DNA from: Erodium maritimum
Lineage: Eukaryota > Streptophyta > Magnoliopsida > Geraniales > Geraniaceae
NCBI GenBank assembly: GCA_963921825.1
Contig: OY997589.1
Coordinates: forward strand, 79,716,523-79,780,522
Direction: 5' to 3'
Length of the DNA stretch: 64,000 nt
Part shown: piece after piece, positions 1-64,000 of the stretch
Numbering within the stretch: position 1 is the first letter of the stretch
Layout: each line of letters opens with the position of its first letter
Made by a program: the position numbers and the translations under genes
The notes under the pieces: generated by a model
Told to the model about the DNA's origin: nothing
The model's input: the letters and a program-made list of their open reading frames with translations, nothing else
Databases searched by the model: none

Positions 1-673
1 AGGTTATTGTCTCTCCTTAAGTTATATATGTGGCTTGTTGGAAATATGATCATCCCTAGATTTAGGCTCGTTAAGATTTCCGTTGTATTCATATCCAACT
101 TTTGGGAGGGGGCCCGTCTGTCTTTTAGGTTGTGGCCTCTAACGGGTTGTACTGGGTCTTTAGGCCTTGGAAATCTACGAGTCCTGCATTTTTGGGTTTT
201 GAGTTTCAGTGATTTTTCACCGGATTATCTATGTTGATCAGCGATGTTGGTCGTTGGCTTGTTGGTGTCCTTCAACTCTCTAAGTTTGGGAGCCGATGAG
301 ATACAATATTCTCCTCAAATTCGGGTAGTGTTATGGGAGTTTTCAGCGGTGGACGATTTTCTTTTTTGAGCTTCATGGTTGACAAATTTGGGTAGTAGAC
401 CTTTTTTGTGTGCTTCATGGTTGCTAAATCTAGGTTCTAGACTCAATTTTATCTGTTTTGTCTTGTGCTTATATGATTGTTATATTCAGTTTCCAAACGA
501 TTGTCTCCCTTGTTGGGTTTCTGTTGAGGTTGTGCTCTCATGCCAACTCTCGAGTCTGTATAATATCACTCTCAAGTTTGTAGCTAGAACACCTTCATGT
601 ACTTCTCTTTGTCCTCTCTTTTCAATCTTTGAAAAATAGAGATATTTATATACTGCTTTGCTGATAAAAAAAA
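1..673 (+). mobile_element. 3' part of a LINE-like poly(A) retroposon
   Basis: No coding domain is recognisable. The segment ends in TTTGCTGATAAAAAAAA at about 657-673. The same tail occurs on the minus strand at the 3' end of the retroposon at 17992-19387, where it is bounded by a target-site duplication. By that comparison this is the 3' end of a related plus-strand, non-LTR-type retroposon whose 5' end lies left of the window. The body is T-rich on the plus strand, like the untranslated tail of the other copy. Orientation is well supported; the family is inferred. Confidence 0.45.
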
Positions 674-900
674 GGAACAACCTGAACCGCACTGCATTTT
701 CCTATTCTATTTCCATTGACGCCATAACATTGCCTTTATCATGATTATCTCTTCCTATAATCTCAGGCGCAAACCTATATCTATCATGACGAAGATGACG
801 ACGACCTTGAGCGACGACGACAAAAGGATAGAAGGAGGATTAAATTGTGGGAGCGGAAAAAACAAGGATTGGTTCCTAAAGAGGACGATGCAGGTTGTGG

Positions 901-1198
901 CTCGCGCAACCATGCACCATCTCATGTCATGGATGTTCGCCTCTTGGTTGTGTCTTTTCATGGTTGTGGTGTATAAACTCATGACGGTCGTACCGATGTC
1001 GGAGCTGGTCAATATGGATTTTATGGCCACACGACGCCTTTATCGGTGTCTCGCACGGCCATGCACCAGCTCATGTCCTGGATGTTCGCCTCTTGGTTGT
1101 GGCTTTTCATGGTTGTGGTGTATAAACTCATGATGTTCTTATCGATGTCGGAGCTTGTCGATCAAGATTTTGTGGCCACACGACTCCTTCATCGCTGT
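901..1198. repeat. Tandem duplication, two copies of a 149 bp unit
   Basis: Bases 901-1049 and 1050-1198 are two head-to-tail copies of one 149 bp unit. Both contain the block ATGGATGTTCGCCTCTTGG, a GGTTGTGGTGTATAAACTCA block, a CGATGTCGGAGC block and TGGCCACACGAC. They differ at scattered positions, so the duplication is not very recent. Open frames run through it, but I recognise no protein. The surrounding 674-1240 stretch shows nothing else I can name. Confidence 0.8.
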
Positions 1199-1299
1199 CC
1201 AGCTTCTACCTCTTTTTTTTGGTGTTGCATCGGCGTCTCAGTGTGAATAAAGCCCCTCGCCGCTGTGTGTGATGCTCCTTCCGAGTGAGTGGAGTCCTC

Positions 1300-1918
1300 A
1301 TATTCCTCCCATCCTTCCTCCCTCTTTGAACGCTTTCTTCCAACAGACACTGATTTAGTAGTCGGTGGTCTTGGATGGAACTTCTGTTAAACCAGATGTC
1401 CTCCCTTAGGTGCCTCTCCTATAGGTGGTCTCTTGTCTGGTTTTGCAACCGGGACCCGAATAGTTGGTCATGTTCTTCCTCCTTTCCTGACTTGGTGCTA
1501 CTGGAGCGAAAAGGCGGGTTGGGACACCCGAGGATCCACTTAGGCAGACCCAATCTGTCCCCAGGAATGGTTTCCTGTGATGGGATCTCATGAGAGCCAT
1601 GCGAGGGTCAGTTGGGGACCTTAGGGAAGGATCCTTACTCCATCATTCCAACGGGCAAGCTGGGAATAGATGACCCACACAACTACAACCAAAGAAGTGG
1701 TCGGGCAACCGTTCATATGACACATGGAGAAGGGTACGTACCTGGAAATCAGTGAGCCGAAACCAAAACTGGCTCTACAAGGGGACCAAATATACACACG
1801 GATCCGAATACGCATGAAGCCCCCTAAACACATGTGGTCTGCATCATCATCAACGGCAAGACAGACATCAAGAGCCCCTCCCAACCGGAAGCTCACCCTT
1901 TTTTTTTCATGCTCCTAC
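1300..1918 (-). pseudogene. LINE ORF1 fragment: end of DUF4283 region, zinc knuckle and C-terminal part
   Basis: On the minus strand the text DDDADHMCLGGFMRIRIRV matches the 'D...MGRFLRVRI.VDI..PL' stretch that follows DUF4283 in plant LINE ORF1. It is followed, after a frame change, by VPFSYERLPDFFGC and a Cys/Pro-rich end typical of the 'YE.LP.FC..CG..GH' zinc knuckle. Further down, a KRSKREEGWEEYEDST-like basic/acidic stretch could be the C-terminus. At least two frame changes and a stop interrupt it. It continues directly from the fragment at 3895-4649 once the Harbinger insertion between them is set aside. Confidence 0.6.
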
Positions 1919-2596
1919 TAAGAGCATCCACAACCATCTCGCCGGCTGCCGGCGAGATGGCGTTGGCGAGATGGATTAAAATATTGGTTTTTAATCTCCC
2001 AGCCAGCTCACCGCCAGCAAGCTCTGCAGTGGCGATTTTGTTGTCGGTGGGGAGCCGCCGGCGAGATGGGAAAAAACATATTTAAAACAAAAAAATTATA
2101 AAATTAACACCACAATTTTATTATAATTACAATAATTACCAAACACACGATACATAAAAACATCTCTTCCTCGGCACTTCAGGGTGTGATGGTACGACGG
2201 CCATTGATGCTTCGAACAAGAGGAAAAAATTAGAACAAAAGAAGGTTGGGAGTAAGAGAGAGAATTGGGAAAAGAGGTGTGAAAAATGAAGAAGGAGGGG
2301 TGCAATTTATAGGCCAAGCCGCCGGCCATTTTGGGGCATTTTGGTCTTTTTGGTGGTGGTGGCAATAATGGCACACATCCCAAGAAACCTACAATGCACT
2401 AAATGTAAAAAAAACTACTAATTGTTTTAAATTATTCAAAAAACAACATTGCATTACCTAAACAGAAAATGCAACTTTTAAAAAAAAGTACTAATTTTTT
2501 TAACTTAATTTAAAACAACAATTCATTAACGAAACAGGAAATACAACTTACACAAAAACACAATTACTTAAACTAAAGAGCGACGTCACTGGTTCA

Positions 2597-3166
2597 TCAG
2601 ATTGCATAAAATCGCAAGTTGTGCATTGTGTGCCTCGAGCTGGGGGGAGTCATGGCCGAAGTGTCCCTTGCTTCCGCGAACACCCACTGATCGAATGCCT
2701 TCAGCTTCAGCTGCGCGACGGTCTCAATGGTCCGGGCAGTGCTTGCTTCTTTGGCAGCTAAATGGGCCATCTGGACACGCTCGGCAACCGCAACCTTAGG
2801 GGGTGCAGAGTTTTTACCTCTGAGCCTCGCAGCCTTGGCAGCCTTCTGGCCCATAGGCCTCTGGTACGGCGGTTGGCACTCCGTATCAGTACCCGTCATC
2901 TGCTGACTGCCCTCAAACGCCGCGTCTTCACGAGTGCGCTTCCCCGAGTCGCTAGACTCCTCGACATCGAACTGAGTACGCGATGTCCCTTCATCGGGCT
3001 CCTCAACGGCAAAATAATATGAATTCCACTTGTTTTCGCCTTTAACAAGATTCCACCAATGTTTCCATATGAATGCATGTCCATACGCTTGAAGATATTT
3101 TTCCTCGGTCAAAGTCATGATTTCATCATCCGAACGGCCGCTCCGGTGGTCCCTGCAGTTCTTCAC
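2597..3166 (-). pseudogene. PIF/Harbinger ORF1, C-terminal (NAM-associated-like) part
   Basis: This 189-codon frame continues the ORF1 product of 3276-3560 in another frame. It contains an aromatic block (AFIWKHWWNLVKGENKWNSYY) like the family's 'W..LK...KW' segment. Then come an acidic linker and RPMGQKAAKAARLRGK, which matches the conserved 'RP.G.K.AK' basic motif of the NAM-associated C-terminal domain. A predicted helical, Ala/Lys-rich tail follows. No transposase gene lies beside it. Recognition of the RPMGQKAAK motif is clear; the exact domain limits are approximate. Confidence 0.65.
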
Positions 3167-3275
3167 AAACAGCCCCTAGAAGCTCGTCACTTTGGTATTT
3201 GTCTACTTCCAGTGGTCTTTGCACTGCTTAGCCGACCTCAACGGATCATCCCGGCCTCGAGTACCAGCAAGTTCT

Positions 3276-3560
3276 TCAGCGATGGCCCCCCCAGTACTTC
3301 AGATTATGCTTCTGGTTGCCGTGAATTGAGTCGTACGAGTGGTGCATCCAAGCTCGAACTAACCGCTCGTCCTCGTCGGTGCTCCACAAGACACGCTTCG
3401 CTTTGCCCTTTGATGGACCCACGCCGGCGGGCTCGGTAAGAGTTGGAGAGGAATTGACTGTCGGGTTGGGGGAAAGGTTTGGTGAAAAGAATTCTTGCGA
3501 TATTGCGTCGTCCGTCATCACCCTATAAATGCTTCCCCATTCGTTGAGATCGAAAGACAT
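3276..3560 (-). pseudogene. PIF/Harbinger ORF1, N-terminal Myb/SANT part
   Basis: A 94-codon frame with the motif WSTDEDERLVRAWMHHSYDS, the first helix of the Myb/SANT-like domain found in Harbinger ORF1 and in plant 'glutathione S-transferase T3-like' proteins derived from it. In the family this protein binds the element's DNA and helps bring the transposase into the nucleus. The start is the first ATG downstream of the TATA box at 3646-3653. The frame shifts just after YWGGHR, where the family continues YWG.IA.... The remainder lies in other frames towards 2597, so the gene is a pseudogene. Confidence 0.7.
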
Positions 3561-3645
3561 TGTAACAGAAATTTGGAAGTGGATGTAGAGGGAAAAAGAG
3601 AGAATAGATGATGAATGTGGGTGAAAAATGAATTGTGAAGGGTCT

Positions 3646-3653
3646 TATTTATA
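3646..3653 (-). promoter_or_regulatory. TATA box of Harbinger ORF1
   Basis: TATAAATA on the minus strand, about 86 bp upstream of the ATG at 3560, inside the element and in the correct orientation for its ORF1. No other strong TATA lies between it and the ATG. Confidence 0.5.
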
Positions 3654-3894
3654 GGGGGAAAGTAAAAATAAAATAAATGTGGGTGCCAACGACCAGACAC
3701 GTGTCGCCAACGGCCGGCGCGGCGACCGAGGCTGGCTCAGTCAACCTCGCCAACGAGGAGTGCCAGCGGTGAGCTTAACGGCTCTCTTCCTCGCCAGCGC
3801 CCTCCCCGCCTGCTCCCCGCCAGCTCCCAGCCAGTTCCTTGCCGGCGTTTTCTCCCCGCCAACGCCTTACCGTCCATGGTTGTGGATGCTCTAA

Positions 3895-4649
3895 GAGGTT
3901 GGAGATGTGAGCCTAAACTAAAAAGTGGTAAAATAGCATATCGCCTGGTCTCATATGAGCTCGAAGGTCTGTAAAGATAACCAAGGAGTTTCTGAAGCCC
4001 CACAGCCCCCCTACTAGTACTCGAGCACGTTCTCTCGCCGTCTTGAAAAAGAAGGCCACTACCCCATCCTCCAACGATCTAGCCTCCACATGTCTCATGT
4101 CCCACAAGTCTTCTATCGAGGCTACCAGATTCTTCCAAAAAATTGGATGAGTAATTAGGACTTTTAAAGCGAGAGCATAAGCGAAGTTCGGCCCCCGTCC
4201 ACAAACCTCCGAGGGAGGTACTATCACCTCCTTGATCCTCATACTGTAACCGAGCTCTCACATCCCGTCATGACCATTAAAAATTTCCCCCATGGACCGG
4301 ATCGGATCAAAAGAAGGTCTACCCGACTAGAAGGGCCAGACCTGTACCGACTGGATGGACTAGACCTGGTTGCAGCAGGAAAACCCAGAGGCCCACCCAT
4401 TTGGCCCAGACCATCTCTGGTCCATGTTGGTTCTCTAAGGGGATGACCCTGGCCTCCTTGGGCCCTAAGGCCCATGTCTGATGATCCACGACCTAGGGAT
4501 GAGTTCAAGGAGTCCAAGTTGTGCGGCCCACCGAACGAATCCCTTAAAGGTCTTTCCCCTCGTGCCATCTCCATGGTGCTCTCTCCCACTGGTCGTCCGA
4601 CACCGGTTCATTAGGGATCACCGGATATCGTCCCCCATAGGTTCCCATG
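3895..4649 (-). pseudogene. LINE ORF1 fragment with DUF4283 domain
   Basis: The frame at 4242-3913 includes FWKNLVASIEDLWDMRHVEA, then VVAFFFKTARERARVLVGG and WGFRNSLVIF. This is the DUF4283 pattern ('...FFH..DRERVL.GGPW.F.N.LLVL') of plant LINE ORF1. Upstream (4589-4239) is a Gly/Pro/Ser-rich leader in another frame. The right edge is the solo-LTR insertion (TSD ACCTG) and the left edge is the Harbinger insertion (TSD TAA). It continues into 1918 on one side and 7235 on the other. Stops and frame changes show it is dead. Confidence 0.65.
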
Positions 4650-4919
4650 ACCTGTGTCACGCCCCAAATCCGGTTCTTGCCCGGACCCGAGGCATGACTA
4701 GTAATAAACGAGTAAAAGACGGTAATTCAAAGATTAGTTCCTGAAAATCTCCAATAATGAAAACAAAACCGCGAAACTGAGTTCAAAACATAGTAACCCT
4801 CAGGGGGTGTAATAATAATCCTCCACAAGTTTGGTTCAAAACATAAAAGTAAAAAGGTACGAAGTCTCTATCACGCACCCACACCGAGAAGCTCCCGCGC
4901 TTCTACTCCTCAATCAAGC

Positions 4920-4968
4920 CTGTAAACACAACGGTAAAATCATAGGGGTGAGCTTACGCTCAGTAGGG
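4920..4968 (-). promoter_or_regulatory. Conserved LTR motif: CTACTGAGCGTAAGCTCAC plus acceptor-like CAG/G
   Basis: Minus strand: CCCTACTGAGCGTAAGCTCA followed by CCCC at 4968-4945, then a T-rich tract and TTTACAG/G at 4920/4919. TGAGC and GCTCA can pair as a short hairpin, and CTCAC fits the plant branch-point pattern. The same layout recurs in every Tekay-type LTR of this window. A role in splicing or RNA processing is inference. Confidence 0.45.
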
Positions 4969-5336
4969 AAAACGCATAACGAAGTGGACTTTAAACTCAT
5001 TAAATTCAACAGTAGAGTTAACACATAACTCTTAACAATCACAAGCAGAAGATAAACCGATCAATGCCGTGGCACGTGAAGTCACCACCCTCCGATCCAC
5101 ATCTTATGTGTCCTCTCGGATTTTCCCTCCAATCCAGAGGAGACGCATATCATTGAGACTATCGGAAACACCCTTCAGGGTACATATCGTCGGAAGTCTC
5201 AGAAACGTCTCCAAGGGATTTTAGATCCTCGGGAACCCAGGGCCATACTCCCATAGGAAGCGCACACGTGGGCAATTTAATAATAAGCAGTTAATAATTG
5301 AATAACGCACTCAACCGAAATACGAAGTAATCCAAG

Positions 5337-5430
5337 CTCAACCATCACCAATCCAATTCTACACATGGCTCAACCATCACCAATCCAATTCCACACATGG
5401 CTCAACCATCACCAATTCATCACAACACAT
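5337..5430. repeat. 32 bp minisatellite inside the solo LTR, about three copies
   Basis: Copies at 5337-5368 and 5369-5400 are nearly identical (CTCAACCATCACCAATCCAA core), and a diverged third copy runs to about 5430. It lies roughly 680-775 bp from the LTR's 3' end. Confidence 0.85.
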
Positions 5431-6207
5431 AGTACCCGAGTCACGCAACCATAGCACACCAAATACACAATCCCAACTTACCGTTCACTTACCAGTTCGA
5501 ACCACCGGGGCATCGATCACCTGATTGCACCGCTCGGTACAACTAGTCATACTCGATGCTCCAAACAACCATTCAAGTAATCAAGTAAACATTCGAATGC
5601 AATCAACGAACAAGTACGAGTGTAAACAACCAATCATGCAAGCTTTCAAACGAGCAAACAAACATGCGATTTCACTAGTTCCATTAGACTCTTTAGCCTA
5701 TCCACTAAGCAATCAACAATCAAGCATGTGATCCTAACACGCAGCTAATCCGAGGGCTTTGCCAAGGCTCCTCTACCAGACAATCAATTCCCAAGTATTG
5801 AAAGCGAATTACACTAGTGATTGGCATCCTAATCGGTCACCACTAGACATTCCGGTTATTAGAAATTGAAAGACGATTATACTAGTTGTTCGCATCCTAT
5901 ATGCATTTCTAGGACCTTTTCCAATTTTATTAACCTACCATGCATACTAAACATCGTAAACGAGAGGTTAAGGCTTTCCCTACCTCAAGGTCCTCCTCTT
6001 CAACGCTTTGATGAAGTCCGGTGATCACCACGTCGCTCTTCCCTCGGGTCCCGGCGTGATCCTTGCTTCTCTAGCTCGATCCCCAAAGTCTTGGACACAA
6101 AGAAACGCTAATTAGACTCCACTTAAACAGCAAGAAAGATCCCCAAAACCCTTCCAAAGTTCAGCTCAAAACCAAAGTACAAAACCCTCAAGAAACCCTC
6201 ACCCTGG

Positions 6208-6345
6208 TCGGTCACGGACCTGGTCACGGATCCGTGACGTTAACCCTCACGGTTACCGTCACGGAGCCGTGACGAGTGCCGTCACGGACTCCCTCACGGA
6301 GCCGTGACGTTGCCCGTCACGGGATCCGTCACGGATCCGTGGCGC
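6208..6345. repeat. Cluster of short palindromes built on TCACGGANCCGTGA
   Basis: Within about 140 bp there are repeated copies of the perfect or near-perfect palindromes TCACGGATCCGTGA and TCACGGAGCCGTGA, separated by related TCACGG half-sites. The density of half-sites and palindromes is far above chance. The segment lies in the upstream half of the LTR. Confidence 0.8.
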
Positions 6346-7234
6346 ACCAGGGCAGTTTCGCCCTTCTTCAACCTCCAGCTCCAAAACTCCGAAAAACCAC
6401 CTTCAAACCCAGAATTTTACCCCTTCCAACTCCCAAAACAGTCCAAATCCTTCAATACTCCTCTACCCATGGTAGGAATCAACACACAAACAAGTTTCCA
6501 ATGATTCATCAAATCAACCCACTTCAAAAGCTCCAACAAACTATTGATTTCTCAACAAAAACCCAACAAAGCTTCTCATCAACAACATCTCCCACCATTT
6601 CTACTCAATCCCAACAACATCTAGCAATTTTCACCCAAAACCCATGGAAATAGATGAAGAGAAATGAGGATTAGAGAGTTCCATTACCTCTAGAATGTCG
6701 AGATGAAGAAGATGCTAGTGGTTTTGAGGGTGGATGGCTAGAGGAAGACTCCAAGTGGCCTCTTCTTCCTTGATTTTCCTTCAAGCCTCCATGGGAGCTC
6801 TTCTCCCTTGCTTCTCCTCTAAGTTTCGGCTACACCAATGCAAAAATGAATTGATTTTTCTTCTCCAATCACATATAATACCTAGATGTAGCAATGACCT
6901 AAAAGCCCTTGAGCTAGATTCCCTTGTAGTAGCTTTTGGGAGGGTAAAAGGGACTATGACTATCCCTTTTCTCTCTTTCAACCAAAAGAAGACAAGTGTC
7001 CACCTAGGTCATTTAATCTTCCAAAGTAATTTCCAGCACTTTTAAAAAAATAACGCTTTAGTCGATAAAAAGTCTCGTTTTGACCAAATTTGACTTTAAC
7101 CAATATTATACTCAAACGAAAGGGTTTTCTCCCCTGAAGCCAACCGTGATAATGGCTAATTCGTTTGGGTTCCGGAAAAGTCCCGAGTGACTTCCGGAGT
7201 CACCGGTTCGACCGGAAGCGGGTCTTACAACCTG

Positions 7235-7665
7235 GATGTCGTGGTCCTCCGACCCTAGTTCCTTAGTCAAAACCCAGCCCAAGCGAAATTACCCATAATC
7301 TCCACCTTCACGAGCACTCACCAAAGACGACGGGTTTGATAAACCCTTCACCATGCCCTGCTCTGTATGTCATGGACGTGGTCTCGGACCTCCCACCGGA
7401 GTGCGCCGCACCAGACCTCACGGTTGCTCCAGAAGGTAACCTTGAGATCGTCGTCCTCCATTTCCCCTAGATGTCGTCGGACGTCTCTCCTTTGCCCTGC
7501 TACGGAGAAAACATGAAACTGATCTCCCAACGCCGCCCCTCCCGAGGACGGTGAAGTTGGTTCAGGAGATCGTGAAGTCACACGAGACAGCGAGGGTGGG
7601 GAGGCCGACGGGAAGAGACCCACTGTATTAGCCTCAGAGTCCCCACCACTGGATGCATGGTGGCT
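7235..7665 (-). pseudogene. LINE ORF1, N-terminal Ser/Pro-rich part
   Basis: Minus-strand reading gives DSHHASSGGDSEANTVGLFP, then PSASPPSLSRVTSRSPEPTS and a frame to 7348. It continues the ORF1 start at 12528-12470 directly once the copia element between them is set aside, because GTCAG is duplicated on both sides. A low-complexity Ser/Pro N-terminus ahead of DUF4283 is common in plant LINE ORF1. The frame closes at 7348, before the solo LTR begins. Confidence 0.55.
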
Positions 7666-7670
7666 GTCAG

Positions 7671-7811
7671 TATTGTAAATGATTTTTGCTGCCGTGTTCT
7701 ATTCATTGAGTCCTATCTTATACATGTGGTTTAGTATCCTAGATATACATGGATACAATTTTGAAATACAAATACAACTATTTCAAATACATGATATTAT
7801 CTTATCTAACA
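7671..7811 (-). repeat. 3' LTR of the Ale-like copia element
   Basis: 141 bp, near-identical to 12324-12464. On the minus strand it begins TGTTAGATAAGATAA and ends TTTACAATA. The exact end is fixed by the GTCAG duplication at 7666-7670. The stop codon of pol lies in the first bases of this LTR. Confidence 0.92.
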
Positions 7812-10800
7812 CTCTCCCTCAGTCAGAACGAGCGCTGGGCGAAAGTTCAGGCTGGACCGGAAATCATCGAAGAGAACCTTAGGTAGACCTTTGGTGAAAA
7901 TATCAGCCAACTGAGAACGAGAGGGAACATGAAGGACTCGAACCTGACCTCGGGCAACTTTCTCACGAACAAAATGAATGTCCATTTCAATATGCTTCGT
8001 ACGCTGGTGCTGAACTGGGTTCCCGGCAAGATAAATGGCGCTGACATTGTCGCAATAGATAATAGTAGCACGAGGAACCGGACAGTGAAGCTCAATGAGC
8101 AAATTGCGAAGCCAGCATGACTCAGGTACAACATTGGCAACACCACGATACTCAGCCTCAGTACTCGATCGGGACAACGTGGGTTGACGCTTCGATGACC
8201 AAGACAGAATATTATCTCCCATAAAAACACAATAGCCGAAAGTAGACCGGCGGGTGTCAGGACAACCACCCCAATCAGCATCGGTGAAGGCAGACAAAGA
8301 GTCGGAAGTCGAGCGATAGATGTGAAGACCCAAGTGCAATGTACCCTGAACATAGCGAAGCACCCTTTTAAGAGCACGGAAATGAGCCTCTCGAGGATCG
8401 TGCATGTGAAGACATAATTGCTGAACAACATAAGATAGATCTGGACGAGTGAACGTCAAATACTGCAAGGCACCGGCAAGGCTCCGATAGAGTGAAGGAT
8501 CAGGAACCGGCTCACCATCAGAGGCACTGAGCTTGGACTTGGTGTCAACTGGAGTCGCCGCAGGAGAGCAAGACGTCATGCCCACACGAGCCAAAATAGA
8601 TTCAGCATAGGTCCGTTGAGAGAGAAATAAGCCCGAAGACAAAGAAGACACCGCAATGCCCAGAAAGGAACTAAGGTGCCCCAAATCCTTCATAGCAAAC
8701 TCCTGATTAAGACGAGACATAACAGACAAGCGAAGCGCCTCGGTAGAGGTGGTGAGTATAATATCGTACACGTATAAAAGGATATAAGCAATGTCTGTAC
8801 CATGTTTATAAATGAATAAAGAATGATCAGAGGTGCTGTGTCGAAAACCAATTTTCTCCGCGTAATCCGTGAACCGTTGATACCATGCCCGAGGTGCCTG
8901 CTTTAGACCATAAATAGATTTCTTCAAGAGACAAACGTGGTCCGGAAGAGAAGTACTCCGAAAACCCAATGGTTGATGCATGTAGACCGTCTCCGATAAA
9001 TGTCCATGAAGAAACGTGTTCTTGACATCCAATTGGTGAATGGGCCAAGAACGAGAGACGGCAATACTGAGAACGGTACGAATAATGGAGGGCTTGACCA
9101 CCAGACTGAACGTCTCGTCACAATCAACTCCCACCTGCTGTGACCTGCCATCACCAACAAGACAAGCCTTATACCGCTCAAAAGAACCGTCAGCATGGCG
9201 TTTATGGCGAAAAATCCAAATACATCGAATAACATTGGTATTAGGAGGACGAGGGACCAAGGCCCACGTCCCATTACTAATAAGAGCAGAGTATTCGTCA
9301 ATCATGACCCTTTTCCAATTAGGATCAAGGAGTGCGGCTCGGGGGTTGGGTGGTAAAGGAGAGATACCTGAGGAAACAGACAAGTTAAAAAGTTGTTTAG
9401 GTCGAAGGATACCGCGCTTCCCACGAGTAGCCATGGGGTGAACGTTCCGAGGATCTACACGGGGAGGCAACGGTGCAGGAACAACCGAGGGAGCAGGAGT
9501 GGGGCAAGCCGGTGATGGGTTAGGTGTCGGTATGGGGTTGGTGTGGGGTTCGTCAAACAAAACAGGAGCATGGGTCAGTATAGGAGAAATAGGGGAGTCC
9601 AAAAATGAAAATGGGTCCGGGTTGGGTTTAGCTGGTGTAGAAAAAGGAAATATGGACTCATCAAAAAAAACATGCCGTGAGATAAGAATCTTACCCGTCG
9701 AGATGTCAAAACATTTGTACCCTCTGTGGTTGGAGGGGAACCCCAAGAAGACACAGGGAGTAGATCGCTGAGCGAGTTTATGAATAGTGCCTGGAGGAAA
9801 TAAAGGATAACACAAACAGCCAAAGACACGAAGATGATCATAAGTGGGATCACGATGATAAAGCACCTTAGTCGGAGTGATAAAATTCAAAGTGCGACTC
9901 GGAGTAATATTGAGCAAGTATGTGGCCATGGAAAGAGAATGATGCCAAAAATGTGCAGGAACCGAGGAATGACTCATGATGGATCGTATGACGTTATTAA
10001 TAGAATGAATCTTTCGTTCGGCACGACCATTTTGGGAGGACGTGTGGGGACACGAAAACCTGAAAACCATCCCGTTAGTGGAACAAAACTATTGAAAAGA
10101 ACGATTATCAATTTCTTTGCCATTATCACATTGAAAAGATTTAATTTTGCAACCGAATTGAGTGGAAACAAATGCACTAAAAGCAAGAAATACAGAGAAC
10201 ACCTGTGATTTAGCACTCAAAGGAAAAGTCCAAAGAAAATTTGAATAATCATCCAGAAAGAGCACATAATATTTATGACCAGAAGAACTCAAAATGGGAG
10301 ACGTCCAGAGATCACAATGAATAATGTCAAATGGGGATAATGTAGATGAAATAGAATCCATAAAAGGCAACCGGACTTGTTTACCATAAACACAAGCCGG
10401 ACAAACAAAGTCCAATGTTTTATTACATGAAATAGAGTTTTACGAGCAAATAGACCTAAAAACCGCAGGACAAGGATGGCCCAACCGACTATGCCAAATT
10501 GAGGACGAAATAGCAGCTAAAGCGACATGAGGTGATGAGTGTGACAACGAGGAAACGGGGTATAGATCCCCCGAACTATTGCATCGCATGATTGGGGTTC
10601 CCGTCTGTAAATCCTTCACAGAAAATCCACAAGGGTCAAATTCAACTGATACATGATTATCACAGACAAATCGACGAACATATATAAGATTTTTAACTAA
10701 CTTGGGGGCATGGAGTACATTATTTAAAACTAAAGGTGGATTCGGGTGAGGTAAAATTGCACGTCCTTGACCATGAATTGGAATTACGGAACCATTACCA

Positions 10801-12098
10801 ACAATAATATTATTAGAATTGCTCGAATTAGTATAGGACGTGAGCTTACCCGAGTTAGAGGTCATGTGATTGGTTGCCCCCGAGTCCATATGCCAAGTAT
10901 CATCCGACGTATGCAAGGATAAATTCGCCATAGCATGTGAAATATCCGTTGGAATGTGAGACGGTGCTGTTGGAGACATATTGGGCTGTGCTGCTGCTGA
11001 GAAGTAGGCTTGCTGTTGCGCATGGGCCTGCTGATGCTGCGCATGGGCCGGATGCTGAGCAAAGGAATGGGCCTGCTGTGGAGCCCGTGAGCTGGCGGCC
11101 CAAGAGGGGGGCTGGCCTGCTTGAGGACCTGAAGTCCATGGTGGACTTTGGGCGGGAAACGGGCAAGGTGGCGCCGACCAACCACCTTGCCAGGCTTGCT
11201 GCTGCGGTGAATAACCCGGCCAAACCTGCTGCTGCTGACAGTGTGAGGCCGGTGAAGACCACTGGGGCGGTCGCTGCTGCCGGGAATGAGTGGCGTTCCG
11301 GCCACCATTTCAGTACGACCTGGTTGGGTTACCGCGAGCACGAGAGGAGCCGCCACGAGGTCCACACTGTTGCCGAGGTTGAGAACGGTCCGAGGGCATG
11401 CCGGAGCGAAAATCCCGACCATCTTCCACTGATGCTTGGAGGGCTGCGCCAGCAGCAGCAGAAGCCGAGTAGGCTTGGCGGGCTTTCCGGGTCTCCTCGA
11501 GAATGAGTTTGGACCGAGCCTCGTGAAACGGTGGAAGCGGGTACATGTGTTGAATGATAGTGGCGACACCGTCATAGCTCTCCGAAAGACCCGTCACAAG
11601 TTGGCTCACCAAACGGTCATTGGTGATAGGAGCACCGACATTCGCTAGCTGATCAGCAAGCATTTTCAACTCCTGACAATAAGAGGAAACATTAGAAAAA
11701 TCGTCCAAACGGACCAGCGAAAACTGATTTTCCAGGTAGACAACACGTGAGTTTTTGTTGTCCTGAAAAACATTCCGAAGTGCATCCCAAGCTTGGAGAG
11801 CAGTGGCACCCGGGGTGATAATAGTTTGGAGGAGATCACCCGAAATTGTGCCGTATATCCATTGAAGGACAGCTGCATCAAGCCGTTTCCATAAGGCATC
11901 CTGAGTAGTAGAAGCAGCGATAGGGACGGAGGTGTCCTGAGTAGGTGAATCGATATGATCCAGAACATCATAGAGCTGGCAATGGACACGAAAAAGCTCC
12001 GCCCATAAGACATAGTGACCTTTCTCGAGCTCAAGAATCACAGGAATGTGAAGTTTGATATTTGAAACCGTCAAAGCCGGGTGAAATTTCTCGGCCAT
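7806..12098 (-). pseudogene. gag-pol region of the Ale-like copia element
   Basis: Read on the minus strand: gag at 12098-about 11310 (starts MAEKFHPALT, with the UBN2-type copia gag fold), the protease motif WHMDSGATNHM and gag-pre-integrase WHSRLGHP within 10979-10440. Integrase follows with zinc-binding and DDE parts (VLFLDDYSN, SSQNGRAERK), then RT with NGTWALVPRPPN, a QLDVKNTFLHG block and a YVYDI active-site region, and RNase H with SSTEAEYRG and IFTKGLP. The products would form the particle, cut the polyprotein, copy the RNA and integrate the DNA. Gag and pol share one frame, as is usual for copia. A few breaks make it a fossil. Confidence 0.88.
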
Positions 12099-12309
12099 GG
12101 TTGTTCAGCAAGCTTAACAATTAATGAAAATAAGCTTAGCAAATAAAGAAGGACAAACAAGTACAGAAGCTCAAGCAATTAATGGCGTGCAAAAGCAACA
12201 ACCAATGAGGCCAAAAATGGAGAAACACAGTAGCACAACGCACCAAAGCAAAATAAAGGATGCGCGATCAGGAAAAAAAATAGAAGAAGAAAGCAGAGTT
12301 CAATTAGAA

Positions 12310-12323
12310 CTGTTCTGATACCA
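12310..12323 (-). other. Primer-binding site of the Ale-like copia element
   Basis: Minus strand TGGTATCAGAACAG directly adjoining the 5' LTR; TGGTATCAGA is complementary to the 3' end of initiator tRNA-Met, the usual copia primer. Confidence 0.85.
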
Positions 12324-12464
12324 TATTGTAAATGATTTTTGTTGCCGTGTTCTATTCATTGAGTCCTATCTTATACATGTGGTTTAGTATCCTAGATATA
12401 CATGGATACAATTTTGAAATACAAATACAACTATTTCAAATACATGATATTATCTTATCTAACA
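12324..12464 (-). repeat. 5' LTR of the Ale-like copia element
   Basis: 141 bp, one mismatch to 7671-7811. It adjoins the primer-binding site at 12323 and the GTCAG duplication at 12465-12469. Confidence 0.92.
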
Positions 12465-12469
12465 GTCAG

Positions 12470-12528
12470 AGAAGTTCGTCGCCGCCACTCGATGCATGGT
12501 GGCTGTCAGAGAATTTCGTCGCCGCCAT
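12470..12528 (-). pseudogene. Start of LINE ORF1 (MAATKFSDSHHASSGGD)
   Basis: A minus-strand ATG at 12528-12526 opens MAATKFSDSHHASSGGDE. The DSHHASSGGD peptide reappears at 7665 on the other side of the copia insertion. The two are a direct duplication of about 44 bp that existed before the copia insertion, and the duplication places a stop after the first copy. Upstream (12529 to about 12600) is a plausible LINE leader. The ATG choice rests on continuity with the downstream Ser/Pro-rich frame. Confidence 0.5.
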
Positions 12529-12599
12529 GTTCGCTAAAACCCTTATTGCAAAGAGAAAAGAATCGCGTGTGTCAATTCAATTCGTGAATAACTCGTTTT

Positions 12600-13055
12600 T
12601 GATGCAGTAGTGTATTCTCAAGTAAAATTGTATTCTCAAGTAACTCTATGCTGTTGTGAATGTAACTCAATATATCCAAGTTGGTGTAGTCGACTCCATG
12701 TGTGCTACAGTTTATAAAAGTCGTTTTTTATCAGGTTGAATTACAAAGTCGTTTTTTATTGGAGGTTAAATTATAAGTTGTTAGTTCTTAGTAGTCAACT
12801 TCCAACTCGGGTGCACGATCAGAGTTGAAATAGCAAGATGATATATCATGTGCATGTAAGGGTAGCTGTAAGATTATAAATGAATGGTGACAAGTATCAT
12901 TTCACATCATATCCTGTGAAATGGTCATCTATCTTTTACAAAAACATGTCAAATTACACAAAATAAAAGTAGAAAAAGTTTTTTTTTTTTGTAAAATTAT
13001 AACACCTACTTCTGGTAGATGTGGTAGACTAACAAACGCAAGTTATACAACAATT
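12600..13055. other. No gene seen
   Basis: AT-rich sequence with short repeated phrases (GTATTCTCAAGTAA twice near 12611-12643 and GTCGTTTTTTAT twice near 12720-12760). I see no coding or element signature. Confidence 0.5.
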
Positions 13056-13070
13056 AAGAGACAAAATCAT

Positions 13071-13909
13071 AGGTGTTTGCAGAAACTTATGATCGCTTAT
13101 GTATGTCTCTTCCTAGTGATTGGTGAAACCTAGGGGCTGCGCTCTCTGCGCAGCCTCCTCCCCTCCCCCTCCTTCTCCACCATCGAAACTCTTGAAACTC
13201 CTAACTCAAAGCGCTCTTCTACCCTAACCACCAGGGTCCATTCTACCCATTTATGGGTGTTACTTTTTTGTTTTAGTCTTTTTTTGCATCCGGTCTACCC
13301 TCACAGGTCGCCGCCCATCGTTCAATCCGTGCCACGGTCTCTCCCTCGTCTCGCGCTACCGTTCCTGCATCGCCGGCCCGACCCCGCCTTCGAGCCAGTA
13401 GCCACCGTGCCCCCCTTCCGTTCTCCAGAAGACAGGCTCCACGCTCCGCTTTCCATCTGCAGCGCCCTACTGCCCCAGGGTCACCCCTCGGCTGCATGGG
13501 CCTGCTCCCTAGATGGATCTGGGATCCGGGAGGAGGGACGGTCGTTTGGGACCTATTTCACAGGCACCCAAAATCGGGACTCCCAACCCCGAACAATCCT
13601 TTGCAGCAGGGAGGTCTCGGGGAATCCGCACTTAAGGTTGATTCTCTAGAAGGTTTCACTGTTTTAGGTCGAATAACATTTTGGCTAAATAAGTTTAGGA
13701 ATTTGGTTTATTTTCATACTGTAACGTTGTATCGAGGAACACTTGAGTTCGGATCTGCGAATCAAAGCAGACTATATGTATGGAACCATGTGCGCTCGAC
13801 GGGCTACGGCCAGTTGGGACAAAAAGCCGGTATCCAGGACTGTTATGTCCCTCCTTGTAATCATGATATGATTTCGTAATACAACTTCCTCTTTCCCGTT
13901 TAAAAAAAA
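13071..13909 (+). mobile_element. Short poly(A) retroposon of unknown family
   Basis: The segment ends in a poly(A) run at 13902-13910. It is flanked by the imperfect direct repeat AAGAGRCAAAATCAT at 13056-13070 and 13910-13924 (14 of 15 match), the kind of long duplication left by LINE machinery. The 5' part is C-rich and carries GCTGCGCTCTCTGCGCAGCC, a small hairpin. I recognise no reverse transcriptase or ORF1 motif. It may be an internally deleted LINE, a SINE-like element or a processed transcript copy. Confidence 0.5.
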
Positions 13910-14272
13910 AAGAGGCAAAATCATCAAATGAGAACGTTATACCACCTTTTTTTTTTGCTTTTTTGGTGTGATTTGACATGTTTTGTAAAAAAAACCCACC
14001 TTTGGGTTAAGATCTGTCACAAAAAGGTGCGCGCAGTTAGGACTTGCAAATGACCTTTCTGGCACAGTTAAGATTCGACGTTATACCATTTATTTATGAT
14101 AGTTTTTCATTTTGTTATCATGTTACCATTTTTCGGATTATCGTGAAGATTATGCACAATAATTTCACGTATGTAGAATGTTTTAAAGACGTTATATGTA
14201 TAATATGTACTATGTTTTATGTCAAAGTATAGTTTCACGTCTAGGAAAAATGAAATATGTATATAAAAGTAA

Positions 14273-14573
14273 GAGATAATTGTACAAAACTACCCTAAAG
14301 TTTCGTGCACAAATGAGGTGATGCACAAAATTTTGTCCACACTTTATGGGTGCACTGAAGTTTTGTCCACGCTTTATGGGTGCATTGAAGTTTTGTCCAC
14401 GCTTCTATTCAATCCAGGAAGCACTGCCCAGACCATCATTCTGAACATCCCTATTACGTCAAAAATAAAAAAGTCGTGGACAAAACTTCTGGGTAGCCAC
14501 ACAGTGTGGATGGAACTTTATGCATCAACTTGTTTGTGTACGAAACTTTAGGGTAGTTTTAGACAATTCTCCC
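14273..14573. mobile_element. Mutator-like MITE (301 bp)
   Basis: The inverted ends share CTACCCTAAAGTTTCGT and extend about 41 bp (14273-14313 against 14533-14573). A perfect 9 bp duplication, TAAAAGTAA, flanks them at 14264-14272 and 14574-14582. A 9 bp duplication is the hallmark of Mutator-like elements. The middle holds a repeated GAAGTTTTGTCCACGCTT phrase. No coding capacity. It lies just upstream of the BAHD pseudogene exon, probably in its former intron. Confidence 0.85.
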
Positions 14574-14695
14574 TAAAAGTAACAAACACACTCAAACTAC
14601 CATCATATAATCTAATAAAACATGCATGCACATACGTGGAATTGGAAAGCTCCAACTTGTGTGTTTATATTTTTCTCTTTGTGATCTATTTACAG

Positions 14696-15591
14696 GTGAC
14701 ACGTTTGAAGTGCAACAGATTTATTGTTTCTCTTCGTTATGTTCATGTTGTTGGCGATTGATTTGGTGTGCATCAGTTCCTGAATGCAATATGTAAAACG
14801 GCACGTGGCGCAAATAGGCCATCGATCTTACTTGTGTGGAATAGAGAAATTTTTAGTGCTAGGGATGAACCGCACGTGACATTTCCCCACACTGAGTATG
14901 ACAAAAACACCGGTCCTACGTACCCATTTAAAAACCAGGATGATTTCATTGAACGCTACTTCTTTTTCGGATCTTCTGAGATGTCTACGATTATGAGATC
15001 TGTTCCAAAACAACTGAGTCTTTTTACCTAGCTTGAGGCCCTAACAGCATACCTATGGCGATGTCGAACCAAAGTGCTTGAGCTTGATCCTGAAGACGAG
15101 GTGCGCTTGCACTTCGCCATGAACTCGCGTGACAAGCTGAATCCTCCGTTACCATTAGGGTTTTACGGTAATGCATTGGCGGTTCCAATTGCAGTTACCA
15201 CCGCAGGTGAGAGTCCGTTGGAATATGCAATGAAGTTGGTGAGAACCGCAAAGCCAACTTCCATGAAAGAGTATTTACAATCTACCGCTGATCTTTTAGT
15301 CATGAAAGGTCAGCCATGAAAAATTCATATGTTGTGTTTGACGAGTTGGACTATGGTTGGGGAAAGCCTTGTTTTGGGGGGGCACCCACAACGGAGAAAG
15401 GTGTGCTAAGCTTCTATACGAAGTTTAGAAACAAGATGGGAGAGGTTGGGAGATTGGTCAACGTTGGTATGCCTGCTCCGGCCATGAACAAGTTTACCAA
15501 GGAATTGGACGTCATGCTACCTCTAAAGGATCATAGTCCTTTACGTTCAATATTGAAAGCATGCATTAAATACAAGAGGGGTCGGGGCTAG
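14696..15591 (+). pseudogene. BAHD acyltransferase pseudogene (benzyl-alcohol O-benzoyltransferase-like), exon 2 only
   Basis: BAHD enzymes move an acyl group from acyl-CoA to alcohols or amines in the plant cytosol. Reading starts after a TTTACAG intron end with VTRLKCNRFIVSL. The catalytic HxxxD survives as HVVGD (14744-14758), and the structural DFGWG appears as DYGWG (15349-15363). Between them LEALTAYLWRCRTK, PPLPLGFYGNA and PTSMKEYLQSTADLLVMKG match the benzoyl/anthraniloyl-transferase branch. Stops at 14759-14761 and 15029-15031, and a frame change near 15316, disable it. The family has about 440-460 residues; only the second-exon part (about 300) is here. Exon 1 was not found upstream, where a MITE and a retroposon now lie. 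This is the only recognisable former host gene in the window. Confidence 0.85.
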
Positions 15592-16100
15592 AAGAGCTTC
15601 TTTTTCACCGATTATGTTCGGATTGGGATGTTAAAATCCTGGATTATTTATTTCCATATCTTATTGTGTTGTTTGTTGATTTTTTAAAGATGTTTTGGGA
15701 TTTTTTGTTGAGGAATAAAGGCTTTTATTTAACTATCCGTCATCAAAATACGTCGAAGAGGTTCAGAGATAACTATCCCTGACACTTAAAAACAGACGAA
15801 GAACGGACCTCTTTAGCAAGCCAGTGAGTTGTCTTGTTCGTTGAATGCCTAAAAAATATATAAGGACATCATCGAGTGTAGATGATAAATCAATACCATC
15901 CAAACTAATCAAACCCAACGGTGCCTGAAAAGAGCACATCTTAGGAATTAAGTGCACCATAGTCTTGCACCATAGCCAAGTATAGCCTGCATAAGCTTAA
16001 GGTCAAGACTGTGCTATTTAGTGCATACTAAGAAAGGCTTTCTGTGTTTATCTTTCCCCTGAAGTATTGTGTTTAAAGTGTGCTTGCCACAAAAATAGCC
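15592..16100. other. No gene seen downstream of the BAHD pseudogene
   Basis: Contains the former 3' flank of the pseudogene and then sequence of unknown origin. A small open frame on the minus strand (15960-15763) resembles nothing I know. The last 140 bases may belong to the 3' end of a decayed copia element (next entry). Confidence 0.4.
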
Positions 16101-16240
16101 AAAGGGGGAGATTGTTGTTATATCCGAGATTATAAGCGCTCGAAGAGTGGAACTGAGATGTGATCTCAGGCTTAGAGGGAGATCTTGTTTTAGGTTTGTC
16201 ATATTTTAACAATATCATAGGGTTGATATGATGATATGAG
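16101..16240 (+). mobile_element. Copia polypurine tract and start of 3' LTR (remnant)
   Basis: AAAGGGGGAGA at 16101-16111 followed by TGTTGTTATAT is the polypurine-tract/LTR-start layout of plant copia elements, seen with a CCAAAGGGGGAGATTGTTG context as in SIRE-like families. Only about 130 bp of LTR is apparent before gypsy gag sequence begins. No pol is readable upstream. Old and fragmentary. Confidence 0.4.
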
Positions 16241-16258
16241 AACTTGTTGTTGCCTTGG

Positions 16259-17480
16259 TCAGTAATGATGAGTTTGAGTCACTGTTGGGGGTTTGTGTGA
16301 TGCTTTGACCTTGATTCTGTGCTCTTCCTTCTTGGCCAGGATCATAGCTTGATAGAGGGTTTGAGGATCATGCATGAGTACCTCTACCTCCAATTTTGGG
16401 TCTAAATCAGCAACATAGTTGGATACAAAGTAAGCTTCAGTGTAGTGGGGGTTTCCGTTGAGGACTAGTAACCTCAATTCCTAAAAATTTTCATCATATT
16501 GTGCCAATGACCCATCCTGCTTCAGTTTATTAAATTCACTTTCAATATCAGCATGTCCTACTTCCTCAAATTTACTTATCAGGTCTATATAGAACCTCTC
16601 CCAATGAATCAAGCCCCTCCCAAAGGCATATTCAGCAAACCAATATCCAGGGGAGCCAGTTAAGTGCAAGGAAACTATTCTCACTTTGTGTTCTTCAGGT
16701 ATTGCACAATAGTAAAAGTAAACATTACATTTTCTTATCCAATTCCTCACTCCTTTTCTATCAAAGAGAGGAAACACCAAGTTGGGAGTCTTAAAAGTTA
16801 GCTCAGGGATTTGGTTTAAGGGATACATTTGTGGTATAATTAGAGGTGGTGGTTGTGGTAAAGCGGGCATGGGTATTGTCTGTGGTGGGTAAGGCATGTA
16901 CTGTGGAGGATATGGGAAAGTTTGCATAAATTGATAAGGGTTAAGCTGGTGTATGGGGAAAAAAAAATGTGGAACTAGAATTTGTTGTTGGATGTTTTGT
17001 GGTATTGGGAATGGGTTGTGAGGTGTGGGAAGTGTCTGTGGCGTTTTTGGTATGGGGAGTGATGGTATAGGATGAGGTCGTTGTAACTCAGGTCAAGTAA
17101 TTGGTGTAGCTCGTTGCTGGGTGTGGGATACCCAGGAAGATGGATCTCAGGTTTAAATAGGCCTCAGATGCGAGTGTAAAAATGGGTCAGGAGGCTGATT
17201 CTGATGGGGGTGAATATGACAAACACTGAGGAGTGATAGGAATTGACGGATTCCCTAACCTCGGAACCTGAGAGCTAGATGCTTCCTGAAATGGTGTTGG
17301 AATGCCTTTATCTTGCATCAACAACACCATTTCTCTCTGTAGATCTTCCATGCCATCAAGACGTACTCGCAAGGCTTCGTTGTCCATCTGAGCTCTGCGA
17401 TGTGCTGATTTCAGCTTTGAAATCTCAGCACCCAGCTCCGATTCAGTGCCTTCCCTCTCCGGTTCACTATTTGGAGTCAT
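16259..17480 (-). pseudogene. Gypsy gag remnant
   Basis: Three minus-strand stretches belong together in gag order: a helical, charged N-terminus (17480-17187), a Pro/Gln/Tyr-rich linker with the Retrotrans_gag core (16927-16481; IRKCNVYFYYCAIPEEHKVR, HLTGSPGYWFAEYAFGRG), and the end of the core (16477-16259; YFVSNYVADLDPKLEVEV). Gag forms the particle shell that encloses the element RNA. Broken; a small number of breaks. Confidence 0.7.
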
Positions 17481-17524
17481 CTAAGCCATTATCGGTCGCG
17501 GGATTGTAGGTCTCTGATACCACT

Positions 17525-19547
17525 TGTAACGATACTGATATGGATCGATACAAAAATAATTTCAAAGCGGAAATGAGGAGACTATGGTATTAATTTCTTG
17601 AGGAACGATTTTACAAATTCTAGGAAATGAAGAACGCTAGAAGATAAAATCTACTTCCTAAGAAAAGATAAGAACAACCAAAATCATCAGTGCCCTCAAT
17701 GGACAACCTCTCCCACTACAAAAGGACGTTGTCCTTCTTCAGAATCCGTTGACAAAACGGGACCACTCGATTACGTGCTACCCACGCGATGCAGACGAGC
17801 GAAGGAAGAAGAAGGTAGCACGTGAATCGCACACTGATAGCTACAACATTGAAACGCACCGTATTACTTAATGAAGATAACGGAAAAACAGAAATGTCTG
17901 TGACTTGAGATGCAAGGAACGTGACAATTTTCCGTAGACTTGGGGTATTTATTAAGAGATACAAAGGAAGATTGCAGGTTATTGCTGCCTTTTTTTTATC
18001 AGCAAAGTTTATTGATGGGGAAGGTTTTCAAACCGAAAACAGACCCAAGGGATTAACCCTCCATTACAACCCGAGAATACCACACCTGTACCTCAAACCA
18101 AACAACCCCAAAAAATGGGTGAACAAAGGTCTTAATACCCCTAAATTGGTAACTAGAAGCACAACAAGTACCCACGTAGGGGTAAGACTCTCTCCCAAGT
18201 AGATTTTACACCCTTAAAGCAATATATGTACCGACAAGGGCACAAAACAGAAACAAAAACAAAACGAAAACTAAAGAAAACAACAACACACCACAACCTG
18301 TAATCACCGAACAAGCTTATCAATAACCTCCAAAAGCAAACAGGAAAAAGAACGCCCAAAGCCCTCCGAAAAAAGCGAGCTCGAGTCTGCCATTCTCGAC
18401 CCAAGGTGTAGATCCCGAATCCGTTGCCTCCGATCAGTGAAGAACCAATCTCACCACTGGCCAGCACCAAACGACGACCTCGAAGGGCAAAGAGATACCA
18501 CCACTGCAGCAGGAACGGAGATCGCACAAGGGTCACACGCCGAGGAAGAACCCGACCACCGATCTGAACCCCAGAACTCCAGAACACCAGGGCCATCCCA
18601 CAGAACTCCGAAACCAGGTCAAAAGACCAAAACGCTCGCCAAAAATACATCGGCGAGTCCCCATACTGAGGAAACAGTGGGAGAACCAAGGAGGACGAGG
18701 AGGTCATGAAGAAATCAAATGGTTCAGGAGAAGGAGACAACAAAGGGACTCAGATCTACGCTCAACTTCACCCCAAAAAGGTGAGGAAGGAGCTCCCACC
18801 TGTAGATCTGAGTCTCACCCCAGTCAAGCAAAGAATGAGAAGAAGGGGTTGGAAAAGGTGCGAAGACGGAGGATAAGGAGAAGGATCGAAGAGGCACAAG
18901 TGAGAGGAAACCCACCCATAACTTCCACGGCCGAGGCCGCGAAAGCCACCGGCGGTGGCGAGGAAAACCCGAGGGAGAGAGGAAGCCACAGGTACAGATC
19001 GAGAAACCCTAGATCTGAGGGACACCGGAGCCTCAACGAAGGACGACACCGTTTCCGGTGGGTTGATCCACTGCTTGCCGCCGAAACGAGGCGGGCCAAC
19101 ACCCGAAACAACGTCCTCTGGCCAAGGACGGCGGAGCGACAAGGATGAAGAGGGCCAGGCCTGTAGATCTGAGGGAAAAACGACTAGATCTTAGTTCGGA
19201 ACGAAGGGGAAACGAAGGGGAAAGAAAAACAGCGAAGGAAGGCGGAAGGGAGAGGCCACCACCGGTGGCTCCTCGGTTAGAAGGACACGAGGGCCACCGG
19301 TGGAGGAGCGAGCAAGGGCGGCGGCGGGTGAAGAAGAGCGAGGGAGGAGTCGAAGGTTTTTAGAGAGAGAGAGAGCCTTTTACCCCTTTATTGCTGCCTT
19401 CTTGATTCTGTCTTTTGGGCTGCATATATCGATTTGCAATTTACAAAAATTAAAAGTCTATACTTCAATTCAGATGATACAAAGGCACCCAAACAAGGGC
19501 AATTTTTGTCTTTGTTATTGGGTTTTGGTTGCTGGATCTTGCTAACA
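17525..19547 (-). repeat. Gypsy LTR interrupted by a LINE-like retroposon
   Basis: The LTR end next to the primer-binding site is TGTTACAAG-side at 17525 (CGTTACA on the minus strand). The outer end is placed at TGTTAGCAAG (19547), by its TG start. Without the inserted retroposon the LTR is about 0.6 kb. A second LTR is not in the window, so the outer end is an inference. Confidence 0.45.
17992..19387 (-). mobile_element. LINE-like poly(A) retroposon (1396 bp)
   Basis: Flanked by a perfect 13 bp duplication TTATTGCTGCCTT (17979-17991 and 19388-19400), with the poly(A) tail at the low-coordinate end, so it reads on the minus strand. The 3' end, AATAAACTTTGCTGATAAAAAA, shares its last part with the segment ending at 673. 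The GC-rich 5' part carries many CCACCGG repeats and long open frames on both strands, without recognisable domains. No reverse transcriptase is present, so it needed another element's machinery. It inserted in a gypsy LTR. Confidence 0.75.
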
Positions 19548-19859
19548 ATATAGTTCGGGTTAGAGGAAGATACAGATTTGCTAGCTCATCCATGCTGCTG
19601 AAGTAATATATACTAGCAGTTGTTCTTAAAAGTAACCTTTGTCACTTTCAGGGACCAACTCGTGCTCTTCTGGCTGATCTAGCAGGTAATTTTATTTGAT
19701 CTTATTTTGATGTTGGTTTATATAATGTTTTTCATCCTGGGCATTCTGTAACTTGTATCTCTATAAGAGTTGATTGCTTTTAATTCTCTTAACAAGTTAT
19801 AAATAATGCATATTTGTATGTGCAAAACATTACAAAATGTGTTGTCTTTAATCCTTAGG

Positions 19860-20249
19860 CCCTGATCAACGAAATTTAGCACATGCTGTGTTTTGGTCAT
19901 GGATGGTTGTGGGAAACATTTTAAGCTTTCAGCTGGTTCTAATGGAAATTGGCACATGTGAATCTGATCTCCAGGCACCTCACCATTTTACTGTTCCTTT
20001 CCTCTGTGACAATCATGCAACTATACACATTGTGTCCAACTCATTCTTCCATGAACGAACGAAGCACATAGATATTATCTATCATTTCGTGCACCAACAA
20101 CTCCAGGCGGGTGTCCTTTGACCTCAACCAATCCCTAGTCGCAATCAACTTGCAGATATCTCCACACAGGGGCTGGGCCGTGACCATTTTCATACTCTTC
20201 TCTGTAAGTTGGGCATTCTTGACATTTACGCTCTAACTTAAGGGGGAGT
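19860..20249 (+). pseudogene. Copia RNase H end and polypurine tract
   Basis: The frame at 19888-20121 ends with the copia RNase H pattern FLCDNHATIHIVSNSFFHER, TKHIDIIYHFVHQQLQAG. Downstream, in other frames, come LADIS-TQGLGRDHF and KLGILDIYAP, the usual C-terminus. AAGGGGGAG at 20241-20249 is the polypurine tract. Only the 3' end of the element is present. Broken. Confidence 0.7.
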
Positions 20250-20510
20250 ATTGACGGTAATCTTGTAATTGATCACAATCATAAGATTTAGGTTTATTAG
20301 GGATTGTTTTCTTTATTGTCGATATTGTAAGTAGTAGGCATAATCCGTTTCCTCTTTTGATATTGTAAGTAAGACTTTTTCTCCTCAAAACCACCATGGG
20401 ACAGCTCCCAGTACCGTGAGCGTGCCCGTGACGCGCACAGACCCAACTTTCCATATCCGATTTGAAAAGGAAAATTTGCCCCTTTCAATTCCAATTTTGA
20501 GGAGAAAAAG
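20250..20510 (+). other. Probable copia LTR start with an inverted repeat
   Basis: Follows the polypurine tract, so the first part is probably the copia 3' LTR. AAGACTTTTTCTCCTCAAAA at about 20367-20386 is complementary to TTTTGAGGAGAAAAAGT at about 20494-20510, giving a stem of about 17 bp around a 110-base loop. The point where copia LTR gives way to the next LTR is not clear. Confidence 0.35.
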
Positions 20511-21530
20511 TCCACCTAAAGTCTTATAAATAGGAAAGAGCTAAGTTAGAGAAGAAAAAAAAAAACTTGTTTTTAACATAACCTTAGAGCGGTAGAAGGT
20601 TGAGAGTGGAGATCCTTGAAGATTGAAGGAGGACCAACTTGGGCAAGAAATTTGTGAGAAGAGAGTGTTAGAATAGAAAGTTAGAGCTTCAATTCATCCT
20701 TTGTAATGTTACATTAGTATTATTTCTCCAACTCTTCAAATATAATGATTGTTCATTATTTCTTTTCTTCATCTTCTTTCTCTATGAATAGGTAAACTCC
20801 ATAATCTAGGGTTATGGGGGATTAGAGGTTTGAATTGCCATGTATTGAATGCATAATATTGTGAAAGATGAATCTAGGTTAAGGTTTATTATTGGTTTGC
20901 TCTTAATGCTCTATCTCCCGTATAGGCTTGATAGATGATGTGAATTAGGATCCAACACTCGAGAGATAAAGATCTTAATTAGTCTAAAATCAATAATAAG
21001 TCGGGTTTAAATCTAGGCTATGGATTAATAGGTTAACACAATTGCAATAACCATAGATTCGTATCGAAAGTTAGAAATTATCAAAGAACCTCGTGCTTTG
21101 GGTCTTCCTACACCTTTGATTTGGGAGAACTAGGTGGTTAGATTTCATTAGGGTCCGAAACATTCGGGAGAAGTTAGGACTAAGTTAGAGATAATTCGTT
21201 GCCCCTATAATAATCAAACTTCACAATAATTCTTGTTATTCAATATGTGGGAATGATCTCTATGAACTCATTCTCTGGATTATTTTTCTCTAATTCTAAT
21301 CTCTTATGATTTACCTGAATACTTGTTCACATTTTCGTTATTGTTAACTTTTTAAAACTCAAACCATCTTTTTAAGGAAACAGCTTAATAACACCTCATA
21401 TAGGAATTGTTTGTCTTGTACTCCTTTGGGTACGATATTCCGGAACTTAAAATTTCAAAAATACTACTTGACGACCGGTACGCTTATCACGTCCTTTTCT
21501 ACACTAAAACTGCATGACGTCATCAAGCTG
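20510..21530 (+). mobile_element. Athila/Tat-like gypsy LTR fragment
   Basis: From TATAAATAGG (20523-20532) to about 21530 the order of landmarks is the same as in the LTR at 50108-51872: TATA box, GGGTTTAAATCTAGGCTA-type block, CCTACACCTTTGATTTGG then AACTAGGTGGTTAG, GGGTCCGAAACATTCGGGAG, GGTACGATATTCCGG and ACTTGACGACCGGTACGCTT. It is diverged from those copies and no matching partner or internal region is adjacent. An old partial LTR. Confidence 0.5.
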
Positions 21531-22600
21531 TCGGCGCACATGGATTTTATTTCTCTTTACCACATTTTGTTCAAATAACTTGGTTATGTTGTTTTTTGTG
21601 ATTGGAATTCAAGTCATATCATTGAGATTATCATCCAATGTCAATCTTTCGTGGATCTAAAGTGCACATTTGCCCGTTATCAATCACTTTACAAGGAGAG
21701 TAAAACACACTCCATAGTGTGATGTTACAATGAGTTTTGCACAATGTGAAGTGGCTTTTCAAGTGTGAAAGTAGGAGCATATTGGAAAGGGAGAGAAAAG
21801 TAACACAAAAAGCCTTGAGTTATGGCCAAATGTGTCATGAAACAGGGGAGCTACTTAAAGGTTTGACAAATAACATGATATGAAGAATCTATTTTAGATC
21901 GTACATAAATGTGTGTAAGGTCAAAAGCCTAATCACATATTGATTGGGATCATCAACCATCAGTTGTTGACAAATCACTATCTCTTTTTACCTTTTTGCC
22001 CCCAAAATAAAAATAAAACTATACTGTACTAAGTTAGCTGAAGGAGAAGAAAATTCAACTAGTTTCGTTTTGAAATAGAAAATTTGACAAATAAAGTAAA
22101 AATATACTGATATATCAATATAAAAAAAAATACTATTTCTGTTTAATTTTTCTTGTAGGTCCTACCCATCAAAAATTTCTCCAGTATCCACTTAGTGGAT
22201 AAACTCCCCATGCATATTGCATGCGATGTAATAAAGCTAGACAATACAATTGAATTTCTGTCAGTTTTTTTTGGCTCAAATGATATAACACATTCGAAAG
22301 AGCTATATTTGATCGGACTTATTAAAATGTCTGGTGCTTCTCAAGCTATACAAGTTGAGATGATATAATTTAGTTAGTTGATGTAATTGAAACCAAATAA
22401 TTCTGCGGTAAAAATCACTCTTTTTTGTCTAAGGAAATTACCTATGTTGAACTTAGAGCTTGATATTGATATGTACAATGGTGGAGAAAATGTAAAAATG
22501 GGAGAAGGAGAGACAATTGTGAAATAAGTGGACAAAGGAAGAAAAATGGTTAATTTTTAAAAAGAGAATCCATTTAATAGTAGGAGACTACCCGGTATGC
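21531..22600. other. No gene seen
   Basis: AT-rich intergenic sequence. Long A and T runs near 22118-22130 and 22265-22275. I found no coding frame, TIR or LTR signature. Confidence 0.5.
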
Positions 22601-22609
22601 TTCTTCTGC

Positions 22610-22770
22610 TAGTGATCTTTGAGCTGCTTCACCAACAAGGGGTATGGTTCTGTTGCCATGGATTGTCAATCCTTATAGAGCTCGTTCTAGTACTCTCTAG
22701 TGTCACTCCCGTGTATCATCCAAGCCACAACTAGCCTCCTCTCCTCAACGTCGGTCCACATCGGTGTCAT
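22610..22770 (-). pseudogene. Harbinger ORF1 remnant (Myb/SANT)
   Basis: Minus strand reads MTPMWTDVEERRLVVAWMIH, which lines up with the WSTDEDERLVRAWMHHSYDS motif of the ORF1 at 3276-3560. Several in-frame stops follow within 60 residues. A short but distinctive match. Confidence 0.45.
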
Positions 22771-22800
22771 GGATTCGGTGGTGTATGAAATAATGGACTA

Positions 22801-22890
22801 CCGATTCTGTTTTGGTGAGAGGTTTGGAGAAGAGGTGTGAGGCCGATTCTGTTTTAGTTGGAGGTTTGGAGAAGAGGTGTGGAGGCCGAT
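22801..22890. repeat. 42 bp tandem duplication
   Basis: CCGATTCTGTTTT begins copies at 22801 and 22843, each running to GAAGAGGTGTG-GAGG, with a truncated third start at 22885. The unit is about 42 bp. Confidence 0.75.
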
Positions 22891-23584
22891 TCTGCTAATG
22901 GGTTGGTATAAATAGGGAGCAGAATCGTAGGGTTCCAAATTCAAAGTAAAGAATCAGTCAAATTCTTATTTTGACAGAATCGGTGAGTAATTATGAAGGC
23001 AGATTCGGGTCATGTGACCATGAGGGAACGAATCGGTCAAACCATATATGCCAAGTAATAAAGGACAATCATAAACACCACATTTATTACGAACTTTACG
23101 GTCAGGTTTTTAGAGTACAAAATAAAACCTCACTTGTTCGAAACCAGGAACGTTAATACGAAAATAGATCACTGAGCATGCTAGTTGTGGTTCATAGCCG
23201 AAACATCTCGAAAATAAAAGCCTCGTGGTTGGCTCTCTCGAGCGGGGTCCAATCATTCGTGTTGAGAGAAACTGCTTCGGCATACTACATGATCATTAAC
23301 AACTGATACTTCATTAGCTTTGCCTTGGTTCGCTCGAGCCGACCACAACGACGTTGTTCTCGTTCCATCCTGTACAGTACTGGTGGCGAACCCACGTCAT
23401 CTTGAGAAGCACCGCTCTCGTTCTCAGAATCCATAATTTTGGTTGGACACTTCTACTTTGGGAAAAGTTTCGGATTGCGTCATTGAACATTGATATTGGG
23501 TTGCCTTGAGATACTAGTGCGTTGTTTTTAAGAAAATACATTTACTTGAAAAAATGGTTAACAATTACCAAGTAACTACATATC

Positions 23585-24083
23585 GTCATCCATAACGACC
23601 TCATGCCTGAATAAAGTCCAAATGTGTTCAATCAAATCAGCCTTGAGATACTGGTCGATGTTCGATCCTCTACTTGGCTTGATCGGTACCAGATGTCATT
23701 GTACTCTAGTAATGGCCCTCGATAGATGGGTAACATCGTTTGTTCAGACGGGATCCATTCTATGTCTCCCTAAAAGGTGTCCCGTTCGTTATCGACAATC
23801 ATGTTGTGTATGATAATGCACACCCGTATGATCATAGAAAGTTTCCTATCATCCCAACCCCGAGTAGGCCTACTGATGATATGGAAACGAGCTTGCAGTA
23901 CCCCGAATGATCTCTCCACATCCTTCCTTGCGGCATGTTGTTTCCTTGCGTATAACACGTGCCTCGGTAGTTGTGGAGTCGGGATAGACTTCGCAAAGCA
24001 TGCCCACGATGGATAAATTCTATCTATCAGGTAGTAAGGAGTGTCATAATACGTACCGTTCACCTCATACTCGATCGGAGGCT
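23585..24083 (-). pseudogene. PIF/Harbinger transposase, C-terminal part
   Basis: A clear match to the plant PIF/DDE_Tnp_4 C-terminus: VNGTYYDTPYYLIDRIYPSW, then ARKDVERSFGVLQARFHII and VCIIIHNMIVDNERDTF. The transposase cuts and rejoins element DNA in the nucleus; ARKDVERAFGVLQ carries the conserved glutamate region of the DDE fold. A decayed tail ending near 23585 reads RSSQVEDRTSTSISRLI, like the family's end. The N-terminal continuation is at 28066-28266, across the gypsy-type insertion. The open part spans 24063-23770; beyond it a stop is read. Confidence 0.85.
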
Positions 24084-24088
24084 GGTCA

Positions 24089-26981
24089 TGTCACGCCCCA
24101 AATCCGGTTTTGACCGAATTCGAGATGCGACTTAAGACAAAATAATAAAAAAGTAAGTAGGATAAATAAACGAGTCTCAAATGCAATTTAGAGTTTCGAA
24201 GATTCAACGAGTCAACAGCTCGATAATAAAAACAAGTCAAAACAGTAATAAGACTATACGTCTCTAGACACTCGCCCGAATCCCCGCAAGCTCCCTAGCT
24301 CCGAGAATCCTACTAGTACAAGTCCCGCTCAGCACCTGAAACACAACAAAGTAGGGGGGTGAGCTTACTCTCAGTAGAAAAAGTAGTTAAGGATCTGAAT
24401 CTCAGTTCATCACCATGGGTAACCGTCCAATTATGGCATACTAGTAAGCATAACGGTTAAAAGTCAAATTAAACGATTACTCCAAGACAACGCTTGGCCT
24501 ACACTCAGGCACAACCCGTAAAACAACCTCACAACGAACCGAACCCAAACCACTTTCCACAACTAGCTCTTGACACTCATCACCTAACAATTCTCAACGA
24601 ACAATGCCCACGGCTATCTCACAACCGATCACACGTGCGAACTCGCACGGCAACACAAGATCAGGTATAACAGCACATCGAGTCACCAAACACTCTCACA
24701 AGACTAAAGTCACACTTAACCCACTGCACAACGCTAGACAGCACGCACGACACACACAACAGACAACGCACAAAGCCAAACAACACGCATAGCACACACA
24801 GCAGACCCACCCTAACATGGTATAATCATTTCCAACGTCTCCGGCTATCACAACCTGTTCCACTTATGTCGCACTGAAACACGAAGCCTCGGTCCCGACA
24901 CCCGGTTACCGATCACTTTCTCGAAATCAATAAACGTACTTAGAACAATGCACAAAGCCAACAAACAGGTATAAAACACACAGCGAGCCACACAAAGATA
25001 ACGTACAATAGTTTCCAACGTCGTTGAATGCACTAAGCCATTTGCACTGAGCCTCTTATATCGTATTGGACCACACAACATCAGTCCCGATATCTTCCTC
25101 TCACTGAGACTGAGGGTAACATCCTCGACCGGAGATCCCTCAGTCCGATGTCTTCCGAGCACACAGACCTGGGCCTTACCCACACACGTACTGGACCGGC
25201 ACACACTTCGGTCGTACACCGTCCCGGACTACGAGTCATTAGGATACTGATCACGCCATCCTTGGCCTCGATACACCACACGGTTACGCCTTCTCTTGGG
25301 ATACACAACATGGATAAAACAAGCAGCACAAAGCCAAAGCCGATCTTAGTATACCAACCGGACCATCTCAACATAGCACACAACCGGTCTATCACTCACC
25401 CGGTCATATCACAACAAAGGGTTCACGTCATGTCAAACACGGCACACTTGCCCACACACAGTCACAACATGCAATACCGAGTATAATCTTATTTAGACTC
25501 TCACACATCGATTATAACACACAACACACAATCCTAGGGCTCGACATGGCCCATCTACCAGCACGGCAATTTCCTAAGTATTTAAAGCAGGTAAATTAGT
25601 AAATCACATCCTACATGTTACTAAGACTCGTCCGGTATTTAGTAATTGAAAGCGAGTATTATAGTGAATCACATCCTATATGCCATCTAGGACCTTTCCG
25701 GTTATTATTATTTCCTAATCATGCTCGCTAGTAACTTTCCGTAATTAAAGCGGTATCCGCTACTCTCCCTACCTCAAGACGATAACAACAGCTGCGTCTC
25801 CTAGCTGCTGACGTCCTGCCCTAACTCCGGTCTTCTCGGGCGAAGTCTGCGAAGTCCAAGTCTGGGTTTTAACAGTTAAAAAGTCCAATCAGTCCCGGTA
25901 TGTCCAAAGTCCCCGGATTTGTCCAAAACGTCCTTTAATTAACCAATTTTAAGTCAAATAATTTAAATTAATTAATTATTAAAAACTGCCGACCCGGATC
26001 CGAGAACCAGACCCGGATCCGACCCGGTCCAAAAACCTGACCCGACCGGACCCAGATCCGACCCCGGACCCGGCTCCAGACCCGGTCCAGACCCGGACCA
26101 AAGCCCGAGTCCAGAACCCGTCCAAACCTGTGCCTGGCCCAAGGTTCGAGCCTCCGGCCCAATGGTCTGTCACGGCCCAACCATCCTGGCCCAAGCCCGC
26201 GTTGCTCGGTCTGAGCTGGTTGTAGCTCCGGCGATGCCAACGTTCTCCGGCCACCGCCCACGGCGTCAGGAACACTCGCGAAGAGGGAAACGAGGGCGGC
26301 GAAGGGCGTCAGGGGCTTTAGCAAGGTCGTGGCTGCGGCGGCGCTGGTTGGAACACGACGCAACTCTGCTCCCGTTTCAGATCTGACGAGGGCGGAGCTC
26401 GCCGTCGATGGTTCTGGTCAAGATCGCTCGAATCGAGCTCGGGGTGACACAGTTTCAAGCGAGGCGAGGTCGGGGAAGAAGGATGAAGGCGAGGGACCTC
26501 GAACCGTGAAGCTTTCCTCCTTCGCCGACATTGTTCAAGTTCGAGAAGAAGACGGCGAAGGGGGGGGGGTGGTTTGTCGACGGACCTCGATTCCGTTCGA
26601 TTCACACTCGAGGGTGAGGGATACTGCGAAGCTCGCCGGTTTCTAGTGCGAGAGAGGGAGAGAAGAAACGATGAAGGATCGAGGGAGAAGAGAGAAGAAC
26701 GAAGAGGGAGAAGAGCTGCGATTCCTCGGGACGCGTGTGGCGCGAGGTTGAAGAAGGCGAGGGTTCGCTAGGGTTGGGCCGCGCCTGTGTCTCACGGGCA
26801 TGGCTACGCGCGCGGGCTTGGGCTCGTCCTCTGATGGGCCCAAGTCTCAGCCCAGAGTCCAGTTCAGTCCAAAAAAACTCTCCTTTTTTTATTTTTCTTT
26901 TTAAAATTCACCCGTTGCAATTCTCCACCCCGACGTTTCAAATTTCTAAAAAGTACTCTTTTAAACAAGGTGGACTTTACA
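24089..26981 (-). repeat. 3' LTR of the partial Tekay-type element
   Basis: 2893 bp. Same end signature as the other Tekay-type LTRs here. Related in sequence to the solo LTR at 60122-62853, for example in the shared CGCCCGAGAAGACCGGAGTT and ACGTCAGCAGCT blocks. Contains a degenerate repeat of about 180 bp (24768-25110) and a GACCCGGATCC-rich stretch (25990-26110). Confidence 0.85.
24336..24380 (-). promoter_or_regulatory. Conserved LTR motif plus acceptor-like CAG/G
   Basis: Minus strand: CTACTGAGAGTAAGCTCACC at 24377-24358, followed by a T-rich tract and GTGTTTCAG/G ending at 24336. Same layout as in the four other Tekay-type loci. Confidence 0.45.
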
Positions 26982-27469
26982 GTCTACCCCCTTAAAAGAA
27001 TTTCGTCCTCGAAATTTAAAACGAACGCGCTCTACTTGATCCTATCTCGGAGAACGTCCGATTATAACTCCCAGTCCACTTATCCTTCATGTACACAGAA
27101 ACACTTAAACCACTCAATCGATACCGGAATTCTCCATCGGTAGAGACGTCGCCCCGACACACACAGCTTGGTTGAGATATTCTATACCAGAATCGTCCGT
27201 CGGTATAGGTATCATACCAGGACCCTTCTCACACCGTCCTGAAAATGGATCTCACACACCGACACTTCTCCTCAATTACCCACTTCACATAAACGAGTAT
27301 TACACACACAACCAACCAAAGAAATAAGCCCACGTCCAACCACTCACGATAGAACGAGGAAACAACACGTAATCTCAATCAATTTACACGTCGTTCCCTC
27401 CAAAGTCACCACAAAACTGAAGACACACAGATACCATTTCCTCAGGGTCCGAACGGGTTTGGATACCTC

Positions 27470-27650
27470 GTGCGTACCTTATCCTCGCGCCTCCGCGTCG
27501 ACTCTGCGCGGTTCTCATCGTTCACAATCCACGCGACCCTTCAGTCGCCTTTCTAGCAGCTCGGACCACAAGGGTCAACTGTAAATCCTCAGGTGTTCCC
27601 TGCTTGGGTAAATGACCCGACCTACCATCCAACGTTTCGTACGGTGCCAT
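27470..27650 (-). pseudogene. Gypsy integrase remnant
   Basis: MAPYETLDGRSGHL and MRTAQSRRGGARI on the minus strand correspond to MAPFEALYGRPC and LKTAQSREKSY of the integrase of the Tekay-like element at 30514-41024. Strongly decayed. Confidence 0.5.
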
Positions 27651-28065
27651 AGTGTTACTGGCCTGAAAGCGTTGTGGTAGTCGTACTCGACGATTTGTTT
27701 CCGGATACCTCGTGAGGTACTCCCACTTTTACCAAACACTGCACATACTCGTCAACCACAACGTACTTAGTCGGGGTGTCAAGACGCCAGGACCACATCC
27801 AGGTTCCACTCCTAGACCCCCACGTCTCATCAAGTGTAAAGAAACAGAAGAATGCGATTTCTGTGGGTTATGGGCCCACCACGCTTCCGCTGCGCCACTC
27901 TGATCTCATCGTCACCAAGTCTCAGCCCAGACTCCAGTTCAGTCCAAAAAAAAAATCTCCTCTTTTTTTATTTTTCTTTTTAAAATTTACCCGTTGCAAT
28001 TCTCTACCCCGACGTTTCAAATTGCTAAAAAGTACTCTATTAAACAAGGCGGGCTTTACAGGTCA

Positions 28066-28266
28066 CCCCGATATACATGCGCAAATATGGACGATTGGTT
28101 CAGAACATTAATATCATTGTTTAATCCTGGCATACTAAAGTACGATCACGTATTCATATGGAATGCGTTGTTTCGAGAACGAGTTCTCAACGACAACCTG
28201 GGATTTCATCGGCATAGACGGTCATCGCACATCGAAAATACCTGGCCTGAGCACCCCAATGTCTGA
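28066..28266 (-). pseudogene. PIF/Harbinger transposase, central part
   Basis: Minus strand reads FSMPGLNNDINVLNQSSIF, the family motif 'F..PG..NDINVL..S.'. It includes the conserved aspartate that follows the first catalytic region. The right-hand GGTCA duplication of the gypsy-type insertion adjoins it, and the gene resumes at 24083. Upstream is too decayed to follow. Several stops. Confidence 0.75.
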
Positions 28267-28289
28267 GATGGAAATTCTCGATGTTGTTG

Positions 28290-30130
28290 CTGAAAAGGTC
28301 GAGGGGGCGCCTAGGACCTATCTACGGTCGCTATCTTGATGGCTATAAGGACACAAAGGCGAGGAGTGTGAAATAGAAGGGCAATGCCAAGGCTGAGACT
28401 CCTACCGACACATTATTGTCCAAAAACTTGTCAAACATCAAGAAGCACCGTCTGGCGCAGCTCGAGGCTTCGGAGTCACTTTTCTGGGAGATCTGCTTAG
28501 TCTAGGATATGGAGACCTCCTGCATAGAGGACGAGTATTTGACTGCCCATCAACTCGCTCTCCAGGGCATGACGAAGAGGATCTCTAGGTTGTTGGAATA
28601 TGGTGTTCACGTGTTTTCTAGCAATCCTCCGGTTTTATTAATGTACTTATGTTTCATAGTGTTGGTTAGGTTTATCATTTTATCGCACAATGCTAACAAA
28701 CAATAGAGAATTGCCGAGAAACATCCACTAAATTAAGCAAGCTGAAGAAGGCTTCAGCATTTGATTTTATCTTTCCATTATTTGTACTTTGCATTTCAAT
28801 TTTAGAAAATGTCAATATTATTATTTCAATTAAAAAACCAAAATGCTTCTATAGTATTTCGATAATTCTCGTAGCTTTAAACTCACATTAGACTTACTCG
28901 GTCTATTCCCATTACGAGGAAAACAAAACATTTGACTCACAGTCACAATACACAGTAAAATTCTCGCTACTTCTATTCAATTGGTCCGAAAATTAAATCG
29001 GTCTACGTACTCTAACAATAATCTTGTGTACAGTCCAAATCAACATTAATTAAATTCTATTAAACACCGACTTTGCATGGTTATGAAAACTCAGGGCAGT
29101 GTGTGTTTTGTGGCTAATACTTCTAATTTTAGGTCCATATGTCGGATCCTTTGATTCCTTTCATGGGTCCTATATTCGTCCCTTTTCTTTGTAGTCTTGC
29201 GGCATCGTGAAAATTAAGTCACCAAAACTTTAGTATTTTCGTATGTGTGGACAACGTCTCGATCTCTGTCATGACTAGTCGTTGAGATTGAACACTAAGC
29301 TAAACCATCGTTTTAAGTTTCTACTTCAAAGAGATCATCTGAAAAATGTTTTAAACAGAGCGTTCATCTTGTTTCTTTTGTTTTCTGATTGTATTTTCGT
29401 GCGCATAACTTAGTTATTTTCATTTATCTTTTCAATCAGGTGAATAAAGCATGAACTCTCAAACCATAGATTATGTGGGGGTCCTTAAGTAAAATAATAC
29501 ACACATGTATATGAGCATATTCATTGTCCTTAATGATAATCTTGTTACATATACATATACTTACACGTAAACAAGGAATAAAAGAGTTCATGGATGGATT
29601 GGATATATATAGCCAGTTATTGTGTAGGGTTTATGGTCACTGTGCTCTCTTTTGTTTGTATACATATATTTCAATTTTTTGCTTTGGGTTGCTTGTGTTT
29701 GCAAAAGCAAAACACTTTGAATTCAACCTAAAATTCAAAAGAAGAAAGAAGAAGAACTGAAGATTGAATTTGCAATAGAAAGAAAGAAACCCAAAAGCCA
29801 ATTTAAATCAAGGAAAGGCAAGTTGGCCTGAAAATGCAAATTAAAAGCATGAGAGGTGTTGGTGGGTTTGGTAACAAAACCTGCCCCTCCACACTATCCT
29901 CATGGTCCCCATCCCCTTCCTTAGATTCCCTCAATTTTCACATTTTGGAATTAAAAAAATATCGACATAGATATTTTTATGATATATCTTTAGAGCGAAA
30001 CATCATTTATGGGTGTTTTTAATGGTTTTTTTTACTAGATGTTGCGAATTTATTAAATATCATAAATTATAATATATTGTAGTGTATCGGTGAGGGATTT
30101 GACCACTGAAGAACAGGCATGGAACAACCT
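28290..30130. other. No confident gene
   Basis: 28290-28600 reads on the plus strand, with stops, as KNLSNIKKHRLAQLEASESL then DEYLTAHQLALQGMTKRISR. This could be the end of another transposon-type ORF, but I cannot name it. From 28700 to 30130 the DNA is AT-rich with no recognisable feature. A 78-codon frame at 29524-29760 has a hydrophobic middle and a Lys/Arg-rich end but no known match. Confidence 0.35.
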
Positions 30131-30170
30131 TTTTTTGTTAGTCAATGGGAACCTCTGTTTACATTTCTTT

Positions 30171-30510
30171 TTACAAATTGAAGGGTAATCCTCTATTGTG
30201 AAAAAGCATAAGACGGATATCCCGTATGCTGGTCCCGATTAGAGATGCCGGAGGTTCCCCTTTCATGATCATATTGATAAGGACTTGAGCTTCTGAGCGA
30301 ATTAAAAATGGGCCCGTCCCCAGACTGGTCGTATTTCGAAGTGCTGTAGCAATTGCACAAGCCTCCACCATACCAGCAACTAGGCAAAAGCCCGTTTGCT
30401 GCCAGACAAACCGCTCCCCTACATCTCGGGCAAAAACTCCCCAAGCAGATTGATTATAATCCTGAAAAACTGCTCCATCTACAATTCAATGCTTGTGCCT
30501 TCTTCACGTC
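30171..30510 (-). pseudogene. LINE RNase H domain (RVT_3)
   Basis: Minus strand: FQDYNQSAWGVFARDVGERF, then EACAIATALRNTTSLGTGPF and IRSEAQVLINMI, the RVT_3 pattern 'D.A......G.G...RD..G', 'AEA.A...AL' and 'E.DS..VV..I'. The domain degrades element RNA during reverse transcription. The end of the domain is missing beyond 30171. The N-terminal neighbour is the zf-RVT part beyond the gypsy insertion. Confidence 0.75.
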
Positions 30511-30968
30511 AAGTCGTAAATTCCGGTCGAATCGGTGAGACTTGGCGAAGTTTGACTTTCGGTAGGAAAAGTCAACCGATGACTCCGGGAGTCACTTGGG
30601 ACCTTTCCGGGGCCCAAAAAGCTTAGCCGTTATCACGGTTAGCTTAGTTGGGCCATTTCCTTTCGTTTGACTGTAATATTGGAAAAGTCAACTTTGGTCA
30701 AATCCAAACTTTTTATCGACTAAATACTATTAAAATTGGACTGCTGGATTTTAATGAAGGGAGAGTGGTCCCCACTATGCCACATGTCACTAGTGGCTTT
30801 GAGGAAAAGAAAAGAGGCCCAATTGACATTTCTACCCTCATTAGTTGTCCATTAGGGGATAGGAATTAAATGGGTTTTAGTCATTTCTCCTCTTAGGTCT
30901 TTTAAAGCAAGACACAACAATTTCAGCTCATTTCATTTAGTGGTTGCCGAAATTTGCTAAGGAAACAA

Positions 30969-31130
30969 GAGAGGAATCCGGTGTGGGGTAGTATCATAGT
31001 CAGGAGGTCGGTTACCCTGCGGGGAATGGTTATTTGTGATCCAGTATGGTACCTACACCGAGAGAGGAATCCGGTGTGGGGTAGTATCATAGCCGAGAGA
31101 TTGTTTACCCTGCGGGGAATGTTTACTTGT
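30969..31130. repeat. Tandem block in the 5' LTR, two copies
   Basis: GAGAGGAATCCGGTGTGGGG begins copies at about 30969 and 31062; each runs through a CCCTGCGGGGAATG palindrome. The same pair is in the 3' LTR at 40043-40205. Confidence 0.85.
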
Positions 31131-31613
31131 TGCTTCAGCCCGAGTGTATGCGTCCTGCGGGAACATCCCTGGGAGGTTATCCTGTTTCACCCCGATGACC
31201 TATGGTCCTTTGGGGGCATTTCCGAGAATCCCGACGATATGTATCCCTTCAGGGATGTTTCCGGTAGCCCCGATGTATGTGTCTCCTCTGGGCCGAGGGG
31301 AAATCCGACATGACACAAGGACTATCGTGGATCGGAGTATGGGATCCGACATGACACGAGAACCAATTATAGATCGGAGTATTGTGGTTTAGGTTGTTAG
31401 CGTGATATTTACATTCTCATGTTTTAATAGTTCCTTCAAGATTACATCGCTTTCACTTACTTTCTTTAAATACTATTATCCTTAAGAATGTAAGATTACT
31501 ATTATCTTTCTCTCTTCCATAGCATCTTGTTGATTAAGTGTATTAATTGCAAATTGTGCCGTTGTGCTAAAGTAGTTTTATTACCAAATTGGAGGTTACT
31601 TTGTTAATCATTT

Positions 31614-31665
31614 TCCCTACTGAGCGTAAGCTCACTCCCTGTTGTTTTATTTACTGTTTGTACAG
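31614..31665 (+). promoter_or_regulatory. Conserved LTR motif plus acceptor-like CAG/G (5' LTR copy)
   Basis: CCCTACTGAGCGTAAGCTCA followed by CTCC at 31615-31638, then a T-rich tract and TTTGTACAG/G ending at 31665. The 3' LTR has the same at about 40690-40740. Confidence 0.5.
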
Positions 31666-31952
31666 GCGTGCTTGGTGAGTAGTGGACTCGAGGCTCGAGA
31701 GCTTCTGGAGAGTCTGGGCATTTTGTTTTAGAGACGTCTTTTGGTTATCTATAGTGAACCTTATGTTTTACGTACTCTATTTGGAGCCTTGTTTCTCAAC
31801 TACGATTTGGAACTTGTTTATTTGAGTTATTTGATCGAAACCTTATTTGAGTATTTAAATTCATTTAAATTTATCTTTATTTGTTATTATTTAATCTTTG
31901 ATTCAAGTCACGTCTCGAGTCTGGTCAAAACCGGATTTGGGGCGTGACAATT

Positions 31953-31968
31953 TGGTATCAGAGCCTGG
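31953..31968 (+). other. Primer-binding site of the Tekay-like element
   Basis: TGGTATCAGAGCCTGG three bases after the 5' LTR; complementary to the initiator tRNA-Met 3' end, as in Tekay/Del elements. Confidence 0.85.
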
Positions 31969-33098
31969 TTTCATTTTGAACTTGTTTTCAAAACCTCGGA
32001 CCGTACGTCAATTAGGTGGGTAGAGTTAGGTGGTCTAGTCGTAGTACTCAGTGACGCAAGTCGGAAATATCTGACGCCTAGAGTTGGAACGACCTGAGTA
32101 TTGATTGTTTTAACGTTTGTTTAAGTTTGAATCTTTTATGTTATGATGGATGCGTTGCTTGACTAATATCCTTTGGCCTATTGGCTGTATGCTACGGTGA
32201 TCGGTGATGCTGAACGGTTGAGATCGGGATTGGGTTAACGAGCAATGATCGAGCCGATATGATTTGGTTGTTGAGTAAACCATTTGTTAAATATGTTGCC
32301 ACCTTGGTTGGCCGTTACATGATTAATGAATTTGAAGTGTTGACTTGTTTAAGTGTTGACCATTACATAATGGGTGAAGTTGAAATGTGATCCAATTGGG
32401 TGTTAGTTGAGTAAAGGGTAGAAACCCGAGTGGTACTCGTAGTTTTTGACGGTGATGTGTACTTTTGCTGATTGTGGAACCTTGTATGCTGAAGGCTGTG
32501 TGAAATTTGGTTTCTAAATGTCCCGCTTAAGCGGATGGTTAATGGAAAATACGAACGGGTCATGCCGAAAATCTGTGAAACTGAAGTGTTTGCACTATCA
32601 CGGGCTGACTCAAGGGCGCCTCTGTAGTTGAGCGTGATAGGGGGATGTCAAGTCGTTACAACGAGATTCGGGGACGCCTGAATCGGGTTGTAACGACGCG
32701 AGATCGACATGAATGTTATAAGAGAAAAGTAAAGAGTTGAGACTTATGAAAAGGGAACTAAGGATAAAGTTCGTGGAACTGTTTGTGTTATGATTTGAAC
32801 CCCACATGATGGAAAGATACCCGACCGAGACGTATGCCGGTCTGGTATATTGATTGTGTGAATTGTTTGAAACTGTGCCTCCTATGGGAGTTGATTCAAT
32901 TACTTGCTTGATTTTGTGAGACGCACAAAGGTGCAAACTTCTTTGGCTATATAAGTACTATATATGACTCTACTAAGTACTATTGATCCAAGTAGGATCC
33001 TTGTGAAACGCGTGGGGATGTCCCTATGTTTTAAATCGAACCGCTTTTACTAAACTGAAATTTGAGCTTATGCGTTATAAATACAGCGGGTATACGAC

Positions 33099-34073
33099 AT
33101 GTCTCGTGTTTACACCCCGAGAGGTACCAGGAGCCGCCCAGCTGGGGGGCAGAGCCAGACACCAGTTGTTGGGCAGGCAGGGGCAGCGAGTGCCCAAGGT
33201 GCTGCTTCTACAGAGCACCAGAGTTTTGAGGGTGGACCGTCAGGGTTACCACCTAGGGTTCCTCCAGTCGCAGAGCCGACTCAGGCGGCCCCTCTAGAGG
33301 AGGTGGTCCGCGCAGTACTCGCAGCGATCAGCGCTCTGCAGGGGACTGCAGCACCGACACCAGAGCATGTGCCTACTGCCGCCGCAGTCACTATCGAGAG
33401 GCCATGCCAGTTGGACAACTACACGGCCCAGGCTCTCCGGGATTTTCGCAGGTTGGGCACACCGCTCTATTCTTGGGGTTCAGACCCCGATGCAGTTGTA
33501 GTATGGTTGGAGCGGATTACCCGCAACCTTGATACTTCTGGGGTTTCTGAGGGACGTCTGAGAGTATCTTTCGCTACTTTCCAGCTCGAGGGTGAGGCAT
33601 ATTATTGGTGGCAGTCTGTGCAGACCAGGGTTGGGGATGATTTTCAGCTTTTCAGCAGACTATTCCTAGAGCAGTACTTTCCTCGATCTGTTCGAGATGA
33701 TAGACACCAGCAGTTCCTAGAGCTGCGGCAGAGAGGGATGACTGTCTCTGAGTATGCGGCGAGGTTCATATCCTTGTCTCCCTTCGCACCGGAGATGGTG
33801 CAGACTGAGGAGAGTCGCTGCAGGCGATTCGAGGGTGGACTCATTCTGTCAATCGCAGATCGGGTCATTGCTCTTAGGACTGAGGTGTACTCTACACTGG
33901 TGGACCATGCATTAGCTGTGGAGAGGCATTTTCGAGAGACCGACAGGGCGCAGGAGATCAGGCCGAGACCGAGTGGCTTCCTGAGGCCGTCCGAGGGCCG
34001 TGATACGAGGAGGCAGAGGGTCTCTGGGTCATTGCAGCCACAATTCCATCCGAGTGGTATGCGTCGGGGGTAG
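33099..34073 (+). pseudogene. gag of the Tekay-like element
   Basis: A 324-codon frame starting MSRVYTPRGTRSRPAGGQ. The Retrotrans_gag core is recognisable in LDTSGVSEGRLRVSFATFQL, EAYYWWQSVQTR, FLEQYFPRSVRDDR and EYAARFISLSPFAPEM. A CX2CX4HX4C-like zinc-knuckle segment (CYQCGRQGNLSFACP) lies downstream, near 34237, in another reading segment. Gag builds the particle. Although this frame is long, the element as a whole is broken. Confidence 0.85.
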
Positions 34074-34552
34074 TAGTAGCATCACTTGGACCTGCCCCGT
34101 TAGCACAGTTATTCCCTTTACGCAGGCAGCAGGGTCACCTAGCCCGAGACTGTCCGAGGAGTAGCGGACCCGCAGATCGACAGGTTGATCGTCCACAGAG
34201 GTTTGGGGAGAGACAACGGGTGTATGAGAGAGCGTGCTATCAGTGCGGCCGACAGGGGAACCTTTCCTTTGCATGCCCTGATCGATTTGGGGTAGCGCCC
34301 GCGCCGAGACCTCAGCAGGCGCAGCCTCGTCAGGCACCTCCTGGCGGACCACGACAGGCACAACCTCCGAGAGCTCCGCGTCAGGCGGCGGGAGCACCAG
34401 CCCAGAGACACCAGGCTAGGCCTTTCCAGCAGGTGGCACTTCCACCACCACCGAGAGGAGGACCACCGGCACAGCAGGGCCGAGTTTATGCAGTCACACA
34501 TGCCAGAGCTGAGAGATAGTACGCCGGCCATGAGGCTACTCAGGGTACGTGT

Positions 34553-37500
34553 TTGTTTTATAATTCATGGCCATCTTTTCTATTTGACACTAGAGCGTCC
34601 CATTCGTTCATATCTGGTTCTTTTGCTCGTTTATTGGGATTGAGGGTGGAGTTTCTTAGTAGACCGTTATGTCTTGATACCCCGGTTACGGGAGAGGTAG
34701 TTCTGAGCACTGTATGCCGGGACTGTGAGGTCCGAGTAGTTGACTGCCCCTTTGTGGGTGACTTACTCGTTCTGGATATGACCGCCTTCGACGTGATCTT
34801 AGGGATGGACTGGCTCGTGAGATACCGGGCAACGATCGATTGCTATCGACGTTAGGTGACAGTGATGTCAGGCGGCAAAGTTATTACTTGTGTTCTGGGT
34901 AGCAGGAGCGGAGTCCTTCTATCTGCCCTGACTACGAGAGATGAGACTGAGGTCGCGCAGAGTGGCCGAGAGATACCGAGAGTGGTATGTGAGTTCCGGA
35001 GGTCTTTCCGGAGGAGCTGTCAGGTTTCCCGCCAGCGTGCGAGGTGGAGTTTCGGATCGACTTGATCCCGGGTATGACGCCGATCTCTATGGCCCCGTAT
35101 CGGTTTGCACTAGCCGAGTTGGTCGAGTTGAAGCGACAACTCGAGGAGCTGCAGGAGAAGGGTTTCATCCGCCCGAGCGTTTCTCCGTGGGGAGCACCCG
35201 CCCTCTTCGTGAAGAAGAAGGGTGGAGCTTTGAGGATGTGCATTGATTACCGGAAGTTGAACCGGGTTACGGTGAAGAACCGCTATCTGATGCCGAGGAT
35301 TGATGATCTGTTCGATCAGCTGAGAGAAGCAAAGTGCTTTTCCAAGATCGATCTTAGATCGGGCTACTAACAGTTGAGAGTCCGGAAGGAGGATGTGGAG
35401 AAGACCGCATTCTGGACTTGGTACGGGCAACCTTCATGGACTTGATGAATGGCATTTTCAGACCGTACCTGGATCAGTTCGTCGTGGTGTTTGATGACGA
35501 CATCCTGATTTATTCGCCTAGTGAGGAGGCACATGAGGAGCACTTGAGGATAGTCTTGACGTTGTTACGCACTCACCAGCTGTACGAGAACCTGGAGAAG
35601 TGTGAGTTCTGGCTCACAGAGGTGAAGTTCCTCGGGCATGTTGTGTCCCGAGATGGTATCCTAGTCGACCCGGCGAAGGTCGATGCAGTTTCGAAGTGGG
35701 CACGACCCAAAAATGTGTTTGAGATCCGTAGCTTCCAGGGATTGGCAGGGTATTACCGACGTTTCTTCCAAGACTTCTCACGTCTAGTCGCGCCTATGAC
35801 GGCGCTGACCCGCAAGGGAGTAGAGTTTCTATGGACTGATGAGTGTGAGCACTCCTTTACCGATCTGAAGGCTCGATTGACTGCCGCTACCATGTTTATT
35901 GTGCCGGAGCGGGGAGTAGGGTATCATGTGTACTGTGATGCCTCAGGCGAGGGACTGGGTTGTGTGTTGATGCAGTCCGGGAAGGTAGTTGCTTATGGCT
36001 CGAGACAGCTGAAGATACATGAGCGCAACTACCCGACCCATGATCTAGAGTTGGCAGCAGTGGTCTTTGCTCTGAAGAGCTGAAGGCATTATCTATATGG
36101 TGAGCGATTCCGGGTGTTCTCGGATCACAAGAGCCTCAAGTATATTTTCTCGCAGCGCGACCTGAACATGCGCCATAGGCGATGGATGAAGTTGCTTGAG
36201 GAGTACGACTTCGAGCTACTCTATCACCCGGGCAAGGCGAATGTTGTCGCCGATGCCCTGAGTAGGAAGTCGACTCACTGCATTGCTAGCATAGCTGCCC
36301 GAGAGTGGGACATGATGGAGGAGTTGAGCTCGTTCAGACTTGAGCTAGAGGAAGTCATAGATGGTATGGCTTTGTGTGCATTGGTTGCTCGCGTGCTAGA
36401 AGCACAGGCCGAGGATGCCGAGACGGCAGGGATCCGAGAGAGGTTGATCAGCGGTGTTGAGACTGAGGGTTGGGAGCAGAGTGCTGATCAGGGTCTCCGT
36501 TACCAAGGACGGCTGTTTGTGCCACGGGGTTGTAAGGACATCGTGTTGAGAGAGTGTCATCACTCCCGTCTTGCTGTGTACCCGGGTGGCACCAAGATGT
36601 ATAGAGACATCCGATGACAGTTCTGGTGGAGCGGGATGCGTAAAGCAGTAGCAGACTTTGTTTCAAGATGCCTCACCTGTCAGCTAGTGAAGGCCGAGCA
36701 TCAGCGTCCCGCCTGTTAGTCTTAGTGCCCGTAGTTCAATCCTAAATGTCCAAATGTATATATCATCGTTAGCAATAAAATTAAAGCGGCTTTATATTAC
36801 TTATGTGTTGGAGTAATATATCGATGTGTGCTCTGATCTATTCCCACCATGCGAATAGAACCATAGATTGAGATAGATCACACTCGATGGGTCCCTAGTC
36901 AACAAAGCTTCACTAGAAGCGACTAGTATGAAATATGGCTCTTTATGGCTTACGTTCTGTTAGTCATTGGAATGGGATTCCGGAGTCTGATCATAGATAT
37001 CATGTGGGACATGATATTGGACGACCCGCCCTGAATATGTGCCATAGATTAAGTCATGAACATATTCAGTGTTGTAGCTTGTCATGTATCCTTAGACCAA
37101 GGAGTCTTTGTGATCGCTATGTAGTCAACAACTGAGTTTGACCTGAGCCTAACGTTGTCCGTAACAGGGCTTCCATAACGGCCAGGATTGGCTTGGGGAC
37201 GGGCTACATGAGTGACACGAAAGACGGCTAAGGGATTTATCCCTCATACTAAGGTATGGGAAAGATATCGGTTCTCGGCCGCTTGATCGAGAGTGACTGG
37301 AAGAATAGCATGGCCATGCACATGATACTGGGTATCATATCTTCAGTCATCTCACATATCAAGGAACGGTGATTGAGAATAATAAGGATGACGGCTCTAT
37401 GCCTTATCTCAATCAGGATATCGGAGATAAAAGGATAATGACAGGGACGACGGAAAGGTTAGAATCGACAGGGTCGATTCGTTATGTAGTGTCAGGCAAT

Positions 37501-39520
37501 ACAAAAGTCTCGTTAGTTGCCACTTAAATATGATCAAGTAAAATGGTATTTTACGTTGATCTATTGACATGCATAAACCTAAGGGTCACACCGGAGGATG
37601 AAACTCATTGACACATTTATGGAGAATGGCCAAAAGGGAGTTGTCTCGGGACATGACCAAAACTGGGTTTTGGGTCATGTGCCCGTAAGTGAATAGGACT
37701 TTACGGATCGAGACAAGGCTTGGAGTCTTGGGATTGATCGCGTCGGATAATGTTGGACATTTCCGGTATGGAAGGTTTGGAGGCGATGAGCGAATCACGG
37801 GACCTCGTTGGAAATGGCCACGGGCCATGTTCCAAGAGGCCCATGAAAGGCCCATGCAATCAAGGCCCATGGAACTAATTAATCAAGTCTTGATTAATTA
37901 GTACTAAGCAAGCAAGACAAGGATTATGGTGTTGGTGATTCACCACCTAACCCAATCTTATCTTGCCATACTTTGTCCTATTTACACCTTACTTGACACC
38001 ATACTTGTCCCATGCCTTTAGTTGGACAAGTATGAGTTTTGTTATGTTTAAGTCATCTTTTTTCAACATAACAAAGACAAGACAAGAATAGGAAATACAA
38101 CTTCTCTCTCCCTTCCCTTGCAATTTCGGGTTTGGCAAGCTCCCACCTCCATTTTTGTGTTCTTGAGTCCTCAAAGAGAAGAACTACGTGGCTTTGATTC
38201 CCATGTGGATACGTAGGCGTCTTGGAGACTCAAGCCAATCATTCGTTACCCGGTGTTCTTGTTTTGGTAAGAACTAGTGCTGAATTTTTCTCTTGTGAAT
38301 CCATTCTTTGTTAGTTGTTTCATGGTTTTAATCGTCTCTTGGTTTTCCTTGATTTTTCGCTGCGAGTTGGTTCATCTCCAACCCTACCTCGAGAGCCAAC
38401 ACCGCCAGCTTGCTACAACCTTTATCGATCTCTGAGTGGAAGTAGGAGCACGTCACTATGGATTTTGTGTGTGGATTGTCGAGGTCGCCGAGAGGCCACG
38501 ATGCTATTTGGGTAGTAGTCGACCGACTGACCAAGTCGACCGACTGACCAAGTCGGCGTACTTCTTAGCCATGCGGATGACCAACACTGTCGATACGTTG
38601 AGCCGACTGTACGTTAGAGAGATTATTCGCCTTTCATGGAGTACCGATGTCTGTTGTATCCGACAGGGATCCTCGTTTCACCTCCAGATTTTGGGAGAGC
38701 CTACAGACGACATTGGGGACTGAGGTCTTGCTTAGCACGACTTATCATCCACAGACTGATGGACAGTCAGAGCGTACTATACAGATTTAGGAGGATATGC
38801 TACGAGCTTGTGTGTTAGACTTCCGAGGATCGTGGGAGGATCATTTACCCTTAGCCGAGTTTGCCTACAACAACAGTTATCAGTCCAGTATTGGGATGGC
38901 ACCATTTGAGGCGTTGTATGGCAGACCGTGCAGATCGCCCGTGTGTTGGGCAGAGGTAGGAGAGCGGAGTTTACTTGGTCCAGATATTGTTCAGGAGCCG
39001 ACCGAGAAGGTCGCGTTGATTCGAGAGCGGTTAAAGACCGCACAAAGCCGAGAAAAGAGTTACGAAGATAGACGACGTCGACCTCTTTAGTTTTCAGTGG
39101 GTGATCACGTATTTTTGAGGGTGAGCCCGAAGAAGGGACTATTGCGGTTCAACCGCGGCAGAGGCAAGCTGGCCCCGCGATTTATCGGACCTTTTGAGAT
39201 TCTGGGCAGAATTGGAACTGTTGCCTATCGCCTTGCATTGCCACCGCGGCTTGGGAACGTGCATAACGTCTTCCATGTTTCCCAACTGCGGAAGTACTCT
39301 GCGGACCCTTCGCATATTATCGAGTGGACGAACATCGAGGTAGCTGATGACGGCTCGTACGAGGAGCAACCAGTCAAGATTTTGGGTACGAGAGAGAAGG
39401 TCTTGCGGAACAAGACTATTACACTCGTACAAGTGTAGTGGGGACACCAAGGAGCTGAGTCGACGTGGGAGCGCGAGGTTGAGGTTCGCGTGAAGTACCC
39501 CCACCTGTTCGACCTTTGAG
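34553..39520 (+). pseudogene. pol of the Tekay-like element (PR, RT, RH, INT, chromodomain-like)
   Basis: In order: protease FLFDTRASHSFISGSF (about 34578); RT with [38 protein letters not shown] and [19 protein letters not shown]; RNase H with [19 protein letters not shown]; integrase zinc-binding region CHHSRLAVYPGG; then, beyond the solo LTR, integrase core [16 protein letters not shown] and LPLAEFAYNNSYQSSIGMA; and a C-terminal [18 protein letters not shown] leading to a chromodomain-like end. These enzymes mature, copy and insert the element, and the chromodomain is thought to steer it to marked chromatin. Broken, several breaks, plus one insertion. Confidence 0.88.
36714..38401 (+). mobile_element. 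Solo LTR (1688 bp), probably copia, inside the Tekay-like integrase
   Basis: Starts TGTTAGTCTTAGTGCCC and ends GAGAGCCAACA. A perfect CCGCC duplication flanks it at 36709-36713 and 38402-38406, and the integrase reading (KAEHQRP / LLQPLSISEWK) resumes right across it. No internal region. The size and a TTTTTCGCTGCGAG phrase near the 3' end recall Angela/SIRE-type copia LTRs, which suggests plus orientation, but the lineage is uncertain. It must be younger than its gypsy host. Confidence 0.88.
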
Positions 39521-39569
39521 GTACTTTGTTTTAAATTTCGAGGACGAAATTCTTTTAACGGGGGTAGAT

Positions 39570-41024
39570 TGTAAGAACCGCCCCCGTTCGAATCCAGTCG
39601 AATCGGTGAGACTTGGCGAAGTTTGACTTTCGGCCAGAAAAGTCAACTGATGACTCCGGGAGTCACTCAGGACCTTTCCGGGCCCAAAAAGCTTAGCCGT
39701 CATCACGGTTAGCTTAGTTGGGCCATTTCCTTTCGTTTGACTGTAATATTGGAAAAAGTCAACTTTGGTCAAATTCGAACTTTTTATCGACTAAATACTA
39801 TTAAAATTGGACTGCTGGATTTTAATGAAGGGAGAGTGGTCCCCACTATGCCACATGTCACTAGTGGCTTTGAGGAAAAGAAAAGAGGCCCAATTGACAT
39901 TTCTATCCTCATTAGTTGTCCATTAGGGGATAAGAATTAAAGGGGCTTTTAGTCATTTCTCCTCTTAGGTCTTTTAAAGTAATACACACAACAATTTCAG
40001 CTCATTTCATTTAGTGGTGGCCGAAATTTGCTAAGGAAACAAGAGAGGAATCCGGTGTGGGGTAGTATCATAGTCGGGAGGTCGGTTACCCTGCGGGGAA
40101 TGGTTATTTGTGATCCAGTATGGTACCTACACCGAGAGAGGAATCCGGTGTGGGGTAGTATCATAGCCGAGAGATTGTTTACCCTGCGGGGAATGTTTAC
40201 TTGTTGCTTCAGCCCAAGTGTATGCGTCCTGCGGGAGCATCCCTGGGAGGTTATCCTGTTTCACCCCGATGACCTATGGTCCTTTGGGGGCATTTCCGAG
40301 AATCCCGACGATATGTATCCCTTCAGGGATGTTTCCGGTAGCCCCGATGTATGTGTCTCCTCTGGGCCGAGGGGAAATCCGACATGACACAAGGACTATC
40401 GTGGATCGGAGTATGGGATCCGACATGACACGAGAACCAATTGTAGATCGGAGTATTGTGGTTTAGGTTGTTGTCGCGATATTTACATTCTCATGTTTTA
40501 ATAGTTCCTTCAAGATTACATCGCTTTCTCTTATTCTTTTTAAGTACTGTTATCCTTAAGAATGTAAGATTACTATTATCTTTCCCTCTTCCATAGAAAT
40601 CTTATTGATTAAGTGTATTAATTGAAAATTGTGCCGTTGTGCTAAAGTAGTTTTACTACCAAATTGGAGGTTATTTTGTTTATCATTTTCCCTACTGAGC
40701 GTAAGCTCACTCCCTGTTGTTTTATCTACTGTTTGTACAGGCGTGCTTGGTGAGTAGTGGACTCGAGGCTCGAGAGCTTCTGGAGAGTCTGGGCATTTTA
40801 TTTTAGAGACGTCTTTTGGTTATCTGTAGTGAACCTTATGTTTTACGTACTCTATTTGGATCCTTGTTTCTCAACTACGATTTGGAACTTGTTTATTTGA
40901 GTTATTTGATCGAAACCTTATTTGAGTATTTAAATTCGTTTAAATTTATCTTTACTTGTTATTATTTAATCTTTGATTCAGGTCACGTCTCGAGTCCGGT
41001 CAAAACCGGATTTGGGGCGTGATA
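39570..41024 (+). repeat. 3' LTR of the Tekay-like element
   Basis: Begins TGTAAGAACCGCCCCCG after a purine-rich tract and ends at 41024, directly against LINE sequence. Differs from the 5' LTR at scattered positions, about 3% by eye, suggesting an age of one to a few million years at usual plant rates. Confidence 0.9.
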
Positions 41025-41900
41025 GCATGGGCCGTGAGATCACCCATAGGGCTGCCGGCGGAGTACACCCCCCTATTTTAGGGCATTCCGCGCTTTCCAG
41101 ATTTTCTGGAGGACATATCGATATCTGCTGCCCAATTCTGCGGTCCTTTGGTGTCAATTATCTCCCACCATTTCACAAATCCCAAGGTAGGGTCATAGGG
41201 GAGCATCCTTCCAAACTGGGTCCAACATGTCTTCGCAAAACCACACCCCAGAAACCAAAGGTCAGCATATTTCGGGGCCCTCCCACAAATATTGCAATTC
41301 GGCGCAATCGGGACATAGCACCGATTTAGGTTTGTTGCTACCTACAAAGTTTCTGTGAGGCACCTCCAAAGGAAGACCCGTAGGCGTGGTGGGACCGAGT
41401 TATCCCACAGAGCTGACCATACCACCAGTGTTGTATTCTAACGAGCCTCATGTCGCGCCCCAGCCAATATGGAGTAACCAACCTTTGTGCAGTGCAACCC
41501 CGTCCTCTCAAGTGCCCAATACCAAGTGTCTTTGTTCCACATGGTAGATAGTGGAACCTGGAGGATCTGATTCTTCTCCTTTGCATCAAATAATCTAGAA
41601 ACTAAAGGCACATCTCAACATCAGGACCCTAGGACCATGAGCCTGCAACCGGTACCCCCACTAGAGAAGAGCGGGTGGAAGCAATCTTCGGGTTGGGTCC
41701 AAAGAGCCACAGTGTTCCCTTGATCATTGTGTCTCGACCATCTCCAATGGTTATCCTTAATCCAGTTCGCAGGAGGTCTAGGGTGGAAAAAATACTTGCC
41801 CACATGAAACTTGCATTAGCTCCTATTTTAGCCTGTAGGAAACATGTAGAGGGGAAATAAAGAGCTTTTAGAACACGCGACATAAGAGACTGGGGCCGAT
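41025..41900 (-). pseudogene. LINE zf-RVT region
   Basis: Minus strand: RCYVPIAPNCNICGRAPKYA then DLWFLGCGFAKTCW is the zf-RVT pattern 'R.....CP.CG...E...HLF..C..A...W'. Upstream frames (41883-41338) with KIGANASFMWASIF resemble the WASIL/WRSI block ahead of it. The segment joins the RNase H at 30510 once the gypsy insertion is set aside. Stops and frame changes. Confidence 0.65.
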
Positions 41901-41999
41901 GGATCAGGCCCCATGCCTATTTACCGAGTAGGGCCGTATTAACATCTTTTAGAGGATAGAATGCCATCACTCCCGCTTCTTTGGGCATGGACATCTTAT

Positions 42000-43137
42000 C
42001 CCTATCCTTCCATATAATCGGCCTGGTTATTGCCCCCCCCCCCTCCCCGCCCACCAGAACCGAGCTAAAGCTACGTGAATCCAAGATATAATCCGGTGGG
42101 ACACCCAGAACACAAATATCACATAGACCGGGAGAGATGCGAGAACAGATCGGATCATGACTTCCCTACCTAAAGGGGATAGATGCTTCCCATCCCAGGA
42201 CCAAATGCATTTGATAATGCGATCACCAAGATAAGCCATAGCAGCATTCCTGTTTCGACTTATCATATTCGGGAAGCCAAGGTACATAAACGTGGTGGAC
42301 GTCTCAACAATAGAAAGTATCTAACAACATTCTTATCGTACGGTCGGGGTTGTATTCGTATTGAAGAAAATAGATGATTTCTGGAGGTTTAGTACCCGCC
42401 CTGAGAGTTGCCCAAATATGTCGAGGATATCCCTAATCTGACATGCCTCCTCAGTAGTAACACTACAACATATATAACTGTCATCCGTGAAAAACATGGG
42501 TGATATATCTAAAGCACCTATGGCCACCCGAACACCCCTAATGCGCTCCTCATTCTGCGCTTGTTATAGTAAAAATAAAAGACCCTCCATACAGAGGAGT
42601 AAGAGGTACAGGGACAGAGAATCACATTGGCGAAGACCATGAGACGATGTAAAGTTGGGAGTTTCCCTACCCCTAAATGATACAATATACTAGACTGATT
42701 TCATACAGCAAGCTACCAACTCGATCCATTTAGGAGAGAACCCCAAATAAGGCATAATATAGAGCAGGTAATCCCATTCCACCCGATCATAAGTTTTACT
42801 CATGTCCAGCTTGAGTTCCATAAAACCAAGATTACCTTACGGTTTCCTGAAGAAGGAAATGAATGACCTCAAAAGCTATAAGAACCTTATCTTGAATACA
42901 CCGACCTGGTATAAATTCTCCTTAGGTCTCAGATATGACGTTTTGTAAGAGCGCGCGCAGTCGGTTTGCCAAAATCTTGGAGAGAATGCAAAAGATGACA
43001 TTAAAGAGGGCGATCGGGCGTAGGTAAGTAACAACATTAGGATCTGGCTTCTTGGGGAATGAGAACGATGGAGGTATTGTTTGTGGCTGAGCAGATTTAA
43101 GAGCACGAGCACGCCGGAGTCCATGACTAAGCAACAA
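42000..43137 (-). pseudogene. LINE reverse transcriptase
   Basis: Minus strand in order: FPKKPDPNVVTYLRPIALFN (RT motif 'IPK...P.....RPISL.N'), ILSKILANRLRALL, MELKLDMSKTYDRVEWDYL (motif A with its aspartate), the active-site region FFTDDSYICC (normally FADD), and MYLGFPNMISRNRNAAMAYL followed by GREVMIRSVLASLPVYV. The enzyme copies LINE RNA onto nicked chromosomal DNA. The endonuclease domain that should precede it is missing at 43140. At least three frame changes. Confidence 0.85.
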
Positions 43138-43140
43138 AGG

Positions 43141-43740
43141 GCTCAGCGATTAGGCAGAGCTCGGAGAGACCGTAGTTGGGACGGTCCTTTGCATGGCGGC
43201 GGGGCCCTAGGATGGGGGAGCATAAGATCTATTCGTAGAGTTCGAATTGGTTAGGTATTTATCTGATTTTAAGACTTATGGTTTGTTAGGTTAGGAGTTT
43301 AGGATTTTAAAACTGGATTCATAGATCTTTGTTGTTTGAATTCGGTTTTGTTGGTTAGATATGTTGTTTGAAGTGATTTTCATTTCCAGATTCATGGTTT
43401 TGTTTCGATTTTTATTTCCAGACACTTCTGGGTTTGATTCGATTCATGGTTAGATCTGTTGTTTGAAGTGACTTCTGGGTTTGCTAGGTTAAAGGTTCAG
43501 TTTGGCTTCAAATATGTTCGAATTCAAAAAGTATTAGCTTGCCGAAGAAGATGAGGTCTTGCCGAAGAAGACGAGGTTTATCCAGGGAAAATACAATATT
43601 AATTATTTCAGAAAATACATAATTATAAATTCAAAAAATATTAAAATAAAAATTGTATAGAAAAAGGATTAAAAAATGAGTGAAAAAATTGAGAATAACT
43701 ATTAATAATATTTTAGAAATGAAATAAAGAGAAACTCGGC
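43141..43740. other. No gene seen
   Basis: T-rich, with ATGTTGTTTGAAGTGA / CTGTTGTTTGAAGTGA repeated (about 43365 and 43458) and a 20 bp duplication TTGCCGAAGAAGAYGAGGTY (43540-43579). It has the look of intron or LTR sequence, but I cannot assign it. Confidence 0.4.
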
Positions 43741-43746
43741 TAAAAA

Positions 43747-45067
43747 ATGAAACCTAAAGTTTCTGTCTCAAACTCCCTCAGCGCCCCGATCTACCGCCTT
43801 TATTGGTCCACTCTTCCGATCATTCCTTCTCTCGCTACTACCTATTATGGAACCACAACCAATACGCCTAGCAGCACCTACCGCACCTACCGCCTCTCGC
43901 TTGATATCTCGTCGCCCCACTGTAAGTTGGCGGGCAAGGTGGGAGCCAAGGATACTTTCGCTGAAAGAATCCACAAACAATACCAAATATCGCCATAAAC
44001 TCCCCTATGAGATTATATGAAACTAGCCTAGGGAGCGAACTACCATGCAGATTCGCGTCGACTACCACCAAGTAAGTTTGCTAGAACTCACGAGGATATG
44101 GGTGAATCGGCTCTCCGATGGATGTCGTCGGAGAAACCGACGAAAGAAGACCCACGAGGAACTGATAGGTTGAGACCAACAAGTGACGCCCCCATAACAG
44201 ATCCAACATAGGGTGCTGATACGCAAACTTGGGATTGATGAAGGTTAGGACACCATGCACTGGGAGGGATTCATGGGATCATGGCCACAACCCAAACAAG
44301 AATGTTGGCCCCGCCATGGTGACATCTCCCTTGGACGATAGTCCACCAATATGAATGAATCATCCCCAATCCAATATTCGATGACCCCTTTAAACAAGGT
44401 TCCCACCAACTTCTGAGGGGTTATGGAATTTTGATGCGACTTCATGTTGCGATGGATGTATACCTTTTGGGCACAGATCTAGGGCAGTCGCTACCAGAAC
44501 CACAGGCCCCGGATCAACGAACCGAGCCGCCAACTATGAACCATTGTGGTAAGAACCGTGACGATCCCAACTAGGTCTCACTACTACTTGAGAAGGACGA
44601 TTTTCATGCCTCTATCTACCAAGTGTTTGACCCTTATTAGGACATCTCGTCTCAGGACTCGGATGACTTAAGAGCTAATGTCTTACGCAGCCTGCACTCC
44701 ACGGACGTGGACAACACTAAAAAGGTCAACTCAGATGAAGAAACAACGAGGCATGTTGGAGTACCTCAAAGGTCACCATGAATCGCATTAGGAATCTCAG
44801 GGTGTCACTAACGAGACACACCCCGATAGACAAGAATCAGCCCTATACTAATTCTCATTCTCCTCCTAAGGATATGCAGCGCTAAGCACGGATGTAATAG
44901 GGAACCACCCCCTAACCTCTCCTTAGTATACATCGAGCCTTTAGCTATAGGATCAGAGTTTCGAATATCATTGATACTATATCTCGTCCTTTCCTATTAC
45001 TTCCATTCATGTATGGTCTTCTCGACCTTTTTGCATTAATAAAATTATTCTGTTGCCTAAAAAAAGA
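43747..45067 (+). mobile_element. Candidate poly(A) retroposon
   Basis: Ends with ATTAATAAAATTATTCTGTT and a poly(A) run at 45060-45066, the form of a LINE-type 3' end, and is C-rich in its 5' part. A minus-strand frame at 44445-44245 (IEYWIGDDSFILVDY) is faintly like the 'W.IGDG..I..W.D.W' segment of LINE ORF2 but in the opposite direction. No duplication of the flanks was found. Weak call. Confidence 0.35.
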
Positions 45068-45189
45068 AATAAGCGAAGATGAGAATAAAATAATAATAAA
45101 TTTATAATTTATAATTTTTTTTAATAAGAATTAATGAAAATTAAAGAATAATTAATGAAATTATAAAGAAATGTTGAAATTGCTGTTAT
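45068..45189. other. AT-rich spacer
   Basis: Almost entirely A and T; no feature seen. Confidence 0.4.
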
Positions 45190-48100
45190 CTCATTGTGTG
45201 TCATACTTGATGCTAACAAACTATTCGGAAACAATTTTGATGACCGGTACCGAAACTTGATATTGTTCTTATGCATGAACACTTATTAATGTGATCGATA
45301 ACCCAACCATGAAAGCACCTGCCGAGGGAGTGACTGATGTAGATGAATTAGATGCATATGCGAAGTACCAAGAAAAAAGTACTACTATTTAGCGCTTCGT
45401 TTTTTGTTTGCATGAGTCATGATCTTTAGAGGCAGCATGAAACTATAAATCTGCTACAAATCATAGAGCGTCTTAAGAAGATGTATGGGTCTCAAAGTAG
45501 GACTGCAAGATATAAAATATCTAAGTTCTTGTTCAAATCGGAACTGAAACCCAAGGAGTTAGTTCACACCCATGTTTAAAAGATGATTGATCTTATAGAA
45601 TGCTTTGAAAAGCAAGGTTACACACTTGGTAAAGAGTTATCATATGATTTAATCATGCATTATATTGATGACACTTTCATACCATTCATTCTTAATTATA
45701 ACATGAACAAGATGGATTGTGATCTTCATGAATCACTCAATTTGTTGATCGGTTTTGAAAATCAAATCACATCTGGGAAGGTGAAAGTCTCAAAATCTGT
45801 GAATCTGGTCAATAGCTCTTCTAAAGGCAAGTGGAAAGACATGAGGAAGTATAAGAAAAATCCACTTGAGCCTAAGAATTATGTTTTGAACAAATTCAAA
45901 AAGATGGAGTTGAGCACTAGTCAGAGAAATGCTGAATGTTACTTATGCAAGAAGAAAGAACATTTGAGGGGAATATCAAGAGTATTTGGATACTCTGAAG
46001 ACCAAGAAACAAGGTAGGGCATTTATAAAAAGTGTTTCATGATTTCTTTAACATCTATTGATACTTCTAAGTTAGTATTGGATACTGGAAGTGGTTTTAA
46101 CATCTGCAATAAGTTTCAAGGACTAAAAATCAATATATGGTTGAAGAAAGGAGAGGTCAGCTTACAATTTAGAAATAAAGCAAGTGTTATTTCCCTACTT
46201 GTAGGGACTATGACTTATAACTCCTACGGGAAAAAAATTATTGTTATAGGATTGTTATTACATTCATGCATTCCTTTCGAACGTAATCTTTGTTTCATAC
46301 TTGGATGAATGTGAATTTCATTTGGATATTTGAGAAAATCATTGTTCTACACTTCATGGTTATGAATTATATGTTGATGTTTCTAAACGAATCTTAGACC
46401 TGGTAAAGTGAAGATGAGTGGGGTTATACAAAGAAAATAATTGCTTCTTCGAAGGGCGACCCTTACAAATGGACTTAAGGAGAACATCCTTCCAAGGATT
46501 TTTCTGTCAAAGGACTAGTCAGTGAATCGAACCCATAGCTGAACCAGGAACTCCTACCAACTCCTCGTGACCCGATTGAGAGATTTGGGGTCTGAACATG
46601 GGTCGGATCTTCAGGGGTCGGAGCTTCAATGGTATGGTTTGGTTGACCCGCAAGCAATCCATCCAACTCAAGTTGAATGCGGGCTTCACCCACTCGACCC
46701 AAAATCGAACTCTTATCAATCTCCCCGCGATTTGGAGCGAGAATCACGACAAGATCAGCACCATAATCTTCATAAAGATCACGACACACAACATTCGACT
46801 GATCGACCAAAGATATCCTCTGATCGACGGAAGAACACTCAACATTTGCTTTACCGAAGGACAACTCTGACAAGAAAAAGGCACGAAATCAGGGGAAGGA
46901 GCCTTCTCACCACCATGCTCCATCGTACCAAAACGAGGTTGAACGATGCTCTGTTCCTCGGCAACTTTCTCAGACTCACTTTTGAAGCTCTAATACGCCT
47001 CCGATGAAAGCCCAACCACTATCTCGTCTCCGGAGAAAGCTAGTGCAAATGAATCACGACCTAAAAAGGGCTAAGGACTCCCTTAAACTCCTGATCAAAC
47101 TCATTCTATTTGAATAAGACCTTGCTCTATTTTACGTTTCCGACGTCTGAGTTATTTTTCCAACTTCTGGCGAGAGCTACGAACAAATGATGGCCGATCA
47201 CCTTCAATCCGTTCATACTTTCAATCGTCTGAACCGTCGCCTCTTTCTATCGAAAACACACAAAACCATACAATTGTGCCTTACTACTTGGCCTGATAAG
47301 TGTAGAAGAAGAGACAAGTTATCCAAAGGGGCCAAATGTGTGTCGCAACCAATTTTTCATGGTTCTATAAGGTAAGTTACAAAAAAAGTGTTCATCCTCA
47401 AAGATTTTTCTCCAAAACTTGGGCACGAAATACTTGACTTGGCCGACGGTAACACAGTCCCGTGAACGAAAGACCTAACTAGAGAGGCATATTTCACGAC
47501 CTTTTCCCCGGACTGATCAGAAGCCGGATTCTCCAATGCATCAACCAACTAGCCCTCCTTCTCCGTGACCTGTGAAGGACGCCTTCGTCTCCGTCTGGAT
47601 CAACGAATAGTCACATTCTCGTGATCATCAGACATAACTATTGAGGTCTGTTTTGCAACAACCTTTATCCCAGAATGGTTAGGAGTCGGCTTCTCCAACA
47701 TAACATCGAATTTCAGGCCCACATTCTCCACCTGAACAGGGAATCTACGTCTCTTTTTCGATCGGTGAGAAGCTCCACCGTCCAAGTCGTTCTTCCCCAA
47801 GTGAATCCCTTCCCCCATGGAAAGGGCCATATAATCCTTCTTCACATGGAGAGCTATGATCTCGCAATACGACGTATAGGACGAGATCAGAAACGAGTAG
47901 AAAGAATAAAAAGACATCGGCTCCTTCCTCCTTCCCACAACTATCTCCGGTTATATTTTCGGTCACCGGCTAAGGGGAAGCAAAATGATGGTTCGATCCT
48001 CCTTGGATGTTTTGATATATAGTTTTGTATATCTCATGAGACATAATTCTAAATATTTTTAAATATTCTAAAGATTTAGAAGTGAAATAGAGAAACAAAC

Positions 48101-50107
48101 CGACAAGAACATCTAGGCATTAACAACTAACCGTGGGGTGAGTATGTTACAGATGATCTTAAAATTATTTATCAAGAGATGAGATCCTACCATAATGGAG
48201 TTTTTCTTGGACACCTAACACAATGGTATTTCTGAAAGGAGAAATTGTATCTTATTAGATATGGTACGATTGATGATGGGATTCACATATCTTCTAATCT
48301 TCCTATGGGGATATGCTTTGGAAGTTGCTTCATATTTGTTAAATAAGGTTCCCATTAAGGTAGTTGTTGAAACACCATATAAGATATTGAAAGGATGTAA
48401 ATTAAACCCCTAAACATTTGAAGGTATGGGGTTGTCCAACCTATATTAAGCGATTGCAATCAGACAAACTTGAGACGAAGTCTAAAAATTGTATATTTGT
48501 TAGTTATCCCAAGGAGACGATGGGATACTATTTCTATCACTCTTCTGAACACAAAGTGTTTGTGGCTAAGTGTGTGACCTTTATAGAAAATGAGTTCCTT
48601 GATGTAGGAAGTGTTGGAGTAAAAATAGATCTTGATGATATGCAAGATACCAATGAGTCAGCACTAGCTCATGAGCATGAGATGCATATTGAGCAATAAT
48701 TTCTTAATGTCTTTCCATTTGCACAAGGGTTCTTACCTCAAACGTCAAGGTAAATGAGTTGGTTATTGAATTAGGTCAAGAGCAAGGGAAACAATAAAAT
48801 TAAGATATAAAAGAGCCTCCTAGAAGATCTAGTAGAGAACGTCATGCAACAAATATGATGAATATATTAGTGTGAAATAATAAGGATACATATATTGATG
48901 ATGAGTTTATTATTGAAGACAGTCTTAAGTGTTCCTAAGATGCGATATAGATAGTCCAGACCATGAGAAATAGCTTGCTTCCATGGAATCTGAAATGGAG
49001 TCAATGAGAATCAATAAAATGTGGGATTTAGTTGATGACTTTAAGGTCTTAAAACCTATTGGGTGTAAATGTATTTTTAAGAGAAAGGTTGGAGCGGACT
49101 GGAAGGTTGAAAATTTTAAAGGCCGTCTAGTTGCTAAGGGGTATAATCAAAAGTAAGGTACTGCTATGATGAAACGTTCTCCCTAGTAGAAATGCTCAAA
49201 TATGTTTGAATTTTTATTGTTATCGTTGCAAACTATGATTATGAGATCTGGAAAGTGGATGTGAAAGCGGTTTTCCTTAATTGTGAGCTCAAGGAAGATG
49301 TCTATATGACTCAACCTGAAGGTTTAACATTGTCATCAACTCCTAGTAAAGTATGTAAGCTACAATGATCCATTTATAGATTAAAGTAAGCTTCTCGTAC
49401 TTGGAAAATTTGTTTTTACACGATAATCAAAAAGTTAGATTTTGTGTGTGATGATGAGGAGTCATGTGTGTATAAGAAGGTTATTGGGATCGTAGTTATT
49501 TTCCTAGTGCTATATGTAGATGACATATTGCTAGTAGGAAATGATGTACCAGTGCTATGCATGAGGTAAATGTTTGACTATTTGAGAATTTCTCCATGAA
49601 AGATATGGGAGAAGCAACTTATATTTTTGGAATACAAGTGTATAGAGATAGATCAAGAAAGTTAATTGAGATCTTCCAACCTATTGAAACTAGAGTTTTT
49701 CTTTCTGGGGGGGGGGATAGTCTTTAAGACCCTAGAGAAAATAAAATGCATGAATAGAATTTCATATGCTAACAAAGTGGAAGCTATCATGTATATCTCG
49801 GCATGTACGAGAATGAATGTTACATATGCGTTAAGAGTAGAAAGTAGTTACCAAAAAATTTCGGGGGAGTCACATTGGAAAGTTTTTAAATATATTCTTA
49901 AGTACTTGAGAAGAAATAAAGACCAATTCCTCATATATGGAGATAATAAGCATAAACTATTAGGTTGCACCGATGCAAGTTTTAAGTCAGACTAGGACAA
50001 TTAGAAAATCTACTTTTGGTTATGTTTTTACCTAGCCTGGTGGAATTGTGAGATGGAAGAGTTCCAAATAATCTACACTAACAAATTTAGTAACCGAAGT
50101 AGAATAC
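45190..50107 (+). mobile_element. Old Ty1/copia element (Tork-like), left portion
   Basis: gag from about 45190 (LINVIDNPTMKAPAEGV, SRTARYKISKFLFKSELK, a Cys-X2-Cys zinc-knuckle start), the protease motif LVLDTGSGFNICNKF at 46069, then, after an unassigned stretch, integrase end (NGISERRN-like, KVWGCPTYIKRLQSDKLE), RT (GCKCIFKRKVGADWK, LLYVDDILLVGN-like) and RNase H to TEVEY at 50107. The reading resumes at 63235 beyond the Athila-like complex, with AATAC on both sides. No 5' LTR was seen. Very decayed, many breaks. Oldest layer in this part of the window. Confidence 0.8.
46440..48120. other. Unassigned 1.7 kb inside the old copia element
   Basis: Lies between protease-side and integrase-side copia sequence, where about 0.6 kb of pol would be expected. 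It holds minus-strand frames (47938-47600, KKRRRFPVQVENVGLKFDVM; 46873-46475, MSELSFGKANVECSSVDQRI) with repeated VV-K-S/T phrases but no domain I know. Probably another inserted retroelement, perhaps a LINE-type ORF1 on the minus strand, but I found neither terminal repeats nor a target duplication. Confidence 0.35.
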
Positions 50108-51872
50108 TGATGTGAACGTAAAATTCATATATTCTAGATGTTTTAGCCCACATTTCTAAGCTTTTTAGTCCCGGGATTATGTGATTTAATGTAATTCTAT
50201 CTCTATTTATGTAATTGGTATCTTTTCAGGGGTATTTAGGAGTTTGATGCGAAATAAGGAGTTTTAGAGCTAAATGGAGCAAAAATACGCTTAAGAAATT
50301 TTGGAGTCTAGCTGATCTTGTGAAGGGCATAACTTTCGCATCTAAGCTCCGATTTTCGCCCGTTACACATAAAATCGAAGGGAATTAAAAGATGGGTTAA
50401 TTACATTCACCTACTCCGAACTATACACGTTTAACAGATACCTACCCCAAATAACGTATACATACCCCAAACTAACAGTTGTAACAACATACTCCATTCC
50501 ATCCATTTTTCCGTCCATATACCGTTTATTTTTTCAGAAATTCCGAAACTACTCGTAGTGTTGCAATCCTAAAACCACTTTCGACCCTAAATCTCTCTCC
50601 AAACCTAAATCTAACCCTTAAAATGGATGGAAAATGGATGAAAGGGGGGATATTGTTACAAAATGTTAGTTTGGGGTATGTATTCGTTATGAAATAACTT
50701 TGGAGTATTTATCCGTTAAACGTGTATAGTTCGGGGTATGTAGGCGTAATTAACCCTTAAAAGATCTAAAGCTTTGATGGAGGATTTGATGTTGAAAAAT
50801 ACACTGGTTATTTGCACGGCGTGCATCTAACCGTGCATATGGGACGGTGGCGCCAAAATTTCGAACATGTTATTTGCACCCTGTGTAAACGCCCAAAGAC
50901 GCGTTTTTCAGTCGAAATTCTCATTTTAATTAGTTTTTACCCTAGATATAAAAGGGGAATTAGGTCAGAACAGAGGGATCAGGAAATTGGAAAGAAAACA
51001 CATTGGTTCGAGAGCTTATGGGAGATTTTGGAGATTGAGAGACGTATCAAAGAGTCATGATTCGATTTTCTTCACTGTTTCCATCTTAACTGGTATTTGT
51101 ATCACACTTATCGTTTAGTATGGGTATTATTTATTTGATCTTCGTGTTGTGTTCTTATTCTAATATCATGAACTAAACTCCATTGATCTAAGACTAGGGG
51201 AACGATACGATGAATTAATTTAGCGTATTTCGGTTATACATTTATTAAACTAGTATCTAGGATATTCTTTATTTAATTCTTCTCTTAATGCTTTTGTCGC
51301 ATTGATCACATGATGTATGATTCAATTGTATTAACCAACAATTGAGAAATGAGGTTAATATGAGGAAATAGGAATTAAATAGCTCGGGTTTCAATCTAGA
51401 CTAGAATATAGTTAGACTGACACGAGTGTAATAATTGTAGGAGTAAAACCAAAAAGTTAGAGAAATTCGTAAACCTTAATGCTTGGTACCTTTCTACACC
51501 TAGATTAGAGATAATTAGGTGGTCAGAGTACGATAGGGTCCGAATGCGATCGAGAGATGGTTAGGACTAGTGATAGAGAATTCCCGTTGTCATTAGAGTA
51601 GTATTAGTTGCAAATGTAGACCGAAGCCGATAAGTTGTTCATCGTATTCAAACCCCAATGTCCTAGATCGCCTTTAAACTCTGATTTACGACCTACTTGT
51701 GATTATGTGCTTTATTCTCGGATCATTTATATTGCTTATTGTTTGCATGAAATTTTTACATTTTACAAAACAAAACCAATCATCGATATAGGAATAGCTT
51801 GACGAACGAATTAATTAATTAAAGTGCTTGTCTAATTGCACCCTTGGGTATGATATCTTGGACTAAACCCCG
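50108..51872 (+). repeat. Athila-like LTR, plus orientation
   Basis: Starts TGATGTGAACGTAAAATTC and carries GATATAAAAGGGG near 50944 (TATA), then CTAGATTAGAGATAATTAGG and GGTATGATATCTTGGACTAA blocks. It is an inverted copy of 51891-55860, less the Tekay-type solo LTR in that arm. Includes the MITE 50394-50756. Confidence 0.82.
50394..50756. mobile_element. Mutator-like MITE (363 bp)
   Basis: Inverted ends GGGTTAATTAC... with the shared block CGAACTATACACGTTTAAC (about 50 bp of TIR, a few mismatches), plus an inner pair CATACCCCAAAC / GTTTGGGGTATG. A perfect 9 bp duplication TTAAAAGAT lies at 50385-50393 and 50757-50765. Both other LTR copies lack this segment. No coding capacity. Confidence 0.9.
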
Positions 51873-51884
51873 GCAACGATGCCA
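51868..51884 (-). other. Primer-binding site at the inverted-LTR junction
   Basis: Minus strand TGGCATCGTTGCCGGGG, seven bases beyond the minus LTR end. It is the Athila/Tat-type primer site (commonly described as tRNA-Asp) and resembles 59126-59107. Its GGGG coincides with the CGGGG of the opposing plus LTR, so the two arms meet here. Confidence 0.75.
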
Positions 51885-52691
51885 TTAATTTGACACTCCA
51901 AGAATTAACTATGAGAATGACACGACAAGCATAATCGGGGTTTAGTCCGAGATATCGTACCCAAGAGAGCAATTAGACAAGCAATTTAATTAATTAATTC
52001 TTTCATCAAGATATTCCTATATCGATGATTGGTTTTGTTTTATAAAATGTAACAATTTCATGCAAACAGTAGGCAATATAAGTGATCCGAGAATAAAACA
52101 CAGAATCACAAGTAGGCTGTAAATCAGAGATTAAAGGCGATCTATGACATTAACGAGGTTTGAATACGATAAACAACTTATCGGGCTTCGGTCTACATTT
52201 ACAACTAATACTACTCTAAAGGCAACGAGAATTCTCTATCACTAGTCCTAACCATCTCTCGATCACATTAAGACCCTATCATACGCTGACCAACTAATTA
52301 TCTCTAATCTAGGTGTACAAAGGTACAAAGCATTAAGATTTACGAATTCCTCTAACTTTCGGGTTTTACTCCTATAGTTATTGCACTTGTGTCAGTATAA
52401 CTATATTTTAGTCTAGATTCACTCATGTCAGTCTAACTATGTCACACCCCAATTTCAGTGAACCGAACTCGGGACGCGAACATTTAAAATAATAAACACT
52501 TTGAAACCTTTTCCATTAATCACTTTAAATACCAGTTTAGTTCAACAAAATAATAATTACAACTCAAAATAAAACGTCCCACAAGCGGAAAAATTGTGAG
52601 GTATCCGTCGCTAGACTAAAAAGTAACCCGGCCTCCCGCCCCTAGCTCTTCAAGCTTCGGAAGCTCACCTAGTCCGACCTGCGACAAGTAC

Positions 52692-52729
52692 CTGTAGAAA
52701 AAGCAGCTAGGGGTGAGCGTTCGCTCACC
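52692..52729 (-). promoter_or_regulatory. Conserved LTR motif (variant) plus acceptor-like CAG/G
   Basis: Minus strand GGTGAGCGAACGCTCACCCC: a GTGAGCG/CGCTCAC hairpin, followed by GCTTTTTCTACAG/G ending at 52692. It lacks the TACT of the other copies but keeps the stem, CTCACCCC and acceptor. Confidence 0.4.
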
Positions 52730-52924
52730 ACCACGGATAACAGACTGACTACGACATAATTAGCAGACAAGCCGTTAACACCCCAACCGACCCAAAACCT
52801 GGAATACAATCCCCAAACTCAAGTAACTCAACTAACACACCACCCGTTACTTTCCTCAACAGACTCAACACTCGATAACGTAATGTAAACTCGACACAAC
52901 CATTTACAACCTCCTCCAAAGACA

Positions 52925-53022
52925 TGAACACGGATCAGGCTAGCCAAAGAATGCTCACAACCTGCCAAGACTCGAACACGGATCAGGCCAGCCAAAGAAT
53001 GCTCGTAACCTGCCGAATTCCA
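52925..53022. repeat. 49 bp tandem duplication in the solo LTR
   Basis: GAACACGGATCAGGCYAGCC begins copies at about 52926 and 52975, followed by AAAGAATGCTC and AACCTGCC in both. Confidence 0.85.
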
Positions 53023-53124
53023 CACCACTCCCCGACACGAAGTCGGGTTACTAACCTTGGGCAAACACAATCACAAGCAAGGTTCAACTAACAGTAAAAA
53101 GACCAATTCAACGCTCCACAGACA

Positions 53125-53298
53125 CTCATGGCCACTCAAGACTCCAACGGTAAAAACTCGGGTTCAACAACCCCACGGGCCCTCATGGCCTCCCAAGACA
53201 CACCAACAGCAACTCACGGGCTCAACAACCCCACGGAACTCATGGCCACCCAAGACACCAACAATAATACACGGGCTCTCATGGCCACCCAAGACATA
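53125..53298. repeat. Tandem array with CTCATGGCC units
   Basis: About four copies of a 40-57 bp unit built on CTCATGGCCACCCAAGACAC and AACAACCCCACGG. Unit length varies, so copies have gained or lost sub-blocks. Confidence 0.8.
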
Positions 53299-55860
53299 AA
53301 GTAAACAGTTAACCTCCAGGCATGGTCATATGCCTCCAGTAATTCTAATATCGCTAAGTTCTCTGTTCCTACGACACTACTAAGTGTCACATGCTTTCTC
53401 ATATTCGCTACATTCCCGTATCATGCCTTTCTAATATTCAAAGCTACTTAACCCACGACACCCCAGTGTCACATGCATTTCCACTGTTAACTTTCCCTAG
53501 CCAGGGCCGAGATCCGGCTACTTTTCCCTACCTCGTATATAACTCCAAAAGTGATCAAATAAGCCCCGGCGCGATCCCCGTCACTCGCCTAGTTTCCCTT
53601 TGCCTCGGTCCGCAACACGATCTAAAAGAGCACAGTTTTAAGGTACTTTAAACTCGCAGGAAATAAACTGGAATTTAATAAACTTAACGCCAAAACGTAA
53701 CCCCAACAATGTCGATCACTCCCAAACTTCCCAATTACTCGACATTGTCGATAAAGGACCCGTAAAGGCCCGATTCGCCCGACATGGCGAATCTGCCCGG
53801 GTTTTGTAAATGTCCTTCCGGGGCTCCAAAAATTCCCGTTTTCGTTTCTACGGTCTTAGAATAATTCAAGGATCCCAATGCACTTGACGGAATCGAATTC
53901 CGAGTCAACTAATTAACGTTTAAAGTTTCTAAAACCCGTTAATTACAACTTTTCCAATTTAATTCCAAATTTCGATTCGGTTATGGATAAATGGTCCGGG
54001 GAACGTTTTAAACCTCCCGAACACTAAACCCGAGCACCTGAGCATGTGGGCCCTACCCGGCCCAACTTGGCTGTGGGCCCTAGGGCTTAAATGGGTCCGG
54101 CCCACCATGGTGGTGGTCGGCCCTAGCTCCAGCCAGCCACCTCACATGGTGGCCAGCCACCCCCTAAGGTGGCCGGAGCTCCTGGTCGCCGGAAAAACGT
54201 CCCCCTTCACCTCCAAACGCCTCCAAAACGTGTCTAACAAACCCCCAACCTCAATACAACCCTAACTAATCATTTTTAACCAAACCCTAACATTTGAAAA
54301 TTAACAAATCGACGATCGGTTCGGTGCTTACCCAAGAGGAGAACGAGGGGAACTTGATTCCTCCTAGCCTTGAGATGATCCAATGGATGGATGACGTGAA
54401 TAGTGGCACCACAAACCTAGCTCCTCTCTTCTCTTCTTCTCCTTCTCTCTCTAACTCTCTTCTTTTTTTAATTTGCGAATTCTCTCTCTAAAACCCCCCC
54501 TTGGCCGAACCCTAATAGGCACCACCACTCATTTACCCCCAAAACTTAACACCACCACTTGTTTGACAAGTGGCAAGGTGGGTCCCACACACATTTTCCA
54601 ATCAGATTCGCGAAAATCGGACGTTTCGGGCCCCAAACGGGCACTTTTTCCCAAAAATTACGAAACTTGACGGGCTACAAGGAAACGGCTCAACTAAGAC
54701 CGCTGCGACGACGGCTAAGCTTTTTGGATCCAAAACGGTCCTCGAATGGACCAAAACGTCGCTCGGTTGACTTTTCCAGCGAAAAGTCAACTTTTCCCAA
54801 ATTGATCAGAAAGTTGCCCTGAGTCCCCCGGAACTCACTTTGGTTGATATCGGGGTCATCTTAAGTACGGTAATACCCTCGGGGTCGATTTAGGTTAAGT
54901 TAAGTGTTTGTGTTAAAATTTTTAAATTTTCTTGTTTTTCGCAGGTTTGACTGGCGTTGACCGGGAGTGGTTATTACAAACTATATTCTAGTCTAGATTG
55001 AAACCCGAGCTATTTAATTCCTACTTCCTCATATTAACCTCATTTCTCAATTGTTGGTTAATACAATTGAATCATACTTCACGTGATGAAGGCGACAAAG
55101 CATTAAGAGCAGAATTAAATAAAGAATATCCTAGATACTAGTTTAACAAATGTATAACCGAAATACGCTAAATTAATTCATCATATCATTCCCCTAGTCC
55201 TAGATCAATGAAGTTTAGTTCATGATATTCGAATAAGAACATAAAACGAAGATCAAATAAACAATACCCATAATAAACGATAAGTGTGATACAAATACTA
55301 TTTAAGATGGAAACAATGAAGAAAATCGAATGATGACTCTTTAATTCGTCTCCCCATCTCAAAAATCTCCGCTAAGCTCTAAAACCAATGTGTTCTCTCC
55401 AATTTCGTGATCCCTCTTTTCTAACCTAATTCCCCTTTTATATATAGGGTGAAAAACGTGTCTTTAGGCATTTGCACGGTCGTTTGCACGGGGTGTAAAT
55501 AACCGGTACAAAATTCTGGCACCTCTATCCCATATGCACGCCGTTCAAATAAACGGTGCATTTTTAAACATCAAATCATTCATAAAAGTTGTAGATCTTT
55601 GAATTCCTTCGATTTGATAAGTAACGGGAAAAAAACGGAGTTCGGATCCGAAAGTTATGCCCTTCACAAGACCTCGAGCTGAATTTTGCTCCATTTAGCT
55701 CTAAAACTCCTCATTTCACATCAAACTCTTATATACCCCTGAAAAGAGACCAATTACATAAATAGAGAGAGAAATACCTTAAATCACATAATCACGGGAC
55801 TAAAAAGCTTAGAAATGTGGTCTAAAACATCTAGAATAGATGCATTTTACGTTCACGTCA

Positions 55861-58800
55861 ACACCCCACACTTAAGCTTTTCCTGCCCGAGAAAATTAAA
55901 CTAAATAAAGAAATAAGATATGTCCTGGCTAAACCTCGAGGTTCTCAGGAGTCCGGGCCTCCTTTATTCAGACAATGAAACTAAAGATGCACGTGCAATG
56001 CATGATCCTAATACTAGTGCAACCTATGACTCAACTACATGATACATGCAAAAGTTCACAGAAAATTGGTAAATTATGAGCTTAAGCACACACATTGATC
56101 AAAAGGTTTTCTCATAGTTTTCACATGCTCAAAATTTCTTACACAACTCAAAAGAATGCATAAATCGATGAACATACCGCATGTGAAGCTACATGCAATT
56201 AAACTTACTCAATCTAGCTTACAAACCTTCTGCCAACTTAGATAAGTGTTCCTCTTTTCACTATACACAGATCTTAGAGATTCATAAGCAAACATTTTCA
56301 ATCCCCTCTCCACTAATTATTAGTAATTTAGGCAATCATAAATCACATAGGGCTTCAGTAAGGCTCATAATGACATGCTAAGCAAAGGGTGTGGTAAGGT
56401 ACATGAAAAGAAGCTCAACAAATACATATTGGCAAACATGCTTCAACTCACATTCCTGAAAGTGTATCTCTCGACCCATAACCCTCATTTGTGCACTAAA
56501 TACCCTTTTTACATCTCTACACCTTTTTTTTTATCCTTATACACATAAGTAAAAACAATTTTTTCCAATGACTTATAATGCCTTTTCTTTCTACCTGTGC
56601 TAATTCTCAGTCTTACCCCACATTTATTTTTTGCACAGAGGAAAATTGTAATTTTTTTTCTCTTTTTATCTTTTAGGGGGGAGGCCGAAAACAACAAATA
56701 TTACCATAAACCTGACACATTAGTAAAGAATTATTTCTCCAGTCATTTTATATCACATTCCCAACCTCCAACCACAATAACCACACTCAAGAAGCACCTT
56801 AGCCTAGAAGTGTGGGTTCAAATAAAACAATGGATATTTAAATGAAATGAATGGAACATTGGGTTGTAATATTCAGCCCAGCAACAAAAGGCCAAAGCTC
56901 AATAAAGGTGACTAATGGACAACCATATATGCATAGGTAGGAAATTTAGCACAAACGGTCCAATAATGGCCTATGATCATTTTCCTAACCACCTTATTCC
57001 TTATTTTTATTTCGCCTCGAGGGGGATATCTGTGAAGTTTTAGACTCGGGTTCTCATGCATAGGAATTAGAGGAACCAAACACATATCAAAGTAACTTCC
57101 CAGAATGAAAACAAACGAGCATGCCTTACTACTTGTGCTTACACAAGCCAATTCATTCATACCTAATCGATGCACTCTTTTGAATTATGCAAGAAAAATG
57201 AGCATGTTTAACATTCCAATCATCGAATCCTTGAAATCATGTGTATTAAGCTTAATAAAACACCATAAATTTTTTTTTGAAATTTTTTAAACACAATGAT
57301 GCATGAAGCACACAATGCAAACACACTAAGATCTATGATCTCCCACCCCACACTTAAAACCTTGCACTGTCGTCAGTGAGACTCAATCCTAAACTTGCTC
57401 CTAACCAAATACAAGCAACCCCACACTTATGTAGAACAATCAAGCAATTCAGAAAACTAAGATGTATAACCTATCATCCCAACAAGTTGGGTGCTTAACA
57501 CCCACCAGAAAAACATCAAAGTTCACAAGTAGATACTAAACATAATAAACAATAGAGGGATAGAGATACTGCCCCTTCACCGGTACTACTTTTCCTAAAT
57601 ACTGGAAATTGCCTTTGTGCATGGTAGATGGAATACTACTCTGCCCAAGTGAGTTCTCGAGAACTTGGCGCCAACAAATATAACTTTAACCCTCAAATTT
57701 CCATCATGTATCACCAACTTGCACAAATAATAAAAAAATAGCAAGATTAAACATATACAAACGACGAGGGGTAGGGATATTGAGTTGTTTCCCAACAAGC
57801 GCATGTGTTTAGCGTCATTAGCTCGACGGGAATGATGCTCAATCAGGAGGCCTCCCACAAATCGCATACTTCCATTGCGTCATTCTCTTTAAATGTGAGT
57901 GCAAAAGTGAGAGAAGAAACGCAATGTAGCACAATATTCTTTCCCCGAGTTTTGTAAAAGTTCCAAACTCAAGGCTAACTTCATCAAGCTTGCCTTAACA
58001 GAATAATTATGGTTTGGTTCATCTTGGCTCAACTTGATAGGTATATGAAGCCCATGAATCGAAAAATACTCATGACAATAAGGATCAAGAGCATCTACCA
58101 TAATAGAGTAAACTAATCTAACAAACGGGGAATGTGGACTAGAAAATATATCAACAAATTCATGCTTAATATTAACAACTTTGTGGTCAACATTTAATTT
58201 AAAAATCAATGGGACGGGTTGAACATATAAAGTTGATTTGCTAGAATAAAAAAATGAATCACCCACACTAAATAAAATTTTCATTATCGATGTCTAGTAA
58301 AATAAATTCAATGAGAGATTCAAATATAACTCCTCTCTTGAGAGCATCTTCCATAGTACCCATTGGATATCTAATAGACCTGTCAGCCAACTCTACAGAT
58401 ACTATGAGAGGATTTGGCTAAACAAGAGTTTGTGAACTACTTTCTACAACTATACAATCATTATTTACATATACATAATTCAAAGCATCAAAACTACATG
58501 GAGATGACAAAGATATTATACAAGAGGGATCAGACCTTGATACCCTCACATTCCACACTTACCTCTAAACTCATGGTGAGATAATGAGTTTCTTGTTCTG
58601 TTGTGTCACCTAAGTGCCCGGAAAGATCTTCCTCAACGTGGATTGCTTGATCGTGTAGAGACTTCTCATTCACCGCTTGTATGAGAGGATTTATTTGATC
58701 TTCAAGCTTTTGAAACCGCTTATTCATGTTTTCATTTGTTTTTCTCATAGTTTCAATCATTATTGTCCTCCATTCTTTGTCTTCCTTATTCATCTCCATC

Positions 58801-59132
58801 ATTTGGTTCATGAGAGTAACACACATTTTCTCGAGTGACGACTCCTCGCCATGGGACAATTGTGGTTCAACTTGTTAACCTTGATCAAAAGTGGAAGTGT
58901 CCTCCCAATATTGACAATAGGCATTTGAATGTAAGTACTCACAATTGTAGTTAGCATGATCATAAGCTCCACAAAAATAACAATACATAATATCACAATA
59001 CCAATTCTCCATAAAAGTTAAAATGCAATAAATCAACTAAACAAATATATTAAAAAAATGAAATAGTCTTAACATGAAATATAAATATATCAGAGTTACC
59101 TTAGTTGCTCCCCAGCAACGACGCCATTAACT
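55861..59132 (-). pseudogene. Internal region of the Athila/Tat-like element
   Basis: Minus strand. Near the primer-binding site a gag-type CCHC zinc knuckle is visible, CYFCGAYDHANYNC (58982-58941), followed by a helical, charged segment (58859-58530; MMEMNKEDKEWRTIMIETMR). A frame at 58284-57889 (KPTLYVQPVP-like opening, ...FVDIFSSPHSPFVRLVYSIM) and one with a hydrophobic stretch at 57867-57595 follow; I cannot name either. No protease, RT or integrase was found in 3.3 kb. The rest (57300-55861) appears non-coding. Broken or non-autonomous. Confidence 0.6.
59107..59126 (-). other. Primer-binding site of the Athila/Tat-like element
   Basis: Minus strand TGGCGTCGTTGCTGGGGAGC, six bases after the LTR end GAGTGTCA. 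Typical for Athila/Tat-type gypsy elements. Confidence 0.82.
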
Positions 59133-61980
59133 TGACACTCCGAGAATTGACTCTCAGAATGGCATGACAAGCGTATGGGTCGTCAAGTAGTATTCGGGGT
59201 TTAGTCCAAGATATCGTACCCAAGGGAGCAATTAAGCAATCACTTTAGTTAATTAATTCGTTACTCAAGCTATTCCTATAACGATGATTGGTTTTGATTT
59301 GTAAAAATGTAATTTCATACAAACAATGAGATTATATGAATGATCCGAAAATAGAGCACAATGTCACAAATGGATTGTAAATCAGAGAATTAAGGTGATC
59401 TAGGGCATGAACGGGGTTCGAGTGTGATGAACAACTTAACAGAGTTCAGTATATATTTGCAACTAATATTATTCTAAGGGCAACGAGAATTCTCTAAGTA
59501 TAATCCTAACCATCTCTCGATCGTATTAGGACCCTAACATACTCAGTCCACCTAATTATCTCTAATCTAGGTGTAGAGCGGTATATAGCATTACAATCTA
59601 TGAATTCCTCTGACTTTCGGGTTTTACACCTATACCTATTGCACTCGTGTCAGTCCAACCATATTCTAGCCTAGATTGAAACCCGAGCTATTTAATTTCT
59701 TTTTCCTCTTCTTAACCTCATTTCTCAATTGTTGGTTAACAACATTAAATCATACATGTACGTGATGAGGGCAATGTAGCATTACAAACGGAATTAAATA
59801 AACATTTTCCTAGATATTAGTTGGCAAATGTACACACGAATATGTTAACTTATCAATTCATCACATCATTCCACTAACCCTAGATCGATATGGATTTAGT
59901 TCATAGCAAAAGAATAAGAACACAAGGAATTGATTGAACCACTGAAATTCATATTTATCAATAAGAATAATTCAATTGTCAAGTTTGAATCCAAAATACA
60001 CAAAACTTTTGATGTTCTAATATATCTGCTTTTGATCTTCTCTCCAAGTCTCTAGTTCTGATTTTTGCTCCCAAAATGTGATACCCCTTTTATATGAGGT
60101 AAAAATAATAATAAAACACAGTGTAAAGACCGTCTCAATTAAAATAATTAAATTATTACTTTTATCTACTTGAAACGTCATGGTAAAAAAATCGGGTTGG
60201 AAATTGGATCGAGTGCAAAAGAAAAAAAAAGGGGTAGAGTTGGACTGGACCAGACTGACAAGGCCCGGTCAGAGACCAGGCCCAAGCCAGGCTGAGCCAA
60301 GCCCACTTCGTGAAGTCAGGCCCATCACTCACGCGGTCCAACCCTACGCGAGCTTACCCTCGCTCGCGGCGCTTCAGTTCGCATTCGCACGCACGCCGAC
60401 CGAGGCACGTCTTCAACCTCTTGCCCTTTCTCTCTCGTGAACCAGTTCGCCGACGACGACTTCCCAACCTCTGCCTTCTTCTCCTTCTTCTTCTACGTTC
60501 ACCCACGACCATCCCTCACCATACCAGACGATCTAAACCCTTAATTTCCCTCTTCCTTCCCTTCTTCTTCCTCGAACCGAAGCAAAACCCTAGCCGCCCT
60601 CTTCGATCCAAGCTCCGCCGCGCCTTCAACAGTAGAAATCAGCCACGGTGAGCCTCGTCTCGAGATGATTCACCTTCCCCGCTACCCTTCATCTGAAAAT
60701 CAAGAGTCTTCGAGCTCATTTTGAGATAGGTCTGACCTGAGAGGAACGTCGTAGAGGAACGCCTCCAAATTTGGCATTTCCCACGCCGGCGAGCCTCTAA
60801 CGCCACCAGATCTGGACGGAGACACCCGGGGTTCACTCCAGCGACCTTCCCCCGTCTTCCCCTCGCCACCTGACGCCGTCCACCGCCCTTCGACGCCGGA
60901 ACCCTCGCCAGAGATACATAAAGCTCAGGCACGAGCCTGGGAAGAGCTTTGGGCCAGGATGGTTGGGCCAGGACGGTTGGGCTTTGGGCCGGGAAGGCTA
61001 GTGGGCCAGAGTGGCCTGGATCAGGACGGACCACTAGGCTAGGCCCAGGACGCGGGTCTGGAGCGGATTCTGGGTCGAGTCTGAAGCCGGGTCCGGGTCG
61101 GCTCTAGGTCCGATCGGCTCTGGTTCTAGACGGGGTCGGATCCGTGTTGGATTCAGGTCTGTTTCTTGGATCCGGGTCAGATCCGGGTCGGGCTTTAATT
61201 AATTAATTAATTTAATTATTATTTGGACTAAAATCAGATAACTCAAGGACTTATCAGTTAAATTAAAAGACGAACTTGTTAATTTAGAGGACTGCTCTAT
61301 CTGGACCGGGACTGATATTGAACCTTACCTGTTAAACCCAGACTTGGACTTCGCCCGAGAAGACCGGAGTTAGGCCCGGACGTCAGCAGCTTGGAGACGT
61401 AGCTGTCGATTCTTATTGAGGTAGGGAAAAGTACTAAACTCATCTGATAATTTAAATAACGCTAATAGTATGCCTATAGGGTGATAATAACCGGAAAGGT
61501 CCTAGATTGCATATAGGATGTGATTCACTAGAATAACCGTTTTTCAATTATAGTAATAACCGGACGAATCCTAGTATGCATATAGGATGTGATTCACTAG
61601 TTAACCGCTTTCAATATCTTGGTAAATTGCCGTGCTGGTAGAATGGCCATGTCGAGCCTTAGGACTTTCTTGTTGATTATTTATATTGTTGATTGTTCGC
61701 CCTTGAGGTCGTTTCATGCTCCATTCTTAAGATAGGTTAAGACTCAAACTAGATTAACTGAAATATGATGATTGTGATGTGAACGGTTGTTTCGTGCTAT
61801 GATGGATTGATTGAATGAACGTTGAGTGTGAATTGGTTGTGACTTTGGTTATGATCGGGTGAGTGATAGACCGATGAGACCCCGTTGTGCGTTAAAATGG
61901 TAAGCTTGATCTGCTATGGTGTGTGTGACTGTGTTACGTGTGTTATGCTTTCGGGTGTTTCGAGTGTGCACCCCGAGGGG

Positions 61981-62165
61981 GTAGTCCGGGAAGATACCTA
62001 GGCCGATGTGCGGTTCCAGTATGGTATATGATTATAGACCCCGTTGTGCGTTATCGGGAAGACTTCTAGGCCGATGTGCGTTTCCGGTATGGCGTGTGAC
62101 TGTTCACTCCGAGAGGGTAGTCCGGGAAGATATCTAGGCCGATGTGCGTTTCCGGTACGAAATGT
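61981..62165. repeat. Tandem array in the solo LTR, three copies
   Basis: CGGGAAGAYWYCTAGGCCGA followed by TGTGCG(T/G)TTCC occurs three times, at about 61987, 62058 and 62123, with related spacers. Confidence 0.85.
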
Positions 62166-62541
62166 TGCGGGTTACTGGTTTTGTCCCGATGATTGTGGTC
62201 CTTTGGAGTCATTTCCGGGATCTCCGACGATACGCATTCTGAGGGAATGCTTCGGGAAGTTCTGACGGCATGTGTCTCCTCTGGACCGAGGGGCAATCTG
62301 ATATGATGTACCGATCAGTGTACGAATCAGGGTCATGGGTTGATATTTATCATTTCGGTATTTGTGTGCTTCTTTAATTTAATTATTTCCTCGTTACACT
62401 TGTTATCTCTGCATTGCTATCCCTTAGTGTTACCTTTTCTAAATTATTATGATTCTTGTATTTCTTATTTAATTTCTGTTGGTTACATGTATTAATCGGT
62501 TTTACTGTTAAAACGGGGGTCTCTTAATCTTATTTCTTTTT

Positions 62542-62598
62542 CCTACTGAGCGAAAGCTCACCCCCCCCCCCCCCTTCGTGTTTATTGTTGTTTTACAG
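62542..62598 (+). promoter_or_regulatory. Conserved LTR motif plus acceptor-like CAG/G
   Basis: CCTACTGAGCGAAAGCTCAC at 62542-62561, a run of C, then TGTTGTTTTACAG/G ending at 62598. Same layout as in the other Tekay-type LTRs. Confidence 0.5.
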
Positions 62599-63234
62599 GT
62601 TTCTTTGTTGAGTAGACTGTAGGACGTCTCAGGGCTCGGGAGCTCACTGAGGGTCTAGGAGTTATCTTGTTAGAGACGTATTGGTTTACATTAACTTTAT
62701 TTCCTGTAAATTTTAGAGCGGTTGACTCTTGACTTTGGGTTTATTTAAACTATGATTGTGGAGTTTACATTATTAAAGCTTTTCTTTTATTATTTATTTA
62801 TCGTTTTTAGTTCACGTCTCGAGTCCGGCCAAAACCGGATTTGGGGCGTGACACACATGAATCGCAGCTGAAAGCGCGTCTCTGGGACCTTTGCACGGTC
62901 ACTTGCACGCTATGCATTTCCCAGTGCATCTTTAGTTGCACAACGTGCAACTACCTGGTGCATTTTTCTAGCGCTTTTGTTCCAGAACGCACCGGTTAGA
63001 TGCACGTCGTGCAAATAACTAGTGCATTTTACTGGCACTTCTGCCCAACTTCCAATTTGCTCTGTTTCGCTCCCGAATTGCCCTTTTTTGTTCCAAATGT
63101 TTGGCGAACCCTGAAATAGGACCAATTGCACAGAATGAGAGTAAAATGCATCAACTTATACTGACTTTGGACTAAAAAAGAACGTAAATGTGGGCTAATG
63201 ACATCTAAAATAGATGTATTTTATGTCCACATCA

Positions 63235-63540
63235 AATACCTAGATGCATGTGACGCTGATAAGGAAGTTGTGTGAATAAGGAAGTTCTTAACTAATCTTG
63301 GTGTGGTTCTTTCAGTAAGGAAGGAGCCAATGAGCCAAGAGCACATCGGGAATCCAAATATGTTCTTCGGAAGTTTCTTCTGATTAGAGAAATAGTTGAA
63401 CATGGAGAGGTCCAAATTATGAAGGTCGAAGAAAAGGAAAACATTGTATATCCTTTCACTAAATCACTTGGTTCAGAGGAGTTTGACAAGCATAAATGGA
63501 ATACAAGGTTGAAGTTCATGAATGGTTGGCTCTAGGTTAA
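63235..63540 (+). pseudogene. Old copia element, end of RNase H
   Basis: Continues the copia reading broken off at 50107: LDACDADKE, then NEPRAHRESKYVLRKFLLIR, EHGEVQIMKVEEKENIV and KSLGSEEFDKHKW, the 'H.R.KHI....H.IRE.V..G.V....V....N.AD..TK.L' pattern. The repeated AATAC at 63235 marks the target duplication of the complex in between. Broken. Confidence 0.8.
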
Positions 63541-64000
63541 TTGCTAATCATTATGCAACTCTATTACTAGCACATTTTCTACTGGGATCTATGGTTAATA
63601 AAGATTAACACAATGTATTTTTACCGCTATCATATATGAAAGGTTGTTGATATTGTGATATGATAAGTCCTTAATCAAACTGATATACTTGTCATCATAA
63701 TAGATATTATGATAATGAGAGTCAAGTATTATAGAGTTTGATCCTAAAGTTTTTTTGGTCATATGACCATCCTAAGAGGGATACGATGATCCGGATAGAC
63801 CAATATATGTATAAGGACACTCATTGGATGGGTATTATTGGATCTTATTCATTAAATTTTAATATAGATGATGCATATAGTAGATATGGTCACTAAATTG
63901 ACCAAAAGAGAGATTTCCCAAATGGTTGATATCACATGTATTGTCAATGTGAAAATTCTCTTAAGGAACAAAAGCGTATTGTTTTGTCATTTGACTTGAG
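63541..64000 (+). other. Probable 3' flank or LTR of the old copia element
   Basis: Follows the pol C-terminus and is AT-rich. It is expected to contain the 3' LTR, but no clear polypurine tract or LTR start could be placed, and there is no 5' LTR in the window to compare with. Confidence 0.35.

Follow-up and report, generated by a model that had tools for sequence, protein, structure and literature searches.

An LTR retrotransposon insertion in Erodium maritimum with LTR starts at both borders and an inverted third LTR, probably an aberrant reverse transcript

An ordinary LTR retrotransposon, and any inversion within one, retains an LTR end at one of its borders, and the question raised here is how an insertion with an LTR start (U3) facing outward at both borders could have arisen. 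The insertion occupies positions 50108-63234 of a 64,000-nucleotide stretch of Erodium maritimum DNA (contig OY997589.1; hereafter the window), and all results described here concern this one locus in this one window. At the left border (50103-50118), the target-site duplication (TSD) AATAC (50103-50107) is followed directly by TGATGTGAACG; at the right border the sequence read inward from 63234 is TGATGTGGACA, flanked by the other AATAC (63235-63239). At this base composition, two unrelated borders would match at 5/5 positions with a probability of about 0.001. When the flanks were joined with a single AATAC, tblastn yielded a 55-aa alignment (E 7e-4) to the copia ORF at 7806-10088 of the window that spans the junction in frame, with LVTEVEY before it and LDACDADKE after it; the junction is also spanned, in another frame, by a second alignment (21% identity, E 4e-4). 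With the flanks unjoined, the 55-aa alignment was absent from tblastn results at E up to 1e-3. Stop codons are present in the 55-aa alignment, and the target is a decayed copia element whose RNase H and C-terminal region continues at 63240-63540 on the plus strand (tblastn of the joined flanks). The original prediction had placed LTR starts at both borders, within a perfect AATAC duplication in copia RNase H; both statements are confirmed, with flanks that rejoin in frame though the copia element is decayed. Border precision, the TSD and the in-frame empty site also support its reading of a single insertion, of DNA with LTR starts at both ends. Since an ordinary or inverted element keeps one LTR end, the inserted DNA must already have had a U3 start at both of its ends.

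Three LTR copies were found: LTR+ (50108-51872, plus strand), LTR1 (51891-55860, minus strand) and LTR2 (59133-63234, minus strand). Read along the minus strand from 63234, the order is LTR2, a 6-nt spacer, PBS, interior, polypurine tract (PPT), LTR1, a 6-nt spacer, a second PBS of 17 nt, and LTR+. LTR2 is the 5' LTR, a divergent version that starts with TGATGTGGAC and ends with GGAGTGTCA, and the 18-nt PBS of the element, TGGCGTCGTTGCTGGGGA, lies at 59109-59126 (minus strand). LTR1 is the 3' LTR, starting with TGACGTGAAC and ending with GGAGTGTCA, and directly before its start is the PPT-like sequence AAGTGTGGGGTGT (55861-55873, minus strand; identified by eye). The segment from LTR2 to LTR1 has the general layout of an LTR retrotransposon: an LTR pair, a PBS after the 5' LTR, a PPT before the 3' LTR, TG...CA ends and a TSD. 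Both of these LTRs carry nested inserts. LTR1 holds 2539 bp (52440-54978, plus strand; TGTCAC...ATTACA) that may be a solo LTR and are flanked by the TSD AACTA, and LTR2 holds 2.7 kb (60122-62853, minus strand; TGTCACGCCCC...TTTACA) with the imperfect TSD ATGTG/CTGTG, a 4/5 match that was placed by eye after a scan for exact TSDs found none. The two inserts have similar ends, and match each other over short stretches only (best E 0.004). Exact LTR patterns had 0 matches in viral contigs and 0 in the genome contigs searched.

The 3.2-kb interior (55861-59108, minus strand) is without a recognised retroelement domain. Just after the PBS is a short ORF (58875-59036, minus strand) in which a CCHC-type pattern, CYFCGAYDHANYNC, was noticed by eye and which has no Pfam match, and next to it is a 114-aa ORF in which M, E, K and N are abundant (58530-58874, minus strand), with Pfam matches below the cut-off only; a search for relatives of the latter in viral contigs gave three pattern matches, none of which was confirmed by tblastn. 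None of the 10 minus-strand interior ORFs of at least 50 aa (19 ORFs listed on both strands) reached the Pfam cut-off, and tblastn with four retroelement ORFs of the window returned nothing in the interior at E up to 1, a comparison that a strongly decayed remnant could escape. An Athila/Tat reverse transcriptase or integrase was likewise not found in the interior by Pfam on ORFs or by tblastn. Both PBS in the window are of the tRNA-Asp type, and this type is presumably tied to Athila/Tat (Ty3/gypsy). The Athila/Tat-like name given originally is carried by the PBS type only, the interior having no classifiable protein. The element is an LTR retrotransposon derivative with no detectable pol, and fits a large non-autonomous LTR derivative. 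No tRNA genes were found in the window by a search with the bacterial code. The PBS motif also occurs in a printed peanut sequence, in a source whose available passages do not contain the terms tRNA, PBS or Athila.

LTR+ is an inverted third LTR of the form U3-R-U5, recognised from the inverted-repeat arms that it forms with LTR1 and from alignment. At the outer border it terminates precisely at the U3 start, and at its inner end the alignment shows that the last 45 nt of U5 are missing, with the complement of the PBS there instead. This refines the earlier description in two respects, LTR+ being 45 nt short of U5 and the turn at 51.87 kb lying inside the second PBS. LTR+ and LTR1 are the arms of a palindrome with an unpaired centre of 63 nt (51873-51935), made up of 12 nt of PBS, the 6-nt spacer and the 45-nt U5 end of LTR1. 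The second PBS, TGGCATCGTTGCCGGGG (17 nt; 51868-51884, minus strand), lies outside the 3' LTR and is interpreted as copied from the tRNA primer; the base after nucleotide 17 is T, not A. The PBS pattern (up to 3 mismatches) has two matches in 64 kb versus 0.02 expected, a value to be taken as a guide only, with the pattern adapted from the window itself, and one of the two is the copy outside the 3' LTR that ends at the palindrome turn. The putative switch point is the microhomology CCCCG (51868-51872), common to U5 and the PBS complement; a random junction would show 5 nt of microhomology with a probability of about 0.005. A MITE-like insert of 363 bp (50394-50756), with terminal inverted repeats and the 9-bp TSD TTAAAAGAT, is present in LTR+ and absent from LTR1. 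The palindrome of LTR+ and LTR1 is old.

These features are probably best explained if the whole insertion is one integrated, aberrant product of reverse transcription. The plus strand would run through LTR1 and the spacer into a still-attached tRNA-Asp-type primer, copying 17 nt of it, and its 3' end, CGGGG, would then anneal to the CCCCG within U5 of a sense DNA as long as the LTR. The annealed template would be plus-strand strong-stop DNA, 5'-U3-R-U5-PBS-3', copied backwards until run-off at its 5' end produced the exact U3 start. Integrase would insert the resulting cDNA, with U3 ends on both sides, into the copia element, duplicating 5 bp in the normal way. Ordinary elements have no PBS outside the 3' LTR, but one is expected there when the plus strand copies a tRNA primer that was not yet removed. 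That the plus strand left the tRNA for strong-stop DNA is suggested because the turn falls at PBS nucleotide 17 and the template ends at the U3 start. We infer this order of events from the directly observed anatomy, second PBS, microhomology, exact U3 terminus, TSD and in-frame empty site. Among the mechanisms offered by the original prediction, a template switch fits best, with the turn at the end of the second PBS and LTR+ ending as strong-stop DNA does. Several points count against the proposal. The tRNA copy stops at 17 nt, with T as the next base, where 18 nt would be standard, and the final A would therefore be missing or have been removed; according to the available passages of PMC5651808, 18 nt of tRNA are copied into strong-stop DNA in HIV-1. 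The divergence of LTR2, in turn, needs an added second template, and the U3 contrast, segment B and the outgroup comparison given below do not favour one. The integrases of HTLV-1, HIV-1 and SIV favour U5 over U3 ends in the available passages of PMC6705210, and our claim that integrase accepted two U3 ends comes from one locus and needs further examples.

The two LTRs of a normal insertion start out identical. Between LTR+ and LTR1, 131 of 1320 aligned sites are different (10%), and there are 10 indel events. Across 1183 three-way sites, counted in five non-overlapping segments (A to E), private substitutions number 50 in LTR+, 47 in LTR1 and 242 in LTR2; the dropping of gap columns (97, 119, 55, 13 and 11 in segments A to E, mostly U3) probably understates the divergence of LTR2. 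Restricting the count to R and U5 (721 sites) gives 23, 28 and 105, respectively, which departs from equal rates (chi-square 81.3, p 2e-18). The private rate of LTR2 is 0.30 in U3/TATA and 0.15 in R/U5, and, tested against the other two copies, a concentration of its excess in U3 lacks significance (p 0.16 with non-overlapping pieces; p 0.09 with pieces overlapping by at most a few dozen bases). Segment B, an indel-rich part of U3, is near-equal, with 15 private substitutions in LTR+, 8 in LTR1 and 17 in LTR2 over 99 sites (7, 10 and 23 over 108 sites with other cuts), and the remaining four of the five segments set LTR2 strongly apart. The outer pair, LTR+ and LTR2, is alike at 396 of 478 U5 sites and at 143 of 242 sites in the first U3 piece. 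With a related LTR at 20.9-21.5 kb as outgroup, 20 of 56 sites agree with LTR2, 21 with LTR+/LTR1 and 15 with neither, an even split that favours neither a separate lineage nor gene conversion. The similar divergence of all three LTRs that was originally named as a sign of one event is borne out for LTR+ and LTR1, which are alike, and not for LTR2, which is unlike both.

A likely extension of the proposed origin is that the plus-strand transfer making LTR2 was intermolecular, from a second, divergent co-packaged element; such a transfer would leave the element's own strong-stop DNA unused and displaced, and so available as a template. An alternative, to which we give somewhat less than an even chance, concerns the divergence of LTR2 only: the three LTRs would have been identical at insertion, with gene conversion from arm to arm keeping LTR+ and LTR1 alike and LTR2 merely old. 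Closely spaced inverted repeats are readily converted, the divergence of LTR+ and LTR1 is uneven along the LTR (p 0.004; pieces overlapping by at most a few dozen bases), segment B could be an unconverted patch, and the absence of a significant regional contrast between U3 and R/U5 also favours conversion. It is opposed by the four segments that place LTR2 apart, by a longest identical run of LTR+ and LTR1 that is ordinary at 53 nt (p 0.36; same overlapping pieces), and by the great age of LTR2 that it implies for an insert with a perfect TSD. The divergence suggests that a second template lineage in the particle lies behind LTR2, and we prefer this over gene conversion.

The turn itself may be explained in other ways, of which joining of DNA ends before integration is the least unlikely. 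Here, a cDNA with a tRNA-copy tail would be joined tail-to-tail through CCCCG to double-stranded strong-stop DNA and then integrated, predicting a U3/U3 product and TSD identical to those observed; the two joined cDNAs of the original prediction survive as a rival only in this form, with an LTR-long piece as the second cDNA. The 5-nt microhomology at the turn suits such joining, but one partner would have to lose about 68 nt (U5, 45 nt; spacer, 6 nt; PBS, 17 nt) and the other none, and the unusual LTR-long DNA is still required, along with repair enzymes acting on it. It is quite improbable that the minus strand was primed by DNA, with a truncated sense LTR ending in CCCCG replacing the tRNA at the PBS of the RNA and LTR+ being that primer. 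This would put the turn within the PBS and, having no strong-stop transfer of its own, would also force a foreign LTR2, but it needs a random truncation 45 nt inside U5 plus a 5-nt primer match, and makes the turn at PBS nucleotide 17/18 a coincidence. Least probable among the biological readings is a rearrangement after integration, by inversion or fold-back duplication of one LTR in an ordinary element, which the original prediction had held as its alternative. CCCCG/CGGGG is a short inverted repeat on which a strand can fold, with an unremarkable z of -1.08, but an ordinary element has an LTR end rather than a start at the left border and no PBS outside its 3' LTR, and fold-back copying is not expected to halt at the U3 start beside AATAC. 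An assembly or read chimera from a palindromic read, a familiar type of artefact, is hardly credible with arms that differ at the sites and indels counted above and hold different nested inserts, each with its own TSD. Insertion of LTR+ at a later time, nested in the element, was rejected because LTR+ is cut in U5 and lacks a separate TSD at its inner end, as was run-off on the element's own continuous plus strand, for which a halt at U3 is not expected. Intramolecular snap-back is not claimed; a self-priming U5-PBS hairpin is possible and is not unusually stable.

Among the complexes compared, the template-switching insertions of Triticeae, rice and maize (Sabot and Schulman, 2007; PMC1950507) come nearest; they likewise have three LTRs in one insertion with a 5-bp TSD, and were attributed to an abnormal switch of reverse transcription with two co-packaged RNAs. 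They differ in orientation, interior number and outer LTR similarity: their internal LTR lies between two core sequences and their outer LTRs are highly similar, whereas the Erodium insertion has one interior, a third LTR inverted at the border, dissimilar outer LTRs (LTR+ and LTR2), a PBS copy at the turn and U3 at both outer ends. Tandem LTR-retrotransposons of plants, as presented in the available passages of PMC11899658, likewise have three LTRs in one insertion with a single 5-nt direct repeat around it, but contain two internal regions; the case shown there has three LTRs of 99% identity, and those passages do not mention an inverted LTR. The complex types in the available part of PMC5379124 are of the LTR-IN-LTR-IN-LTR kind. 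In HIV-1, the second transfer can be intermolecular, likewise giving cDNA with LTRs from different templates and displaced strands, but the model in the available passages of PMC5651808 treats the displaced strands as lost, whereas here one was seemingly copied and kept. No third LTR that is inverted and turns at a PBS is described in the available text of the matches listed from the openly licensed PMC literature, which is not proof of absence, and the combination of 'inverted LTR', 'LTR retrotransposon' and 'target site duplication' had no match in that literature.

If the proposed origin is right, this one locus records tRNA-primer read-through at the distal end, copying from a strong-stop DNA template, and integration of a cDNA with U3 at both ends, three steps that are normally invisible, and dating by LTR pairs fails for such insertions. 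Its signature (LTR, spacer, 17-18 nt of PBS, a short microhomology, an inverted LTR ending at U3, and a TSD) lends itself to a simple scan of any long-read genome, so that the frequency of such events can be counted. More tentatively, the locus may represent a recurrent side path, in which a particle with two genomes undergoes intermolecular transfer and the displaced strong-stop DNA is copied by a plus strand after read-through of the tRNA, giving an integrated U3/U3 cDNA. Were this so, palindromic LTR-PBS-LTR insertions would be fossils that mark heterozygous particles.

The two inserts nested within LTRs of the main insertion, at 52440-54978 in the 3' LTR (LTR1) and at 60122-62853 in the 5' LTR (LTR2), have similar ends (TGTCACRCCCC ... 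TTACA). They occupy separate LTR copies and separate insertion places, with a perfect TSD for the insert at 52440-54978 and a 4/5 match for the one at 60122-62853. Compared with one another, the inserts yield short matches only (best E 0.004), so that their similar ends do not establish a common family. Inspection of LTR1 by eye shows that roughly 36 nt are locally duplicated in tandem around the site where its nested insert entered (52380-52439 with 54979-55000).

The inverted third LTR of the main insertion contains a 363-bp MITE-like element at 50394-50756, with terminal inverted repeats of 58 nt (83% complementary) and a 9-bp TSD, TTAAAAGAT, of MULE-like size. Directly after the PBS, an ORF at 58875-59036 (-) appears by eye to carry a CCHC zinc-knuckle pattern; its comparison against Pfam returned no match.

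Elsewhere in the window, a related LTR-like stretch is found at 20880-21540 (69% over 209 nt), and shares with LTR2 a CTACTTGACGACC motif ahead of the LTR end that is absent from LTR1. An open copia ORF of 760 aa at 7806-10088 (-) is better preserved than the copia target of the main insertion at 48-50 kb, and consequently perhaps belongs to a younger element.
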